Source: Marinitoga aeolica (GTDB lineage Bacteria; Thermotogota; Thermotogae; Petrotogales; Petrotogaceae). Taken from it: 64,000 nt of DNA. Of the stretch, positions 1 through 64,000 are shown one piece after another; within the stretch, counting starts at the first letter, position 1; each line of letters starts with the position of its first letter. The notes under the pieces are model-generated. The model searched no databases. It was not told the DNA's origin and was given only the letters and a program-made list of their open reading frames with translations. Location of the stretch: NCBI RefSeq assembly GCF_029910535.1, contig NZ_CP069362.1:62001-126000 (forward strand). Reading direction: 5' to 3'. The position numbers were made by a program, and so were the translations under genes.

Positions 1-309
1 TTCTGCAACTGATAAGGAATTAGCGCCAGGAGTATTAATTACTTTTATATTCTTTTCCTTAGCAGCTTCTAAATCAACATTATCCAATCCCATTCCTGCT
101 CTGGCTATTAATTTTAAATTTTTACCATTTTCTATTATTTCACTTGTTACTTTTGTAGCACTTCTTACAACTAAAACATCGAAATCTTTAACTTTTTCTT
201 TTAATTCTTCTTTTTCAAAGTGTTCAATTGTTATTTTTGCTTCTGGTAATGCATCTTTTAATCTTTGTGTAGCTTCCTCAGCTAAAGGATCGTTAATATG
301 TATCCACAT
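1..309 (-). CDS. serA: D-3-phosphoglycerate dehydrogenase, N-terminal part (cut by window edge)
   Basis: The first 103 residues of a D-2-hydroxyacid dehydrogenase; the rest lies left of the window. Readable motifs are RSATKVT near residue 49 and a stretch near residue 70 containing RAGMGLDNVDL and INTPGANSLSVAE, which match the start of the NAD-binding half of phosphoglycerate dehydrogenases. The enzyme oxidises 3-phosphoglycerate as the first step of serine synthesis. The ATG has the ribosome site GAAGGTG and begins one base after the stop of the upstream aminotransferase, so the two are co-transcribed. Assignment to SerA rather than another hydroxyacid dehydrogenase rests on these motifs and on the aminotransferase neighbour. 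Confidence 0.85.
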   Translation of the reverse strand, partial: MWIHINDPLAEEATQRLKDALPEAKITIEHFEKEELKEKVKDFDVLVVRSATKVTSEIIENGKNLKLIARAGMGLDNVDLEAAKEKNIKVINTPGANSLSVAE

Positions 310-310
310 A

Positions 311-1459
311 TTAAACACCTTCTTTCATAAATACTTCTTGTGCAGCTTTGACACCTGAACCCAATTCAACATCAAAACCAAATTTCTTTAATGCCATTTC
401 TAAAGCACTAATTCCGACAATAACATCATATTTTGACATGTATCCTAAATGAGCAATTCTTATAATTTTTCCTTTTAAGTGTGCTTGACCACCAGCAAAG
501 GTTACCCCTTCTTCATCTCTTAGATATTTTAGTATTTTTCCACCATCAACGCCTTCAGGAACTTTTACTGAAGTTAAAACATTTCCAGGATTTTTTGCAA
601 ATAATTCAAGTCCCATAGCTTTAACAGCTGCCCTTGTTGCATCAGCCATTATTCTATGTCTTTCCCAAACATTTTCAATTCCTTCTTCTTCTATCATTTG
701 GACAGATTTTGCTAATTGATAAACTAAATTTACCGGTGGTGTATATGGTGAATCTGGATATTTTTTCTTATAAGCTTTCAAATCAAAGTAATAGTGATGA
801 TTTTTATTTTCTTCGATCACTTTCCATGCCTTTTCACTTACACTAATTAAAGCAATACCGGGAGGCATCATGAAACCTTTTTGGACACCTGTTACAACTA
901 TATCTAAATTCCATTCATCCATTTTCAAAGGTTGAGCTAGCATACCACTGATAGCATCTACGGCAATAATTGCATCTGTATCTTTTACTATTTCAGCTAT
1001 TTCTTTTATAGGATGTATTGTACCTGTTGATGTTTCACTTAATGTTGTAAATACAGCTTTAGTATCAGGATTTTTTTCTAATAATTCTTTAATTGTTTCT
1101 GGTTTTACGTAATCTCCCCATTCTAAATCCACAACAATAGGATCTATTCCATAAGCTTTACAAATTTCCATCCATCTTTCACCAAATTTACCAGCAACGA
1201 CTACGATAGCTTTATCTCCTGGATTTAAAGTATTAGCAACAGCTGTTTCCATTGCTCCTGTTCCTGATGAAGATAATATAAATACAGGATTTTTTGTCTG
1301 AAAAATATATTGTGCCCCTTCTAAAGCTATTTTTTGAATTTCTAAATATTGAGGAGTTCTGTGATGAATTGTATCTTTTGCACCTTCCAACAATAAATCA
1401 ATAGGCACAGGAGTTGGGCCTGGTGCCAACAAATAATTTTTTCTTATCATTTTTGCCAT
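311..1459 (-). CDS. class V aminotransferase (serine/alanine-glyoxylate or phosphoserine-type)
   Basis: A 382-residue PLP-dependent aminotransferase of the serine-pyruvate/alanine-glyoxylate family. The start [10 protein letters not shown], the phosphate-binding [11 protein letters not shown] near residue 63, AVDAISG near 167 and the PLP lysine in VTGVQKG (Lys194) are all visible. Length is normal for the family. It sits immediately upstream of serA, the arrangement expected if it carries out the transamination step of serine synthesis or serine/glyoxylate exchange; the substrate cannot be read from sequence. The ATG follows AGGAGGG at a six-base spacing. A TATAAT box with an extended TG lies about 40 bases upstream. 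Confidence 0.88.
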
Positions 1460-1498
1460 ATATAACCCTCCTTTAAAATTTAGTATTTACCAATTTTG

Positions 1499-1507
1499 AT
1501 TATACCA
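1499..1507 (-). promoter_or_regulatory. extended -10 promoter of the aminotransferase-serA operon
   Basis: On the minus strand the sequence reads TGGTATAAT, an extended -10 element, about 40 bases before the aminotransferase ATG. The -35 region is only T-rich. Inferred from consensus. Confidence 0.5.
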
Positions 1508-1604
1508 TACTTATTATTTTTTAAAAACCCTCCATATAATTAAAAAAAAGCGGATTTTATAAGATAATGAAATTTTTTTCATTATATTCGTGTTTTTCTA
1601 ATTT

Positions 1605-1632
1605 TTGCAATTTATAATATAAATAGTATAAT
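1605..1632 (+). promoter_or_regulatory. promoter of the nicotinamidase gene
   Basis: TTGCAA (1605-1610) and TATAAT (1627-1632) are separated by 16 bases, 36 bases upstream of the probable GTG start. Fits a housekeeping sigma factor promoter. Confidence 0.5.
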
Positions 1633-1668
1633 TATATATAAATATAGAAACAAAAAGAGGTGAACTAT

Positions 1669-2259
1669 GTGGAAATTATAAAAAAACTAAAAAATATGGA
1701 GTTCAATTCAGAAAATACTGCTATATTATGTGTTGATTGTCAAAATGGTTTTACTTTACGTTGCCCAAATGAATTACCTGTCGAAGGGACTGATGAAAAA
1801 TGGATAAAATCTGTGAATGAATTTTTAAACGAAGCGAAAAAAAATAATTATTTAATAGTTGCAAGTAAAGATGATCATCCGAAAAATCATAAATCTTTTG
1901 AAATATGGCCACCACATTGTATAAAAAACACATTTGGAAATGAATTATTTATTAATACATATGATTTTGTAGTAAAAAAGGGGACTACTGAGAATACAGA
2001 TAGTTACTCCGCCTTTTATGAGGATTTTAAAACCAAAAAAGAAAATAGTTTAGAAAATATATTAAATGAATATAAAATAAAAAAATTAATTGTATTAGGA
2101 TTAGCCGGAGATGTATGCGTATTGGAAACTATAAAAACAGCCTTAGAAAGAGGTTTTGACATTGTAGTATTGAACGATTATATAAAAAGTGTAAACAAAA
2201 AAAATATAAATAAAATTTTAGAATCAGAAAATTTAAGCAACGAAGTAAAAATTATTTAA
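1669..2259 (+). CDS. pncA: nicotinamidase / isochorismatase-family hydrolase
   Basis: A cysteine hydrolase of about 196 residues. The catalytic triad of nicotinamidases is readable as Asp23 (CVDCQNGF), Lys104 (VKKG) and Cys150 (AGDVCV). Candidate metal ligands Asp68, His70 (DDH) and His83 (PPHC) also match PncA. The enzyme deamidates nicotinamide to nicotinate in NAD salvage. The start chosen is the GTG at 1669, because AAGAGGTG lies six bases before it; an in-frame GTG at 1660 overlaps that ribosome site and is unlikely. The gene stands alone with its own promoter. A related amidase is possible, but the metal-site residues favour nicotinamidase. Confidence 0.82.
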   Translation: MEIIKKLKNMEFNSENTAILCVDCQNGFTLRCPNELPVEGTDEKWIKSVNEFLNEAKKNNYLIVASKDDHPKNHKSFEIWPPHCIKNTFGNELFINTYDFVVKKGTTENTDSYSAFYEDFKTKKENSLENILNEYKIKKLIVLGLAGDVCVLETIKTALERGFDIVVLNDYIKSVNKKNINKILESENLSNEVKII

Positions 2260-2311
2260 TTTATTCTTATTTTTATTAAAAATATAATTTGAAATTTTAA
2301 AAAGATGAAAA

Positions 2312-2347
2312 ATACCACTTGACTTTTTTAAAGTTGAGTGGTATTAT
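2312..2347 (+). promoter_or_regulatory. promoter embedded in a 15-bp inverted repeat before the DUF2089 operon
   Basis: TTGACT (2319-2324) and TATTAT (2342-2347) are 17 bases apart, a near-consensus promoter. The same bases form an inverted repeat: arm 2312-2326 pairs with 2330-2344 with only two G-T wobbles and a three-base loop. This could be an operator for a dimeric regulator, perhaps the DUF2089 HTH protein encoded just downstream. Alternatively it is the transcription terminator of the preceding nicotinamidase gene; a short T-rich run follows the stem. Confidence 0.6.
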
Positions 2348-2385
2348 TTTAATGTATCGATAATATATAAAAGGTGGTGTTTTTT

Positions 2386-2757
2386 ATGAAAAAAAATAGA
2401 TTAACACGTTGCCCTGTATGCGGTGGTGAATTGATTATTTCAGAATTTAAATGTCCTGAATGTGACGTTACTATTAGAGGTAATTTCCATCTGGATGATT
2501 TTGCAAAGCTTTCTGATGAACAATTATATTTTTTAAAGATTTTTATAAAAAATAGAGGTAATCTTTCTGATGTTCAAAAAGAAATAGGTATTTCTTATCC
2601 TACAGCAAAGGCAAGATTGGAGGGGGTAGTCAGGGCTATGGGATTTATTGAGGAAAAAACTAGAATTGATACATTAAAAATTCTTGAAAAAATAGAAAAA
2701 GGGGAACTAACTCCAGAAGAAGCCAAGGAAATTTTAAGAGGAAAGAAGGGGGAATAA
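2386..2757 (+). CDS. DUF2089 zinc-ribbon/HTH protein, probable regulator
   Basis: A 123-residue protein with an N-terminal zinc ribbon (Cys9, Cys12 in CPVCGG; Cys23, Cys26 in CPECDV). A helix-turn-helix region around residues 60-85 (VQKEIGISYPTAKARLEGVV) follows, then an acidic C-terminal helix. This is the DUF2089 layout. Members commonly precede DUF4097 genes, which is the case here, so a regulatory role for this operon is a reasonable inference. The ATG follows AAGGTGG at eight bases; an in-frame GTG at 2374 lies inside that ribosome site. The stop overlaps the next start (TAATG). Confidence 0.75.
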   Translation: MKKNRLTRCPVCGGELIISEFKCPECDVTIRGNFHLDDFAKLSDEQLYFLKIFIKNRGNLSDVQKEIGISYPTAKARLEGVVRAMGFIEEKTRIDTLKILEKIEKGELTPEEAKEILRGKKGE

Positions 2758-3662
2758 TGAACGGGATTTTGAAACCTGAAAAAAGTGTCAAAGAGATAAT
2801 TTTAAACTTCGTAGATGTGGATATAGATATTGAGTATGGTAATGAAAATATTTTTGAATATGAAGATTTTCCTGAAAATATTGAAATAGAAAACTATGTA
2901 GAAAACGAAAAATGGTATTTAAATGTTAAACCAAAATCTGATTCGTTTATATCAAAAATGTTTGGTTTTTCATTTAACTTCAGTTCTGGTGGATATGTAA
3001 AATTAAAAATTAACTCAGATATTTTAAATATTTCAATTAACAATGTAAATGGCGATGTATCTTTAAATAAAGTTTCACTTAATAATTTTTATGTCAAAAG
3101 CATTTCAGGAGATACTGGTATATATAATTCAAAAATAAAATTCCTTGAATTTTACACCACAAGTGGTGATTTAGAAACAACCAATTCTCCAATTTATTCT
3201 TTAAATATTAAAACAATTTCTGGAGATTGTGAATTAGATTATCTAACAGAAAACTTTAAAGAAGCTAAAATAAAAACCGTTTCGGGAGATATTGATTTAT
3301 ATATCGCTGGAAAAGAGGAAGTATTTATAAATAAAAACACCGCGCCCTCTGGTGATGTACATACAAATCTTTCTTTAAAATTCGAGCATTCAACAGATAG
3401 ATTTATTAATTTCAAAAGTGTGAGTGGTGATTTAACTATTAAAGAAAAAAAGAAAACACAAAATAATGATGTTGTGTTTGAAGAAAATAAAAAAACAAAA
3501 ATCAACAACTTATTAACTCCAGAAGAACAAAAAATATTAGAATTATATAACGCTGGAAAAATAAATAGAGAATTTGCGATTGAATTATTGGAAAATGTTG
3601 GATATACTCAAAGCGATGCTGAATCTTTTTTAAATGACTATATTGGCGGGGATAATAAATGA
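2757..3662 (+). CDS. DUF4097 beta-repeat protein with C-terminal helical tail
   Basis: A 301-residue protein without a signal peptide. Residues of about 95-225 contain at least five SGD-type turns (ISGDTG, TSGDLE, ISGDCE, VSGDID, VSGDLT), the mark of the DUF4097 right-handed beta repeat. The C-terminal 45 residues (LTPEEQKILELYNAGKINRE onward) form an SHOCT-like helical tail. DUF4097 proteins have no agreed biochemical function; several are tied to envelope stress operons. It is translationally coupled to both neighbours (TAATG upstream, ATGA downstream). Function unknown; the family call is firm. Confidence 0.75.
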   Translation: MNGILKPEKSVKEIILNFVDVDIDIEYGNENIFEYEDFPENIEIENYVENEKWYLNVKPKSDSFISKMFGFSFNFSSGGYVKLKINSDILNISINNVNGDVSLNKVSLNNFYVKSISGDTGIYNSKIKFLEFYTTSGDLETTNSPIYSLNIKTISGDCELDYLTENFKEAKIKTVSGDIDLYIAGKEEVFINKNTAPSGDVHTNLSLKFEHSTDRFINFKSVSGDLTIKEKKKTQNNDVVFEENKKTKINNLLTPEEQKILELYNAGKINREFAIELLENVGYTQSDAESFLNDYIGGDNK

Positions 3663-6265
3663 AAAAACTGCTTATATCAATTATTGTAATAATAAATTTA
3701 ATTTCATTTGCTGCTAATTATGATTTAAACATTAGACTAATTGAAAAAGAAAAAGCTATTTTAGGTTATTTAACTGTTACTTTAGAAAATAATGAAGAAC
3801 CATATTTTGCTTTATTTCCTAATTTAGATAGTCATGATAATCCTTATTTAAACTCTTTATTCGAATCAAAAGAAAAAAGTAGAATCGATATTATTAAAGT
3901 AACTGATGAAAATAACAATCTTTTAGATTTTTCTTATGAAAATTATCCTTCAAAAAAGTTTAGAAATTATCAAAGAAAAAATGGAATACTAAAAGTAAAC
4001 ACTAATAAAAAAATATTAAAAATTACATTTAAAACATATTTTTCAAAAAAAGCCAACGCTGATAATGTTACTTTTGATGATATCTATATTTGGCGATTTG
4101 GATGGTACCCTATAGTAATAAATAAAAATAGTGATTATTTACTTCCACATCATACCGTATCTGTAAAGATTGAAAACAACGATAATTTTATACCTATATT
4201 GTCAGGCAAAAAAATAAATGGAAAATACTATTCTGAAGGAAAATATGTTTCTATGCCTATAGTTTTTATAAAAAAGGAGTCATTCAATAAGTTATCGCTA
4301 AATTCAAAGGATTATATTATAAATATATGGTATAGAAAAGGTCAGGAACAAAGAGCAGCAGTTATGGCAACACATGTTATTAAAGCTTTAGAACTACATA
4401 CAAAAGATTTTGGGAAATTGAAATATTCAACTATTAATGTTGTGCAAGATCCATATCCGGGAATGTATGGTATGGCAGCTGATGGAATGTTTTTATTAGG
4501 AGATGGATTCTTTACAACTGCGGATTTAGTTTTACCTGGATTATTAGAACCATTAACTTTTTATGTGGTTTCACACGAATTAGCTCATATGTGGTTTGGA
4601 ATTGGAGTGGGTGTCGATTTTGCAGATAATAATTTTATGAGCGAATCTTTAGCAGATTATTCTGCACATATATCAATGTATGAAAAGTATGGTGATGATA
4701 GATTATACAATATTTATTTACCAGATATTTTAACCGATAGTTTTTCAGAAACTCTCGTTAAAAATTTTTCAGTTCTTGATCAAAAAGGCATATTCAATTT
4801 AGGTTATTACAAGATAGAAAATGCTGTTACTGATGATATTGATAAAATTCCAGTTAACTTTGCATCCTATATTTATTATAATAAAGGTAAAAGAGCTTTA
4901 TTTTCATTGGGGGACTATTTAGGAAGAAGAAAACTAACTAATATACTTGCAGAATATTATGAAAAATATAATGAGAAAAGCCCTACAGAGAATGATTTTT
5001 TAACTTTTTTATCAAAATATGTAGATAAAGATATTTTATATGATTTATTTATTAATAAGAAAAATTTTGATGCATCTATTAAACATAAAGATAACAAAAT
5101 TATAATTGATCTTGATGATATGAAAATTCCTACAAAAATAAGGGTTTTAACCAAAGAGGGGACAAAAGAATATGTGACAGTCAAAAATATAGAATATAAC
5201 GTTAAAGATATATTAGCTATTGATATAGATCCAGATATGCATACATTTGATGTTGAAAGACATAATAATCATTATCCACCTTTAATAAAGTCAAATTTAT
5301 TATTAAATGATGATATTTCAAAATTTGATGCTTATGAGATAAATTTCAAAACAAGCTTTAATACTGTAAATAATTTTTATCAAAACTCTTCTTTTGTGTC
5401 ATTTGAAAAATTCCCTTATTATAATTTTGACTTAGGATATTATTCTTTATATTCTGATACATTTTCAGTGTTGGATTTAGGAATAAATTCAAATATAAAT
5501 CTCAAACCAAATCCATGGTTTAGTCTAAATTTAAATTATTTAAAAAGTTTATATAATTCATATCAAAATTTATCCGGTCAATTATCTATATCAATACCAA
5601 CTCAATTAGATATTGGAAGTTCATCAAAAGCTATTGCTTATTCAACAACTTTTCTCTTAAATGGCGAATTTATTGATTTAAAAAATTATCTGATAAATCC
5701 AACCTTAATCTATGAAAATCTTTATAACCTGGGCATATATCTTTCTGGTAGTTATTATCTTATCAATAATAACGAAAATTATGTCAATGCTTATACTTTA
5801 AATACAGCTTATTTTTTTGATAATTATTTACCATTTTTAAATTCATTTAGTTTAGAATTAAAATATGCAGATAGTTCAGTATTTAATCCGTTATATGATA
5901 AAATTTCTTTACTTGAAGAACCAGACGCACTACTTTCACAATTTAATCTTGTTAAAGAAGTGTATGGTATTAACCTTGATTTATTTAATTTTTCAGATGA
6001 ATCAGATAAAAGAATTAATGTATTTAATCTATTCTCTATTGGAGACATTGATTATACTCTAAATGGCATTTACAAATTAATAGATTATGATAATTTATTT
6101 GGACTAACTTTTGATATATCACCAGAAATCTATTTTATAACTGATGAGAATATACCTATTGATTTGGAATTCGGAACATATTATTTACCATCAAAAAATT
6201 TGTATTCAATTACATTTTCATTCTCAACAACACTTGATACAACTATTAGAAATATTATTAAATAA
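3659..6265 (+). CDS. exported M1-like (gluzincin) metallopeptidase with C-terminal beta-rich domain
   Basis: An 868-residue protein with a signal peptide (residues 1 to about 19). The zinc site is complete: HELAHMWFG gives His306, Glu307 and His310, and Glu329 in MSESLADY is the third ligand, spaced HExxH-18-E as in M1 aminopeptidases. Residues of about 560-868 are rich in alternating aromatic/polar strands ending in a hydrophobic strand. That resembles an outer-membrane beta-barrel rather than the usual ERAP1-like C-terminus (inference). The start overlaps the DUF4097 stop (ATGA), so all three genes form one operon. A barrel-tethered peptidase at the outer surface is the simplest reading; substrate unknown. 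Confidence 0.75.
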   Translation: MKKLLISIIVIINLISFAANYDLNIRLIEKEKAILGYLTVTLENNEEPYFALFPNLDSHDNPYLNSLFESKEKSRIDIIKVTDENNNLLDFSYENYPSKKFRNYQRKNGILKVNTNKKILKITFKTYFSKKANADNVTFDDIYIWRFGWYPIVINKNSDYLLPHHTVSVKIENNDNFIPILSGKKINGKYYSEGKYVSMPIVFIKKESFNKLSLNSKDYIINIWYRKGQEQRAAVMATHVIKALELHTKDFGKLKYSTINVVQDPYPGMYGMAADGMFLLGDGFFTTADLVLPGLLEPLTFYVVSHELAHMWFGIGVGVDFADNNFMSESLADYSAHISMYEKYGDDRLYNIYLPDILTDSFSETLVKNFSVLDQKGIFNLGYYKIENAVTDDIDKIPVNFASYIYYNKGKRALFSLGDYLGRRKLTNILAEYYEKYNEKSPTENDFLTFLSKYVDKDILYDLFINKKNFDASIKHKDNKIIIDLDDMKIPTKIRVLTKEGTKEYVTVKNIEYNVKDILAIDIDPDMHTFDVERHNNHYPPLIKSNLLLNDDISKFDAYEINFKTSFNTVNNFYQNSSFVSFEKFPYYNFDLGYYSLYSDTFSVLDLGINSNINLKPNPWFSLNLNYLKSLYNSYQNLSGQLSISIPTQLDIGSSSKAIAYSTTFLLNGEFIDLKNYLINPTLIYENLYNLGIYLSGSYYLINNNENYVNAYTLNTAYFFDNYLPFLNSFSLELKYADSSVFNPLYDKISLLEEPDALLSQFNLVKEVYGINLDLFNFSDESDKRINVFNLFSIGDIDYTLNGIYKLIDYDNLFGLTFDISPEIYFITDENIPIDLEFGTYYLPSKNLYSITFSFSTTLDTTIRNIIK

Positions 6266-6294
6266 CAAATGCCAGCTTTTTGCTGGCATTTGTT
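6264..6294. terminator. bidirectional terminator between the peptidase and wecB
   Basis: A perfect 13-bp stem (AACAAATGCCAGC, loop TTTTT, then its complement) contains the stop codons of both convergent genes and ends in T-rich sequence in both directions. Confidence 0.9.
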
Positions 6295-7414
6295 ATATTT
6301 TAAATTCTTCAACTTTTTGTTTAAGAAGAATTTTTGCTATTCTCATTGATGCTTTTCCATCACCAAAAGGGTTTTTAGCTTTTGACATTTTTGAATAAAA
6401 TTCATTATCGAAGGTCAATTTATTCATATATTCTAAAACCACTTCTTTATTCGTCCCTATTAATTTTGCTGTACCTGCTTCGATAGCTTCAGGTCTTTCT
6501 GTAGTTTTTCTTAATACCAATGTAGGTTTTCCCAAAGCAGGAGCTTCTTCTTGAATTCCACCTGAATCTGTCATTATAAAATATGAACCTGACATTAATG
6601 CTGTAAATTCAAGATATTCCACTGGATCTATTAATATTGCATTCTCTAATTTTTCTAATTCTGGAAACACAATTTCTCTTACAGCTGGATTTAAATGTAC
6701 CGGAAATACAAGATAAATATCTTTATTTTCTAATAAAAATTCTTTCACTGCATGCATTACACTCTTCATTGGTTCTCCCCAATTTTCTCTCCTATGCATT
6801 GTCATTAATATATATTTTTTATCTTTTAATCCATATTTTTCCAATATTTTTTCTATTTTATCTTTATTTTTTTCTATAACCCATAACAATGCATCTATCA
6901 CAGTATTTCCAGTAATATAAATTCTATCTTCAGAAATACCTTCTTTTAGTAGATTATTTTTGGATATTTGTGTTGGAGGGAAGTGTATAGAACTTATAAC
7001 AGTTGTTAATCTTCTATTCATTTCTTCAGGAAATGGATTATATATGTTATCTGTTCTCAAACCCGCTTCAACATGTCCAACAGGAATTTTATAATAAAAT
7101 GATATTAAGGCCCCTACAAATGTGGATGTTGTATCGCCTTGCACTAATATATAATCAAAGTTCTCTTCTCTCATTATTTTATCCAATTTATCAATTAAAT
7201 TTTTTGTTAATTCTGGTAATGTTTGCCTATGTGTCATGACATTTAAATCAAAATCTGGTTTTATATCGAAAAGTTCTAATACCTGATCTAACATTTCTCT
7301 GTGCTGTGCTGTTGCTATTACTTTTGCTTCTATTCCATATTCTTTTAATGTGTGATAAACTGGTGCCATCTTTATTGCTTCTGGCCTTGTACCAAATATT
7401 AATCCAACTTTCAT
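6293..7414 (-). CDS. wecB: UDP-N-acetylglucosamine 2-epimerase (non-hydrolysing)
   Basis: A 373-residue enzyme that interconverts UDP-GlcNAc and UDP-ManNAc in the cytoplasm for surface glycan synthesis. Diagnostic stretches are FGTRPEAIKMAP at the N-terminus, VQGDTTS near residue 91, GHVEAGLRT near 115 and TDSGGIQEEAP near 282. Length is typical. ATG follows AGGAGG; the ribosome site lies inside the last codons of the upstream ERCC4-type nuclease gene, so the two are coupled. Neighbouring Wzi-like genes support an envelope polysaccharide role. Confidence 0.92.
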   Translation of the reverse strand: MKVGLIFGTRPEAIKMAPVYHTLKEYGIEAKVIATAQHREMLDQVLELFDIKPDFDLNVMTHRQTLPELTKNLIDKLDKIMREENFDYILVQGDTTSTFVGALISFYYKIPVGHVEAGLRTDNIYNPFPEEMNRRLTTVISSIHFPPTQISKNNLLKEGISEDRIYITGNTVIDALLWVIEKNKDKIEKILEKYGLKDKKYILMTMHRRENWGEPMKSVMHAVKEFLLENKDIYLVFPVHLNPAVREIVFPELEKLENAILIDPVEYLEFTALMSGSYFIMTDSGGIQEEAPALGKPTLVLRKTTERPEAIEAGTAKLIGTNKEVVLEYMNKLTFDNEFYSKMSKAKNPFGDGKASMRIAKILLKQKVEEFKI

Positions 7415-7415
7415 A

Positions 7416-8492
7416 CTATTCCTCCTTTATTCTTTTCCAAAAACTTTTATTACCTTTTTTTATTAGGGTTATTATTTTTTCATCCCTCAAATAATTTAAT
7501 ATTTTTCTCATTTTAGATTCTGATATATGTGGAAATTTTTCTTTTAATTGAGCAAATTTAAATCCATCAGGAAAATCATTATCTATAGCTTTTTTTATTT
7601 GAAGATATATATCATTCCCTTTTTTTGAAGTTTTATATTCCTCTATAATTTCCGCAATTTTAAAATGTGGTGTATCTTCTTTATGCGATTTTATAGCTTC
7701 AAAATATCTATAAGTCCATTGATTAGCAAGTTTTCTGTTCCCAGCAAACACTATTGTAAGTTCAGAATGATAGGCGAACAATTCTGCTATAGCTTTTTCA
7801 AAAAATGAAGGAGTATAATATTTTCCTATTTTATCTATATTTAGGAAATCTGAATAATTTGCTTCAATTACAAGCGCAGGATTTTTAAATCCTTTTAGAT
7901 TTACTAAATGTTGATGAAAGAATGCCATTTGAGAAAATTCTTTCAATAAATTTTCAAATGTTTTTCTTTCAACAATAGAAATTATCTCATCATTATCTAT
8001 TAAAGCATAATCTCCAACTGGTAATTTTCTTTTTGAAATAATTGATTCTGGAAATCTCCATGGATATTTTTCATTTGAATCAATAACTATACTTAATGTT
8101 TTATGATAATATGTAGTTAATTTTACTCTTGGTTTGTTTTGTTTTAGCCCCTGTTCGGTTCTCCAAAATATTTGTTCATATTCACCAGGTTTGGTTTTAT
8201 ACTTCTTTTTTAAAAATAAAAAATCACATCTTTTCCTTATTTCTCTATCGAGAATTATTACTAACCTTTTCCCCAATCTTTCCATATACAAAATAGGAAC
8301 TTTTTCTATTATTTTTGTAGGCTCTGGTATGATATTCTCTTTTTCTCTAATACAAAAAATGTGACCTTTTTGGCCAGGCCATTTTTCTTGTACTCTCAAA
8401 GACAACAGTACTTTTTCTCCTTGAATAATTGTTAATTTATAGGGGAATTTTTTATTTTCTAATTTTTCAAGTATAAAAAATGTATTTCTCAT
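7416..8492 (-). CDS. ERCC4 (XPF-type) nuclease domain protein with C-terminal winged helix
   Basis: A 358-residue protein. Residues of about 135-265 carry an ERCC4 nuclease core: VIDSNE (Asp138, Glu141), LPVGDY (Asp161) and VERK (Glu175-Arg176-Lys177), followed by FSQMAFFHQHLVNLK. This matches the GDxn-ERKx3D active site of XPF/Mus81-type nucleases. The first 130 residues are unassigned and basic. Residues of about 310-355 look like a winged helix (FAQLKEKFPHISESKMRKIL). ERCC4 nucleases are mainly archaeal/eukaryotic, and bacterial forms are little studied. A role in cleaving branched DNA is an inference. ATG has AGGTGAT upstream. Confidence 0.78.
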   Translation of the reverse strand: MRNTFFILEKLENKKFPYKLTIIQGEKVLLSLRVQEKWPGQKGHIFCIREKENIIPEPTKIIEKVPILYMERLGKRLVIILDREIRKRCDFLFLKKKYKTKPGEYEQIFWRTEQGLKQNKPRVKLTTYYHKTLSIVIDSNEKYPWRFPESIISKRKLPVGDYALIDNDEIISIVERKTFENLLKEFSQMAFFHQHLVNLKGFKNPALVIEANYSDFLNIDKIGKYYTPSFFEKAIAELFAYHSELTIVFAGNRKLANQWTYRYFEAIKSHKEDTPHFKIAEIIEEYKTSKKGNDIYLQIKKAIDNDFPDGFKFAQLKEKFPHISESKMRKILNYLRDEKIITLIKKGNKSFWKRIKEE

Positions 8493-8532
8493 TTTATCAC
8501 CTAATATTTGTTTTCAAGAATAAAATCCTATA

Positions 8533-9858
8533 TTAAAATTTAATAATGTAATTCAAGTTATACTCAACAATATTTGTTTTCTCAAGTTTTACATTAAACA
8601 AAAAGTTATTAATATTTAAGTTTATTGTTGTATAATAATATTCTTTTGTTTTACCATATGGCCCTTCCCATGTTTCTGTATTACCTTTTAAATCTGTATC
8701 AAAATATGATGTATTTAAATTAATTTCTCCTTGAATAACTTGTTCAAACATTAATTTTACATCAATCATATTTTTTATATATTCTAAAGATATTAATTGA
8801 CTCTCGATTCCGCTTCCGTAATCATAACCCATAGGAATGTCATAAATTTTATCATCTATATATCTCCCAGTAAATTTTAATAATTCCTGCCATCTATTAT
8901 ACATCCATGAGTATATTTTATAATTTTCATACTTGGCAATATAATAACTATTATTTCTTTTAAATGCTAATTTAATGCCATATCCCCATGCAAATGCTGT
9001 AGGTTTATAACTTTCTGCTCCTGCTTCTGTTAATGGTACAACAAAATCATCCATCGCAAATTCACCATACAATTTTAATCCTTTTAATGGAACCAATTCA
9101 CCGTCAATTGCAAATAAAGCATTTGAATAACCTTCTCCATATGTATTGTGAAGTATATTCATAAAATTCAAATCTACTAAATCAGGAAATTTACCCCCTA
9201 TTAGATTTAATTCATTTATTGAAACTCTAAAAAATTTTATAGGTTTTAAATCTAATCTATGTATTAATAATGTTTTATATGGATCATAATAACCTTCATT
9301 TATACTTCTTCTATCTGAATTTCCATCAATATGCATTTTTTGAATCTTTAATTCTTCTTCAGTTAAATATGGATTAAAGGAATAAGCCCCAAAGTATATG
9401 CCCATATCGCCTAAAAGAAAATTTGTTGTAAATCCCCCTGTTATACCATTTACATATGGTAATGAATCAGAAAAAAATACTCCATGTTCTAATAATGACC
9501 AATCAGTTTTATATCTTCCTAAAACAAACCAAAACGTATTTATTTTTTCTCCATAATACATTTCTAATTTAAAATTACATCCTTTTGTTATATCTAATTT
9601 TAAACCTGATTTATTATTTTTTATTTCAAAAATTGGAATTAGCTCATAATTATTAGTATAAAAATATGGAATTTGAAAAACAACATTTGTATTTAATTTT
9701 TTATCTGAAGGATAAGGAGATATTGCTGTTTCTAATACTTCACCATTAAGCATTCTTTCTACAATATATATTTTATAATCTATATTATTTTCAAAATAAA
9801 ACGAAAATACAGTTAATGAAAAAATGAATAATAAGATAATTAAGAAAATTTTTTTCAT
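8533..9858 (-). CDS. exported Wzi-like outer-membrane barrel protein (paralogue 1)
   Basis: A 441-residue protein with a signal peptide (MKKIFLIILLFIFSLTVFSF). The rest is beta-rich with many aromatic residues. A stretch around residues 198-265 (HRLDLKP, ISINELNLIGGK, GELVPLKGLKLYGEFAMDDF) resembles the capsule-assembly Wzi fold. That call is by pattern only. It is a paralogue of the next gene upstream: both share YENYK, a Y-x-(I/Y)-P-(M/L)-G block and the IN/TS-E/L-LNL-GGK block. It probably sits in the outer membrane and could bind or export a surface polysaccharide; this is inference. Confidence 0.55.
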   Translation of the reverse strand: MKKIFLIILLFIFSLTVFSFYFENNIDYKIYIVERMLNGEVLETAISPYPSDKKLNTNVVFQIPYFYTNNYELIPIFEIKNNKSGLKLDITKGCNFKLEMYYGEKINTFWFVLGRYKTDWSLLEHGVFFSDSLPYVNGITGGFTTNFLLGDMGIYFGAYSFNPYLTEEELKIQKMHIDGNSDRRSINEGYYDPYKTLLIHRLDLKPIKFFRVSINELNLIGGKFPDLVDLNFMNILHNTYGEGYSNALFAIDGELVPLKGLKLYGEFAMDDFVVPLTEAGAESYKPTAFAWGYGIKLAFKRNNSYYIAKYENYKIYSWMYNRWQELLKFTGRYIDDKIYDIPMGYDYGSGIESQLISLEYIKNMIDVKLMFEQVIQGEINLNTSYFDTDLKGNTETWEGPYGKTKEYYYTTINLNINNFLFNVKLEKTNIVEYNLNYIIKF

Positions 9859-9877
9859 TGTTTACACTCCATTTTTA

Positions 9878-11236
9878 TTATTGAATTTTTATTGGCATTA
9901 TCCAAAATAATGAATAACTTTTAAATTTTTCTTCATTATATTTTGTATTAATATATTTAATTTGAATTTCGCCTAAATATGGTATTTTAAAATATACTTT
10001 AGCTCTATTATTATAAAACTCATTTCCAAATGTTGTACCAAATTCTTTTTCATAAAATATTAAGAATTTATTAGAAGATATATATGCCTGAACAGATTTT
10101 ACATCTGAATTTTCATCATATTTAAATCCCAGAGGATAATCATAAAAATACCTTGCACCAGGTTCATTAATTATTTCTAATGATCTATTATACAATCTAT
10201 TATATGGAATATCGTCTTCATAAATTCCACTTTCAACTTTATAATTTTCATACATTAAAGAAAAATAAATATCTTTATATAACTCTAAATTCAATTCTCC
10301 ACCGTATCCAAAGCTATTTTTCCCTTTTATTGGATTATATGCATCTTGAAAATATAATCTTATATTCTTTGTTTGTAATTGTGAATCAAATGAAACTAAA
10401 GAATTATTTACATCAAAAAGACTTTTTGGCACTTTCCCACCATATAAATTTAATGACGTAATTCCAAAATTAAAAATATTTTTTTTAATATCTATTCTAT
10501 TCACTAAAACTTCTTTCATAGCCATAGTTGCTTCGGTAGAAAATTGCTTTTCATATTCTGATTTTGTCATCATAGGTTGCATTGAGATAATTATTGTATT
10601 AAATGCTACATCATCTAAATAATATTTAAAGTTTATATTTTCATAATATTTTGAAGCATCTGATAATATTAAAGAATTCTTCAAAGGCCCTAAAGAAATT
10701 TTTGTTCTACCTAATATAAAACTCCAATTATGATTTTTTAAACTCAAATAACTTAAAGATGGCATGTCTAAAGTGGTTCTTTTTGATAAAGAAAAATCAT
10801 TGTATATATCTAATATACTTAATGATTTATATTTGAAATAGGGGCTATTTCCTTCTTTGAAATCTGCTATAAATCGAGCATATAACTCCTTATTATGATA
10901 AAATTCAAATCCAAAATTCATCCATGAATAATATTCATTGTACAAATCACTAAAAAATATTTTATCTTTTTCTAATGTATAATATCCTCCGCCGTTAAAT
11001 ATTACATTATTTTCTAATCTTTTTTCAAACCCTAGCGGAAATTCAAAAGTTATATTAGACTTATAATCCTTATCATCTATAAAAAACAAAGGAATTCCGG
11101 TATATTGAATACCGGAATTAATATTTTTTGATCTTTGGTAATAAAAATCTATACTTCCTGGAAATAATAATTTTGCACTTCCATAAATATTAACTATTAT
11201 AATTAAAATCAAGAAAAACAAAATATTTTTTTTCAT
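9878..11236 (-). CDS. exported Wzi-like outer-membrane barrel protein (paralogue 2)
   Basis: About 452 residues, with a signal peptide directly after the start (MKKNILFFLILIIIVNIYGS). It shares with paralogue 1 the LNLYGGKVP block, YENYKVESGIY, and YDYPLGFKYD near the C-terminus, so the pair arose by duplication. The start chosen is the ATG at 11236 (GGAAAGAG six bases upstream); an ATG at 11242 overlapping the previous stop as ATGA is an alternative. A further in-frame ATG at 11260 would put extra charged residues before the signal peptide. Function unknown beyond a probable beta-barrel envelope protein. Confidence 0.55.
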   Translation of the reverse strand: MKKNILFFLILIIIVNIYGSAKLLFPGSIDFYYQRSKNINSGIQYTGIPLFFIDDKDYKSNITFEFPLGFEKRLENNVIFNGGGYYTLEKDKIFFSDLYNEYYSWMNFGFEFYHNKELYARFIADFKEGNSPYFKYKSLSILDIYNDFSLSKRTTLDMPSLSYLSLKNHNWSFILGRTKISLGPLKNSLILSDASKYYENINFKYYLDDVAFNTIIISMQPMMTKSEYEKQFSTEATMAMKEVLVNRIDIKKNIFNFGITSLNLYGGKVPKSLFDVNNSLVSFDSQLQTKNIRLYFQDAYNPIKGKNSFGYGGELNLELYKDIYFSLMYENYKVESGIYEDDIPYNRLYNRSLEIINEPGARYFYDYPLGFKYDENSDVKSVQAYISSNKFLIFYEKEFGTTFGNEFYNNRAKVYFKIPYLGEIQIKYINTKYNEEKFKSYSLFWIMPIKIQ

Positions 11237-11238
11237 AT

Positions 11239-11802
11239 TCATCTCTTTCCAGATAGCCATTTTTTTCTTTTATCTAAATATAAATTTCTTATTTCTGTTA
11301 ATATATCCTGATATTCTTTATCCTTAAAATTTTGATAGGAATGATCAAATGCCTTCCATTGCTCATACACATACATAAGAGTTATTTCAGCATATATGCC
11401 TTTAGATAAATATATTCTATTCCCCCAAGGTTTAGTACTTGCTAAAACAAATTGCATATGATGTATATACCCCACATCTAAATTTACTTTCCTTTTACCA
11501 TCTACAGCGTATTTAGATTCAATGTTATTTGTTATGGTTTTTGCTTCAGCCAAAAAACCTGGAGAATAAAGATTTTTAAAGCTAATCATTCGAGCTTTTA
11601 TTTTTACATTTTGACCCATTTCCATATTGTAATAATATGTATATTTTTGAAAATCTAATTCTTCTGAAATATAATCTATTTCTCCAAAATGTTTTTTTAA
11701 TTCGTCCAAAACATTTTCATGATACAACCAATAATCAGTATCTCCAGCTGAAAAAAAATGAATAACATAATTTACTCTATCAATATCTTTAATTTTTCCC
11801 AT
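11239..11802 (-). CDS. DUF4416 family protein
   Basis: A soluble protein of about 187 residues. Several blocks fit DUF4416: FFSAGDTDYW near the start, FGEIDYISEELDF, YYYNMEMG, KTITNNIE, VNLDVGYIHHMQFVLASTKPW and IYLSKGIYAEITLMY. The family is widespread in thermophilic and deep-branching bacteria and has no known function. The start is the ATG at 11802, preceded by GGTGGTGG. The longer alternative from 11820 would include that ribosome site in the coding region. It overlaps the end of the small membrane protein upstream by 14 bases. Confidence 0.75.
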   Translation of the reverse strand: MGKIKDIDRVNYVIHFFSAGDTDYWLYHENVLDELKKHFGEIDYISEELDFQKYTYYYNMEMGQNVKIKARMISFKNLYSPGFLAEAKTITNNIESKYAVDGKRKVNLDVGYIHHMQFVLASTKPWGNRIYLSKGIYAEITLMYVYEQWKAFDHSYQNFKDKEYQDILTEIRNLYLDKRKKWLSGKR

Positions 11803-12121
11803 TTTTAACCACCACCTCAAAAGACTTTAATTTCACTTTATATATTCTTTCAAATGTTTTTATCAAAACAGTTCCTGTATTGTTAGTTACAACAATTTTT
11901 TCATTTTGACCTAAATTAATATTTTTCTTTTCCAAAGGATTTAATTTCTCATTATTAACATATATAACATCATTGCTCTTATTTTCTATTTCAACTGGCA
12001 ATTTTTGCATTGAAGCAATAGTTATCAAATCAGATGAGTCATTAATTATTTTAACTGTAAAAAAAACTGATATTATTATTAAAATTGTAGCAATTAATAT
12101 ATATATCTTATATTGACTCAT
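11789..12121 (-). CDS. small membrane-anchored protein, unknown
   Basis: A 110-residue protein with one N-terminal membrane segment (YKIYILIATILIIISVFFTV) and a beta-rich remainder of about 85 residues. It is probably exposed outside the cytoplasmic membrane. It overlaps the upstream CCA-enzyme gene by 14 bases and the downstream DUF4416 gene by 14 bases, so it belongs to the same operon. No family recognised. Confidence 0.6.
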   Translation of the reverse strand: MSQYKIYILIATILIIISVFFTVKIINDSSDLITIASMQKLPVEIENKSNDVIYVNNEKLNPLEKKNINLGQNEKIVVTNNTGTVLIKTFERIYKVKLKSFEVVVKNGKN

Positions 12122-14141
12122 TAAATCCCCTCACAAAATTCATCAGATATTCTCTTTCATTTTGAATTTTACCATCAAGTTTTTTCATTTTTATTTCATT
12201 CAATATAACCCCCACTAGTTTCCCCTTAATACCTAAACTCATTATATCCTTTCCATCTATTTCTAAAGTAAAATCATTAATCTTTAATAAATAAGATTTA
12301 TATTTATCTTTTATTTCTTCCTTTATAAATCCAGAGATAACAATCAACAGTTCATTATCAAAATTCTCAACTATTTTATAAAAATCAGAGTATGATGAAT
12401 ATGTATTTAACTTGTTCAATTGCAAAATAGCCTCTTTTAATTTTTCAAGATTATTTAAAAATTTTTTAGGTAATCCATATCTTTCAAAACTATACAATGC
12501 TGCTTGTTCTTCTTCATAAACTAAATATGAATATAAAAACAGATGAAATAGTTTTACTTTATAAGAATATTTTGGAACATTTTTCTTTATCCACTGATAA
12601 AATTTTAAAACCTTTTCGAATGTTTCTAACTTACTCTTTTTATATTGAGAATATAAAAACAGATGATCTAAAATGCCAAATTTCCCCATCTCATCTATAG
12701 ATTCTGTTATATTTCTCTCGTTTAATATTTTTTCAAACTCTTCTCTTAATCTCATACCTGTAACTTTTTCAATGTAACCATTATTTACAGCATCTTTTAA
12801 TAATTCTAAAGTTCTATTCTCAATCTTAAAGTTAAAACGTTTTTCAAATCTTATCGCTCTTAAAATCCTTGTAGGATCTTCTATGAAACTTAAATTATAT
12901 AGTATCTTTATAATCCCTCTATCCAGATCATGTTTACATCCGAAAAAATCAATCAAAACGCCAAATTCTTCACTATTAAGTTTTATTGCCATTGCATTAA
13001 TTGAAAAATCTCGTCTGTATAAATCTTTTTTTATTGTACTCAATTCAACCTTAGGCAAATCTGCGGGTTTTTCATAATATTCTGTTCTTGCAGTAGCAAT
13101 ATCTATTCTAAAACCATCTTTAAAAAACAATGACCCAGTATGAAATTCGCTATGTTCAACAAATGTGGTTCTTAAATTTCTTGCTGCATATTTCGCATAT
13201 TTTAGTCCATCACCCTCAACCACTATATCTATGTCAAAATTTTTTCTACTTAACAATAAATCCCTGACAAAACCACCAACCACGTATACCGGCATATTTA
13301 ACTCACTACCATATATCCCAAGCAATCTCAATAAATTCATGTATTTTGGAGGTATGAATTCAACCATCTTTTTTAAAATATTGTATTTATGTAAATCTTC
13401 TTCATAATCAATAATAATCTTTGGCTTAGATTTATGAAAAACTTTACCCTTTATAAGGTCTGATCTTGTTATAATACCAATTAATGTATTATTTTCATCA
13501 ATTACTAACAATCTACCAATACCATTTTCAAGCATTTTATATCTTACTTCTTCTATTGGAGTATCAGGCAAAACAGAAATAATATTTTTTGTTATTATTT
13601 TTTTTACTGGTAATTTGGATAAATTATGATTTATCGCTTTTTCTATATCTTTTCTGGTTATTATTCCTATTAATTCATTTTTTTCAATAACAGGAAAACC
13701 ATTATGTCCTGTTTGTATCATTATTCTATATACTTTCTCAATAGGTTCATTAGATAACACAGTTCTTACTGGAGAAGACATTATATCCATAGCTTTAAGT
13801 ATTGGTATATATTTTTCTCTTAATTGATTTATAATATCATTCATTAATTTCTCAATATTTTTTTCAGAAGTAGCAAATACAGCTCTTTGACTGTTTCCCT
13901 TACTATTAAACTTCTCAAATATTTCATTCATATTTATTTCATCGCTATATGAAAAACCTGAAACCCTTGTTTGATATGTTAATTCAAATATGATTATAAT
14001 ATCAGAAAGTTTTTCCATATAAATTTGTTGAACATACTTCTCTAAATCATCTATTTTTTTTTCAATGTATGTAAAATTTATTTTTAAATGATCTATTGTT
14101 ATTGTTTTCATATTTTTTTTTAATTTATTTAAGATATCCAT
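12108..14141 (-). CDS. CBS-domain CCA-adding/poly(A) polymerase-type tRNA nucleotidyltransferase lacking the DHH domain
   Basis: About 677 residues. Residues of about 110-230 form two CBS domains (AMDIMSSPVRTV, GFPVIEKNELIGIITRKDI, RLLVIDENNTLIGIITRSDL). From about 285 comes a class II nucleotidyltransferase head: GGFVRDLLL, DIDIVVEGDG (metal aspartates), RRDFSINAMA and EDPTRILRAIRFEKRF, then a helical tail. Such enzymes add or repair tRNA 3' CCA or add poly(A). In many thermophiles a DHH phosphoesterase precedes the CBS pair. Here only about 100 residues precede it, and FNSKGNSQRAVFA could be a decayed GGGGHPRAA DHHA1 motif. The ATG at 14141 is chosen over an upstream GTG (14153) that has no ribosome site. 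Confidence 0.82.
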   Translation of the reverse strand: MDILNKLKKNMKTITIDHLKINFTYIEKKIDDLEKYVQQIYMEKLSDIIIIFELTYQTRVSGFSYSDEINMNEIFEKFNSKGNSQRAVFATSEKNIEKLMNDIINQLREKYIPILKAMDIMSSPVRTVLSNEPIEKVYRIMIQTGHNGFPVIEKNELIGIITRKDIEKAINHNLSKLPVKKIITKNIISVLPDTPIEEVRYKMLENGIGRLLVIDENNTLIGIITRSDLIKGKVFHKSKPKIIIDYEEDLHKYNILKKMVEFIPPKYMNLLRLLGIYGSELNMPVYVVGGFVRDLLLSRKNFDIDIVVEGDGLKYAKYAARNLRTTFVEHSEFHTGSLFFKDGFRIDIATARTEYYEKPADLPKVELSTIKKDLYRRDFSINAMAIKLNSEEFGVLIDFFGCKHDLDRGIIKILYNLSFIEDPTRILRAIRFEKRFNFKIENRTLELLKDAVNNGYIEKVTGMRLREEFEKILNERNITESIDEMGKFGILDHLFLYSQYKKSKLETFEKVLKFYQWIKKNVPKYSYKVKLFHLFLYSYLVYEEEQAALYSFERYGLPKKFLNNLEKLKEAILQLNKLNTYSSYSDFYKIVENFDNELLIVISGFIKEEIKDKYKSYLLKINDFTLEIDGKDIMSLGIKGKLVGVILNEIKMKKLDGKIQNEREYLMNFVRGFNESI

Positions 14142-14245
14142 TTTATCACTCACTTTTTATTATTTTAGAACTTTTTTATTCAATTTCACATCTAAAATAT
14201 AAATGGTGTTCTAATTTCTATATTTTTCTTAACTGGAGTGATTAT

Positions 14246-14800
14246 ATGATTAATATGAAAATTAATCCTGATAGCGTTAATCCTCTTCTTGGCTATAGAT
14301 TGGACCCAGGAGAACCAGGATTAGCTAATTCTGCTCCAGCATCATTAAGTATTATACGTGTTTTAAGTCAGGAAACTGGAAATTTAATGGCTTTTAAAAA
14401 AGAAGCCGCTCGAAATGGCGGATATGTGGTGTATAGTAAAATTTCATTGGATATACAAAAAAGAGGTGCTTTTTTAGCTGCTGTAGCTGGGAAAACTCAA
14501 GCTATGATTATTTATAAAAATAAAAACAGTGATAATGAAGAGAATAAAAATACTTCTAATATTGATAACAACAAAATTGATAACAATAAAAATAAAAAAG
14601 AGCAAAAAATTAAAAAACTGGAAATACTTATTGATCAATTAAAAAACTATTTAAATTCTGAAAGCGATCCTGAAATTAAATCTGAAATAGAAAATAAAAT
14701 TAAAATACTTGAAAATCAACTGATAATGTTAAAATTAGGAAATTATATTTCTAATCAAAACGAGGAAATACTTGGAATGATTTTTACCGCTTATTTTTGA
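14246..14800 (+). CDS. hypothetical protein with C-terminal coiled coil
   Basis: A 184-residue protein starting at the ATG at 14246 (GGAGTG five bases upstream). Residues 1-85 are compact and include PLLGYRLDPGEPGLANS and GAFLAAVAGKTQAMIIY. Residues of about 88-115 are an Asn/Lys-rich linker. Residues 116-165 are a charged, probably coiled-coil helix. No family recognised and no signal peptide. It is divergent from the CCA-enzyme gene and overlaps the convergent comFB gene by 10 bases. Confidence 0.6.
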   Translation: MINMKINPDSVNPLLGYRLDPGEPGLANSAPASLSIIRVLSQETGNLMAFKKEAARNGGYVVYSKISLDIQKRGAFLAAVAGKTQAMIIYKNKNSDNEENKNTSNIDNNKIDNNKNKKEQKIKKLEILIDQLKNYLNSESDPEIKSEIENKIKILENQLIMLKLGNYISNQNEEILGMIFTAYF

Positions 14801-15165
14801 TCTTTCTTTTTTTGAATATTATCAAAATGCTTCTCAAGATCATCTAAATCTATCTTTACTTTTTTGTAAACAGATTCTTCTTTTGGATGCGACGGCCTTA
14901 CTTTTACCTTTTCCATAGCTTTTAAAACTTCTGTTAATACCTCTGCTCTCATCTGAAACGTATATGTTTCAAGTTCAGAAAAAATTCTTCCTTTTTCAGT
15001 TACTACATATTTTGGATGCAAATGATTTAAAGCCAATGCTATTACATCTGCACGACATCTATCACATACACACATATCCACATTTGGCATACTAAACATT
15101 TCATTCGTTATATCTTCAACTAAATGCTCCATCACATTAAAAATATGATATTTTTCTATAATCAT
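14791..15165 (-). CDS. ComFB-like protein
   Basis: A 124-residue protein. NVMEHLVEDI, then the cysteine cluster MCVCDRCRADVIALALNHL (Cys32, Cys34, Cys37) and PKYVVTEKGR match the ComFB family. The name comes from the late competence operon of Bacillus, where ComFB itself is not well understood; in other lineages related domains bind cyclic dinucleotides. The start is the ATG at 15165 after AAGGAAGGTG; it begins one base past the rsmD stop. Not a proof of competence. Confidence 0.72.
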   Translation of the reverse strand: MIIEKYHIFNVMEHLVEDITNEMFSMPNVDMCVCDRCRADVIALALNHLHPKYVVTEKGRIFSELETYTFQMRAEVLTEVLKAMEKVKVRPSHPKEESVYKKVKIDLDDLEKHFDNIQKKKDQK

Positions 15166-15166
15166 C

Positions 15167-15715
15167 TTATTCACCTTCCTTTAAATAGATGGATAGTTTT
15201 ATATCACCATAATTATACTCCTTATAAATTGTTAAATCACCATATTTTTTTTCTAATTTCTCTCTTTTTGAATGTTCTACAATTATTATAGTATTTTCAT
15301 CATAAATATTTTTATTTTCACTTATTTTCTTTAACGCTTCTCCTGCCAATCCCATTTGAAATGGTGGATCCATAAATATTATATCGTATTTTTCAGTTAA
15401 CTTTACAACAATTTTTCTAAAATCAGAACATATTAATTTAATTTTATTATCAATTTTCATCTTTTTCGCATTTTTTATTATTGTAGAACAGGCTTTTCTT
15501 GAAGTTTCAATAATTGTTGCTTTTTCTGCACCAGAACTTATAAATTCGAAAGATACAACTCCTGATCCTCCAAATATCTCTAAAGAATTCATACCCGTTA
15601 CATCTATTATATTTAACAATGCCCTTCTAACATTAGCTGGCGTATATCTTGTTCTCTTATCTGAAACAATATTTATTTTTCTTCCTTTTAAATCTCCATT
15701 CTCTATTGTTAACAT
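15167..15715 (-). CDS. rsmD: 16S rRNA (guanine966-N2)-methyltransferase
   Basis: A 182-residue SAM-dependent methyltransferase. GRKI and TRYTPANVRRALLNII at the N-terminus, NSLEIFGGSGVVSFEF (SAM binding, around residue 40) and IIFMDPPFQMG (the catalytic D/NPPF motif, around 115) identify RsmD, which modifies G966 of 16S rRNA. ATG is preceded by AGGTGAT. It follows recG with a 10-base gap in the same direction. Confidence 0.88.
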   Translation of the reverse strand: MLTIENGDLKGRKINIVSDKRTRYTPANVRRALLNIIDVTGMNSLEIFGGSGVVSFEFISSGAEKATIIETSRKACSTIIKNAKKMKIDNKIKLICSDFRKIVVKLTEKYDIIFMDPPFQMGLAGEALKKISENKNIYDENTIIIVEHSKREKLEKKYGDLTIYKEYNYGDIKLSIYLKEGE

Positions 15716-15725
15716 TATCTATCAC

Positions 15726-18068
15726 CTACGCTTCTAACATTTTTAAACTTTTACCATAACGCCTATATATTTCCTTTTTTAAATTTTTATGATCTTTTAA
15801 TTCTGGATCCTTTTTTAAGATTTCAAAAACATCCTTTCTAGCTTTTTCTATTAATTCCGGATCATTCAATATATCTATAAATTTGAAATCAGGTAATCCA
15901 TGTTGTTCTGTTCCAAAAAATTTCCCTGGCCCTCTCCATTGTAAGTCAATTTCGGAAACTTCAAAACCATTTGTAGTATCGGCAAATTTCCTCAATTTTT
16001 CACGTGTTTCACCTGAAACACTTTGGCTTACTATCAAAAAACAGTATGCCTGTTTTTTGCTTCTTCCAACTCTCCCTCTTAACTGATGTAATTGAGATAA
16101 ACCAAATCTTTCTGCATGTTCTATAACCATTATAGTTGCATCTGGTATATCAACTCCAACTTCAATAACAGTTGTTGAAATCAAAACACTAAATTCTTTA
16201 TTAACAAATTTTTCCATAATATTATTTTTTTCTTCTGATGACATTTTACCATGTAATAATCCTACTCCATATTTTTTAAATCTTTCTTTTAATATTTCAT
16301 ACATTTCAGTTGCAGCTTTTAAATCCAGAACCTCTGATTCTTCTATCAATGGATAAACAAAAAAGGCCTGATTTTTTGACTCTAATTCTTTTTCAATAAA
16401 TTTATATATTTCATTTATTTTATTTTCTTTTACTAAAACAGTTTTTACTTTTTTTCTTCCAGATGGCATCTCTGTTATTAATGAAACGTCCAAATCACCA
16501 TATAATGTCATAGCTAATGTCCGCGGAATAGGCGTTGCTGTCATAAATAAAATATCTGGCATTTTACCTTTGTTTATTAATGCTAATCGTTGCTTTACAC
16601 CAAATCTATGTTGTTCATCTATTACAACTAATCCCAAATTTTTAAATATAACATCATCCTGAATCAATGCATGTGTTCCTATTAAAACATCAATTTGATT
16701 ATTTAATAAATTCTCCTTTATCTTCTTTTTTTCAGATTTTTTTGTTTCTCCTAACAAAATTTCTACTTTTATACCCAGTTTTTCCAGATCTTCTTTTAAT
16801 TTTTTATATTGCTGTTTTGCCAAAACTGATGTTGGAACCATTACTGCACCCTGATATCCACTTTCATAATTATCTATAAGAGCAAGTTCCGAAACTACCG
16901 TTTTACCTGATCCAACATCCCCTTGAAGTAACCTATTCATTGGTATTGCCTTTTTCATATCTTCCCTAATTTCTTCAAAAACTTTTATTTGTGATTTAGT
17001 TAATTTGAATGGAAGACTAAAAATAAATTCTTTGGCTAATATCCCTTTAATATTTTTTGAAATACCTTCTTTTAATTGTATTTTTTGTTTTTGTATTAGT
17101 ACAGAAAATTCAAATAAAAAAATTTCTTCATATTTTAAAGTTTCTTTCGCTTTTTCTAAATGATAATAACTTTTTGGAAAATGAATACCTTTTATTCTTT
17201 GAGGAAATGTTATAAATTGATATTTATTTATAATTTCTTCTGGTAAAAATTCTTTTACATTATGAGAATATTGAATGGTTTCAGAAAAGATAGTTCTCAT
17301 ACTATTTTGATACAATCCTTTTTTTAATGGATAAATTGGCAAAATCCCAGTTTTCACTTCTTTTATAGAAGTTATAACTTGAAAATCAGGATTTTTTATT
17401 TGTTTCCTACCAAATTCAACTTCTACTGTCCCATAAACTGCAACTTTCATTCCTATTTGTAGAAATCTCTTTATATAATCTTGATTAAACCATGTTAAAA
17501 CTATAACAGAATCATGCTTATCTTCAAGAACGTAAGAAAGAATTTTTAATGTACCTACTTTCTTTTCTTCAAAATTAATAATTCTACCTACAATTAAACA
17601 ATTTTGGCCATGATAACAATCTATAATTGCTTTTATTTCACGTCTGTCTTCATAGTCTCTTGGAAAAAAATAAAATGTGTCTTCTATATTATTTATTCCA
17701 AGTTCTCTCATCATAGTTGCTCGTTTATTTCCAACACCTCTTATAAATTTTATATCTGTCTTTAATGGCAAATCTTTATGTGGAACCTCTGGTTCATCTA
17801 TTAAATACTGTCTTCTTAGTTTTTCAACTAATTCTAATCCTTGCTTAACTCTTTTAATTTTCCTCTCATCAGGCAATACAGCTATTGGCTTATAATATGC
17901 TAAAAAGGAGCCTATTTTTTCTTTTAGGCCCTTTTCTTTTTTTATTATGTTTATACTTTTTTTGCATAAATTATATAATTGAGGAAAAAAATTCTTCCAT
18001 GATATCTTTCCATCTAATCCAATTTTTAGATAAGATTCAAGTTCATTAAAATAATCTTCAAGATTCAT
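15726..18068 (-). CDS. recG: ATP-dependent DNA helicase RecG
   Basis: A 780-residue helicase that remodels stalled replication forks. It has the N-terminal helical extension seen in Thermotogota RecG, then an OB-fold wedge domain beginning near residue 105 (IKFIRGVGNKRATMMRELGI). The helicase motifs follow: GDVGSGKT (Walker A), DEQHRFGVKQR (DExH-type), ATPIPRTLAM, and VIEHAERFGLSQLHQLRGRVGRS in the second RecA lobe. Its ATG overlaps the DegV stop (TAATG). Confidence 0.95.
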   Translation of the reverse strand: MNLEDYFNELESYLKIGLDGKISWKNFFPQLYNLCKKSINIIKKEKGLKEKIGSFLAYYKPIAVLPDERKIKRVKQGLELVEKLRRQYLIDEPEVPHKDLPLKTDIKFIRGVGNKRATMMRELGINNIEDTFYFFPRDYEDRREIKAIIDCYHGQNCLIVGRIINFEEKKVGTLKILSYVLEDKHDSVIVLTWFNQDYIKRFLQIGMKVAVYGTVEVEFGRKQIKNPDFQVITSIKEVKTGILPIYPLKKGLYQNSMRTIFSETIQYSHNVKEFLPEEIINKYQFITFPQRIKGIHFPKSYYHLEKAKETLKYEEIFLFEFSVLIQKQKIQLKEGISKNIKGILAKEFIFSLPFKLTKSQIKVFEEIREDMKKAIPMNRLLQGDVGSGKTVVSELALIDNYESGYQGAVMVPTSVLAKQQYKKLKEDLEKLGIKVEILLGETKKSEKKKIKENLLNNQIDVLIGTHALIQDDVIFKNLGLVVIDEQHRFGVKQRLALINKGKMPDILFMTATPIPRTLAMTLYGDLDVSLITEMPSGRKKVKTVLVKENKINEIYKFIEKELESKNQAFFVYPLIEESEVLDLKAATEMYEILKERFKKYGVGLLHGKMSSEEKNNIMEKFVNKEFSVLISTTVIEVGVDIPDATIMVIEHAERFGLSQLHQLRGRVGRSKKQAYCFLIVSQSVSGETREKLRKFADTTNGFEVSEIDLQWRGPGKFFGTEQHGLPDFKFIDILNDPELIEKARKDVFEILKKDPELKDHKNLKKEIYRRYGKSLKMLEA

Positions 18069-18946
18069 TATAACGGATTTTCCTCCCCATACACTGCAAG
18101 TCCAAAAACTTCGGGGCCACTATGACATGCAACAGTTGGCCATATTCTACCTTCTATTAATTCATAATTATAATTTAATTTTTCAAATTTTTCCATAAAA
18201 AGATTAAAGACTTTATCCTCATGTTCTTTATTTGAATCAAACCCATGAACTTTATATATTTTTATATTATGGGGTCTATCTTTTATGAATTCAAATGCAT
18301 TGTCTGCCATTACTTTAAATGCTTTATTTATCCCTCTAACTTTAACTAAGGGAGTTATTTCTCCATCTTCTACTGTTAAAACAGGAACTATTTTCAATAA
18401 TGTACCAGCCATTCCTGCTGCCTTTCCTATTCTCCCATTTTTCACAAGATATTTTAACGTAGGCACGGAAAATTCCATAAATGTATTATCAATAATTGTT
18501 TGTACTAATTCTTCTACTTCTTCAAATGTTTTATTTTCATCTGATAATAATTCAACAATTCTTCTTGCAACAAGAGAAGCTCCTATAGATACCATCTTTG
18601 TATCTATAATTTTAACATTAATATTATTTAACATGTTTCTGGCCATCTGTGCAGTATTATATAATCCTGACATCTTTGATGAAAAATGAATATCAATGAT
18701 TTCATCAAATCCTTCTTCTTTTAAACTTTCATACATATTCATTAATTCTTTTAATGATGGTTGTGCTGTATGTATCTCCTCCGAATTCCTCACTATTTCA
18801 TAAAATTCCTTATGGTTTAAATCTACACCATCTGTATATTCTTTACCATCAACATACACTTTCATACCCATGAAATTCAAATGATATTTTTCTATCCAAT
18901 CGTTTGTTGGAGAACAACCAGAATCTATTATAATTGCTCTTTTCAT
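18068..18946 (-). CDS. DegV family fatty-acid-binding protein
   Basis: A 292-residue DegV protein. IIDSGCSPTNDW at the N-terminus, IDIHFSSKMSGLYNTAQMA (SS and SG loops around the lipid carboxylate), VSIGASLVARRIVELL, and VKNGRIGKAAGMAGTLLKIVPVL are family marks. DegV proteins bind fatty acids and can deliver them to a kinase. No fakA-like kinase is adjacent. Coupled to the gene upstream (ATGA) and to recG downstream (TAATG). Confidence 0.88.
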   Translation of the reverse strand: MKRAIIIDSGCSPTNDWIEKYHLNFMGMKVYVDGKEYTDGVDLNHKEFYEIVRNSEEIHTAQPSLKELMNMYESLKEEGFDEIIDIHFSSKMSGLYNTAQMARNMLNNINVKIIDTKMVSIGASLVARRIVELLSDENKTFEEVEELVQTIIDNTFMEFSVPTLKYLVKNGRIGKAAGMAGTLLKIVPVLTVEDGEITPLVKVRGINKAFKVMADNAFEFIKDRPHNIKIYKVHGFDSNKEHEDKVFNLFMEKFEKLNYNYELIEGRIWPTVACHSGPEVFGLAVYGEENPL

Positions 18947-19197
18947 TTTGTTTCCTCCTCAACTATAATATTATTACCTTCTCTTTTAAAAATTAATCCA
19001 TTTAATTTTATTTCTTGTATATTTGAGTGGTTGCTCATAAAGATAATAAGTTTATCATAAAACCTTGTTTTCATATATGCATCAAATATAGAATACTTAG
19101 ATTCTACAGACTCCATATTTTTCATTTTTAAATAAAAATAGAAAGTTATAGAATTCAAAACTATTACCACTATCAATAGATAAACAGCTATTCTCAT
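18943..19197 (-). CDS. small single-pass membrane protein, unknown
   Basis: 84 residues: one N-terminal membrane helix (VYLLIVVIVLNSITFYFYL) and a soluble tail of about 60 residues. It overlaps both neighbours by four bases (ATGA), so it is surely translated with them. No family recognised. Confidence 0.65.
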   Translation of the reverse strand: MRIAVYLLIVVIVLNSITFYFYLKMKNMESVESKYSIFDAYMKTRFYDKLIIFMSNHSNIQEIKLNGLIFKREGNNIIVEEETK

Positions 19198-21827
19198 TTC
19201 TTTAAAAATTCATATGTTTTTATGAAATTCTCTACTCTATTTTTATATCTATAATCAGGATATTTTTTTAAATATTCTACATAGAATTTATATACTTCTT
19301 TATAGTTTTCAACAACAGAATTTGATAATTCAATAGCTAATTCATTTTTATTTATTGATTTTAAATGAAAATATAAGCTCTCAAAGAAATCAAATGATTT
19401 ATCAGGAATACCTCTGAATTTTTTTGCCATATAATAATCTGCTTTACTTTCTTTTTCTGATATTTCAATAATGTTTTTAACTGTTTTTTCATATCCAAGA
19501 TATTGATTAAAGTTAAACATTATTTTCATATATTCTGTATAAACATCTTCCCATTCTGGAAATCTGTTCCAACCTCCAGGTAAAATTTCTATAGTCTTAT
19601 TATACCAATGAACAAAATCATTATAATATTTTTTCTTCAATTTATCTATTTCTTTAACAACTTTTTCATCTGATTCAAAATATTTTTCAAGATTCATTAA
19701 ATTTTGGAAAATTAGAACATTTAATTTGGCTATTAATCTATAAGCATTTTTTTCATTAAATGATGTGTAATTACTTTCTAACTGATCTATTTCATCCTGT
19801 ATAGTTTGAACATAAGCCAGTGCCTGCAATAATTGTGTATTATTTTGAGTTTTTAATAACTCATATAGATTCTTTATTGTATCTCTAATTTGATACCTAT
19901 TAAAAGGCATTAAATCTATTGCACCGTTGAATTTATTTAACATAAATTCATATTCCGGTGTCTTCATATCCATATATTTTTCTAAATTATTATAATCTAC
20001 TTCCATTAATCTATATGGAGTTTTTGCTAACAATTGTGCCAAGTAAAAACCTGATTTTCCAAATGCTGAATTAGCCTTCAATGATTTCAAAAAATATTCC
20101 TTTGCTTTTTTATAAGAATTAAATGCTTTATTTTCATATTCAGATTTTGCTGTTAAATATTTTTTCTTTTGATCTTCTAAATTTTTTATTTCAGCAGATA
20201 TTTTTTGCAATTCAAGAGGGCTTGTTACTTTATAATTTTTTAATTCCCTTATTTTATCATCAATTTGATTTATAATCTTTGGAATTTGATTTTTTACAAC
20301 ATTTTCATATGCATCTATTTTCATATATTCAGTATTTCCAATTTTGAAATATACTTCTGCAGCGGTTGATTGAATTTTTAAATATGAAACAATAATTCCA
20401 ATTATAATAAATACTAAAAAAATTGTTTTTAATCTCTTTTTATCAATATTAAACTTTCTTGTTTCGCCAAATTGTTCTGATACTGCTATAGAAATTATAA
20501 ATAGTGCTGACATTATATTAGGGTGTAAATGCATAGGAAATTCAGTAAATGAATGTATTGCAACAATTGTCAGACTCCAGGCAAATAAATTAAACATTAA
20601 AATTTTGTCAAAATCATATATTTTAAATACTCTTTTAAGAAATGTAGTAACTAATCCTAATAATAACAATACTACAGGAATAAAACCCAAAATCCCAGTT
20701 TCCCCTAATACCTGTAAATAATCATTATGTGCTCTTTTAAAATTGTTCCATGCATAATAAAACTTAGCAGGATTTTCTGCCTGAATATCTGCCATATATC
20801 TAACAGCATAAACAGGATAAGTAGCTATTCCTCCACCTATAAATCTATTTTCTAAATGATTTTTATCTTTCCATTGCTCTACAGCCGCTAACCAAGATAG
20901 CGTTCTTTCATCCCATGATGAAACAGAAGAGATGGCTTCAAATCTTTTTGCAGCAACAACTTCTCCTTCTTTATTAAAAGGAGATGGTATATTAAACATT
21001 ACTAACAAGAAAGATAATATTAAAATTATCAAAACTAAAGGAATAATAAAATTTTTTGATTTTATATATTTAAATTTTTCACCATCTTTATTTTTCAATA
21101 TACTTAATGTAAAAAATATTGAAAATATTCCCATTCCTAAAAAGAACGAAAGATAAATGGAACGTGTTTGAGCAAATAATAAAACCCAAAACATAACAAA
21201 AACACTTATTATTGCAAATATTCTTTTTAAGATACCTGATTTTTTAGATAAAGCAAAATAGATACCTATAGGTATCATTTGCCCCATATAATCTGAAACA
21301 AAATTCGGATTACCAATAGTAGTCCTTAATGTAATTCGTTGCGAAGGATCCCCATATTTTCCGAAAAAGAAATCATAACCAAAAAACTTATTTAAAAGGC
21401 CATCGAGTCCTATAATAAACCCGGTTATTAAAAATATAAACAATGCTGCTTCAATATATTCAAATTTTTTACCAAATCGGTTAGTCAGTATATATGAGAC
21501 TAAAACAATCATCAATGTATAAAAAGAAACTTCAAAGGAGTATCTAAAATAATATCTGTTTTGTATAATAACGCTAATTAATGAGATTACAGTGGCTAAG
21601 CCAAATAAAGAAAAATAAATATGGTTCAAAGAATATTTTATTTCATATTTTTCTTTTTGTATTTTATAAAAATAATAAAAAAACATAATAGTATAAAATA
21701 TTGAAAACACGAGATGTTTTTGAGTAGAATATTCATACACCCAACTAGGAACCATTAAAAAAGGCAACAACAAAAAAAAGATACCCGATATTAGTATGTC
21801 TTTTGGGTATTTCAATAATTCTTTCAT
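19194..21827 (-). CDS. O-antigen ligase/polymerase-like membrane protein with long C-terminal helical repeat domain
   Basis: An 877-residue protein. The first 440 or so residues contain about 11-12 membrane helices. In the large loop there are RTLSWLAAVEQW and RAHNDYLQVLGETGILGF, the Wzy_C/O-antigen ligase signature. The last 400 residues are soluble, rich in K/E/N helices with TPR-like periodicity. Members join or ligate surface polysaccharides or glycosylate proteins; the substrate cannot be inferred. ATG is preceded by GGGAGGTC. It heads the leftward run down to comFB. Confidence 0.75.
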   Translation of the reverse strand: MKELLKYPKDILISGIFFLLLPFLMVPSWVYEYSTQKHLVFSIFYTIMFFYYFYKIQKEKYEIKYSLNHIYFSLFGLATVISLISVIIQNRYYFRYSFEVSFYTLMIVLVSYILTNRFGKKFEYIEAALFIFLITGFIIGLDGLLNKFFGYDFFFGKYGDPSQRITLRTTIGNPNFVSDYMGQMIPIGIYFALSKKSGILKRIFAIISVFVMFWVLLFAQTRSIYLSFFLGMGIFSIFFTLSILKNKDGEKFKYIKSKNFIIPLVLIILILSFLLVMFNIPSPFNKEGEVVAAKRFEAISSVSSWDERTLSWLAAVEQWKDKNHLENRFIGGGIATYPVYAVRYMADIQAENPAKFYYAWNNFKRAHNDYLQVLGETGILGFIPVVLLLLGLVTTFLKRVFKIYDFDKILMFNLFAWSLTIVAIHSFTEFPMHLHPNIMSALFIISIAVSEQFGETRKFNIDKKRLKTIFLVFIIIGIIVSYLKIQSTAAEVYFKIGNTEYMKIDAYENVVKNQIPKIINQIDDKIRELKNYKVTSPLELQKISAEIKNLEDQKKKYLTAKSEYENKAFNSYKKAKEYFLKSLKANSAFGKSGFYLAQLLAKTPYRLMEVDYNNLEKYMDMKTPEYEFMLNKFNGAIDLMPFNRYQIRDTIKNLYELLKTQNNTQLLQALAYVQTIQDEIDQLESNYTSFNEKNAYRLIAKLNVLIFQNLMNLEKYFESDEKVVKEIDKLKKKYYNDFVHWYNKTIEILPGGWNRFPEWEDVYTEYMKIMFNFNQYLGYEKTVKNIIEISEKESKADYYMAKKFRGIPDKSFDFFESLYFHLKSINKNELAIELSNSVVENYKEVYKFYVEYLKKYPDYRYKNRVENFIKTYEFLKK

Positions 21828-21957
21828 AATAGACCTCCCTCTTTTTTTCTTTCTACTATATCATACCACAAAATTTTTATTTGACAACACATAAAATAAA
21901 TAAAAATAGTATATAATATTATTATGTATATTCAAAATAAAATATGGAGGGGTAAAA

Positions 21958-22251
21958 ATGGAAAAAAACACACACCACATGAAACATAAAAAATCATTAA
22001 ATGTATTAAAAACTGCACGTGGCCAGGTAGAAGCCGTTATAAAAATGGTTGAAGATAACAGATATTGCATAGATATCTCAAAGCAAATCTTGGCTTCAAT
22101 TTCATTACTCAAAAAAGCAAATTCTCAAATACTTAAAGAGCATCTCGAAACTTGTGTTAGATCAGCTGCTTATTCTAACAATCCAGATGAAATCGAAACC
22201 AAAATCAAAGAACTTGAAGAAGTAATTGAATATATAAATAAAACATTATAA
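21958..22251 (+). CDS. CsoR/FrmR family transcriptional repressor
   Basis: A 97-residue all-helical repressor (DUF156). RGQVEAVIKMVEDNRYCIDI and LKEHLETCVRSA give Cys37, His62 and Cys66, the C-H-C triad of copper-type CsoR rather than the formaldehyde (FrmR) or persulfide (CstR, no His) variants. The N-terminus has extra histidines (THHMKH). CsoR repressors release DNA when they bind Cu(I). No copper ATPase or chaperone is adjacent, so the target is unknown; autoregulation is likely. ATG is preceded by ATGGAGGGG. Confidence 0.82.
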   Translation: MEKNTHHMKHKKSLNVLKTARGQVEAVIKMVEDNRYCIDISKQILASISLLKKANSQILKEHLETCVRSAAYSNNPDEIETKIKELEEVIEYINKTL

Positions 22252-22439
22252 TTATTATTATTTAAAATAATATGATATATTATTGTTTTCTTTATGTAAA
22301 TATTTCTATATAATATCTTAATTTTTTATTTTAAAGAAAATAAAAGTAATCTTAATTTTTATTATAACCCGACCTTTTTTAACAGAATTCATATATAATA
22401 TAAACGAAAAATATCACTTGCTTCAGGAGGAGAATTGTT

Positions 22440-22895
22440 GTGATAATACCATTAAGTAGTTTAAAAATAGGAATGGACGGAACTATTATCAGATTAGAAT
22501 TTGAGGAGTCTATTAAAGAAAGATTTATTGCAATGGGAATAATACCTGGAAAAAAAATTACTTATGTACACGAATCTCCATTTGGAGATCCAATGGTTTT
22601 TAAAATTGATGATAATAAAATCATGATAAGAAGAAATGAAGCTGAAAAAATATTTATAGATGTAACTGAGGAAATATTTTCTTTAGATGAAACTACTTCT
22701 GGAACATATGAAATTTTTTTAATTAAAGGTGGAGTTTTTTTCAGAAAAGAATTAGAAAACCTGAATATAAAATGTGGATCAAAAATAAATGTACTAAATA
22801 ATCATTTTGGTAAAGTAATAGTAAATATAAATGGAAAACAATTAATTTTTGGGAAGGGAAGATCAAAAAAGATCCTCGTAAAAAAAATTGGATAA
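22440..22895 (+). CDS. feoA: FeoA-like protein with two tandem SH3-type domains
   Basis: A 151-residue protein beginning at GTG (AGGAGG nine bases upstream). Residues 1-75 are a standard FeoA domain (PLSSLKIGMDGTI, RFIAMGIIPGKKI, MVFKIDDNKIMIRRNEAEKI). Residues of about 80-151 repeat the fold in a degenerate form (GTYEIFLIKGGVFFRKELEN, IKCGSKINVLNN). FeoA supports ferrous iron uptake by FeoB. Two fused FeoA units are less common than one. First gene of the feo operon; a TATAAT box lies at 22394-22399. Confidence 0.82.
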   Translation: MIIPLSSLKIGMDGTIIRLEFEESIKERFIAMGIIPGKKITYVHESPFGDPMVFKIDDNKIMIRRNEAEKIFIDVTEEIFSLDETTSGTYEIFLIKGGVFFRKELENLNIKCGSKINVLNNHFGKVIVNINGKQLIFGKGRSKKILVKKIG

Positions 22896-22914
22896 ATAAC
22901 AGTGTGGTGATATT

Positions 22915-23133
22915 ATGATAGACCAGATTTTAAACTACCTTGAAAATAGAAAAGAACCTCTCTCCACAAATGATATAAAAAGAAAATTTAACATAACAGA
23001 ACAAGAGTGGAATATAGTTTTTCCATTTCTAATTTCTAATGGTATAAAAATAAATACTTTTGATTCATTAAATTTAAAATGCAGTGATTGTCCCATAAAA
23101 AATTATTGTAATAAAAAAAGATGTGGAGGGTGA
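22915..23133 (+). CDS. FeoC-like winged-helix protein with Cys cluster
   Basis: 72 residues: a small winged-helix region (residues 1-50, STNDIKRKFNITEQEWNIV) followed by Cys56, Cys59, Cys65 and Cys70. Four cysteines after a winged helix, lying between feoA and feoB, match the FeoC position and the Fe-S or metal-sensing idea for FeoC. Assigned by size, context and cysteines, not by strong similarity. Confidence 0.65.
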   Translation: MIDQILNYLENRKEPLSTNDIKRKFNITEQEWNIVFPFLISNGIKINTFDSLNLKCSDCPIKNYCNKKRCGG

Positions 23134-23136
23134 TTT

Positions 23137-25086
23137 ATGACTTTTGAAATTGCTATAATTGGAAATCCTAATGTTGGTAAAACCTCTATATTTAATATAA
23201 TAACAGGAAGCAGGCAATACATCGCCAATTGGCCAGGTGTTACTGTGGAAAAAAAGGTTGGGTCTTTTAAATATAAAGGTCATCATTTTAAGTTAGTAGA
23301 TTTACCAGGTATATATACATTATCTGCTCAAAGCGATGATGAGAAAGTTGCAAGAGATTACCTAACAAATGAATCACCTGATGCGGTTGTGGTAGTTGCC
23401 GATTCCTTAAATTTAGAAAGATCAATGTATCTTTTAATGCAAATTTTGGAAATGAATTTACCCGTTGTTTTAGCAATTAACTCTATTGATGAAGCGCAAT
23501 CAAAAGGAAAAATAATAAATCCATCATTTATATCAAAAACACTGAATATTCCAGTTGTTTTAACTTCTGCTAAAAAATTTATAGGTATTGATACTCTATT
23601 AGAATCCATACATAAAATAGCAGAAAGAAAAAGTATACCTGTAAGAAACTTCATGTACACTGAATCAATTAATTCTTTTATAGAATATTTTTCTAACAAA
23701 TTAGAAAAATACGATTTTTTAAAATCCTATGATAAAAGATGGTTAGCCCTTTATTATTTGGAATTTGGAAGTAAAAATTTTCACTATCCAAAAGAATTAA
23801 TTAAAGATATTAATTCTCAATTTGATATTAATAAATTAAAATCGGAATTTATGAATTGGAAATTCTCTTTCATTTCTTCAATCATTAAAAGTTCTGTAAT
23901 AGAAAAAGGTAGAAGTTGGGCTATGCGAGATATTTTAGATCATGTTATGACACATAAAATATTGGGATTATTAATTTATGTAGTAGCTTTATACTTTGTT
24001 TTTTCACTAACATTTAATATAGCAAGCCCTTTATCTGATCTTATAGATATAGGGTTTAATTATTTAGGAAATTTTCTCAATGGTAAAATTCCTATTCCAT
24101 GGTTAAATTCATTAGTTGTGGATGGAATTATAGGTGGAGTAGGTGGAGTTTTAATTTTTATACCTCAATTATTTGTTTTATTCTTTTTTATGGGATTTTT
24201 AGAAGAATCTGGATATTTACCTCGTGCCGCTTTTCTGGTCGATAAACTGGTGAGAAAGTTTGGTTTAAGTGGAAGATCTTTTATGTCTATAATCTTGGGA
24301 TTTGGATGCAGCGTCCCAGCAATTATGTCAACAAAGACTATTGCAAATAAAAAAGAAAGAATGGCTTTAATATTAAGTATTCCCTTTGCATCATGTTCAG
24401 CACGATTACCTGTTTATATTCTTTTAATTAGCGCCTTTTTTGACAAAAATGCTGCAACAATTTTATTGTTTGTCTATATTTCAAGTATATTGTTGGTATT
24501 ATTGTCAGCAAAAATTTTACAGTCATTTTTCATAAAAGGAGAAGAAGTTCCATTTACTATTGAATTACCACGTTTTAGAATGCCAACATTCAGAAATTTA
24601 ACTCTGTATTCCTGGAATAGAGGAAAACATTTTCTTGAAAAAGCAGGAGGAATTATCTTAATAGCAACTATATTTATATGGCTATTATCATATTTCCCAA
24701 ATAATAATAATATTTCACATTCCTATGCTGCATATATTGGTAAATTTTTTGAGCCTATAACTCTCCATTTGGGATGGAATTGGCAAACAAACATTTCTTT
24801 GATATTCGGAGCTGTTGCAAAAGAAGTTGTTGCATCTTCTTACATGACAATTTTAAATGTTGGTCAGGAAGGTATAACATATGCGTTACAAACTATATTA
24901 ACCCCAAGATCTGCTCTGGCTCTAATATTTTTTGTTTTAGCGTATATCCCTTGTTTTGCAACTCTCAGCGTTATAAAACAAGAAACGAATAGTTGGAAAT
25001 GGCTATTTTTTGAATTATTTTATACATTAGTTGTTGCTTATTTAATTGCTAATTTCGTTTACTTGATAGGAGGAATTTTCCTATGA
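23137..25086 (+). CDS. feoB: ferrous iron transport protein B
   Basis: A 649-residue protein with an N-terminal G domain: GNPNVGKTS (G1), DLPGIYTLSAQSDDE (G3), AINSIDEA (NxxD, G4) and LTSAKKFIGI (G5). A helical linker and about ten membrane helices with the internally repeated gate domains follow (IPQLFVLFFFMGFLEESGYLP, ILGFGCSVPAI, KEVVASSYMTIL). FeoB moves Fe(II) across the inner membrane. It starts three bases after the FeoC-like gene and overlaps the next gene by four bases. Confidence 0.95.
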   Translation: MTFEIAIIGNPNVGKTSIFNIITGSRQYIANWPGVTVEKKVGSFKYKGHHFKLVDLPGIYTLSAQSDDEKVARDYLTNESPDAVVVVADSLNLERSMYLLMQILEMNLPVVLAINSIDEAQSKGKIINPSFISKTLNIPVVLTSAKKFIGIDTLLESIHKIAERKSIPVRNFMYTESINSFIEYFSNKLEKYDFLKSYDKRWLALYYLEFGSKNFHYPKELIKDINSQFDINKLKSEFMNWKFSFISSIIKSSVIEKGRSWAMRDILDHVMTHKILGLLIYVVALYFVFSLTFNIASPLSDLIDIGFNYLGNFLNGKIPIPWLNSLVVDGIIGGVGGVLIFIPQLFVLFFFMGFLEESGYLPRAAFLVDKLVRKFGLSGRSFMSIILGFGCSVPAIMSTKTIANKKERMALILSIPFASCSARLPVYILLISAFFDKNAATILLFVYISSILLVLLSAKILQSFFIKGEEVPFTIELPRFRMPTFRNLTLYSWNRGKHFLEKAGGIILIATIFIWLLSYFPNNNNISHSYAAYIGKFFEPITLHLGWNWQTNISLIFGAVAKEVVASSYMTILNVGQEGITYALQTILTPRSALALIFFVLAYIPCFATLSVIKQETNSWKWLFFELFYTLVVAYLIANFVYLIGGIFL

Positions 25087-25454
25087 AAAATAAAAAAACA
25101 ATATTAATACTAATAGGTTTTTTATCATTGTTAATGGCATTTTTAAATATGAAATATGATAGTTTTATTTTTATTTCTTATATAACGGTTTCTCTTATAG
25201 CGTTTATTGGTTTATGGGAAGACATTAAAAATATATGGTATCATAAATCAGCACATATTGTGGTAAGTGGTATTGTATCAGTATTAATTGGAATATATGA
25301 ATTATTAAAATATGCTTTTGGCTGGTTGGCAGTTTATACTAGTGAAGGAAATACACCTGAATTTAAAATATTTATATATCTTTTCTCATTGCTAATGCTA
25401 ATAATTCTTACTCAGGAAATAAATTATCTTAAAAAAACTGGAGAGAATAAATAA
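25083..25454 (+). CDS. four-helix membrane protein attached to the feo operon
   Basis: A 123-residue protein with about four hydrophobic helices and a KKTGENK tail. The ATG overlaps the feoB stop (ATGA), so it is translated with feoB. No family recognised. A role next to FeoB is suggested by coupling only. Confidence 0.65.
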   Translation: MKNKKTILILIGFLSLLMAFLNMKYDSFIFISYITVSLIAFIGLWEDIKNIWYHKSAHIVVSGIVSVLIGIYELLKYAFGWLAVYTSEGNTPEFKIFIYLFSLLMLIILTQEINYLKKTGENK

Positions 25455-25464
25455 ATACATAAAT

Positions 25465-25491
25465 AAAAAACGGCTCTTTGAGCCGTTTTTT
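25465..25491. terminator. bidirectional terminator between feo operon and the propeller gene
   Basis: A perfect 12-bp stem (AAAAAACGGCTC, loop TTT, then complement), with A and T runs on both sides, serving both convergent operons. Confidence 0.92.
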
Positions 25492-27349
25492 ATTTATATT
25501 CAAATAGTTTCATAGATACAATAGAATTATTATTTAATAAGAAAATCACATCTCCAGTATTATCTACTAATGCATAAGAGATATTCTTTTCTAAATTAAA
25601 CTCTGAAACTTTATTTAAATTAACGCTATTCCATATCTCAATTTTTCCATTTTTCCCTGCTACTATAAAATATTTTTTCAACAATGATGGTAAAATACTA
25701 TAAACTCCTTCAAATGATTGAAACGAAGTCAAAACGCTTCCATTCTCAATATTTAAAATTGAAATTTTTCCATTGAGCTGAGAGGCTATCAAGTATTTAT
25801 CATTCTTTAATAATAAAATATCTGTAATAGAACCATCGAATTTCACATTCCAGATGTTTTTCCCGTTAAATTTATCAATTTTAGATACTGTACCATCCTT
25901 CATAGAAACATAGATTGCTCTATCATTTACACTAACTTTTGTTATTTCCTGTTTTAAATCAGCTAATTCTTTACTTTCAACACCTGTTATTGTATATAGT
26001 TTTCCATTTTCAAGTGCTACATATAAAACTTTATTCTTTGAAACTAAATAAGTTATTTTGCTTTTAAAATCAAACATATAATCCACTTTTTTAGTAATTA
26101 AATTATAAACATTTAAAATACCTTTTTCATCTCCAGAATACAACAATTGACTTTCATCATCAAATGCCAGAGAAGTAACTTTAGCATCATGATTATAACT
26201 ACCAAATCCGTCATTAGACCCAACAGAAACTATTATAACCATTTTATCATTTCCATATGCCATTAAATTATAATTGCTCAGAGCTAATGATTTATTAACA
26301 ACATTTGTTTCTAATTCCCAATTTTTCAAAGGAGTTGAAACTACACTTTCATTTTCTTTATTAGAATTAATTAATATCATATCAATTTTTCCATTATTAT
26401 ATGGATTAAAAGAAATTTTTCTATTTTCTTTCTTATAATCTCCATATATAACTTCATCTTTCGATACAACAAGCATTATTTTATCAGTTGGTATTTTCGC
26501 AAAGGTTAAAATGGAATCCTTCGAAATTTTATGTTCTCCGAATATGCTGGTTACATCTAAATTGTTTTCATCACTACCTGTTATATCTCCAAAAAACTTC
26601 ATACCATTTTTTAAAATGAAATATGTATATTTCTCCTGAGGATTTTCCATACCTCCTGAAAAACCAAAAATAGAAGAATTTAATAAACTTAAGGTCCCAT
26701 ATCCTAGATCAAAGAAATAATAATCATTTACTTTTTTTAAGAAATTTACATATTTAAATTCATATCCATTATATAATTTTAGTACATATGGTTCTTTAAA
26801 TTCATATCTTGGATAAGATATACTTTTTATAACATTTAGATTTAAAACTCCTTGACCCAATACTGGAATATTTAGAAATAACTGATTTTCTTTAGCTTCA
26901 AATATATTTCCTTTAATTTCAGTATAATTATCTCCTAACGTTATATCAAAATTTTGCGGTTGTTCTTCTCTAAACCATTTTATGTCTGGAACCTCAGGAT
27001 GTAAAAAATTTACAAATTTCAATTTTGAAACATCATTCAAAATAAATTCACCAATATTCATCTGAATATTTGCAGTTGTTGAAGAATACGATGTCAGTTT
27101 TCCGGAAAAAATTTTATCATCTACTATAACTCCATAATCTGCTGTGGTTTTCTCATCGAAAGAAATATACATTATATTTTCCTTTTGAACTGTTAATATC
27201 TGATTAAATACTTTTACCTTAACATTATCATCCTTAATTTCAATAACTTCTACTTTAACAGTATTACCATCTATAGATTTCATTAAAGCAGCAAATGTTG
27301 AGGAAAATAAGAATAATATTAATAAAAGAAAAAGAAAAATTTTTTTCAT
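25490..27349 (-). CDS. exported beta-propeller (WD40/PQQ-like) protein
   Basis: A 619-residue protein with a signal peptide (MKKIFLFLLLILFLFSSTFA). Residues of about 20-340 are beta-rich with repeated short strands. Residues of about 360-619 contain propeller-like repeats: VTSLAFDDESQLLYSGDEKGILNV, ITYLVSKNKVLYVALENGKLYTI, and IWNVKFDGSITDILLLKNDKYLIASQ. Start is ATG 27349 (AAGGAGG six bases upstream); an ATG at 27376 overlapping the antiporter stop has no ribosome site. It is last in the Mrp-like operon. Unknown function; perhaps a periplasmic partner of the complex, by position only. Confidence 0.62.
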   Translation of the reverse strand: MKKIFLFLLLILFLFSSTFAALMKSIDGNTVKVEVIEIKDDNVKVKVFNQILTVQKENIMYISFDEKTTADYGVIVDDKIFSGKLTSYSSTTANIQMNIGEFILNDVSKLKFVNFLHPEVPDIKWFREEQPQNFDITLGDNYTEIKGNIFEAKENQLFLNIPVLGQGVLNLNVIKSISYPRYEFKEPYVLKLYNGYEFKYVNFLKKVNDYYFFDLGYGTLSLLNSSIFGFSGGMENPQEKYTYFILKNGMKFFGDITGSDENNLDVTSIFGEHKISKDSILTFAKIPTDKIMLVVSKDEVIYGDYKKENRKISFNPYNNGKIDMILINSNKENESVVSTPLKNWELETNVVNKSLALSNYNLMAYGNDKMVIIVSVGSNDGFGSYNHDAKVTSLAFDDESQLLYSGDEKGILNVYNLITKKVDYMFDFKSKITYLVSKNKVLYVALENGKLYTITGVESKELADLKQEITKVSVNDRAIYVSMKDGTVSKIDKFNGKNIWNVKFDGSITDILLLKNDKYLIASQLNGKISILNIENGSVLTSFQSFEGVYSILPSLLKKYFIVAGKNGKIEIWNSVNLNKVSEFNLEKNISYALVDNTGDVIFLLNNNSIVSMKLFEYK

Positions 27350-27375
27350 AACCTTCCTCCTTTCAAACACCTTCA

Positions 27376-28803
27376 TTATAATAATTTAATTATATAATAT
27401 CCAAAAACTATGGAAAATATCTGCATAATAAGGGCATTCTCAAGATAATTTAATTTTACTGAAAAAGCTATTGTTTTAAATTTAGAAGCAAAAAATGCTA
27501 AAATCAAAGCTAAAATTGAAATACCTAAATCAAACAAGGTAAAATGCAATGGCATATAATTTAAAAGTGGAATCGCTGGTATTAACAAAATTAGATAATA
27601 ATATTTTTTTGATATTTTCAAAGCAGAAATTAATTTTATCGAATAAAATGCCGTTGTAAAAGCAGAAATATATAATAATATTTTTAATTCACCGTGTATG
27701 CCAATTCCTTCTTTTATAAAAAATGTTTGAGTAGGAAATATACCAGATAATCCAAAAACACTAAATATCGCTAAAATTTTGTTCACATCATAACCTTCCA
27801 CTGTTTTCAATAAATTCAAATCTCTATAATGCGTCTTTTCATATATTCGACCAACATTATAAAAAGCTAAAGATTTGTATAACATGTGTAATGTAAAAAA
27901 TAAAATAAACAACTCCTTTTTTTCTGCAATAATAATCATCGCTAATCCCATTTGAGAAATCGTAGAGTAGGCCAATATTCTTTTTGAATCATTTTCAAAA
28001 AAAGCTAAAATACCACCTATAATTAATGAAAAAAATCCATACAATAAAAGTAATTCTTTTGCTTCATTATAAAAACCGTCATATAAACAAAATGAATATA
28101 AAACATATGTCCCTATAGGAGCTATGTAGCCAGATAATACTGCTGAAATTTCAGAAGAAGCTTCAGAATGAGCTGTTGGAAGCCAGGCCGCTAAAAAAAT
28201 CATACCACTTTTAACTAACAATCCTGTTACAATAAAAGAAACAGCTAACGGATTAGGCTCCTTTGAAAAAGCTATATGTAAATTCAAACTTCCAGTTTCA
28301 GCATAAATAAGTCCAACTCCTAATAAATAAAAATTTAACCCTATATAACTTAAAAACATGTATTTTAAACTTGCCCAAATTCTTCTTTCTTTTCTTCCCA
28401 TTCCTATAAGCAAAAATGAAGATATAGATATTAATTCTAAATGAACATATGTATTGAAAAAATCTTCTGAAGTCAAAATACCTATTAAAGTACCATTTAT
28501 TATTAACCATAATGATGTAAAAATATTATTATGTCGTCGTGCAGCCCTCCAATAAATTATAAACATCATTATATTAAAGAAAAAAGCTAATACATACATC
28601 TCTTTGGGAAAATAAATTTCTATACCTTTTAATCTATCCCAACCGCCAGGAAATATTCTTTCCTCATGTCCCAAAAATGTCAAATATGTATTTAGAGTCA
28701 TTAAAAATACGTAAGTTAGGTATCCTATATACCTATGATAATTTCTAAATATATAAGCTAAAATTCCCATGGAAACCGGAAATAATATTAATAATATAGC
28801 CAT
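27376..28803 (-). CDS. Mrp antiporter large subunit D (MrpD/MbhH type)
   Basis: A 475-residue proton-translocating membrane subunit with about 14 helices. Glu123 in YVHLELIS, Lys198 in GLLVKSGMIF and AAWLPTAHSEASSEISAVLSG correspond to the conserved proton-path Glu, Lys and HSEA features of MrpD/NuoL-N-M proteins. It exchanges H+ for Na+ within the Mrp complex or is driven by a redox partner in Mbh/Mbx complexes. It is the only large antiporter subunit in the cluster; MrpA's N-terminal NuoL-like part is absent. TAATG overlap with the MrpC gene. Confidence 0.85.
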   Translation of the reverse strand: MAILLILFPVSMGILAYIFRNYHRYIGYLTYVFLMTLNTYLTFLGHEERIFPGGWDRLKGIEIYFPKEMYVLAFFFNIMMFIIYWRAARRHNNIFTSLWLIINGTLIGILTSEDFFNTYVHLELISISSFLLIGMGRKERRIWASLKYMFLSYIGLNFYLLGVGLIYAETGSLNLHIAFSKEPNPLAVSFIVTGLLVKSGMIFLAAWLPTAHSEASSEISAVLSGYIAPIGTYVLYSFCLYDGFYNEAKELLLLYGFFSLIIGGILAFFENDSKRILAYSTISQMGLAMIIIAEKKELFILFFTLHMLYKSLAFYNVGRIYEKTHYRDLNLLKTVEGYDVNKILAIFSVFGLSGIFPTQTFFIKEGIGIHGELKILLYISAFTTAFYSIKLISALKISKKYYYLILLIPAIPLLNYMPLHFTLFDLGISILALILAFFASKFKTIAFSVKLNYLENALIMQIFSIVFGYYIIKLL

Positions 28804-29138
28804 TATTTTTCTAGCTCCTCTTCAATTACATCTACATTATGAGTTTTGAATTTTTCTGCTAATATCATAATATACACCAATGATAAAGAAATTGTAGCAA
28901 ATCCTATTACAATAACTGTTAATAAAAAAGAATGTATTAAAGGATCTGCATTATTAACTAAAGTATTAGATATAATTATTGGTATATTTTTTCCATATCC
29001 TAATATAACAAAAAATAATAATATACCGGATTGAAATATACTCAGGAAAAATAATTTTATTATCAAATCTTTCTTTACTATTAAACCAAATAACCCTAAA
29101 AAAATAATAACGTAAGAATATATAAAATATAAATTCAT
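28803..29138 (-). CDS. Mrp antiporter subunit C (NuoK-like)
   Basis: A 111-residue protein with three membrane helices. ADPLIHSFLLTVIVIGFATISLSL matches the DPLxQALxLTxIVIGxA motif of MrpC/NuoK proteins. It overlaps the gene upstream and downstream as TAATG, which shows tight translation coupling in the complex. Confidence 0.85.
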   Translation of the reverse strand: MNLYFIYSYVIIFLGLFGLIVKKDLIIKLFFLSIFQSGILLFFVILGYGKNIPIIISNTLVNNADPLIHSFLLTVIVIGFATISLSLVYIMILAEKFKTHNVDVIEEELEK

Positions 29139-29821
29139 TAAAGTAACCCCCTATGTTTGATGAATTGATAAAGGATTGTCCATGAACCACCAAAAACCTC
29201 AAATGCAATAAAAGAATTCAGCATCACAGCACTTCCACCACTGAAAATTGTTCCTGGTTGAAATTTTGGGAAAAAATTGATAAAATATTCTCCAAAAAAT
29301 ACTTTTCCTAATATTGCATATATTATAATAAACAATGGAATCAATACTTTTATTTCTTCGATTCTTGATTTTTCAAAAATTTCTTCAATTTCTTCATATC
29401 TTTTTATTAAGGCTAATGACAATACACCAGTCCCTAAGATAATTCCAGAATTAAAGCCACCACCAGGATACAAATGTCCTGTGAGTGTGTTATAAAAACC
29501 TAATAATAAAGTTATTGGGAACATAACTGGTGCAAAAACCCTTAAAACAATAGAAGGTTTTGAAAATTCATATTTAGATGGTTGAAAAAATTTCATAAAG
29601 TAAGAAATACCTATTATAGTAACTGTAAAAACCAGTATTTCAAAAAAAGTATCATAAAATCTATAGTCTAAAACAATAGCCGATACAAGATTCAAAGAAC
29701 CATTATCCTGTAAAACAGTTATATTGTAATTTGGATTTTTTATAATTTTTTGTGGCATTTCTGTATACAACAGAAAAAAAAGAGTTGATAGAGATATTAA
29801 TGATAAAATTATTTTTTTCAT
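29138..29821 (-). CDS. MbhE::MrpB fusion membrane subunit
   Basis: 227 residues. The N-terminal 75 or so (VSAIVLDYRFYDTFFEILVFTVTIIG) match the MbhE / end-of-MrpA segment with its conserved RxxDTxxE. The rest (PVMFPITLLLGFYNTLTGHLYPGGGFNSGIILGTG) is a MrpB (MnhB) domain with GHxxPGGGF. In Mbh-type operons these are usually two genes (E and F), or the first is the tail of MrpA; here they form one polypeptide. About six membrane helices in total. Confidence 0.8.
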   Translation of the reverse strand: MKKIILSLISLSTLFFLLYTEMPQKIIKNPNYNITVLQDNGSLNLVSAIVLDYRFYDTFFEILVFTVTIIGISYFMKFFQPSKYEFSKPSIVLRVFAPVMFPITLLLGFYNTLTGHLYPGGGFNSGIILGTGVLSLALIKRYEEIEEIFEKSRIEEIKVLIPLFIIIYAILGKVFFGEYFINFFPKFQPGTIFSGGSAVMLNSFIAFEVFGGSWTILYQFIKHRGLL

Positions 29822-30558
29822 CCAATATTCCTCCGGACTATAGATTCATATTCTTTTGAATTAATAAATGTTTTTAAAAATCTATTAAATTCGTCTTTTA
29901 ATGTTTTATTATGTTTTGAAAAAAGAATTCTATATCCATTATCAGAAAATTCTTCTGCTGCAATATTTGTTTTTTTTCTAAAATAATGTTTTAATCTTAA
30001 ATAATCAATAAGTTTAAATTCTTCTAATTTATTTAAAATAATACTTTCATATTTCTCTGGAATATTTCCTGTATATTTAAATAATTTGGTAGGTAAATAA
30101 CTTTTTGAAAACAAATATTTATATTTTTTTTCATCAAGTATTATTAAGCCACCTACAATAATATCAACCTCACCACTGTTTATATAATTTAATATATTCT
30201 CTTTTTTTATTGGGATAAATTCTATTTCAAAAAATGAGTTTTCAGCAAAATTATCCAGTAATTCTTTTTCAAATCCTATTAATTTTTCACCATGTTTTTC
30301 AAATAAATATGGTGTTTCTATATAACCAACTTTAATTTTTGATCTTGTTTTTATTGCTATTATATAAACAAAAATAATAAATGCTGATCCTATAGTCATT
30401 TGAACAGCAGCAACATCTGGAGCGTTAAAAACAAAAAAAACACCTGATAATATTGTTCCAAAAGCAGCATAAATCAAGATAGCATTAATATATTTTTTCA
30501 CAAAAAACATCATTAATGCCAATATGGCCAAAAAAGTTAACAAAAAAAATTCAATCAT
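29818..30558 (-). CDS. MbhD/DUF4040-like subunit fused to a family 3 solute-binding domain
   Basis: 246 residues. Residues 1-70 hold three membrane helices with NAPDVAAVQMTIGSAFIIF, like MbhD/NuoJ-type small subunits. From about residue 75 a soluble domain begins: KVGYIETPYLFEKHGEKLIGFEKELLDNF, later INSGEVDIIVGGLIILDEKKYKYLFSKSYLP. That is the SBP_bac_3 pattern (GxxxxYxPF, GxGFxxDL, GxxDxxxxGxxxxxxR, FSxxY). It lies at the exact position of the MbhD gene in an E-F-G-D-(E::B)-C-D order. The domain pairing is unusual. By the positive-inside rule the C-terminus would be cytoplasmic, though this is uncertain. Overlaps both neighbours. Confidence 0.75.
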   Translation of the reverse strand: MIEFFLLTFLAILALMMFFVKKYINAILIYAAFGTILSGVFFVFNAPDVAAVQMTIGSAFIIFVYIIAIKTRSKIKVGYIETPYLFEKHGEKLIGFEKELLDNFAENSFFEIEFIPIKKENILNYINSGEVDIIVGGLIILDEKKYKYLFSKSYLPTKLFKYTGNIPEKYESIILNKLEEFKLIDYLRLKHYFRKKTNIAAEEFSDNGYRILFSKHNKTLKDEFNRFLKTFINSKEYESIVRRNIG

Positions 30559-30832
30559 TATCTCTCACCTTTACTTTATTATGTGCTGCACTATGAGCGA
30601 TAGCATGTGATAACACAGGTCCAATTAACAATACCAATATACCAATTATTATAAATCTGAATATTTCATTTTGCGCTTTTAAAGCAAGTCCTATTAATAC
30701 TGTAAATGTACCTACAGTATCTGCAATACCTCCAAATTGTATTCGTGTATATAAGTCTTTTTGATTAATCATTCCTATACTTCCAAGAAAAATTAAAACT
30801 CCTCCTAAAATGATTAAAAGATTACTAAACAT
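30551..30832 (-). CDS. Mrp antiporter subunit G
   Basis: A 93-residue protein with three membrane helices. LIILGGVLIFLGSIGMINQKDLYTRIQFGGIADTVGTF matches the MnhG/MrpG start (D-xYTRIQ and G-ADT), and GPVLSHAIAHSAAH the end. Overlaps the MbhD-like gene by eight bases. Confidence 0.85.
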   Translation of the reverse strand: MFSNLLIILGGVLIFLGSIGMINQKDLYTRIQFGGIADTVGTFTVLIGLALKAQNEIFRFIIIGILVLLIGPVLSHAIAHSAAHNKVKVRDND

Positions 30833-31086
30833 TATTTTCTACCTCTTTCAAGAAAACGTGATATGATTACTATACCCCATAAGTTCAATACAAGAAAAAT
30901 AATTATTATATCAATCATTACAAAAAATCCCTTTGTAATTGCATATACCAAAGATATTATTGATATTTTTGATGACATTGAAGCAAATGCCAAAACTCGG
31001 TCCCATGCTGTAGGACCGAGAATTAACTTGATAATCATTAAAATCAAAGATAATAATATTAATATATTTAATATTAAATAAATCAA
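30832..31086 (-). CDS. Mrp antiporter subunit F
   Basis: An 84-residue protein with three membrane helices. LGPTAWDRVLAFASMSSKI corresponds to the GPTxxDRVxAxD block of MrpF, though the Asp that normally follows is Ser here. Coupled to MrpG (TAATG-type overlap) and MrpE (ATGA). Confidence 0.85.
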   Translation of the reverse strand: MIYLILNILILLSLILMIIKLILGPTAWDRVLAFASMSSKISIISLVYAITKGFFVMIDIIIIFLVLNLWGIVIISRFLERGRK

Positions 31087-31505
31087 AATAATTCACCCTT
31101 CCAAACATCATCAGAAGAATGTGCCGCATCAGGAGTCTCAGAAAATTTATGAATAATAAGATGCTTATTCTCCTCCAATATAAACATTGTTCCTGGTGTT
31201 AATGTTATACAATTAGCTATTGCAGCTTTTTCAGTATCTGTCTTATTTTCAACATTAATAGGAACTAATCCGCAATAACTTTTTTTTATTAAAAATTTTA
31301 GCGATCTAAATGTCATCTTATACATTAGAAGTATTCTACCTATAGCAGAAATAAACAGTTCAATAAAACCATAAATCTCAGACTTTAAGAAAAACTCTGA
31401 GATTTTTACTACTAAAACTGTAATAACTATTCCTAACAAAATCGAAGAATCATTTAATGATCCTACAAACCCTAACCAAAGGAACATTATAAATAAATAT
31501 ATCAT
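31083..31505 (-). CDS. Mrp antiporter subunit E
   Basis: A 140-residue MnhE/MrpE protein: an N-terminal membrane region (LFIMFLWLGFVGSLNDSSIL) followed by a soluble part with IANCITLTPGTMFILEENKHLIIHKF, the family's NxITLTPGT motif. First Mrp gene of the cluster; its ATG overlaps the stop of the DHH phosphoesterase gene, so the antiporter genes are read through from that gene. Confidence 0.85.
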   Translation of the reverse strand: MIYLFIMFLWLGFVGSLNDSSILLGIVITVLVVKISEFFLKSEIYGFIELFISAIGRILLMYKMTFRSLKFLIKKSYCGLVPINVENKTDTEKAAIANCITLTPGTMFILEENKHLIIHKFSETPDAAHSSDDVWKGELF

Positions 31506-32479
31506 TTATAACTCTCCATTAAACTCATAATTGTTCTTACAACATCTTTTTCTAATTTTTCAAGATTATCCGTTTCTTTGCTAAAACCTGCTGCCCTTGG
31601 ATGACCGCCACCTCCAAAATGAACAGCTACTTTTGAAACATCAAACCAATCCTTTGATCTCATACTTACATGATATACATTTGGTTCTGCCTCAGAAAAA
31701 GTAATTGCAACCTCTACACCCTTAATTGCTCTTAACTCTCCTACAAATGATGGTGAATCTTTAGGCAAAATATTATATTTTTTTAACATATCTAAAGTAA
31801 TATGGGAATATGCAATTGAATTATTATTTTCCAATTTCATTTCATCAAGAAAATCTTTATATAATTTCAAATGTTCAAGTGGTTTATTTTCCAATATCAT
31901 ATTACTTATTAAACCTATTTTCCCACCTTTTGAAACAAGCCACGCAACGTCTTCAAATACCGTTGCATCTGTATTTGAATATCTGAAAAAACCTGTATCT
32001 GTTGCTATACCCAATAAATTTGCTGTAGCTAAGTCTGAATCATACTCTATTTCTAACATTCGATTTAATCTCAAAACCATTTGGGCAGTTGCACCAAATC
32101 TATCAACCCAATTCACATTACCAAAGTAAGTATTAGTTGCATGATGATCAATTACAACGCTTCGAGCATATTTAAAATGATCATACACTCTTCCTATCCT
32201 ATCAGGTGATGATGCATCAACTGATATTATTAACTCTGCCGGAAATTTACTAATACAATCATATGATTTTATTTTTTCTTTTACAAACGGAAATTCTTCC
32301 AGATACCCAGGTATTTTGTCATCAATGACTGCTCTAACATTTTTCCCAAATTTTTCTAATCCCATTGTCAAAGATAAAACTGAACTAATATCATCACCAT
32401 CTGGCATAATATGTCCAACAACTATAATATTTTTTACCTTATTTATTTCTCCAATAATAGCTTCTATTGTTCTAATCAT
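31502..32479 (-). CDS. DHH family phosphoesterase (NrnA-like nanoRNase/pAp phosphatase)
   Basis: A 325-residue protein. VVGHIMPDGDDISS (His23, Asp27, Asp29), SVDASSPDRIG, VIDHHATN (DHH motif) and GGGGHPRAAGF (DHHA1 substrate loop) give a complete active site. NrnA-type enzymes degrade short RNAs or cyclic-dinucleotide breakdown products, and pAp. ATG follows AGGTGATAGT. It lies between punA and mrpE and overlaps the latter. Confidence 0.88.
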   Translation of the reverse strand: MIRTIEAIIGEINKVKNIIVVGHIMPDGDDISSVLSLTMGLEKFGKNVRAVIDDKIPGYLEEFPFVKEKIKSYDCISKFPAELIISVDASSPDRIGRVYDHFKYARSVVIDHHATNTYFGNVNWVDRFGATAQMVLRLNRMLEIEYDSDLATANLLGIATDTGFFRYSNTDATVFEDVAWLVSKGGKIGLISNMILENKPLEHLKLYKDFLDEMKLENNNSIAYSHITLDMLKKYNILPKDSPSFVGELRAIKGVEVAITFSEAEPNVYHVSMRSKDWFDVSKVAVHFGGGGHPRAAGFSKETDNLEKLEKDVVRTIMSLMESYK

Positions 32480-32488
32480 ACTATCACC

Positions 32489-33301
32489 TCAAAATGTTTT
32501 TATAGCTATTTTAACTACTTTAGCAAATTTATGTTTTATTCTTTCTGCAACTTCCATAACCTCTTTGTGATTTAAGGGTTGGTGAAGTATCCCCGCTGCC
32601 ATATTCGTTACTGCAGAAAAAGCAACTGATTTTATACCACAATGATTGGCTGCAATTATTTCTGGCATAGTTGACATACCAACTAAATCTCCCTCAAATT
32701 TTTCTAACATCTTAATTTCTGCTGGTGTTTCATAAGAAGGTCCCATCATCCAACAATATGTTCCCTCTTCTATTTTTATTTTCTTTTCTTCAGCTTTTTC
32801 TTCTATTCTTTTTAACCATTTTTTATCTATTGGTGACGCCATAGCAGGGAATCTTGGACCTAACTCATCCATATTTGGACCTATTAATGGATTTTTCATT
32901 GTAAAATTAATAAAATCTGTATTTGCTACAATGTCTCCCGGTTTTAATGTTCTATTCACACCACCTGCAGCATTTGTAAGAATTAATCCTTCTACTCCCA
33001 ATTCTTTAAATACATAGACTGGAAAAATCAATTTTTTTAACTCATGACCTTCATAAGCATGAAATCTTCCTTTCAAGGCAACTACCGGCTTTCCTTCTAA
33101 CATACCTATAACCATTTTTCCAGCATGTCCTACTACTGTAGATTGTGGAAAATATGGGATGTCTTTGTAATCAATAATTATCGGATCTTCAATTTCATCA
33201 GCTATATATCCAAGTCCAGATCCTAAAATAAGCCCTAATAATGGTTTAATATCTGTTTTGGAGTTAATATACTCTGCTGCTTCTTTAACTTTACTGTACA
33301 T
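32489..33301 (-). CDS. punA: purine nucleoside phosphorylase
   Basis: A 270-residue trimeric-type PNP. LILGSGLGYIADEI, VVGHAGKMVIG, ALKGRFHAYEGH, ILTNAAGGVN and GMSTMPEIIAANHCGIKSVAFSAVTN-type stretches are present, including the conserved Glu and Asn of the active site. It splits inosine or guanosine with phosphate in purine salvage. ATG after GGGAGGAAT; it is the first gene of this leftward run, divergent from the FTCD_C gene. Confidence 0.92.
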   Translation of the reverse strand: MYSKVKEAAEYINSKTDIKPLLGLILGSGLGYIADEIEDPIIIDYKDIPYFPQSTVVGHAGKMVIGMLEGKPVVALKGRFHAYEGHELKKLIFPVYVFKELGVEGLILTNAAGGVNRTLKPGDIVANTDFINFTMKNPLIGPNMDELGPRFPAMASPIDKKWLKRIEEKAEEKKIKIEEGTYCWMMGPSYETPAEIKMLEKFEGDLVGMSTMPEIIAANHCGIKSVAFSAVTNMAAGILHQPLNHKEVMEVAERIKHKFAKVVKIAIKTF

Positions 33302-33382
33302 TTTTATTCCTCCCTCTTTATACTTCTCTTTATTTAGATTTTATCACAAAATTACCTTAAATTTACTATTTTAAAATTTTTC

Positions 33383-33391
33383 TGGTATAAT
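33383..33391 (+). promoter_or_regulatory. extended -10 promoter of the FTCD_C-tgt operon
   Basis: TGGTATAAT, an extended -10 element, lies 39 bases before the FTCD_C ATG; the -35 region is weak. Consensus-based. Confidence 0.5.
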
Positions 33392-33429
33392 TTTTATATA
33401 CAAAAAAAACTTTTCAAGGAGGTGAAAAT

Positions 33430-35169
<1,740 letters not shown>

Positions 35170-35170
<1 letters not shown>

Positions 35171-35200
35171 TTAAAAAGCCCTAATAATGGGCTTTTTAAT
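35170..35200 (+). terminator. terminator after tgt
   Basis: A 12-bp stem (ATTAAAAAGCCC, loop TAATAAT, complement) whose right arm contains a T5 run. The reverse strand may also serve the convergent gene. Confidence 0.85.
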
Positions 35201-35211
35201 TATTTAATATA

Positions 35212-35868
35212 CTAATAGATAACTTTTTCCCAATTCGTGTCATCTTCAAATAATATTTTCCATATTTCACCTTTAATAAATCTCAAATTTGGTTCATTAT
35301 AAACATCGATATACACATTATAATATTCAAACGGTTTTATTTCCGTACCTTTTTCATTATATCTTAAAACACTTCTCCTATTTATTCTAATAGGATTTCC
35401 TAAAATATCTATACCCCAGTATCTTAATTCAAATTCTTTAATAATTTTACTAGATACATTTTTTAGTATAAAATGTATTGTTTTTTTATCTTTGTATTTC
35501 TTCACTTTCCCACCAATAACCCTTAATGGTTCTTCTTCGTCATCATATACAATTAATGTAGCTTCATTACTTTCTCCAAGTATTTCCCTATCAATGTTTT
35601 TAGCAACTAAATTAAGTTTATACAAATAACCCTTTTTTTCTCCAGAAATTAAAACGCTCTTGTATTCTGTTATAAATTCCATTTCATATGGAATCTCTTC
35701 AGTTTTAAAATTTAAAAAATACAATATTGATCCATCATACGAAATGTCAAATTTCCATTCAATTTTTTTATTATTATAATATGAACTAAAATCTTTAAAT
35801 ATTATTTTTTGTGAAAATATATTTATAAACAAAAACATCATTAAAAATAATATAATATTTTTTTTCAT
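35212..35868 (-). CDS. exported protein, unknown
   Basis: A 218-residue protein with a signal peptide (MKKNIILFLMMFLFINIFS). The mature part is beta-rich (ISYDGSILYFLNFKT, IHFILKNVSSKIIKEFELRYWGIDILG), resembling one or two immunoglobulin-like sandwiches. Start has GGAGGTGAT. No family recognised. It follows the MFS gene in the same direction, but a terminator lies between them. Confidence 0.6.
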   Translation of the reverse strand: MKKNIILFLMMFLFINIFSQKIIFKDFSSYYNNKKIEWKFDISYDGSILYFLNFKTEEIPYEMEFITEYKSVLISGEKKGYLYKLNLVAKNIDREILGESNEATLIVYDDEEEPLRVIGGKVKKYKDKKTIHFILKNVSSKIIKEFELRYWGIDILGNPIRINRRSVLRYNEKGTEIKPFEYYNVYIDVYNEPNLRFIKGEIWKILFEDDTNWEKVIY

Positions 35869-35911
35869 GTTATCACCTCCATTTTAATTATACTCTTTTT
35901 TATCGGAAAAT

Positions 35912-35937
35912 AAAAAGGGGGCCTAAGCTCCCTTTTT
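35912..35937 (-). terminator. terminator of the MFS gene
   Basis: An 11-bp stem (arms 35912-35922 and 35927-35937, one G-T pair, loop CTAA) followed on the minus strand by T5. The MFS stop codon lies in the loop. Confidence 0.85.
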
Positions 35938-37065
35938 TAAACCAAAATATGTAATTATTGTATTAAATAATAGAACAAAAAAGGATATAAAAAACACTGT
36001 ATTATATGAATATTTAGATGCAATAAATCCGGCTAATCCTGGAGTAAATATTTTTGAAAAAAGATTAAATCCATTAAAAAAACCTTCATATCTACCGAAA
36101 TTTTTTGGAGCAAATTCTTGCTTTAATGGTTCTTTTGAAGAAAACCAAAACACAAAGCCTATAGCCAGAACTACATGTGAAAGGTAAAAAGTGGTCCAAT
36201 TATTAAATAATAACAATATATAAAAGAATGACATAATAAACATCCCTAATATTAAAGAGTTTTCATTTGATATTTTTATCTTTTTTTTCCAAAACATTGA
36301 ACTTAATACAGTTGAAGAAAAAATTATTTCATATATAATCATTACTTTGGCATCACCATTTAGAGTTTCTTTTACAAAATAAGAGATTATTAAATAACTC
36401 CCAAAACCAAAGTTGGCAAAAAATAATATTTGATTAATCATTACAGTAATAAATTTTCTTAAATTAGGTTTATGTATTTTAATGTGATCTTCATGCAAAT
36501 CACTGCCACTATTAACAAAAGGTAATATTTTTAATATTACAAATGCGTATATTAAATTAAAAGCAGATACTGAAATAAATATATTTCTATAAAATGCAAT
36601 TGTAGTATTATCATAATCTATAAAAAATATCATAGGCAAAAATAATAATATTTTTATTCCTTCTGAAATCAATATTAAATAAGAATAAAATTTATTCCTT
36701 TGAGATGGAGGCACAATTGCTCTTTCATACATGCTTATTAACGGAGCAAATACATCGAAGCTTCCAATTAATATTTGTGCTATTAGATAAAGATAGGAAT
36801 TAAAAGCTAATGCTAATATTACATTTCCTATAGCAAATAATATTCTCCCAATTGCTAATCCAATATTAGGAGATTTTCTTTCAAAATAATGCCCCATAAT
36901 TATTGTTAACAATGCTTGAATTCCATAAACTGTAGAAAATACCATCCCCGCTTCTAAAACACTTAACCCTAATTTATTTGCAAACATTGGGGATATTAAT
37001 ATTGTTATAAATGAATATGCTAAAATAGCATTATTAAAAAAATAGAGCTTTAATTCTTTTTGCAT
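35923..37065 (-). CDS. major facilitator superfamily transporter
   Basis: A 380-residue membrane protein with about 11-12 helices arranged as two bundles around a charged central loop near residue 185 (SDLHEDHIKIHKPNLR). The MFS loop signature between helices 2 and 3 is relaxed (GHYFERKSPNIGLAIGR). The substrate cannot be inferred; multidrug or sugar efflux are both possible. ATG after GAGGTGATAGT; single-gene unit with its own terminator. Confidence 0.75.
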   Translation of the reverse strand: MQKELKLYFFNNAILAYSFITILISPMFANKLGLSVLEAGMVFSTVYGIQALLTIIMGHYFERKSPNIGLAIGRILFAIGNVILALAFNSYLYLIAQILIGSFDVFAPLISMYERAIVPPSQRNKFYSYLILISEGIKILLFLPMIFFIDYDNTTIAFYRNIFISVSAFNLIYAFVILKILPFVNSGSDLHEDHIKIHKPNLRKFITVMINQILFFANFGFGSYLIISYFVKETLNGDAKVMIIYEIIFSSTVLSSMFWKKKIKISNENSLILGMFIMSFFYILLLFNNWTTFYLSHVVLAIGFVFWFSSKEPLKQEFAPKNFGRYEGFFNGFNLFSKIFTPGLAGFIASKYSYNTVFFISFFVLLFNTIITYFGLKKGA

Positions 37066-37134
37066 ACTATCACCTCATATTTAGCTTTACGAATTATTAT
37101 ATATGAAAAAATATAAAAAATCAATAAAATTTAA

Positions 37135-37162
37135 TTGTATTTTTTATATTTTATGATATAAT
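37135..37162 (+). promoter_or_regulatory. promoter of the LPP20-like gene
   Basis: TTGTAT (37135-37140) and TATAAT (37157-37162) are 16 bases apart, 53 bases before the ATG. A TTGACA at 37167 has no suitable -10 partner. Confidence 0.45.
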
Positions 37163-37215
37163 TTTATTGACAAACATTTAACTAAATTTACAGAAATTAT
37201 AAAGGAGGGGATTGT

Positions 37216-37881
37216 ATGGACAATAATATCATTCTATGGACTGGTGTTGGATTAGGGTTAGTCGCATTATTGATTGGCGGTATCTTTTTATATCATACTT
37301 TAACTTATCCATTTAAACCGCTTGATATTGATGGTGTAAAAATAGCAGAAATTCCTAAAGAAGCAGTTATTGAGTTTAAAAAAGCAGGGAAGGGACCTGA
37401 GTTAAAACAACTTCAAAAAGAAGGTTTTTTACTGTATTTTGATGGAATAGCTGAAGGTGCTCCTGGAATGGGTTCTGTAATGTATACCCAGGCTGAACAA
37501 GATGCTAGAGAACAATTGGCAAGATATTTGAATTCTGTGGTTACAGATTTCCAACAAAGAGCACAAGGTGTTTTACAAAGTTCAACTACAGGAACTGATA
37601 ATGATAAAGTAGTTTCTGTAGCAAATAACGTGTTTAAAAATGTAAGTTCCAATTTTGCTAAAACAATTCAAACTGGTGCAGAAGTAGTTGCAAAATATTA
37701 TGTTATGAAAGCTGGAAGAATTGAATACCATTCAGTATTAGTATATAATCCAAAAACTGCATTCTCATTGTTACAACAGCAATCCTACTTAATAGAGCAA
37801 TTGGGTGATCAAGGAAAAGAATTTTATGAAAATTTAAATAAAGTATTAGAAGAAGCATTTAAAAACACACCGTCAAAATAA
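37216..37881 (+). CDS. membrane-anchored LPP20-like protein
   Basis: A 221-residue protein with one N-terminal membrane helix (ILWTGVGLGLVALLIGGIFLY) and an exported soluble domain. MYTQAEQDAREQLARYLNSVV resembles the LPP20-type 'A-x-x-DAR-x-x-LA' helix, followed by a Gln-rich helix (SLLQQQSYLIEQLG) near the end. No lipobox. Base composition is less AT-rich than its surroundings, suggesting good expression. Function unknown. Confidence 0.6.
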   Translation: MDNNIILWTGVGLGLVALLIGGIFLYHTLTYPFKPLDIDGVKIAEIPKEAVIEFKKAGKGPELKQLQKEGFLLYFDGIAEGAPGMGSVMYTQAEQDAREQLARYLNSVVTDFQQRAQGVLQSSTTGTDNDKVVSVANNVFKNVSSNFAKTIQTGAEVVAKYYVMKAGRIEYHSVLVYNPKTAFSLLQQQSYLIEQLGDQGKEFYENLNKVLEEAFKNTPSK

Positions 37882-37892
37882 TTTTAGCTCTC

Positions 37893-37921
37893 AGACACCC
37901 TATAATAGGGTGTCTTTTTTA
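37893..37921 (+). terminator. terminator after the LPP20-like gene
   Basis: A perfect 10-bp stem (AGACACCCTA, loop TAA, complement) followed by TTTTTT. Confidence 0.92.
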
Positions 37922-38025
37922 GTATATATTAAAATTTTTTTAATATTTTTCTTTAATCATAAATAACTTTGTTCTATAACATATTTTCCTATTTTTCTGT
38001 GATTTTTATTTAACGATTTTTTTGA

Positions 38026-38050
38026 TATAATCTATATGTAATCGATTACA
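38026..38050 (+). promoter_or_regulatory. -10 box and LacI operator before regulator 1
   Basis: TATAAT at 38026-38031 is followed by the perfect 14-bp palindrome TGTAATCGATTACA at 38037-38050, covering the expected transcription start. A one-mismatch copy lies before the transporter operon (39053). This is the likely autoregulatory operator. Confidence 0.8.
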
Positions 38051-38065
38051 AAAGAGGTGTTTATA

Positions 38066-39034
38066 GTGAAAATAAAAGATATTGCAAATTTAGCAGAAGT
38101 TTCAGTAGCTACAGTTTCAAGGGTAATTAATAATCCAGAAAAAGTTAAAGAAGAAACAAGAAAAAAGGTTTTAGAAATTATTGAAAAATACGGATATGAA
38201 CCAGATTACAGTGCAAAATCATTAAGAAAACGTTCTTCCAATCTATTTGGTATCTTAATGTTGAGAACAAAAATGCCAGAAAATGATTCTTATACAACAC
38301 CTTTTTTAAATGGAATTTTAGAATATTTTTTTCATAACGAATTAAAACTTATTGTAGATTCTCATTCTGAAAAACAATGTGTAAACCAGTATAAAAAATT
38401 AATTAAAAGCAATCTGGTAAGTGGATTTTTCATAACAGATTTAGAAGATAACGACGAAAGGATAGAATTTTTAAATTCTATTAATTTTCCTTTTGTTGTA
38501 ATAGGAAGAAATAATAAAAATAATTTTTATTACGTAGATCCTGATAATGAATTAGGTGGATACTTAGGAATTAAACATTTAAGTGAAATAGGATGTAAGA
38601 ATATTTTATATATAAGTGGGAATTTGGGTCCTGCAGTGACATATCAACGTTTAAATGGTGTTTTAAATGCAAAGAAAGATTTTGATATTAATATTGATAT
38701 TGTTTATGGGGATTTTAGCAGAAAATCTGGCTATGAAATAAGTAAAAAATTAAATATTCTAAATTATGATGGGATATTTTGTAGTTCTGATTTAATGGCT
38801 TACGGTGTATATGATTATATGAACGAGAAAAAGTTTTATTTACCATTGCTAGGATTTGATGATTTACCTTCATCTAAAATATTAAAAATCTCCTCAATAA
38901 ACCAAAATATTTATAAAGTTGGTTATAACGCTGCAAAAATGTTGCATTATTTATCTTCTGGTAAAGAAGTAAAAAATGTAATAATACCGGTTGATATTTC
39001 CATAAGGGAAAGTACGTTGAAATTTAAAAAATGA
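38066..39034 (+). CDS. LacI family transcriptional regulator (GH65 operon)
   Basis: A 322-residue regulator. The N-terminal HTH is KIKDIANLAEVSVATVSRV-INN with the hinge helix following (YSAKSLRKRSSNLFGILM). The rest is a periplasmic-binding-like sensor. Start is GTG 38066 (AGAGG eight bases upstream); an in-frame GTG at 38057 overlaps the ribosome site. The downstream genes suggest the effector is an alpha-glucoside or its phosphorylated product, by inference. Palindromic sites occur before it and before the next gene. Confidence 0.9.
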   Translation: MKIKDIANLAEVSVATVSRVINNPEKVKEETRKKVLEIIEKYGYEPDYSAKSLRKRSSNLFGILMLRTKMPENDSYTTPFLNGILEYFFHNELKLIVDSHSEKQCVNQYKKLIKSNLVSGFFITDLEDNDERIEFLNSINFPFVVIGRNNKNNFYYVDPDNELGGYLGIKHLSEIGCKNILYISGNLGPAVTYQRLNGVLNAKKDFDINIDIVYGDFSRKSGYEISKKLNILNYDGIFCSSDLMAYGVYDYMNEKKFYLPLLGFDDLPSSKILKISSINQNIYKVGYNAAKMLHYLSSGKEVKNVIIPVDISIRESTLKFKK

Positions 39035-39041
39035 GTTTTAT

Positions 39042-39070
39042 TTGTTTAAAAATGTAATCGATTTCATTAT
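39042..39070 (+). promoter_or_regulatory. promoter with LacI operator in the spacer (GH65 operon)
   Basis: TTGTTT (39042-39047) and CATTAT (39065-39070) are 17 bases apart. The operator TGTAATCGATTTCA (39053-39066), one mismatch from the 14-bp palindrome at 38037, fills the spacer, so bound repressor would block polymerase. Confidence 0.75.
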
Positions 39071-39087
39071 TTTAAAGGAGGGATTTT

Positions 39088-40302
39088 ATGAAAAAAGTAT
39101 GGATGGTTTTATTAACTATGGTTATTGTTTCTACTCTATTTGCTGTAACAACTATAAAGATTTCTGGATGGCCAGGTAACCCTGATGAAGAGTCAGCTAT
39201 TAAGGCGGGGGTTGAGGAATTTAATTCTACTCATAAAGACATTCAAGTAGTATGGGAACCAATCCCGGGAAATTATCTGGAAACATTAAAAACACGATTA
39301 TCTGCGGGAACAGCACCTGATATTTTCTATGTTGATGTATACTTTTTCCAGGAATTTGCTTCAAAGAATGTATTACTGCCATTGGATCTATATATAAAAA
39401 GAGACAAATTCGATCTTAATGCATATTTTCCATCACTTGTTAATGCTTTCAAATATAATAATAGGGTATATGGTATTGCAAAAGATTTTTCAACATTAGC
39501 TTTGTATTACAATAAAGAAATATTTGATAAATATGGAGTTCCATATCCTACAAATAATGATACATGGTTTGATTTATTAGATAAGGCATTACAATTAAAA
39601 AGAAAAGGATTCGAAACTCCTATGGTTTTAGCAGCAGATTTTAATAGAGTAATACCTTTTATTTTAGGAGCAGGTGGAAAATTAGTTGATGAGAATTTAA
39701 ATACTGCTTTAGATGAACCCGCATCCAAATTTGGACTTAAGTTTTATATAGATTTAGTAACCAAGTATGGAGTTGCTGTTGAACCACAAACTGTAGGTGC
39801 TGGATGGATTGGTGAAGCTTTAGGAAAAGAAAAAGTTGCTATGGGAATGTCTGGTCCATGGTCATTAGGATTTTTAAAAGGGTCTTATCCTGATGTATAT
39901 AAGAAAATGGGAGTTGTAGAAATGCCTTCTCTAATTAAAAAATCTACTATGGTTTATACAGTTTCTTGGTCTATTAATAAAGAATCCAGAAATAAATCTG
40001 CAGCCTGGGAAGTATTAAAATTTTTAGTAACAAGAGGTCAGGAGATTTTTGTTGAGAAAGCTGGTGTTTTGGCATCAAGAAAAGATTTAGCCTCAAAAGA
40101 TAAGGATCCTATGAAAATACCTTTTTATAAAGGTGCTGAATATGCTCAACCATGGAGTGTTCCAACGCCAACTGGTATTTTCTCTATAGCTAATGATCAG
40201 ATTAATTCAAGATTGAAAGACTTATTCTATAATAAAATTACATTAGACGAAGCATTAAAACAAATAAAAGAAAATTATCCTCAATGGATTAGTGGAAAAT
40301 AA
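39088..40302 (+). CDS. ABC sugar transporter, substrate-binding protein (GH65 operon)
   Basis: A 404-residue family-1 solute-binding protein with a signal peptide (residues 1 to about 19, MKKVWMVLLTMVIVSTLFA) and no lipobox cysteine, as usual for Thermotogota. ISGWPGNPDEE, LSAGTAPDIFYVDVYFF and MGMSGPWSLGF are typical of maltose-type binding proteins. With GH65 and beta-phosphoglucomutase downstream, an alpha-glucosyl disaccharide is the likely ligand. A hairpin follows the gene. Confidence 0.88.
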   Translation: MKKVWMVLLTMVIVSTLFAVTTIKISGWPGNPDEESAIKAGVEEFNSTHKDIQVVWEPIPGNYLETLKTRLSAGTAPDIFYVDVYFFQEFASKNVLLPLDLYIKRDKFDLNAYFPSLVNAFKYNNRVYGIAKDFSTLALYYNKEIFDKYGVPYPTNNDTWFDLLDKALQLKRKGFETPMVLAADFNRVIPFILGAGGKLVDENLNTALDEPASKFGLKFYIDLVTKYGVAVEPQTVGAGWIGEALGKEKVAMGMSGPWSLGFLKGSYPDVYKKMGVVEMPSLIKKSTMVYTVSWSINKESRNKSAAWEVLKFLVTRGQEIFVEKAGVLASRKDLASKDKDPMKIPFYKGAEYAQPWSVPTPTGIFSIANDQINSRLKDLFYNKITLDEALKQIKENYPQWISGK

Positions 40303-40329
40303 TTTAGAGGGGGATTTTCCCCCTTTAAA
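40303..40329 (+). terminator. hairpin between binding-protein and permease genes (GH65 operon)
   Basis: A 12-bp stem (one G-T pair, loop TTT, GGGGG/CCCCC core) with only a short T run after it. More likely a partial terminator or mRNA 3'-end stabiliser than a full stop, since the permease genes have no obvious promoter of their own. Confidence 0.7.
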
Positions 40330-40351
40330 TTTAAAAAGGTGGTGATTTTTT

Positions 40352-41509
40352 ATGCGTTTGAAATGGAAAACAAAAGAAGCTTTAATAGGATATCTCTTTG
40401 CATCACCTATTATTTTATCTATAATAGTATTTACTATATATCCTATATTTGCAGCATTTTATTATAGTTTTACTGATTATAATCCTTTAAATGCAAGAAA
40501 TTTAGAAGTTACTTTTAATCCACAAGAATCACTGGAATTTCATCTTGGTTTTTTCCAAAATGAAGTTAAATCTATTGATGAAATAAAAGATTATTTTGAT
40601 CTTATGACTTTTATTAAATCCGATGTTGGAATAAATTTGGATACAAAAAAAGAAAATATAATAAAAGATTATTTTGACACAAATAAATTATTAAAAGATT
40701 TTATAGCCGGAAAGTTAAATAAAGAGATGAAAATTTCTGATTTTATGTCTATTTATCTTAAAAAAGGGAGTTCTGCATTTAAGCATTATATTCCTAATTT
40801 TTTAGGTTTAGAAAATTTCAAAAAAATGTTTAAAGATCAATATTTTAAAATCTCACTATTTAATGCTTTTTTTTACTCTATAATTGTTGTTCCAGTTCAA
40901 ACATTTTTAGCAATAGTTTTAGCAGTAGCTGCTAATTCAAAAATAAAAGGTATAAAATTTTTTAAAGCTACTTTTTTCATTCCAGCAATTACTTCATCAG
41001 CTGCGATATCAATGATTTTCTGGATGATATATTCTCGTCCAGGAATTTTAAATAGATTATTATCGATATTTGGATTTCAACCAATTGCATGGTTAGAAAA
41101 TCCTAACACGGCGTTACCTGCCATTATGATTATGAATATATGGACAACCGCAGGATATTTTATGGTTACATTTTTGGCGGGGTTACAGGATATACCAACA
41201 TCTATATATGAAGCAGCAAGAATTGATGGTGCTTCTCCTTCAAAGATTTTCTGGAGAATTACTGTTCCAATGCTTAGACCTCAAATATTATTTGTAATGA
41301 TAATGGGAACTATTGGTTGTATGCAGGTTTTTGACCAAATATATTTTTTAATAAAAAATATGAGAAATATTACAATTTCTTATTATATATACAAAAATGC
41401 ATTTGAATATGGAAATATGGGATATGCTTCAGCTTTGGCTTTAGTGTTATTTGCTATTATTTTATTTATAACTATTTTACAAAGAAAGTTTATTCATGAA
41501 GAATACTGA
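40352..41509 (+). CDS. ABC sugar transporter permease, MalF-like with extracytoplasmic insertion
   Basis: A 385-residue inner-membrane protein. The EAA loop (YEAARIDGASPSKIFWRITVPML) contacts the ATPase. Compared with ordinary sugar permeases (about 290-300 residues) it has roughly 100 extra, mostly charged residues between the first and second helices (about residues 45-155). That recalls the P2 loop of MalF, which helps dock the binding protein. The ATPase is not encoded here and must be shared. Confidence 0.88.
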   Translation: MRLKWKTKEALIGYLFASPIILSIIVFTIYPIFAAFYYSFTDYNPLNARNLEVTFNPQESLEFHLGFFQNEVKSIDEIKDYFDLMTFIKSDVGINLDTKKENIIKDYFDTNKLLKDFIAGKLNKEMKISDFMSIYLKKGSSAFKHYIPNFLGLENFKKMFKDQYFKISLFNAFFYSIIVVPVQTFLAIVLAVAANSKIKGIKFFKATFFIPAITSSAAISMIFWMIYSRPGILNRLLSIFGFQPIAWLENPNTALPAIMIMNIWTTAGYFMVTFLAGLQDIPTSIYEAARIDGASPSKIFWRITVPMLRPQILFVMIMGTIGCMQVFDQIYFLIKNMRNITISYYIYKNAFEYGNMGYASALALVLFAIILFITILQRKFIHEEY

Positions 41510-41519
41510 GGTGAAATTT

Positions 41520-42413
41520 ATGAATAGAAAATTTAAATTAGCAAAAACTATTTCTTATATTATTTTAATATCTTATGCTTTAATATCATTATTCCCTTTT
41601 TTTTGGGCATTTTTAGTTTCCATAACTCCATTAAATGGTATAAATCATGATACAGGAGAAAAATTTGGAATAGATATAATGCAATGGCCACCAAATATAA
41701 ATCTTTTTAAAATACCACCAAAGGTTTTTGGAGTTAATGCTACCTTAAAAAATTACATAAAAATATTTGAAGTTGTTCCGCTATATGGAAGATGGATATT
41801 AAATACTATATTTTATGCAGGTGCATTAACTGTAGGCCATTTGATTTTAGACACATTGGGAGGATATGCATTTGCAAGATTACATTTTCCATTAAAAAAT
41901 TTTTGGTTTTCACTCTTTTTAGCAACAATGATGATTCCTTTTCAGGTTATTATGATACCTCAATATAATTTAATGGTGAAGTTTGGTCTTGTTAATACAT
42001 ATACTGGTTTAATTTTACCAAAATTAACAGGAGTATTTGGTCTTTTTTTAATGAGACAATTTTTTCTAAATTTTCCAAAAGAACTTGAAGAGGCAGCAAG
42101 AATTGATGGCGCTGGAATAATAAAAACATTTTTTACTATTGTAGCTCCAAATGCAAAACCTGCTATGACTGCATTGGCTATATATACTTTTTTAGGTGCA
42201 TGGAACGATTTTATGTGGCCTTTAATAATCACATCTGATAAAAATATGTATACTTTAACTATGGGATTAAATTTTTTTAAAACATCATATTACACCTTCT
42301 GGCAATATATGATGGCAGCATCAATTCTTATGACAATTCCTATGATAATAATTTTCTTATCTTTCCAAAACCAATTTATAGAATCTGGAAAAGCTTCAGC
42401 AATTAAAGGTTAG
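41520..42413 (+). CDS. ABC sugar transporter permease, MalG-like
   Basis: A 297-residue MalG-type permease with six helices and the EAA motif LEEAARIDGAGIIKTFFTIVAPN. It too has an enlarged first extracytoplasmic loop (residues about 35-75, GINHDTGEKFGIDIMQWPP). Start is ATG 41520, six bases after GAGGTG; the ATG at 41496 lies in the previous gene and has no ribosome site. Confidence 0.9.
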   Translation: MNRKFKLAKTISYIILISYALISLFPFFWAFLVSITPLNGINHDTGEKFGIDIMQWPPNINLFKIPPKVFGVNATLKNYIKIFEVVPLYGRWILNTIFYAGALTVGHLILDTLGGYAFARLHFPLKNFWFSLFLATMMIPFQVIMIPQYNLMVKFGLVNTYTGLILPKLTGVFGLFLMRQFFLNFPKELEEAARIDGAGIIKTFFTIVAPNAKPAMTALAIYTFLGAWNDFMWPLIITSDKNMYTLTMGLNFFKTSYYTFWQYMMAASILMTIPMIIIFLSFQNQFIESGKASAIKG

Positions 42414-42424
42414 GAGGAGTGGAT

Positions 42425-43084
42425 ATGTTGGAAGCTGTAATATTTGACATGGATGGAGTAATTACGGATACCGTCCCTTTGCATTACAATGCATGGAAGA
42501 AAATGTTCGAAAAACACGGCTATTATTTTGATTTCAATGTATACAAAGAAAAGGTTGATGGAAAACCGAGAATGAAAGGAATTTCATCTGTGGCAACAAA
42601 TGTTGATGAAAAAACATTAAATCAAATGGCTGAGGAGAAACAAAATTATTTTTTAGAATATATTGAGAAAACTCCTCCAGAAATATTTCAAGATACATGG
42701 AATTTCATTAAAGAATTAAAAAAATATAAAATAAAAATAGCAGTAGCCTCATCAAGCAAAAACACAAAAAAAATATTAGAATCTTTAAAAATATATGATG
42801 TTTTTGATACTGTAGTTACGGGATATGACTTTATTCATGGAAAACCTAATCCAGAAATATTTTTAATTGCAGCCAATAGATTAAATGTTTCTCCTGAAAA
42901 TTGTATTGTAATAGAAGATGCAATAGAAGGTATTAATGCCGGAATTAATGCAAAAATGTTTACAATTGGAATAGCAAGACATGGGAATAATAAAGAACTA
43001 TCACATGCAAATTTAGTAGTAAAATCATTGAATGAAATAAAATTAGATAATCTTATTAGCATTTTTCAGGAGGCGAAAAAATGA
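42425..43084 (+). CDS. pgmB: beta-phosphoglucomutase
   Basis: A 219-residue HAD-superfamily enzyme. FDMDGVITDTVPLHYNAWK carries the nucleophile/acid aspartates and the cap-domain start; VASSSKNTKKIL, GKPNPEIFL and IVIEDAIEGINAG are HAD motifs II-IV in beta-PGM form. It turns beta-glucose 1-phosphate into glucose 6-phosphate. This is the step needed after an inverting GH65 phosphorylase, which is the next gene (ATGA overlap). Start is ATG 42425 after GGAGG; the GTG at 42419 is too close. Confidence 0.9.
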   Translation: MLEAVIFDMDGVITDTVPLHYNAWKKMFEKHGYYFDFNVYKEKVDGKPRMKGISSVATNVDEKTLNQMAEEKQNYFLEYIEKTPPEIFQDTWNFIKELKKYKIKIAVASSSKNTKKILESLKIYDVFDTVVTGYDFIHGKPNPEIFLIAANRLNVSPENCIVIEDAIEGINAGINAKMFTIGIARHGNNKELSHANLVVKSLNEIKLDNLISIFQEAKK

Positions 43085-45297
43085 TTCTTTCAGATGAAAA
43101 ATGGTTAATTAAACAAGAAAAATTTGAAGTATCTTCAATACAAGAAACTATATTTACTTTATCAAATGGGTATTTAGGAGTAAGAGGAACTTTTGAAGAT
43201 TTATTTCATAATGAAACCCCTGGTACATATGTAGCTGGAATATTTGATAAGTCTGAAGCACAAGTGAAAGAATTAGTAAATTTACCCTATTTCTGGGGAT
43301 TAAAGATATATTTAAAATATGAATATTTAAACCCCTTTGAGTGTGAAATACTGGATTACAAAAGAATATTAGATATGAAACAAGGTTTATTATATAAAAA
43401 AATGAGATTAAGGGATAAAAAAAATAGAATTACAAAAATAGAAGGATATAGGTTTTTAAGTCATGATAATAGAAATTTAGCTTTAATGAAATATAAAATA
43501 ACTCCAGAGAATTATAAGGATAGAATGACTTTGGAATATTTTATAGATGGAAAAACAGCCAATTCCGTTTCACATCCAAAAGAAAGAGTAAAACATTATT
43601 TTTTAACCAATCATATTGTATCTGATGATTATCTTTATTTAGAAGCTTGTACAAGAGATATAAATCATAAAGTAGGAATACTATCTTCAGTTGAAATTGA
43701 AAATTATCATTCTAAAATTACCAGAAATTATATAGATTTTATTGCACAATCAATTGATATAGATCCAGTTCCACAGAATGAATATACAATAAACATTTAT
43801 ACTAGTATTTTAGATTCAAGAAGATATGATAATCTTTATGAAAATAATATTAAAGAAATAAAAAAAGCAAGAAACATAGGTATAGAAAAACTTTTAGAAA
43901 ATCATAATAAGAAACTTAAAAAACTTTGGGATGTTGCAGATATAAAAATATTTGGAGATGAAAAAGCAGATAAATCACTAAGATTTAATATATTTTCATT
44001 ATTATCTCTTGCAAATCCTGATGATGAAATAGTAAGTATTGGCGCTAAAGGGTTGCATGGAGAAGGATATAAAGGACATGTTTTCTGGGATACAGAGATT
44101 TTTATGTTACCTTTTTATATTTATGAGTATCCAGAAGCTGCTAGATCATTTTTAATGTATAGATATTATACATTAGATAAAGCCAGAGAAAATGCAAGAA
44201 AAAATGGATATAAGGGGGCTCAATATCCATGGGAGTCTGCAGATACTGGTGAAGAAGAAACTCCAAAGTGGGGAGAAGATTATTATGGTAATAAAGTAAG
44301 AATATGGACAGGAGATATAGAATATCATATAACAGCTGATATAGCTTTTGCTATAAGAGAATATTTAAGAGCAACAGAGGACTGGGAATTTTTCTTAAAT
44401 TATGGTGCTGAAATGTTTTTTGAAACTGCAAGGTTTTGGGCTTCTCGGGCTAAATACAATTCTAAAAAAGATAGATATGAAATTAATGAAGTAATTGGTC
44501 CAGATGAATTCCATGAACATGTAAACAATAATTTTTACACCAATTATTTAGCTAAATGGAACATTGATAAAGCATTTTATTATTTAAATATATTAAGAAA
44601 TAAATATCCTTATAATTATGAAAAAATATTAAAAAAAATTAAATTAAATGAAGAAGAATTAGAGAGATGGAAAGATGTATCAAATAAGATTTATATACCC
44701 TGGAATAAAAAATCGCATTTAATAGAACAATTTGAAGGATATTTTAAACTTGAAGATAGGATTATTACGAAATATAATGAAAAAGATATGCCTGAATGGC
44801 CAGAAAATGTTGATTTAACAAAGTTAAACAAATACCAGTTGATAAAACAAGCTGACGTTTTGATGTTAATGCATTTATTATCCGAAGAATTTGATTATGA
44901 AACAAAAAAAATAAATTTTGAATATTATGAAAAAAGAACTATGCACAAATCCTCATTAAGTCCTAGTATGTATGCAATAATGGGATTAGCTGTTGGAGAT
45001 CATTCTAAAGCATATGAATATTTTATGAAAACTGCATTAGTAGATTTGGAAGATAATCAGGGAAATACAGCTTTAGGACTTCATGCTGCAAGCGCCGGTG
45101 GAACGTGGCAAGCTGCTGTATATGGGTTTGGTGGAATGTATATTGATGATAATGAAAAAATAAATTTCAAACCATGGTTACCGTCACATTGGAAAAGTAT
45201 GGAATTTAACGTATATTATAAAAAACAACTATTAAATATAAAAATAACTCAAGATTCTATTAAAATAAATAATTTATCCTCCCTTAATAATAAATAA
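43081..45297 (+). CDS. GH65 alpha-glucoside phosphorylase (maltose/trehalose/kojibiose type)
   Basis: A 738-residue glycoside hydrolase family 65 enzyme. WLIKQEKFEVSSIQETIFTLSNGYLGVRG is the N-terminal beta-domain start. GHVFWDTEIFMLPFY, YPWESADTGEEETP and NEVIGPDEFHEHVNNNFYTNY (Glu476 as predicted general acid) mark the (alpha/alpha)6 catalytic barrel. AGGTWQAAVYGFGGM binds phosphate nearby. It phosphorolyses an alpha-linked glucose disaccharide to beta-glucose 1-phosphate and glucose. Which disaccharide is not readable. Last gene of the operon. Confidence 0.9.
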   Translation: MILSDEKWLIKQEKFEVSSIQETIFTLSNGYLGVRGTFEDLFHNETPGTYVAGIFDKSEAQVKELVNLPYFWGLKIYLKYEYLNPFECEILDYKRILDMKQGLLYKKMRLRDKKNRITKIEGYRFLSHDNRNLALMKYKITPENYKDRMTLEYFIDGKTANSVSHPKERVKHYFLTNHIVSDDYLYLEACTRDINHKVGILSSVEIENYHSKITRNYIDFIAQSIDIDPVPQNEYTINIYTSILDSRRYDNLYENNIKEIKKARNIGIEKLLENHNKKLKKLWDVADIKIFGDEKADKSLRFNIFSLLSLANPDDEIVSIGAKGLHGEGYKGHVFWDTEIFMLPFYIYEYPEAARSFLMYRYYTLDKARENARKNGYKGAQYPWESADTGEEETPKWGEDYYGNKVRIWTGDIEYHITADIAFAIREYLRATEDWEFFLNYGAEMFFETARFWASRAKYNSKKDRYEINEVIGPDEFHEHVNNNFYTNYLAKWNIDKAFYYLNILRNKYPYNYEKILKKIKLNEEELERWKDVSNKIYIPWNKKSHLIEQFEGYFKLEDRIITKYNEKDMPEWPENVDLTKLNKYQLIKQADVLMLMHLLSEEFDYETKKINFEYYEKRTMHKSSLSPSMYAIMGLAVGDHSKAYEYFMKTALVDLEDNQGNTALGLHAASAGGTWQAAVYGFGGMYIDDNEKINFKPWLPSHWKSMEFNVYYKKQLLNIKITQDSIKINNLSSLNNK

Positions 45298-45307
45298 TTT
45301 TTTCACT

Positions 45308-45334
45308 AACAACCTCATATGGGGTTGTTTTTTT
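45308..45334 (+). terminator. terminator after the GH65 gene
   Basis: A 9-bp stem (AACAACCTC, loop ATAT, GGGGTTGTT, one G-T pair) followed by T5. Confidence 0.85.
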
Positions 45335-45353
45335 CAAAATAGTATGTTATAAT
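45325..45353 (+). promoter_or_regulatory. promoter of the riboflavin operon
   Basis: TTGTTT (45325-45330), 17-base spacer, TGTTATAAT extended -10 ending at 45353. The -35 box overlaps the terminator of the preceding gene; the riboswitch begins about 15 bases downstream. Confidence 0.65.
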
Positions 45354-45365
45354 GAAATAAAAGTG

Positions 45366-45491
45366 AATATTCTCCGGGGCAGGGTGAAATTCCCGACCGG
45401 CGGTTAAAGCCCGCGAGCCTTATTTATTATAAGGTTGATCTGGTGGAATTCCAGAGCCGACAGTTAAAGTCTGGATGGGAGGAGAAAATAT
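45366..45491 (+). ncRNA. FMN riboswitch (RFN element)
   Basis: The conserved RFN pieces occur in order: TTCTCCGGGGCAGGGTGAAA, CCCGACCGGCGGT, AAAGCCCGCGAGC, a variable hairpin, GGTGGAATTCCAGAGCCGAC, AGTTAAAGTCTGGATGGGA and GGAGA closing P1 with TATTCTCC. It lies directly before ribBA, and a terminator follows, so FMN should repress by premature termination. Confidence 0.96.
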
Positions 45492-45530
45492 AGAATGTGG
45501 GATAAGTGTATTCTGTATTGATCTATAATT

Positions 45531-45565
45531 ATTGCCCTGGAGAAATCCAGGGCAATTTTATTTTT
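45531..45565 (+). terminator. riboswitch-controlled terminator before ribBA
   Basis: A perfect 11-bp stem (ATTGCCCTGGA, loop GAAA, complement) followed by TTTATTTTT, between the RFN element and the ribBA ribosome site (AGGAGG). The expression platform of the FMN riboswitch. Confidence 0.92.
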
Positions 45566-45578
45566 AGGAGGCGAAATT

Positions 45579-46745
45579 ATGGAAGATATTTTAAAAACAT
45601 TTGGAATGAACAAACCAGTTATTATTTGGGATGAAGACAAAGAAGTAGAAGCTGATTTTGTATTTCCTGCACAAATGGTAAATAAAGAAATAATTAATTT
45701 TTTTGTTTCAAAAGGGAAAGGATTATTATGTTTAGCAGCGGAAGAAGAATATTTAATAAATAAGGGATTTTTTAAATTGCCAACAAATAATTATGATAAA
45801 TTAAAAACCAATTATTTTATTACTATTGATTACAAAAATACAAAAACTGGTATATCTGCAGAAGAAAGATCTAAAACAATTAAAAGTTTTTCAGATGATT
45901 TAAACATTACTCATTTTAAATATCCAGGGCATGTTCAATTATTAGGAAGTATTGGGATAAATAAGAGAAAAGGACATACAGAAGCATCTGTAGAATTAAT
46001 GAAATTATTAAATTTAAAACCATTTGCAATATTAATTGAAATATTAGATGCAAATGGGAATTCTCATAATTATGATTATATTAAATCTCTTTCTGAAGAA
46101 TTCAAACTACCATTATTAAATATAGAAGATATATATAGTGAAGTCATAAGAAAAAAACTTTTTGTAAAACCCATATCAGAAGCTAAATTACCAACAAGAT
46201 ATGGTGATTTTAAAATAATTGGATTTGAAAACAATCTTGATGGTAAAGAACATTTCGCAATATATAAAGGGTCTCTAAAAAAAGAACCATTATTAGTTAG
46301 AATACATTCTGAATGTGTAACAGGAGATGTATTGTCCTCAAGAAAATGCGATTGTGGAAGTCAATTACATAAAGCAATGAGAAAAATAAATGAAGTAGGT
46401 GATGGACTAATAATTTATTTAAGACAAGAAGGACGGGATATAGGTATTGCAAACAAAATTAAAGCATATGAATTGCAAGATAAAGGTTTAGATACAGTGC
46501 AAGCTAATTTGGAAATTGGAATGCCTGCAGATAATAGAGATTATGCAGTAGCAGCTCAAATTTTAAAATCATTAAATATAAAAAGTATTATTTTAATGAC
46601 AAACAATCCAGATAAAGTAAATCAATTAAGAAAATATGGCATAGAGGTTATAAAGAATGAAGAACATTTAGGTGAAATTACTGAAGAAAATAGATTTTAT
46701 TTAAAGATAAAAAAAGAAAAAATGAATCACAATATTAAAATTTAG
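45579..46745 (+). CDS. ribBA: bifunctional 3,4-DHBP synthase / GTP cyclohydrolase II
   Basis: A 388-residue two-domain enzyme. Residues 1-195: DHBP synthase, with [22 protein letters not shown] and [10 protein letters not shown]. The usual metal-binding R-E-N-E-G-D is here K-E-V-E-A-D (residues 21-26), retaining both Glu and the Asp but otherwise diverged. Residues 200-388: GTP cyclohydrolase II with [21 protein letters not shown] (three zinc Cys) and [20 protein letters not shown]. It makes the two precursors of riboflavin. Both halves look intact. Confidence 0.93.
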
Positions 46746-46756
46746 GAGGTATTCAT

Positions 46757-47221
46757 ATGAAAGTTATTGAAGGAGTATTTGATGGTAAAGGTTTAAAATT
46801 TGCTATAGTGGTATCAAGATTTAATTCATTCTTTTCAGAAAAATTATTAGAAGGGGCATTAGATGCATTAAAAAGACATAATGTAGAAGAAGAAAATATT
46901 GATGTGTTTAAGGTTCCAGGCGCTTTTGAAATTCCATTTATAACTAAAAAATTAATAAAAAAAGATTATGATGCGATAATAGCATTAGGTGTTGTGATTA
47001 GAGGAGAAACATATCATTTTGAAGTTGTGGCTAATGAGGTTTCAAAAGGAGTTGCACAGATAAATATTGAATCTAATATTCCAGTAACTTTTGGAGTGGT
47101 TACTTCAGAAACATTAGAGCAAAGTATAGATAGATCTGGAGCAAAAGCGGGTAATAAGGGATTTGAAGCAGCAATGGCAGCAATAGAAATGGCTAATTTA
47201 AATAAACAATTGAAGGAATGA
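46757..47221 (+). CDS. ribH: 6,7-dimethyl-8-ribityllumazine synthase
   Basis: A 154-residue protein. [56 protein letters not shown] (catalytic His) and [26 protein letters not shown] are the full set of lumazine synthase motifs. It condenses the RibA- and RibB-derived products. Second gene of the FMN-regulated operon, preceded by AGGAGG. Confidence 0.97.
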
Positions 47222-47225
47222 TATT

Positions 47226-48287
47226 ATGAATCATGAATATTATATGAAAATAGCAATAAATGAAGCTAAAAAGGGGATTGGTAAGGTTAATCCTAATCCA
47301 TTAGTTGGTGCAGTTATAGTAAAAAATGGAAAAATAATATCAAAAGGTTATCATGAGTATTATGGTGGAAGACATGCTGAGATTGTAGCAATAGAAAATG
47401 CAAAAAATAAGGGAATTGATATAAAAAACTCAACAATGTATGTAACTCTGGAACCATGTTCTCATTATGGTAAAACTCCACCATGTGCTCATAGATTAGT
47501 CAAAGAAGGATTTAAAGAAGTGTATATTGGAATGTTAGACCCAAATCCATTAGTAAATGGTAAAGGTAAAAAAATTTTAGAAGATGCTAGCATAAAGGTA
47601 GAATATGGAATTTTAGAGGATAAAATAAAAGAGTTAAATGAGATTTTTATTACGTATATTAGTAAAAAAAGACCATTTATAGCCCTAAAATTTGCTATGA
47701 CTTTAGATGGATATATAGCAACAAAAGACTATGATTCCAAATGGATATCAAACGAAAAGTCAAGAAAACTTGTTCATAAATTTAGAAATTATTATTCATC
47801 TATTTTAATTGGTGCAAATACATTAATAATAGATAATCCTAAATTAACCTGTCGAATAAAAAATGGAAGAAATCCAATAAGAATAATATTAGATAAGAAT
47901 GGATTATTTGAAAATAAAAATCTGAATATTTTTAACGAAGAGGGGAAAAACATTATTTTTACAGAAAAAAATATCATAGATATACCTAAAAACACAGAAA
48001 TAATAAGAGAAACGGATATTTTTGAAATAATTAATATTTTATATAATAAAGGCATAGATAGTATTCTTGTTGAAGGAGGTGCATCCATTTTATCTCTATT
48101 TTTAGAGTCCAAAATAGTTGATAAAATGCATGTTTTTTACGCTCCAAAAATTCTAGGTAATGGTATATCTCCTTTTAATAATATAACAATTGATAGTATA
48201 AGAAACTCTATAAATTTTAAACCAATAAAAAATATGAAAATAGATGATAATATCTATTGGGAGTTGAAACCGTGTTTACAGGAATAA
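47226..48287 (+). CDS. ribD: bifunctional pyrimidine deaminase/reductase
   Basis: A 353-residue two-domain protein. Residues 1-145: zinc deaminase with GGRHAEIVAIENA and TLEPCSHYGKTPPCAHRL (His, Cys, Cys ligands). Residues 146-353: NADPH reductase with ALKFAMTLDGYIATKDYDSKWIS and ILVEGGASILSLFL. It performs steps two and three of riboflavin synthesis. The end overlaps ribE by 16 bases. Confidence 0.95.
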   Translation: MNHEYYMKIAINEAKKGIGKVNPNPLVGAVIVKNGKIISKGYHEYYGGRHAEIVAIENAKNKGIDIKNSTMYVTLEPCSHYGKTPPCAHRLVKEGFKEVYIGMLDPNPLVNGKGKKILEDASIKVEYGILEDKIKELNEIFITYISKKRPFIALKFAMTLDGYIATKDYDSKWISNEKSRKLVHKFRNYYSSILIGANTLIIDNPKLTCRIKNGRNPIRIILDKNGLFENKNLNIFNEEGKNIIFTEKNIIDIPKNTEIIRETDIFEIINILYNKGIDSILVEGGASILSLFLESKIVDKMHVFYAPKILGNGISPFNNITIDSIRNSINFKPIKNMKIDDNIYWELKPCLQE

Positions 48288-48829
48288 TTCAAAAAGTAGA
48301 AAAAATGAAAATAATAAATAATAAAATTATTATACCTAATGTTTTTGAAAATGTAAATTTAGGTGAAAGTATTGCAATAAATGGAGTTTGTTTAACCGTT
48401 GAAAATATAATAAATAACGAATTATATTTTTCAGTTGGAGAAGAAACATTTAATAAAACTAATTTAAGATATTATAATAATAAATTTGTTAATTTAGAAA
48501 GAGCATTAAAGGTTTCTGATTTTCTTGGAGGACATATAGTATCTGGTCATGTTGATGGAACAATAAAATTCTTAAGTATTATAAAATCACATAATACATA
48601 TTGGATGAAATTTAAGATACCATATGAAAAATGGGCTATTGCCAAAAAAGGTTCCATTTCTTTGAATGGAATAAGTTTAACAATAGCGAAAAAAGACTTA
48701 GATTCCTTTGAAGTACAAGTAATTGATCATACATACAAAAATACAAATCTGCAATATTTAAAAGCAAGCGATTTAGTTAATTATGAAATAGATGTCATAG
48801 CCCGATATATAAAAAATATAAAGGAATAA
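48272..48829 (+). CDS. ribE: riboflavin synthase, alpha chain
   Basis: A 185-residue protein with two lumazine-binding barrels (FTGIIQKVEKM, GESIAINGVCLTVENI, LGGHIVSGHVDGT; then SISLNGISLTIAKK). Start is GTG 48272, because riboflavin synthases begin (M)FTGII; this places the start inside ribD. Last step to riboflavin; the operon order BA-H-D-E is complete. Confidence 0.95.
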   Translation: MFTGIIQKVEKMKIINNKIIIPNVFENVNLGESIAINGVCLTVENIINNELYFSVGEETFNKTNLRYYNNKFVNLERALKVSDFLGGHIVSGHVDGTIKFLSIIKSHNTYWMKFKIPYEKWAIAKKGSISLNGISLTIAKKDLDSFEVQVIDHTYKNTNLQYLKASDLVNYEIDVIARYIKNIKE

Positions 48830-48852
48830 GGCTTTGAGCCTTATTCCTTTAT
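48818..48852. terminator. bidirectional terminator between ribE and GH130 gene
   Basis: A perfect 15-bp stem (ATAAAGGAATAAGGC, loop TTTGA, complement) formed by the last codons of both convergent genes. Confidence 0.85.
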
Positions 48853-49734
48853 CCATTTATATACTTCTTCTTTAGAAATAGTAGCTAAAGCAATATAATT
48901 ATCTGCTGCACCATAATAAATATAATATTGATCTTTATATTCAACCATTGCATCAGAAAATACTACCATTGGCACTCCACCAAATTTTTCCCATGGTTCT
49001 TCTGGCTCTAATACAGGTTTTTCAGTTCTTTTTAAAACTTTAGTCGGATCATCTAAATCCAATAACATAAACCCAAGTCTATATGTGAATCTGGGGCCAT
49101 TTTGAACTCCATGATAAAGTAATAACCATCCGTATTCTGTTTTTATTGGTGGCCCAGCAATACCTATTTTCACATCATCCCAATATCCTTCTCTCGGTTT
49201 AGCTATACTTATATAATCTCCCCAATGAATCATATCATCAGAAAAAGCTAACCATATATCTGGTTCCAATCTATGAAACATAACATATTTACCATTTATT
49301 TTTTCTGGTAAAATTGCGGCATCTTTATTTGGAGATTCTGGTAAAACTATTCCATGCCTTTCCCAGGTAAAGAAATTTGTTGTAGATGCCATAGCAACAC
49401 TGATATTAGTTGGAGAATATGCTGTATAACACATATAGTATTTCCCATCAATATATGTAAGTCTTGGGTCTTCTACTCCATACATTTCTGTTATATCTTC
49501 TGGTTCAAACACAGGATTTTCCATCCTATTAAAATGAATTCCATCAGTACTTACAGCATATCCTATTCTTGAAACCATATCTTCACCTTGAGCTCTGTAT
49601 AACATATGGAATAGCTCTCCGTCATATACTACTGCTGGATTAAAAACAAATCTTGATTCCCATAAATGATTTGGATTAGGAGAAAATAATGGGTTCAAAG
49701 GATGCCTTTTTAATTTTAATTCCAATTTTAACAC
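48841..49734 (-). CDS. GH130 beta-mannoside phosphorylase-type enzyme
   Basis: A 297-residue five-bladed propeller enzyme of family GH130. WESRFVFNPAVVYDGELFHMLYRAQGED, MYGVEDPRLTYIDGKYYM (the GVEDPR Asp is the predicted general acid), KDAAILPEKINGKYVMFHRL and KIGIAGPPI are present. Members phosphorolyse beta-mannosides to mannose 1-phosphate; the short length is closer to the beta-1,2-mannoside enzymes than to the about 390-residue mannosylglucose phosphorylases. The linkage is not proven. No signal peptide, so it acts on imported sugar. Last gene of the LacI-2 operon. Confidence 0.85.
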   Translation of the reverse strand: MLKLELKLKRHPLNPLFSPNPNHLWESRFVFNPAVVYDGELFHMLYRAQGEDMVSRIGYAVSTDGIHFNRMENPVFEPEDITEMYGVEDPRLTYIDGKYYMCYTAYSPTNISVAMASTTNFFTWERHGIVLPESPNKDAAILPEKINGKYVMFHRLEPDIWLAFSDDMIHWGDYISIAKPREGYWDDVKIGIAGPPIKTEYGWLLLYHGVQNGPRFTYRLGFMLLDLDDPTKVLKRTEKPVLEPEEPWEKFGGVPMVVFSDAMVEYKDQYYIYYGAADNYIALATISKEEVYKWIKE

Positions 49735-49735
49735 C

Positions 49736-50554
49736 TCACTTTAATGTAATAGAAATTCCCTGTAAGAAATATTTTCTGAATACTAAAAACAAAATAACCA
49801 TAGGTATCGTCTGAATGACTGAACCAGCTAATATTGGTCCAATATAAGCACCATATTCATGATTAAAACTTGCTAATAATACTGACAATGGCATTTTATT
49901 ATAATCCTTCATTACAATCAATGGCCACATAAAATTATCCCATATTCCTATGAAAGTAAATAAAGAAACTATAGAAATAGCTGACTTATTTAAAGGTATC
50001 ATTATTTTAAAAATTATCCATAAATCTGTTGCTCCATCCATTTTTGCAGCTTCTATATAATCATTAGGAGTGCTTTTATAACTTTGTGTTATCATAAAAA
50101 TCCCCCAACCACTCATTATACTTGGTAAAATTAGAGCAGAATATGTATTTAATAAACCAAGGTTTCTTATTAAAATATAAAGTGGAATAGTAAACATAAA
50201 ACCTGGAAAAACCATTTGAAATATTAAAAAATTAAAAATTTTATTTCTTCCTTTAAACCTCAACTTGGCTAAAGCATATGATATTATAGATGAGGTTAAA
50301 ATAACTGACCCGGTTACCGTTATAGAAATAAACAAACTATTTAAAAATGCCCTTATAAATGGTCTTTGCATTTTTTCAGCGCTTTCAAGAATAAATTTAA
50401 AGTGTTCTAATGTAAAATGTGTAGGCCAAAATCTTGTATATATTTCATTTGATGGCTTTAAAGAAGCCATCAATAACCATATATATGGATATAACCATAA
50501 TAATGCTAACCCAAACATAATAATGTGGAAAATAATACTGTTTATTTTTTTCAT
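49736..50554 (-). CDS. ABC sugar transporter permease, MalG-type (GH130 operon)
   Basis: 272 residues with six helices and the EAA loop YIEAAKMDGATDLWIIFKIMIPL. The start chosen, ATG 50554, overlaps the stop of the first permease as ATGA and directly precedes the first helix. A longer in-frame start at 50596 would lie within the previous gene. Confidence 0.88.
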   Translation of the reverse strand: MKKINSIIFHIIMFGLALLWLYPYIWLLMASLKPSNEIYTRFWPTHFTLEHFKFILESAEKMQRPFIRAFLNSLFISITVTGSVILTSSIISYALAKLRFKGRNKIFNFLIFQMVFPGFMFTIPLYILIRNLGLLNTYSALILPSIMSGWGIFMITQSYKSTPNDYIEAAKMDGATDLWIIFKIMIPLNKSAISIVSLFTFIGIWDNFMWPLIVMKDYNKMPLSVLLASFNHEYGAYIGPILAGSVIQTIPMVILFLVFRKYFLQGISITLK

Positions 50555-51429
50555 ACTATTTCCACTTCTCTTTCCAATAATTTTCGTGTTATCCATATAA
50601 TTCCAAAGCTAAAGATTGCTGTAAAAATAGACATTGTTGCTGCATAAGTTGGATCTAACTTCTGAAATGCAGATGTATACATTACCATCATTGGCATTAA
50701 TGTACTTCTCATAGGCCCTCCACCTGTTATCATATATGGTTCTGTAAATATACCAAAAGATAATGAAATTGCAAATACAAGAACCATAACTATAGATGGA
50801 TTTAAAAGAGGTAATGTTATTTTAAAAAATTTTACATATTTATTTGCACCATCAAGTTCTGCAGCTTCATATATACTTTTAGGAATGCTTATTATTCCTG
50901 CATATAAAATTAAACCATAATACCCTATAAATTTCCATACAACAATTAGTGAAATAGAAAACATTGCAAGTTGAGGACTTGTAAACCATGGAATTGTAGT
51001 GTTAAATAACCTATAAACAAGTTGATTTAATGGGCCATTTTCCGCAAATAATTTTGAAAACATTATAGAATATGCCACTCCAGATGAAACATTTGCAACC
51101 AAAAAAGACAATGCTACAAATGTCTTACCATATTTTAATTTACTTAGTGCTAAAGCAAACAATAATGAAAATATTAACACAATTGGTATGTAATACGTTA
51201 AGAAATTCAATACATTAAAAAAGGATTTCCAGAATATTGGATCATATAATATTCTTAAAAAGTTCCGAAATCCTGCAAAGCGCGGGGTTCCAACATATCT
51301 CCACCTAGAAAATGCCAAAATTACGAGCCATATAAATGGGTATCCCCAGAATATAGCTGCATAAACCAAATACGTGGAAGATATAAGAAGCCCTTTTCGG
51401 GCTTCCCTCTTTCTCATTTTTGTAACCAT
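50551..51429 (-). CDS. ABC sugar transporter permease, MalF-type (GH130 operon)
   Basis: A 292-residue permease with six helices. The EAA loop reads YEAAELDGANKYVKFFKITLPLL. Start ATG 51429 follows GGTGATTGT, four bases after the binding-protein stop. The first codons contain a GC-rich hairpin (51387-51405). Confidence 0.88.
   Translation of the reverse strand: MVTKMRKREARKGLLISSTYLVYAAIFWGYPFIWLVILAFSRWRYVGTPRFAGFRNFLRILYDPIFWKSFFNVLNFLTYYIPIVLIFSLLFALALSKLKYGKTFVALSFLVANVSSGVAYSIMFSKLFAENGPLNQLVYRLFNTTIPWFTSPQLAMFSISLIVVWKFIGYYGLILYAGIISIPKSIYEAAELDGANKYVKFFKITLPLLNPSIVMVLVFAISLSFGIFTEPYMITGGGPMRSTLMPMMVMYTSAFQKLDPTYAATMSIFTAIFSFGIIWITRKLLEREVEIV
51387..51405 (-). other. GC-rich hairpin within the first permease codons
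   Basis: On the minus strand GAAGCCC, loop GAAAA, GGGCTTC, then TTATAT: a 7-bp stem about 25-45 bases after the permease ATG. It stands at the same operon position as the hairpins in the other three sugar-transporter operons but inside coding sequence. Confidence 0.55.
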
Positions 51430-51433
51430 ACAA

Positions 51434-52684
51434 TCACCATATTATTCTATTAATCTTTTTTATAGAATTTTTTACTGCAGTTTCTGCATCTGCTTTACCA
51501 TACATAATAGGTTCTATTAAACTAACTGTCATTTCATCCTGAACATCAACAGTTTTTGATATCAATGCTGGTGGAACGGCATATCCTACGTACTTAGCAT
51601 ATTGAGCTGCCAAAGGATTATTCTTAAAGAATTCCTTAAATAAATCATTTGTAAGAAGATCTGATCTTGCAGGTGGCATTTTTGTCATTTCTAACCATAA
51701 TTTATCATTTTCCGGGTTAGAAAATACCCATTTAACAAAATCCCATGCTTCTTTTTGATGCTTTGAAGTCTTAAATATAACCAATCCTTTTGTATCAGCA
51801 AATGTATAAATTGGTTTATTTTCTGGATAATTATCTGGAACTATTGGTGGAGTAATTTCTATATTTTTTAAAACTTTTGGGAATTGTTTTTCTGCATAGG
51901 GTATTTCCCATGGACCTTTTAAACTTCCTAATATTACTCCATTATACAATGGTGCATTTCCTAAATCTACAGCAGTCCATCCGTTTTTAAACATTGTTTC
52001 AAAAAATTTTGCAACTTTAATTCCAGCATCATTATTGTATATGGCTCTATATTTTTTCAAATCAATATATGGTTTTCCTTCACTGGCAGCATAATAATAT
52101 GTTATATAATCAAACCATCTATCCCACCAGTTTCTACCTGCAACAACTCTCATTGTATATTTTTCTTTAGGTACAACAAATTGTTTTGAAAGTTCATAAA
52201 CATCAGAATATGTTCTTGGTGGTTTTTTCCATCCATATTTTTCTAAAATATCTTTTCTCCACCACATTAATATCGGATTCGAATAAATTGGTAATACATA
52301 AGATTTACCCATAAAATTCCAACCTTTAATAATACTATCCATTTTTCTTGCTGCAATTAAATCATTAAATCCTGGTAATTTATTTAACTCAACCAACTGA
52401 TCCAACTCAATTAGCTGGGCAGCAAAACCAGAAAAAATATTAGTACAAATATCAGGTGTTCTTCCAGATGCTATTGCACTCAATATTGCTTCCTCAGAAC
52501 TTCCAGCAGCTGGAATTGTTGTCCATTCGATATCTATATCTGGATGTTGTTGTTCATACTCAGCAACCAATTTTTTCCAGTATGCTTCTTGATTAGGATT
52601 TGGCGCTGTCCAAAATACTATCTTTGTTTTTGCAAATGAAAAAACAAACATTATTACAAACAAAAAAACGAGTAACTTTTTCAT
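51434..52684 (-). CDS. ABC sugar transporter, substrate-binding protein (GH130 operon)
   Basis: A 416-residue family-1 binding protein with a signal peptide (MKKLLVFLFVIMFVFSFAKT). KIVFWTAPNPNQEAYWKKLV, EEAILSAIASGRTPDICTN, GSLKGPWEIPYA and LWLEMTKMPPARSDL are typical. Start is ATG 52684 after AAAGGGGG, three bases after the LacI-2 stop. Likely ligand: a beta-mannoside oligosaccharide, from the GH130 gene. Confidence 0.88.
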   Translation of the reverse strand: MKKLLVFLFVIMFVFSFAKTKIVFWTAPNPNQEAYWKKLVAEYEQQHPDIDIEWTTIPAAGSSEEAILSAIASGRTPDICTNIFSGFAAQLIELDQLVELNKLPGFNDLIAARKMDSIIKGWNFMGKSYVLPIYSNPILMWWRKDILEKYGWKKPPRTYSDVYELSKQFVVPKEKYTMRVVAGRNWWDRWFDYITYYYAASEGKPYIDLKKYRAIYNNDAGIKVAKFFETMFKNGWTAVDLGNAPLYNGVILGSLKGPWEIPYAEKQFPKVLKNIEITPPIVPDNYPENKPIYTFADTKGLVIFKTSKHQKEAWDFVKWVFSNPENDKLWLEMTKMPPARSDLLTNDLFKEFFKNNPLAAQYAKYVGYAVPPALISKTVDVQDEMTVSLIEPIMYGKADAETAVKNSIKKINRIIW

Positions 52685-52686
52685 TT

Positions 52687-53676
52687 TCAAACCCCCTTTG
52701 TGGATTTTCTTTCAATAAACTCTGTAAATAATGAAGTAACATAAGGATGTAAATTTTTCCCATTAATTAATTCTATTACTCTTTCAAGAGCAACATTTCC
52801 CATTTCATACTTAAAAACTTTGACAGTCGACAATGACGGTTCTGTAGAAGCTGAAAACACAATATCATCAAATCCTATTATTTGTACATTTTCTGGAACT
52901 TTAACATTTTTTGATTTAAGAGCATTTAACACCATAATAGCAATAGGATCATTTGATGTAAATACTACCTCTGGCTTCTTAGCTAAAATCAAATCTATAA
53001 TATAATTTATAGATTCCTGAGTTTCTGCAACTTCATAAGTTATAGGTAATAAATTATTTTGTTTCATAGCTAATTCATAACCTTCAAATCTTCTTCTAAA
53101 TCCATAAAATTCTAATGGACCATGTATATGAATAATCCTTTTATAATTTCTTTTTATCATTTTATCAACTACATAATATGCACCGTCAAATCCATTTGAT
53201 ATAATAGCATTTATCTTTTTTCCAACAATATAATTATCAACAAGAACTTTATGAATATTACAATTTAAAATATAATCTGGTATTTTATCAGATCCTAAAA
53301 CTAATATTCCATCACACTCTTTCTTCTTATTAATAAATTCTTCAAAAGTCATTAATATAATTTCTGCTTTGTTTTCATTTGCACCATCATATATACCTTT
53401 TAATACAGTAGAATAAAAATCCATCTCTCCATATTCATTTCTTTTTTTCTCAAGAATATTTTTTATTCTGCTGCTAATTAAAACTCCTATTTTAAAACCA
53501 TATTTTACCTTGGCAAGATGTTTAGCCTGACTTGAAGGTTTATAGTTTAACTCTTCTATTGCTTTTAAAACTTTTATTTTTGTTTTTTCTGAATATTTAC
53601 CTTTATTATTTAATACCCTTGAAACAGTAGCTATTGAAACATTAGCTAATTTAGCAACATCTTCTATATTTGCCAT
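52687..53676 (-). CDS. LacI family transcriptional regulator (GH130 region)
   Basis: A 329-residue regulator. HTH: NIEDVAKLANVSIATVSRVLNN, hinge YKPSSQAKHLA, then a sugar-sensor domain ending in TEFIERKSTKG. Start is ATG 53676 (AGGAG eight bases upstream). It heads the leftward transport operon. TGTAAGCGCTTAACCT lies 15 bases before its start, and an identical site stands before the divergent secreted-protein genes, so it probably controls both directions. Confidence 0.9.
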   Translation of the reverse strand: MANIEDVAKLANVSIATVSRVLNNKGKYSEKTKIKVLKAIEELNYKPSSQAKHLAKVKYGFKIGVLISSRIKNILEKKRNEYGEMDFYSTVLKGIYDGANENKAEIILMTFEEFINKKKECDGILVLGSDKIPDYILNCNIHKVLVDNYIVGKKINAIISNGFDGAYYVVDKMIKRNYKRIIHIHGPLEFYGFRRRFEGYELAMKQNNLLPITYEVAETQESINYIIDLILAKKPEVVFTSNDPIAIMVLNALKSKNVKVPENVQIIGFDDIVFSASTEPSLSTVKVFKYEMGNVALERVIELINGKNLHPYVTSLFTEFIERKSTKGV

Positions 53677-54018
53677 AAAATCACTCCTCATGTAAGCGCT
53701 TAACCTGATTAAATCATATCATATAATCCAACAATATAAAAAAGGAATAAATTCTAACTACATTACATTATGTGAGATTAATAGCAATTATAAATAATTA
53801 GCATTATTTTTCTTAAAAAATCATTGCTAAAAAACAAGAAAAATTTTTTTATTATTAATCAAAAAGTAATAAAAATAGGACATAATAGTCGTTATTTATA
53901 AATATCCTATCATAAAAAGCTGTAATTAATAAATTTCAAACTTTGAATATATATTTTTATGTTATATAATGAAATTTGTAAGCGCTTAACCTAATTTTAT
54001 TAAAGGGGGTATATTTAT
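53677..54018. promoter_or_regulatory. divergent regulatory region with two identical LacI operators
   Basis: A 342-base gene-free stretch. The 16-mer TGTAAGCGCTTAACCT (palindromic core TAAGCGCTTA) occurs at 53691-53706 and 53977-53992 in the same orientation. The right copy follows a promoter: TTTGAA 53942-53947, 17-base spacer, TATAAT 53965-53970. The left copy lies in the leader of the LacI-2 gene. The approximately 270 bases between are A/T-rich, and no open frame of note was seen there. Confidence 0.8.
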
Positions 54019-55368
54019 ATGAAAAAAGGTATTTTAGTAATTTTTTTGATCTTATTAACTATTTTTGCATTAGCAGAAGAAAAGGTTATAGAAGTAAAAA
54101 CTAATCAAATGACGTGGATGGATGTGCCTTACTCTATTTCTTTCTCAAAAATTCTTGACATTGTAGGTGAAGATTTTGAAGCAAATTGGTATTCAATAAG
54201 GGTATTAGACGAAAATGGGAATTTCTTACCTTACCAAATTGATGATATGGATGGGAATCACAGAATTTCCTCATCAGATGTATTACTATTTACATTTAAA
54301 AAATATGCAAAAATAGTTATCTCTGATGACTCAAGCATGGATCTAATGTCTTTTGATCCGTATTTTACAGTTAAAAAGGAAAATGACGAATATTTAATTA
54401 ACTCAAAAGATTTTGATGTAAAAATTAATAAATATGGATTAGCTAATTTTGTAAGGTACAAAGATATTAAAGGGACAATATATAACGAATTAGGTACAGC
54501 CAGAATTGCAGGATGGTCAGGAAGCACATTTTATGTAAATGGAAAATTAGGAAAACACGTTGAAATGACATCTTCTGGTTTAACAATAGATAATGTTCGT
54601 GTTTTAAAAGCAGGTCCAATTGCTGTAACAGTTGTTTCTGATTTATACTCAAAATTATTACCTGGTTTAAATCAACATATAGTTACACATATATTCAAAA
54701 CCGGAGACGTATTAGTTGAAAATACATTCACATTTACTAATTATGTAGATATTATGAAATTGCAGGTAATGGCTACAGCACCTATCACAAGTATTGATGA
54801 TAATGCTCTTCATATTTTACCTATGTTTAGAAGAATGGTTTGGGCAGAACAAATTAATGGTACTCCTCTTGATTATTGGACTCAAAGAAATGCTGTTAAA
54901 TACGTTAATGGAAAACCATATATAGAATTTTCTGCTATTGATTCTATGAAACCATTATGGTGGGGGGCTACCTATGCATTTGTTTCTGAAGAAAACTGGA
55001 GAGCAAACTTTTCTCCAAAATATGGCTTAGGTGCAGCTGAAATATTACCAGAAAAACCTATTGTTTATTCTGATTTAAAAGATTTTGTATTTCATGATTT
55101 CTGGTTCTATGAAAGTAGAGAATTTAGAGATGGTATATTTAGATGGTTACCAGGAGAAATGGATAATTATGAAGCAACAAAAGGTGTTTTCCCACCTTAT
55201 TCTGAAGAAAATGTAGGAAAATATTGGATGGCTAAATTCAAAGCTGGTGATGTAGTAAAATATAATAGATATTATTCAATTTTTCAATCAAGGGATACCA
55301 ATGAAGCAATAGATTTCTTAGAAAAAAGAACTGCTGAAATTCAAGGAGTGCATATTATAGAAGAATGA
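54019..55368 (+). CDS. exported protein with EF-hand-like loop, probable polysaccharide-active, unknown
   Basis: A 449-residue protein with a signal peptide (MKKGILVIFLILLTIFALAE). Near residue 75, after YQIDD, the loop DMDGNHRISSSD matches the 12-residue calcium-binding pattern DxDxNxxIxxxD. The central part is a beta-sandwich (residues about 130-300), with aromatic-rich blocks later (PLWWGATYAFVSEENW, FHDFWFYESREFRDGIF). No catalytic family recognised. Operator and promoter place it under LacI-2; a polysaccharide-binding or lyase/esterase-like role is inference. A terminator hairpin follows. Confidence 0.65.
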   Translation: MKKGILVIFLILLTIFALAEEKVIEVKTNQMTWMDVPYSISFSKILDIVGEDFEANWYSIRVLDENGNFLPYQIDDMDGNHRISSSDVLLFTFKKYAKIVISDDSSMDLMSFDPYFTVKKENDEYLINSKDFDVKINKYGLANFVRYKDIKGTIYNELGTARIAGWSGSTFYVNGKLGKHVEMTSSGLTIDNVRVLKAGPIAVTVVSDLYSKLLPGLNQHIVTHIFKTGDVLVENTFTFTNYVDIMKLQVMATAPITSIDDNALHILPMFRRMVWAEQINGTPLDYWTQRNAVKYVNGKPYIEFSAIDSMKPLWWGATYAFVSEENWRANFSPKYGLGAAEILPEKPIVYSDLKDFVFHDFWFYESREFRDGIFRWLPGEMDNYEATKGVFPPYSEENVGKYWMAKFKAGDVVKYNRYYSIFQSRDTNEAIDFLEKRTAEIQGVHIIEE

Positions 55369-55387
55369 TTAAAAGGATATTAAATAG

Positions 55388-55414
55388 AGGGCACATTTAA
55401 ATGTGCCCTTTTTT
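55388..55414 (+). terminator. intra-operon terminator hairpin
   Basis: A perfect palindrome (AGGGCACATTT and complement, 55388-55409) followed by T5, eleven bases before the ribosome site (GGAGGG) of the next gene. Probably lowers expression of the downstream gene relative to the upstream one. Confidence 0.8.
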
Positions 55415-55425
55415 GGAGGGATATA

Positions 55426-57612
55426 ATGAAAAAATTTATAATTTCAATTTTGATACTACTGACTTCTGCAAGTATGTTTTCTATTGATATAAATTTAAAC
55501 CATCTTGAATTTCTTAGAGATACTTTTAAAATTGGAAACAAAAAAGTAATAGGATATTGGATATACGCAGATAAATATGGAAATAAGTATATTCACAAAG
55601 AGGCTCCTGGTGAAGGAGTAATATGTGTGGATGATGTTGCAAGGGTAGCAATTTTTTATACGGATTTATATAAATTGGATAAAAAGGAATTTTATTATGT
55701 TCGTGCTAAAGAAGCTTTAGAATTTATTTTAGCAATGCAAGATTATGATGGCGATTTTTATAATTTTATATTTAAAGATGGTACGATAAATAAATTAGGT
55801 ATTACCAGTAAAAAGTCAGCTAGTTGGTGGGCTGCAAGAGCCTTTTGGGCTATTAGTAATGCTATAAATGTGTTTCCTGACAAAAAATTAAATGATTATT
55901 TGATAAAATCAGCTAAAAAAGTGAAAGCGATTTTAATAAATAATTTAGACTCAAATTATTTATTAAACAAAAGTACAGATGTTACTTCTGTTTTTTTATT
56001 AGGATTAGCTAAATATTACTATTATTCTAAAAACAAAAAAGATTTATCTTATATAAATCTATTATCAAATGCAATTATAAAATATCAGGTTAATGATGGG
56101 CCATATTCAGGAGTATATAATGAAGGTAATAAAAATCAATTTTTATGGCATTCTTGGGGTTCACGCCAGGGTGAAGCATTAATTGAAGCATATAAAATCA
56201 CCAAAAATGAAGAATATCTACGATCAGTTGAAAAATATGTGAGATTTTATGATTTATTATTATCAATAGGACCAGTATATGAGATAAGGAATTATATAAA
56301 GAAATATCCCTATTTATCTTATGGATTAGAAGCAATAATATCTACATTATCAAAGCTTTATTCTATTACTCAAAAAGATATATATGCTATTAAAGCTTAT
56401 TTGTTTGCTTCTTTTTATTCAGGAAATAATCATTTGAATTTTCCTATGTTAGGTAAAAATGGTGAAGGATACGACGGAATGCATTCGGTTTATATAAATC
56501 AAAATGCTGGTGCAGAATCTACAGTATCTGCTTTATTAGCTTTAACGAGATTAAAGAAACTCCCTTCAAAATTTGAAAAGTATTATTATGCCAAAACAAT
56601 AGGTGGAAGTAAAGCTCAATTATTAGAAGCAGAAAAAATGGATACTGGCATATATTATTTTGAATTAGAAAATAGAGGAAATATTCAGATAAAAACTAAT
56701 GAAAAAATTGCATTGAAAACATTTATTGATTTTTCTGGGGAATATTATATATACTTAATAGGGGATATTCCATATTCTAAAATAAAAATTTATTCAGGAA
56801 AAAACAAGGTGACGACATATAAGAAATTTATTCCTATAACATTAGAAAGTGGAAAATTAACAATTTCAATTACACCAGAAAACAATGAATTTTTATATCT
56901 TGATCAAATATTGTTGATTCCAAAAAAATATAATTATATAATAAAAGTCGGTAATAAATATTTCTCAGTATCAGATGATGAAATAAAAAATATTGAATAT
57001 AAAGAAACAAAAGTTGAAATCAAAAATATTATTAATATAAAGCCAGATATGGAAACCTTAGATGACTATAAAATAGTAAATTTAAATCAATATTTTAATA
57101 ATGATGGAATTACAACTTTTTCTAAAAGAAAAGAAGGAAATTTTGATAATCCTGATGGAGTATTTGGCGCAAAATATCCAGCAGAAGAAATACAAAAGTA
57201 TTTGAAGAATAATATTTTAATGTATGATAATATACCTTTTAAAATTAAACTTGAAGGTAATGATAATTTGGTTTGTTCTGGACAAAAGATTGAATTTAAT
57301 AATATTGAAGGGAAAAAGTTGTATATATTAGGTTCTTCAGAACATGGTAATTACAGTGAAAAATTCTTTATAGAATATAGTGATGGAAATATTGAAGAAA
57401 AAATATTGAATTTTTCAGATTGGTGTCAAAATCCAATTTATAATGAAGATATAGCTATAGATACTATATATAGATATAATGGAATAGGAATCAAAGAAAA
57501 TCTTAACCCAAAAATATATCTTAATTCATTTAATCTAAATGGAAAGAAAATTAAAAATATATATTTACCTAAAAAACCTACAATGCATATTTTTGCTATA
57601 ACAATAAGATAA
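55426..57612 (+). CDS. exported six-hairpin-glycosidase-like protein with C-terminal beta domains
   Basis: A 728-residue protein with a signal peptide (MKKFIISILILLTSASMFS). Residues of about 30-390 are helical repeats resembling an (alpha/alpha)6 toroid: GEGVICVDDVARVAIFYTDL, ASWWAARAFWAISNAI, WHSWGSRQGEALIEAY, QNAGAESTVSALLAL. Residues of about 390-500 look like a CBM6/35-type sandwich. From about 555, DNPDGVFGAKYPAEEI, VCSGQKIEF and KPTMHIFAITI mark a second sandwich seen in some glycosidases. No GH family assigned. It probably cuts or binds an external glycan for the LacI-2 system. Confidence 0.65.
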   Translation: MKKFIISILILLTSASMFSIDINLNHLEFLRDTFKIGNKKVIGYWIYADKYGNKYIHKEAPGEGVICVDDVARVAIFYTDLYKLDKKEFYYVRAKEALEFILAMQDYDGDFYNFIFKDGTINKLGITSKKSASWWAARAFWAISNAINVFPDKKLNDYLIKSAKKVKAILINNLDSNYLLNKSTDVTSVFLLGLAKYYYYSKNKKDLSYINLLSNAIIKYQVNDGPYSGVYNEGNKNQFLWHSWGSRQGEALIEAYKITKNEEYLRSVEKYVRFYDLLLSIGPVYEIRNYIKKYPYLSYGLEAIISTLSKLYSITQKDIYAIKAYLFASFYSGNNHLNFPMLGKNGEGYDGMHSVYINQNAGAESTVSALLALTRLKKLPSKFEKYYYAKTIGGSKAQLLEAEKMDTGIYYFELENRGNIQIKTNEKIALKTFIDFSGEYYIYLIGDIPYSKIKIYSGKNKVTTYKKFIPITLESGKLTISITPENNEFLYLDQILLIPKKYNYIIKVGNKYFSVSDDEIKNIEYKETKVEIKNIINIKPDMETLDDYKIVNLNQYFNNDGITTFSKRKEGNFDNPDGVFGAKYPAEEIQKYLKNNILMYDNIPFKIKLEGNDNLVCSGQKIEFNNIEGKKLYILGSSEHGNYSEKFFIEYSDGNIEEKILNFSDWCQNPIYNEDIAIDTIYRYNGIGIKENLNPKIYLNSFNLNGKKIKNIYLPKKPTMHIFAITIR

Positions 57613-57636
57613 AGGGCAAATGCCCTTTATCTTATT
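57603..57636. terminator. bidirectional terminator
   Basis: A perfect 16-bp stem (AATAAGATAAAGGGCA, loop AA, complement) spanning the ends of both convergent genes, with T-rich outer parts in each direction. Confidence 0.85.
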
Positions 57637-58625
57637 AAATCATCTATATATATTCGTTTTTCCCCATTTGACTTTATTGCAGCTTCAATAAAAGCTAAAT
57701 CTTTTAATGCTTCTTCTGTATTACCTAAATTATTTTCCTTACCATTTATGACTTCATAAAAATCTTCAAATTCCTTTTTGTATGAATTTTCATCATGAGT
57801 CTTATAATCGTCATAATATTCTATAACTTTATCTTTATATTTTACAACTTTAATTATATCATCTTCAAATATTATATCTCCTAATTCTCCTTTTATCATT
57901 AATACATTTTTCCCATCCAAGGCATATGAAACATTATAATTGCCAAGTATTCCATTTTCAAATTCAAAGGTAGAAGATAATAAATCAGGACCTCCAAGAT
58001 AATCTGTTATATTTTTTACTGAACCATATACCCATTTTATATCTCCAAATATTTTCTTCATACTTGCTACATGGTGAACTCCTGCATCAGATATAAATCC
58101 TCCAATGTGCTCTGGGTTTTGTCTCCATGGGGTATTGGCATATTTATTATCTTTTGACATATAAATCCATAAATTCCATTGTAAATAATAAACTTCACCT
58201 ATTTTTGAGGTTAATTCTTTTATTTTATCATAAGCAGAAAAATGTCTATAGTTTTCAGCAATATAAACAACATTTTTATATCTTCTTGATAATTCTACAA
58301 TTTTTTTACCCTCTTCTACATTTACTGATATAGGTTTTTCGCAAATAACATTTACACCTTTTTTTAATGCTTTTTCAATAAATTCATAATTTAATTGTAC
58401 AGGTAATGCTAAATCAACAGCCTCTACATTATCTAACAATTCATCATATGAATCATAAATTTTTGGATTATTATTCAAATAATTAGAAAATCTTATTGCT
58501 TTTTCTTTTGTTCTATTAAAAAGTGCAACAATTTCAAACTTATTTTCTAATTCCAATAATCCAGGCAAATGTAAATCCCTAGCCGCTATTCCGGTTCCAA
58601 CAATACCTAATTTAATTTTTTTCAT
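57627..58625 (-). CDS. Gfo/Idh/MocA family dehydrogenase
   Basis: A 332-residue NAD(P)-dependent oxidoreductase. LGIVGTGIAARDLHLPGL (Rossmann glycines), VICEKPISVN (the conserved EKP) and GGFISDAGVHHVASM (active-site Asp and His) are present. These enzymes oxidise or epimerise sugars or inositols; the substrate is unknown. Start is ATG 58625 after GGGGGTGAT. Single gene between sugar transport systems, so sugar metabolism is the likely role. Confidence 0.87.
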   Translation of the reverse strand: MKKIKLGIVGTGIAARDLHLPGLLELENKFEIVALFNRTKEKAIRFSNYLNNNPKIYDSYDELLDNVEAVDLALPVQLNYEFIEKALKKGVNVICEKPISVNVEEGKKIVELSRRYKNVVYIAENYRHFSAYDKIKELTSKIGEVYYLQWNLWIYMSKDNKYANTPWRQNPEHIGGFISDAGVHHVASMKKIFGDIKWVYGSVKNITDYLGGPDLLSSTFEFENGILGNYNVSYALDGKNVLMIKGELGDIIFEDDIIKVVKYKDKVIEYYDDYKTHDENSYKKEFEDFYEVINGKENNLGNTEEALKDLAFIEAAIKSNGEKRIYIDDLIR

Positions 58626-58780
58626 TTTATCACCCCCATTATATTTTATCATATATTTTAATTGTAATATTTTATAAAAATATTATATATTTGTTATTAA
58701 TTTAATATAATTATTCCTCGTTAATGATAATCAGCGATATTTATACTTTATTCAAATTGTAAAGTGTGCTTTAATTAAAA

Positions 58781-58792
58781 TGAACGTTACCG
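58781..58792 (+). promoter_or_regulatory. operator-like site before the third ABC sugar operon
   Basis: TGAACGTTACCG shares AACGTTAYCG with the stronger site before the fourth operon (62015-62024). It lies 25 bases before the binding-protein ATG, in the expected transcription-start area. The cognate regulator is not in the window. Confidence 0.5.
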
Positions 58793-58817
58793 AAATTTTT
58801 AAAAAGGGGGGAATAGT

Positions 58818-60068
58818 ATGAAAAAATTGACATTAGGATTAATTACTATTTTATTAGTCATTTCAAGTGTTTTTGCAGCATCAAATGATTTAGAAATTTT
58901 TAGTTGGTGGACTGGTGGTGGAGAAGAAGAGGGATTGTTGGCATTATTTGCTAAGTTTAATCAATATTACCCTAATATCAACATAATAAATGCAGCTGTA
59001 GCTGGTGGTGCAGGAACTAATGCTAAAGCTGTATTGAAAACAAGGATGCTAGGTGGAAATCCTCCAGATTCATTCCAAGTCCATGCTGGTATGGAATTAA
59101 CAGATACATATGTAATTCCTGGTTTAATGGAACCATTAACAAATTATTTAAGAGAATGGGGTGTATATGATAAATTCCCTAAAGATGTTATGGAAATTGT
59201 TAGTTATCAAGGAGAAGTTTATTCAATCCCTGTAAATGTTCATAGAGGAAATGTTGTATTCTATAATAAAAAAATATTTAGAGAATTAGGATTAACAAAA
59301 GAACCAACTACCTGGGCTGAATTTTTTGCCGCAATGAAGAAAGCTCAAGAAGCTGGATATATACCACTTGCATTAGGTGATAAAAATAAATGGACATTAA
59401 CACATTTATTTGAAAATATTATGCTTTCAGTATTTGGTCCTGAAGGTTATAAAGGTTTATTTAATGGAAAAACATCTTTTGATTCACCTGAATTAGAAAT
59501 GTCATTAGTATTATTAGAAAGACTGATTCCTTACTTTAATAGAGATCATTCTGCTTTAACATGGCAAGATGCTGGTAGACTAGTTTTTGAAGGTAAAGCA
59601 TTATTTAATGTAATGGGAGATTGGGAAGAAGGTTACTTTAAAACATTAGGGTGGAAACCAGGTGTGGATTTTGGATGGTTTGCAGTACCTGGCACTGATA
59701 ATGCATTCATGTTCATTTCAGATACATTTGGATTGCCAAAAGGCGCTCCACATAGAGATAATGCTTTAAAATGGTTAAAATTTATAGCAACAAAAGAAGC
59801 TCAAGATATTTTCAACCCTATAAAAGGTTCTATTCCAGCAAGAATTGACGCAGATAAAAGCAGATATGATGTATATTTAACCTGGTCAATGAATGATTTT
59901 GCTACTGTAGCAGTAGTTCCTTCTATTATACATGGTTCTGCTGCACCTGAAGGATTTGTAACTACATTAAATGATGCACTTAATAGATTTATAGTAAAGA
60001 AAAATATTTCAAATACTTTAAGAGATATAATGTGGGCTGCTGAAGATCAAGGATACTTAACAGAGTAA
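58818..60068 (+). CDS. ABC sugar transporter, substrate-binding protein (third system)
   Basis: A 416-residue family-1 binding protein with a signal peptide (MKKLTLGLITILLVISSVFA). LEIFSWWTGGGEEEGLLALF, GGAGTNAKAVLKTRMLGGNPPDSFQVHAG, and ALFNVMGDWEEGYFK resemble glucose/mannose-type binding proteins (GxWxxG near the middle). No catabolic enzyme is attached, so the ligand is open. A hairpin separates it from the permeases. Confidence 0.88.
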   Translation: MKKLTLGLITILLVISSVFAASNDLEIFSWWTGGGEEEGLLALFAKFNQYYPNINIINAAVAGGAGTNAKAVLKTRMLGGNPPDSFQVHAGMELTDTYVIPGLMEPLTNYLREWGVYDKFPKDVMEIVSYQGEVYSIPVNVHRGNVVFYNKKIFRELGLTKEPTTWAEFFAAMKKAQEAGYIPLALGDKNKWTLTHLFENIMLSVFGPEGYKGLFNGKTSFDSPELEMSLVLLERLIPYFNRDHSALTWQDAGRLVFEGKALFNVMGDWEEGYFKTLGWKPGVDFGWFAVPGTDNAFMFISDTFGLPKGAPHRDNALKWLKFIATKEAQDIFNPIKGSIPARIDADKSRYDVYLTWSMNDFATVAVVPSIIHGSAAPEGFVTTLNDALNRFIVKKNISNTLRDIMWAAEDQGYLTE

Positions 60069-60071
60069 TTG

Positions 60072-60096
60072 ATACCCGGTTCTTTGAACCGGGTAT
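60072..60096 (+). terminator. hairpin between binding-protein and permease genes (third system)
   Basis: A perfect 11-bp stem (ATACCCGGTTC, loop TTT, complement), four bases after the stop codon, with only a weak T run. Partial terminator or mRNA stabiliser. Confidence 0.75.
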
Positions 60097-60116
60097 TTAA
60101 ATAAGGTGGTGATTGA

Positions 60117-61046
60117 ATGAGTGTTCAAAGAAGAAAGTCTAAAATAGGATTTTTCATAATTCTACCATCATTAATTTTAATTGGTATTTTTGTATATTAT
60201 TTTATTTTTTGGACTATTAGAACCTCATTTTCAGATTGGAATAGTTTTAGCAAATTATTAAGAGGTATATATAATTTCGTAGGATTTAGAAATTATCAAA
60301 GAATATTTCTAGATCAGAGATTTCAAACCGACTTATGGAATACATTATTTTTTACATTATTTTTCATAGCAGGATCCATTGGATTAGGATTATTTTTAGC
60401 AAATATAATTGATAAGGGACTAAAAGGTTCTAGGTTTTTTCAAAGTTTATTTTTATTTCCAATGGCAATTGCATTTGTAGTAACTGGAACTGTATGGAGT
60501 TGGATATTTGCTCCAGGAAATATTCCTAAAGATCCACAAGGTATAAATTTATTATTTAAAAATATAGGGTTAGAAAAATTACAATGGTTATGGTATACAA
60601 GCTCGGAAAGTATTGGCCATTTTAATTTAGCACTAATTCCTGTCATCATTGCTGCTATTTGGCAAATGTCAGGATATATTATGGCTATGTATTTAGCTGG
60701 TTTAAAAGCCATCCCAAACGAAATTCTAGAAGCAGCTAGGGTTGATGGAGCTAATGAAAGATATATTTTTTGGAAAATAAAAATGCCATTATTAAAACCT
60801 ATTACTTTAAGTACAATGATAGTTCTTGGACACGTTTCATTAAAAATATTTGATTTAATATATGCTATGACTGGAAGTGGTCCAAATAATGTTACTGATG
60901 TCCCAGCTATTTATATGTTTGAATTAACCTTTAGATCTAACAGATACGCATTAGGTTCTGCAATATCAGTTATTATGCTGTTAATGGTTGCAGTAATAAT
61001 TATTCCATATCTATATTCTTCCCTTAGAAAGGGAGTGAGTTCATGA
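60117..61046 (+). CDS. ABC sugar transporter permease, first (third system)
   Basis: A 309-residue inner-membrane permease with six helices and the EAA loop LEAARVDGANERYIFWKIKMPLL. Start after AAGGTGGTGAT; overlaps the next permease as ATGA. The ATPase is encoded elsewhere. Confidence 0.9.
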   Translation: MSVQRRKSKIGFFIILPSLILIGIFVYYFIFWTIRTSFSDWNSFSKLLRGIYNFVGFRNYQRIFLDQRFQTDLWNTLFFTLFFIAGSIGLGLFLANIIDKGLKGSRFFQSLFLFPMAIAFVVTGTVWSWIFAPGNIPKDPQGINLLFKNIGLEKLQWLWYTSSESIGHFNLALIPVIIAAIWQMSGYIMAMYLAGLKAIPNEILEAARVDGANERYIFWKIKMPLLKPITLSTMIVLGHVSLKIFDLIYAMTGSGPNNVTDVPAIYMFELTFRSNRYALGSAISVIMLLMVAVIIIPYLYSSLRKGVSS

Positions 61047-61861
61047 CAAAAACTAAAGTTATTATATATTATATTATTTTAATAATAATATCATTATTTT
61101 TTATCACTCCTTTTTATGTAACTCTTATTACTAGTTTTAAACCTTTAAGTGAAATTTCAATAGCAAATATGTGGAATTTCCCAAAACATTTTTCTTTAGA
61201 GGGTTTTTTAGGCGCATATAAAAAGTTAGCTCCAAATATGAAAAACAGTTTTTATTTAACAATACCAGCAACTATTATTTCTGCAATTTTAGGCTCTATA
61301 AATGGGTTTGCATTATCAAAATTAAGATTCAAATATTCAAATTTAGTATTTGCATTAATCTTATTTGGTATGTTCATACCATATCAAAGTGTATTATTCC
61401 CATTAATCCAATTTTTTCAAAAAATTGGATTATATGGAACTATTCCGGCATTAATTATAATTCACGTAATATATGGAATTCCAATAACAACATTAATGTT
61501 CAAAAATTATTATGAAGAAATTCCTGATGAATTAATCGAAGCTGCATCAATTGATGGCGCTAATCTATACAATATTTATACAAAAGTACTTCTTCCTATT
61601 TCAATTCCTGGTTTTGTTGTTGTTGCAATTTGGCAATTCACGAATATTTGGAATGAATTTTTATTTGCAGTTACTGTTACTAATAATCCAGCAAAACAAC
61701 CTATAACAGTAGCTCTTGTAAATCTTGCTGGAAGTCAAGTTGTTGAATGGAATATACAAATGGCAGGAGCATTAATTGCAGCATTACCAACATTAATTGT
61801 ATATGTTGCTTTAGGTAAATATTTCATTAGAGGTCTTCTTGCTGGATCAGTTAAAGGATAA
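61043..61861 (+). CDS. ABC sugar transporter permease, second (third system)
   Basis: A 272-residue permease with six helices and the EAA loop LIEAASIDGANLYNIYTKVLLPI. Translationally coupled to the first permease, followed by a strong terminator. Confidence 0.9.
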   Translation: MTKTKVIIYYIILIIISLFFITPFYVTLITSFKPLSEISIANMWNFPKHFSLEGFLGAYKKLAPNMKNSFYLTIPATIISAILGSINGFALSKLRFKYSNLVFALILFGMFIPYQSVLFPLIQFFQKIGLYGTIPALIIIHVIYGIPITTLMFKNYYEEIPDELIEAASIDGANLYNIYTKVLLPISIPGFVVVAIWQFTNIWNEFLFAVTVTNNPAKQPITVALVNLAGSQVVEWNIQMAGALIAALPTLIVYVALGKYFIRGLLAGSVKG

Positions 61862-61865
61862 TTAC

Positions 61866-61893
61866 AACACCTTCATTTTTGAAGGTGTTTTTT
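61866..61893 (+). terminator. terminator after the third ABC system
   Basis: Stem AACACCTTC with complement GAAGGTGTT around an ATTTTT loop, followed by further T residues. Confidence 0.9.
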
Positions 61894-61977
61894 ATTAAAT
61901 TATTCAAATTTTTTCGATTTTATTACTTAAATATTATTAATCGCTTATAATACCAAATAATTAATTATTATTATATT

Positions 61978-62041
61978 TTGATATTTATGTTAAATATGTT
62001 TTAATATTATCGGTAACGTTATCGGTAACCTTTACGATACC
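61978..62041 (+). promoter_or_regulatory. promoter and tandem operator repeats before the fourth ABC system
   Basis: TTGATA (61978-61983) and TAATAT (62002-62007) are 18 bases apart. Overlapping the start region, TTATCGGTAAC occurs at 62007-62017 and 62019-62029 (12-base period), with a looser third copy at 62031-62041. The first two copies also create the palindromic core TAACGTTA (62014-62021). Looks like an operator for a LacI- or ROK-type regulator encoded elsewhere. Confidence 0.65.
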
Positions 62042-62064
62042 CAAAAATTTATGGAGGTGTAATT

Positions 62065-63285
62065 ATGAAGAGGGGATTATTAGTATTATTAGTTGTTATT
62101 TTGGCTTTTAGTGCTTTTGCTAAAACTAAAATAGTTATAAACAGTAACGCATCAGATCCTGCTCCAAGAGAAGCATTTAAACATGTTGTTGATATGTTTC
62201 AAGAAAAATACCCAGATTATGAAGTAGTAGTAAACACATTCCCACACGAAGACTTCAAAACATTATTAAGAACATGGTTAAACTCAAAAGAAGCTCCTGA
62301 TGTAGTTACATGGTTCGCTGGCGAAAGAATGAGATACTTTGCAGAAAAAGGATTATTATTACCATTAGATGATATATTTTCTGATAAGCCATTTGAAGCA
62401 TATTTCCCAGCTTCATTCAAAAGCGCATCTGAATATGATGGAAAAATTTATTTCTTACCATTTACTTGGTACTGGTGGAGTGTATATTATAACACAGAAG
62501 TATTTAAAAAATATAGTTTAACTCCTCCAGTTACATGGTCACAATTCTTACATGTTTGTGAAGTATTAAAAGAAAATGGTGTTACACCAATTACTATTGG
62601 TACAAAATACTTATGGCCAACTGGTGGTTGGTTTGATTACTTAGATATGAGAGTTAATGGTTATAAGTTCCATATGGATTTAACAGCAGGTAAAATACCT
62701 TATACTGATGCAAGAGTAAAGAAAGTATTTGAATATTGGAAACAATTAGTAGATAATGGTTATTTCTTAGCTAATCATTCATCATACACATGGCAAGATG
62801 CTGCAAGTTTCTTATTTAGAGGAGAAGCAGGAATGTACTTAATGGGTCAATTCATTAAAGACGTTGCTCCTGCAGAAGTTAAAGATAAATTAGATTTCTT
62901 TAGATTCCCAATAATTGATGGTAATGTTGGCGTTTATGAAGAAACTCCTATTGACGGATTTATGGTTCCTGCAAAGGCAAAAAATCCGGAAGGAGCAAAA
63001 GTATTTATTAAATTCTTAGCTTCAAAAGAAGTACAAGATATGTATTCAAAAGAATTAGGAAGATTAGCAGCTAATAAATATGTAACTCCTCCAGATGCAC
63101 ATGCTCAAAAAGGTTTAGATTTAGTATTAGCTTCAGATGGCGTTGCTCAATTCTATGACAGAGATACAGATCCAGAAATGGCAACATTTGGTATGAATAA
63201 ATTCGTTGAATTTATGACATTCCCACAAAGATTAGATATTCTTTTAAAACAAATGGAATTTCAAAGAAGAAAAATTTTTAAATGA
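62065..63285 (+). CDS. ABC sugar transporter, substrate-binding protein (fourth system)
   Basis: A 406-residue family-1 binding protein with a signal peptide (MKRGLLVLLVVILAFSAFA). KIVINSNASDPAPREAFKHV, NSKEAPDVVTWFAGERM, TWYWWSVYYNTEVFKKY and GEAGMYLMGQFI are characteristic. Codon choice is less extreme than its neighbours, suggesting high expression. The ligand is unknown. Confidence 0.88.
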   Translation: MKRGLLVLLVVILAFSAFAKTKIVINSNASDPAPREAFKHVVDMFQEKYPDYEVVVNTFPHEDFKTLLRTWLNSKEAPDVVTWFAGERMRYFAEKGLLLPLDDIFSDKPFEAYFPASFKSASEYDGKIYFLPFTWYWWSVYYNTEVFKKYSLTPPVTWSQFLHVCEVLKENGVTPITIGTKYLWPTGGWFDYLDMRVNGYKFHMDLTAGKIPYTDARVKKVFEYWKQLVDNGYFLANHSSYTWQDAASFLFRGEAGMYLMGQFIKDVAPAEVKDKLDFFRFPIIDGNVGVYEETPIDGFMVPAKAKNPEGAKVFIKFLASKEVQDMYSKELGRLAANKYVTPPDAHAQKGLDLVLASDGVAQFYDRDTDPEMATFGMNKFVEFMTFPQRLDILLKQMEFQRRKIFK

Positions 63286-63289
63286 TTTT

Positions 63290-63314
63290 AAGGAGGGGTT
63301 TCCCCTCCTTTTTT
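63290..63314 (+). terminator. hairpin between binding-protein and permease genes (fourth system)
   Basis: A perfect 9-bp stem (AAGGAGGGG, loop TTT, CCCCTCCTT) followed by T4, five bases after the stop codon. The stem also hides an AGGAGG sequence. Partial terminator before the permease gene. Confidence 0.85.
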
Positions 63315-63342
63315 AAAAAAATTAGTTAAAGGTGGTTTTATT

Positions 63343-64000
63343 ATGAAGAAAAAATGGTGGATCCCTTATGCTTTTCTTGCATTACCATTAACTATGTATT
63401 TAATATGGGTAATTATTCCAATTTTTCAAACAGTTATTATAAGTTTTACCGATTGGGATAGCGTTTCTCCTTCATATAATTTTATCGGTTTAGAAAATTA
63501 TAAAATGCTCTTTTATGATTATTATTTTTTAACTTCCTTATTAAATAATATAAAATGGATGGTTGGCTTTGTAATAGTTGCAATCCCTATAGGATTAGGA
63601 ATTGCTATGCTTATGGATCAAAAGTTTAAAGGAAATAAATTCTTTAAAACTATGATGTATTTACCAATGACATTATCTTTTGTAGTTATTGGAGAAATCT
63701 GGACCTGGATACTTGAACCTAATCATGGAGTTATAAATGAATTTTTAAGAGGAATAGGATTAGGCAATTTAGCCAAGCCTTGGTTAAGTGATCCTAATTT
63801 AGTAACATATGCATTAATTTTTGCCGCATTATGGAGACAAATTTCATATGCAATGGTATTATTTTTGGCTGGACTTCAAAGTGTACCTACTGAGCAAGTC
63901 GAAGCTGCTTACGTGGATGGTGCAAATAGTTGGCAAAGATTTTGGTATGTTATATTACCAGCTTTAAGACCCGCTATGGTAATAGCTATAACTGTGAATA
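63343..64000 (+). CDS. ABC sugar transporter permease, first (fourth system; cut by window edge)
   Basis: 219 codons are visible; the gene continues past the window. It starts MKKKWWIPYAFLALPLTMY after AAAGGTGG, with five membrane helices visible, and the EAA loop reads VEAAYVDGANSWQRFWYVILPAL. It belongs with the binding protein upstream. Confidence 0.9.
   Translation, partial: MKKKWWIPYAFLALPLTMYLIWVIIPIFQTVIISFTDWDSVSPSYNFIGLENYKMLFYDYYFLTSLLNNIKWMVGFVIVAIPIGLGIAMLMDQKFKGNKFFKTMMYLPMTLSFVVIGEIWTWILEPNHGVINEFLRGIGLGNLAKPWLSDPNLVTYALIFAALWRQISYAMVLFLAGLQSVPTEQVEAAYVDGANSWQRFWYVILPALRPAMVIAITVN

Follow-up and report, generated by a model that had tools for sequence, protein, structure and literature searches.

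A putative beta-1,2-mannoside utilisation locus in Marinitoga aeolica with an exported toroid protein whose family accompanies GH130 across phyla

We describe a locus of Marinitoga aeolica, a heat-loving, marine-type bacterium, which on balance we read as serving the utilisation of beta-1,2-mannosides: an exported toroid protein of 728 residues (P728), together with an exported protein of 449 residues (P449), would cut a glycan outside the cell, an ABC importer would take up the products and a cytoplasmic GH130 enzyme would phosphorolyse them. Two points are new: the candidate substrate is narrowed to beta-1,2-mannosides, and a toroid family found in several phyla is recognised as the exported partner that stays constant. 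The window (i.e., the whole stretch of DNA analysed, 64,000 nucleotides) covers positions 62001-126000 of the genome contig; the genome comprises 2.44 Mb, is low in GC (~27%) and has a gene content that fits a Marinitoga-type member of the Thermotogota. All genes of the locus were confirmed where they had originally been called, with the start of the LacI gene as the sole correction (53676 instead of 53691, as indicated by a ribosome site, AGGAGTGAT, and by the protein start MANIEDV). A single intergenic region divides two arms, one with LacI, the binding protein, two permeases and GH130, all of which were present as proposed and match their Pfam families, and one with P449 and P728. The features are as follows:

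48841..49734, minus strand: GH130 of the beta-1,2-mannoside phosphorylase type, predicted cytoplasmic (Pfam 1.4e-96; 54% to 7FIP, 49% to 9FJ8)
49736..50596, minus strand: ABC permease 2 (Pfam BPD_transp_1)
50551..51429, minus strand: ABC permease 1 (Pfam BPD_transp_1)
51434..52690, minus strand: sugar-binding protein of the ABC importer (Pfam SBP_bac_1, 4.2e-35)
52687..53676, minus strand: LacI-family regulator (Pfam LacI and Peripla_BP_3; ribosome site and MANIEDV start)
53691..53710, plus strand: operator copy 1, before the LacI arm (direct repeat, 95% to copy 2)
53943..53970, plus strand: promoter-like TTGAAT-16-TATAAT of the secreted arm (consensus scan only, 10/12)
53977..53996, plus strand: operator copy 2, before the secreted arm (direct repeat; core match)
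54019..55368, plus strand: P449 (449 aa), exported, with an EF-hand-like loop and a predicted beta-supersandwich (AlphaFold2 model)
55426..57612, plus strand: P728 (728 aa), exported, with a toroid (~8-385), a middle region and an AziU2-like C-terminal domain (~540-728; profile matches)

A Gfo/Idh gene at 57627-58652 was considered as a further member and rejected, as its position beside P728 is not conserved in relatives.

The two arms share an operator, as had been anticipated. Specifically, a 20-base repeat with one mismatch between its copies lies upstream of each arm (TGTAAGCGCTTAACCTGATT at 53691-53710 and TGTAAGCGCTTAACCTAATT at 53977-53996), and the 2.44 Mb genome has exactly two copies of its 14-base core, TGTAAGCGCTTAAC, both at this locus, compared to 0.009 occurrences expected from base composition. 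Copy 2 starts 6 bases past the TATAAT-like hexamer of the promoter-like element, a position that is compatible with repression. When LacI-like palindromes were sought outside genes in 40 neighbourhood loci, most of the loci proved to have TGTAAGCGCTTACA-like sites ahead of the same genes or in the gaps between them, and in nearer relatives these sites were paired (e.g., L055, L056, L057, L058 and L059). Given this recurrence in most of the sampled loci, the operator is conserved and no chance repeat. We thus propose that LacI may repress both arms from the two near-identical operators. Taken together, the layout and the operators support the earlier claim that a secreted module, import and phosphorolysis belong to one co-regulated locus.

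The GH130 protein matches its Pfam family over the full length (residues 7-296), and among characterised enzymes it is closest to beta-1,2-mannoside phosphorylases, namely the beta-1,2-mannobiose phosphorylase 7FIP (E = 1e-89) and the 1,2-beta-oligomannan phosphorylase 9FJ8 (E = 1.5e-86). The 54% identity to the former bears out a mannoside as the substrate class and suggests a beta-1,2-mannoside specificity, although such a level of identity can mislead. We do not claim equivalog status, the score against NCBIfam NF052550 being 363 bits, below the curated cut-off of 450 bits. At the GPP motif, where BT3780-type hydrolases carry Glu, the protein has Ile-Ala-Gly-Pro-Pro; lacking that Glu, it is most likely a phosphorylase and not a hydrolase, and would split terminal beta-1,2-mannose with phosphate to yield mannose 1-phosphate. 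A beta-1,4-mannan reading was rejected, with GH130 of the TM1225 type being far more distant (E = 1.7e-39). Among the candidate substrates listed originally, the mannoside was thus retained and narrowed to the beta-1,2 linkage, while beta-1,4-mannan, glucomannan and N-glycans became less likely because of the type of GH130 encoded.

A comparable system has been described in Thermoanaerobacter, where in the Teth514_1788/1789 cluster an ABC importer adjoins GH130 enzymes of the type seen here (54% and 49%), and for which import and phosphorolysis of 1,2-beta-oligomannan were proposed (PMC4264767). Unlike the present locus, that cluster carries genes for GH5, for GDP-mannose synthesis and for GT4, and its published gene list names neither a LacI regulator nor a pair of toroid and P449 (PMC4264767). 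We also suspect that the UgpR/TM1856 regulon of T. maritima with the importer UgpEFG, previously assigned to hypothetical sugar utilisation (PMC3750489), is the orthologous core locus; the Thermotoga-like loci L083 and L084 have a GH38-like gene but no P449 or P728.

The original prediction assigned no recognised catalytic family to the two exported proteins, and indeed neither of them reached a curated Pfam cut-off. The (alpha/alpha)-toroid-like domain predicted in P728 proved real: residues 8-381 can be aligned with the entire toroid of the Yersinia putative exported protein YPO2471 (PDB 7TEM; phmmer E = 5.5e-29, profile E = 3.2e-64), which places the first ~380 residues in an uncharacterised family. 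YPO2471 has related GH130 and importer neighbours, but lacks both the middle region of P728 (a putative beta domain at ~390-540) and its C-terminal domain. The latter (~540-728) is a separate domain matching AziU2 of the azinomycin pathway over ~180 residues (profile E = 2.3e-13); AziU2 is a subunit in small-molecule biosynthesis, whereas in P728 the matching region is a domain of an exported protein. Members of the toroid family weakly match several known toroid families (GH88, C5-epimerase, GH127 and GH9), with P728 itself scoring 16.1 bits against the Pfam GH88 gathering score of 26.6. Ten residues (E63, D69, D70, R73, N113, R138, N335, D350, N358 and E364) are invariant in 105 toroid sequences; they look like an active site and this constancy favours an enzyme, which would make P728 probably a secreted depolymerase.

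To survey the toroid family outside the Thermotogota, we scanned genomes with YPO2471 and Thermotogota toroids as seeds and considered the best 80 loci by similarity to YPO2471, a set that is a sample and not a measure of breadth. These loci came from Yersinia, Serratia, Rahnella, Ignavibacteria, Bacteroidota, Calditrichota and one alphaproteobacterial assembly. Within 4 genes of the toroid, GH130 was found in 69 of the 80 and both permeases in 55, meaning that the toroid of P728 is associated with GH130 across phyla. The Yersinia genes are arranged as LacI, binding protein, permease, permease, GH13, GH130, DUF1861, a porin-like protein and the toroid, and ignavibacterial loci additionally carry GH2 with mannosidase domains (both GH130 and this GH2 were Pfam-confirmed for representative loci). 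The importer is related as well: the window proteins share 43-60% identity with the importer of enterobacterial toroid loci (binding protein 43-47%; permease 1, 56-60% and permease 2, 52-57% to Yersinia, Serratia and Rahnella homologues), and permease 2 is 60% identical to the alphaproteobacterial toroid-locus permease. By contrast, the Yersinia GH130 differs from that of the window, being a close relative of the beta-1,2-mannobiose phosphorylase Lin0857 (E = 6.5e-110), so that one toroid family, together with a related importer, is found alongside beta-1,2-mannoside phosphorylases of two different types. Furthermore, several Petrotogales-type loci add an exported second GH130 that resembles the beta-1,2-mannosidase BT3780 and keeps the GPP-site Glu. 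Judged by sequence similarity, three lines (i.e., the window GH130, the Yersinia GH130 and these exported BT3780-like proteins) point to beta-1,2-mannose.

Homologues of P449 align over their full length with many invariant charged residues, and the EF-hand-like loop noted originally is present and conserved (D76, D78, N80, S84 and D87). While folding of the single sequence was unusable (pLDDT 37), an AlphaFold2 model based on a 24-row alignment reached a pLDDT of 90.4 and a pTM of 0.89. Its best full-length match was the first ~500 residues of the PL26 exo-rhamnogalacturonan lyase (5XQG, 5XQJ; Z = 15.5 over 337 residues, rmsd 4.9), although the two share 11% identity and P449 lacks the rest of PL26; the beta domains of GH38, beta-galactosidase and galactose mutarotase-like proteins scored close to it. 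With scores so close together, the model names a fold, predicted to be a beta-supersandwich with an N-terminal barrel, but no function. At E = 0.1, none of the 24 P449 members gave a match to a PL26 Pfam domain, DUF4861 (PF16153) was matched weakly by 12 of the 24 (best E = 0.0021; 14 bits for the window protein vs. a gathering score of 22.3), and the P449 profile returned chance EF-hand matches only when searched against the PDB. P449 was found in none of the best 80 toroid loci and in none of 14 whole genomes outside the Thermotogota; the latter search had no positive control, which makes the absence provisional. As far as sampled, P449 is therefore provisionally Thermotogota-specific.

Within the Thermotogota (here, 101 genomes from the search for relatives, each belonging to the class of the window), P728 was found in 65 genomes and P449 in 64, with both in 63 and neither in 35; the three discordant genomes are two incomplete assemblies and one decayed locus. 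The two almost always lie near a close GH130, which was present in 60 of the 63 genomes with both (the remaining 3 are fragmented assemblies) and kept in 18 of the 35 with neither (Fisher p = 6e-7, uncorrected for kinship). As these 18 genomes retain GH130, the pathway can do without the pair; importer and GH130 persist on their own, e.g., in L075 of the same genus. Across loci membership stays while gene order changes. The window has divergent arms; L072 and L073 are collinear (LacI, binding protein, P449, P728, two permeases, GH130), with the binding-protein gene and the permease genes of the importer operon flanking the pair; and L069 and L070 follow the order binding protein, P449, LacI, two permeases, GH130, GH4, P728. 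This distribution fits a core unit of import and phosphorolysis with an optional secreted module. The earlier view of the exported proteins as a pair thus held for the 63 co-occurrences but not as a fixed association everywhere, given a cross-phylum toroid and a P449 seen in Thermotogota only.

In PL26, supersandwich domains precede the toroid in one chain. By analogy, the supersandwich gene ahead of the toroid gene is a lead for a two-chain P449-P728 enzyme, an idea weakened by loci in which the genes stand apart (L069 and L070) and by toroids without P449. We also sought a P449-P728 fusion as support for a split enzyme; there was none among the 101 genomes, in which open frames of P449 matches reached at most 487 aa.

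Under the reading we prefer, the exported toroid P728, helped by P449, would cut a beta-1,2-mannose-containing glycan extracellularly into oligosaccharides, which, going by protein family, the binding protein and the two permeases would import with the help of an ATPase whose gene lies outside the locus. At the surface, P449 most likely works on the glycan that P728 would cut; it could be a further carbohydrate-active enzyme in its own right, or it could lend the toroid a supersandwich wall as its partner. We know of no activity for any toroid or P449 relative and found none in the papers searched, among which there was also none on YPO2471, DUF4861, AziU2, the PL26 structure or an endo-beta-1,2-mannanase. 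A bolder version, which we hold to be doubtful, is that P728 founds a new glycoside hydrolase family of secreted endo-beta-1,2-mannanases in Thermotogota, enterobacteria, Ignavibacteria and Bacteroidota, acting in Thermotogota as a two-protein enzyme with P449 as its supersandwich half.

It is conceivable, if unlikely, that P449 and P728 instead bind the glycan or scaffold the cell surface, capturing beta-1,2-mannosides for the importer without cutting. The P449 model does resemble accessory beta domains of GH38 and beta-galactosidases, and both proteins lack a Pfam catalytic family; however, toroids from different phyla all keep the five acidic residues, two Arg and several Asn, which look like an active site, and many charged residues are invariant in P449 too. 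Another explanation concerns the glycan. GH4 of the AglA-type alpha-glucosidases occurs in L055, L069, L070, L087 and L091, and GH13 in Yersinia-type loci, which suggests a glycan other than pure beta-1,2-mannan, with alpha-glucose in it as well. Considering this, and the weak toroid matches to GH88, C5-epimerase, GH127 and GH9, the toroid might cut a non-mannosidic bond in a mixed alpha-glucose/beta-mannose glycan (e.g., a bacterial exopolysaccharide), with GH130 finishing the fragment. We consider this rather improbable: alpha-glucosidases are not universal in these loci whereas GH130 is, and the exported beta-1,2-mannosidase-like GH130 of Petrotogales-type loci points to extracellular beta-1,2-mannose.

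Finally, the locus could scavenge mannosyl-di-myo-inositol phosphate, a heat protectant of Thermotogales whose second mannose is beta-1,2-linked, with the exported proteins releasing or binding it. Thermotoga is known to contain MDIP and MMDIP with beta-1,2-mannose (PMC3124967), and an alkaline phosphatase is inserted in L058. Yet the same set of toroid, GH130 and importer occurs in Yersinia, Ignavibacteria and Bacteroidota, while the MDIP-making enzyme is restricted within Bacteria to Thermotogales and Aquificales (PMC3124967); the presence of the set in enterobacteria and Bacteroidota argues against this compound as the main substrate and leaves the explanation very improbable.

We therefore keep to beta-1,2-mannoside utilisation as our reading of the locus. 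If true, it would give a substrate to a widespread sugar locus of the Thermotogota and functions to two protein families that have none. Beta-1,2-mannoside phosphorylases have been characterised, but we know of no enzyme established to free the oligosaccharides they act on from a polymer. Because it accompanies two types of beta-1,2-mannoside phosphorylase in several phyla, the toroid family is a direct candidate for this releasing enzyme, and PDB 7TEM provides a structure with which to test it.

The predicted mannoside locus is adjoined in the window by what is probably an alpha-glucoside phosphorylase locus (42419-45297), with riboflavin genes lying between the two. It comprises a beta-phosphoglucomutase-like gene and a GH65 gene downstream of two permeases; among NCBIfam models, the GH65 product scored best against one for a domain of family 65 and one for kojibiose hydrolase, in each case under the cut-off. 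On the other side, a Gfo/Idh/MocA dehydrogenase gene (57627-58652), whose product scores as inositol dehydrogenase-like, is convergent with the gene for the exported 728-residue protein (P728), and in relatives different genes occupy this position.

Broken copies of the locus were found in L093 and L087, reflecting either assembly error or gene decay: in genome G003 P728 is spread over several frames, while in G060 the end carrying LacI, the binding protein and the exported 449-residue protein (P449) has decayed. In L058, an alkaline phosphatase-like gene with an exported product (7542-8852) is inserted between LacI and P449. In Yersinia-type loci a DUF1861 gene adjoins GH130 (e.g., L097:7758-8696; match 4.3e-125).

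Exported GH130 proteins with the hydrolase-type Glu at the GPP motif, encoded in tandem with a cytoplasmic GH130, were found in L061 (3077-4054), L062, L063, L064, L065, L076 and L092, and are probably secreted beta-1,2-mannosidases. Toroids of the family seen in P728 also occur inside very long open frames of 2272 (L102:1430-8245) and 1493 residues (L103:9935-14413). The L102 frame finishes with a GH2 mannosidase-like enzyme, and this supports a link between the toroid and mannosides.
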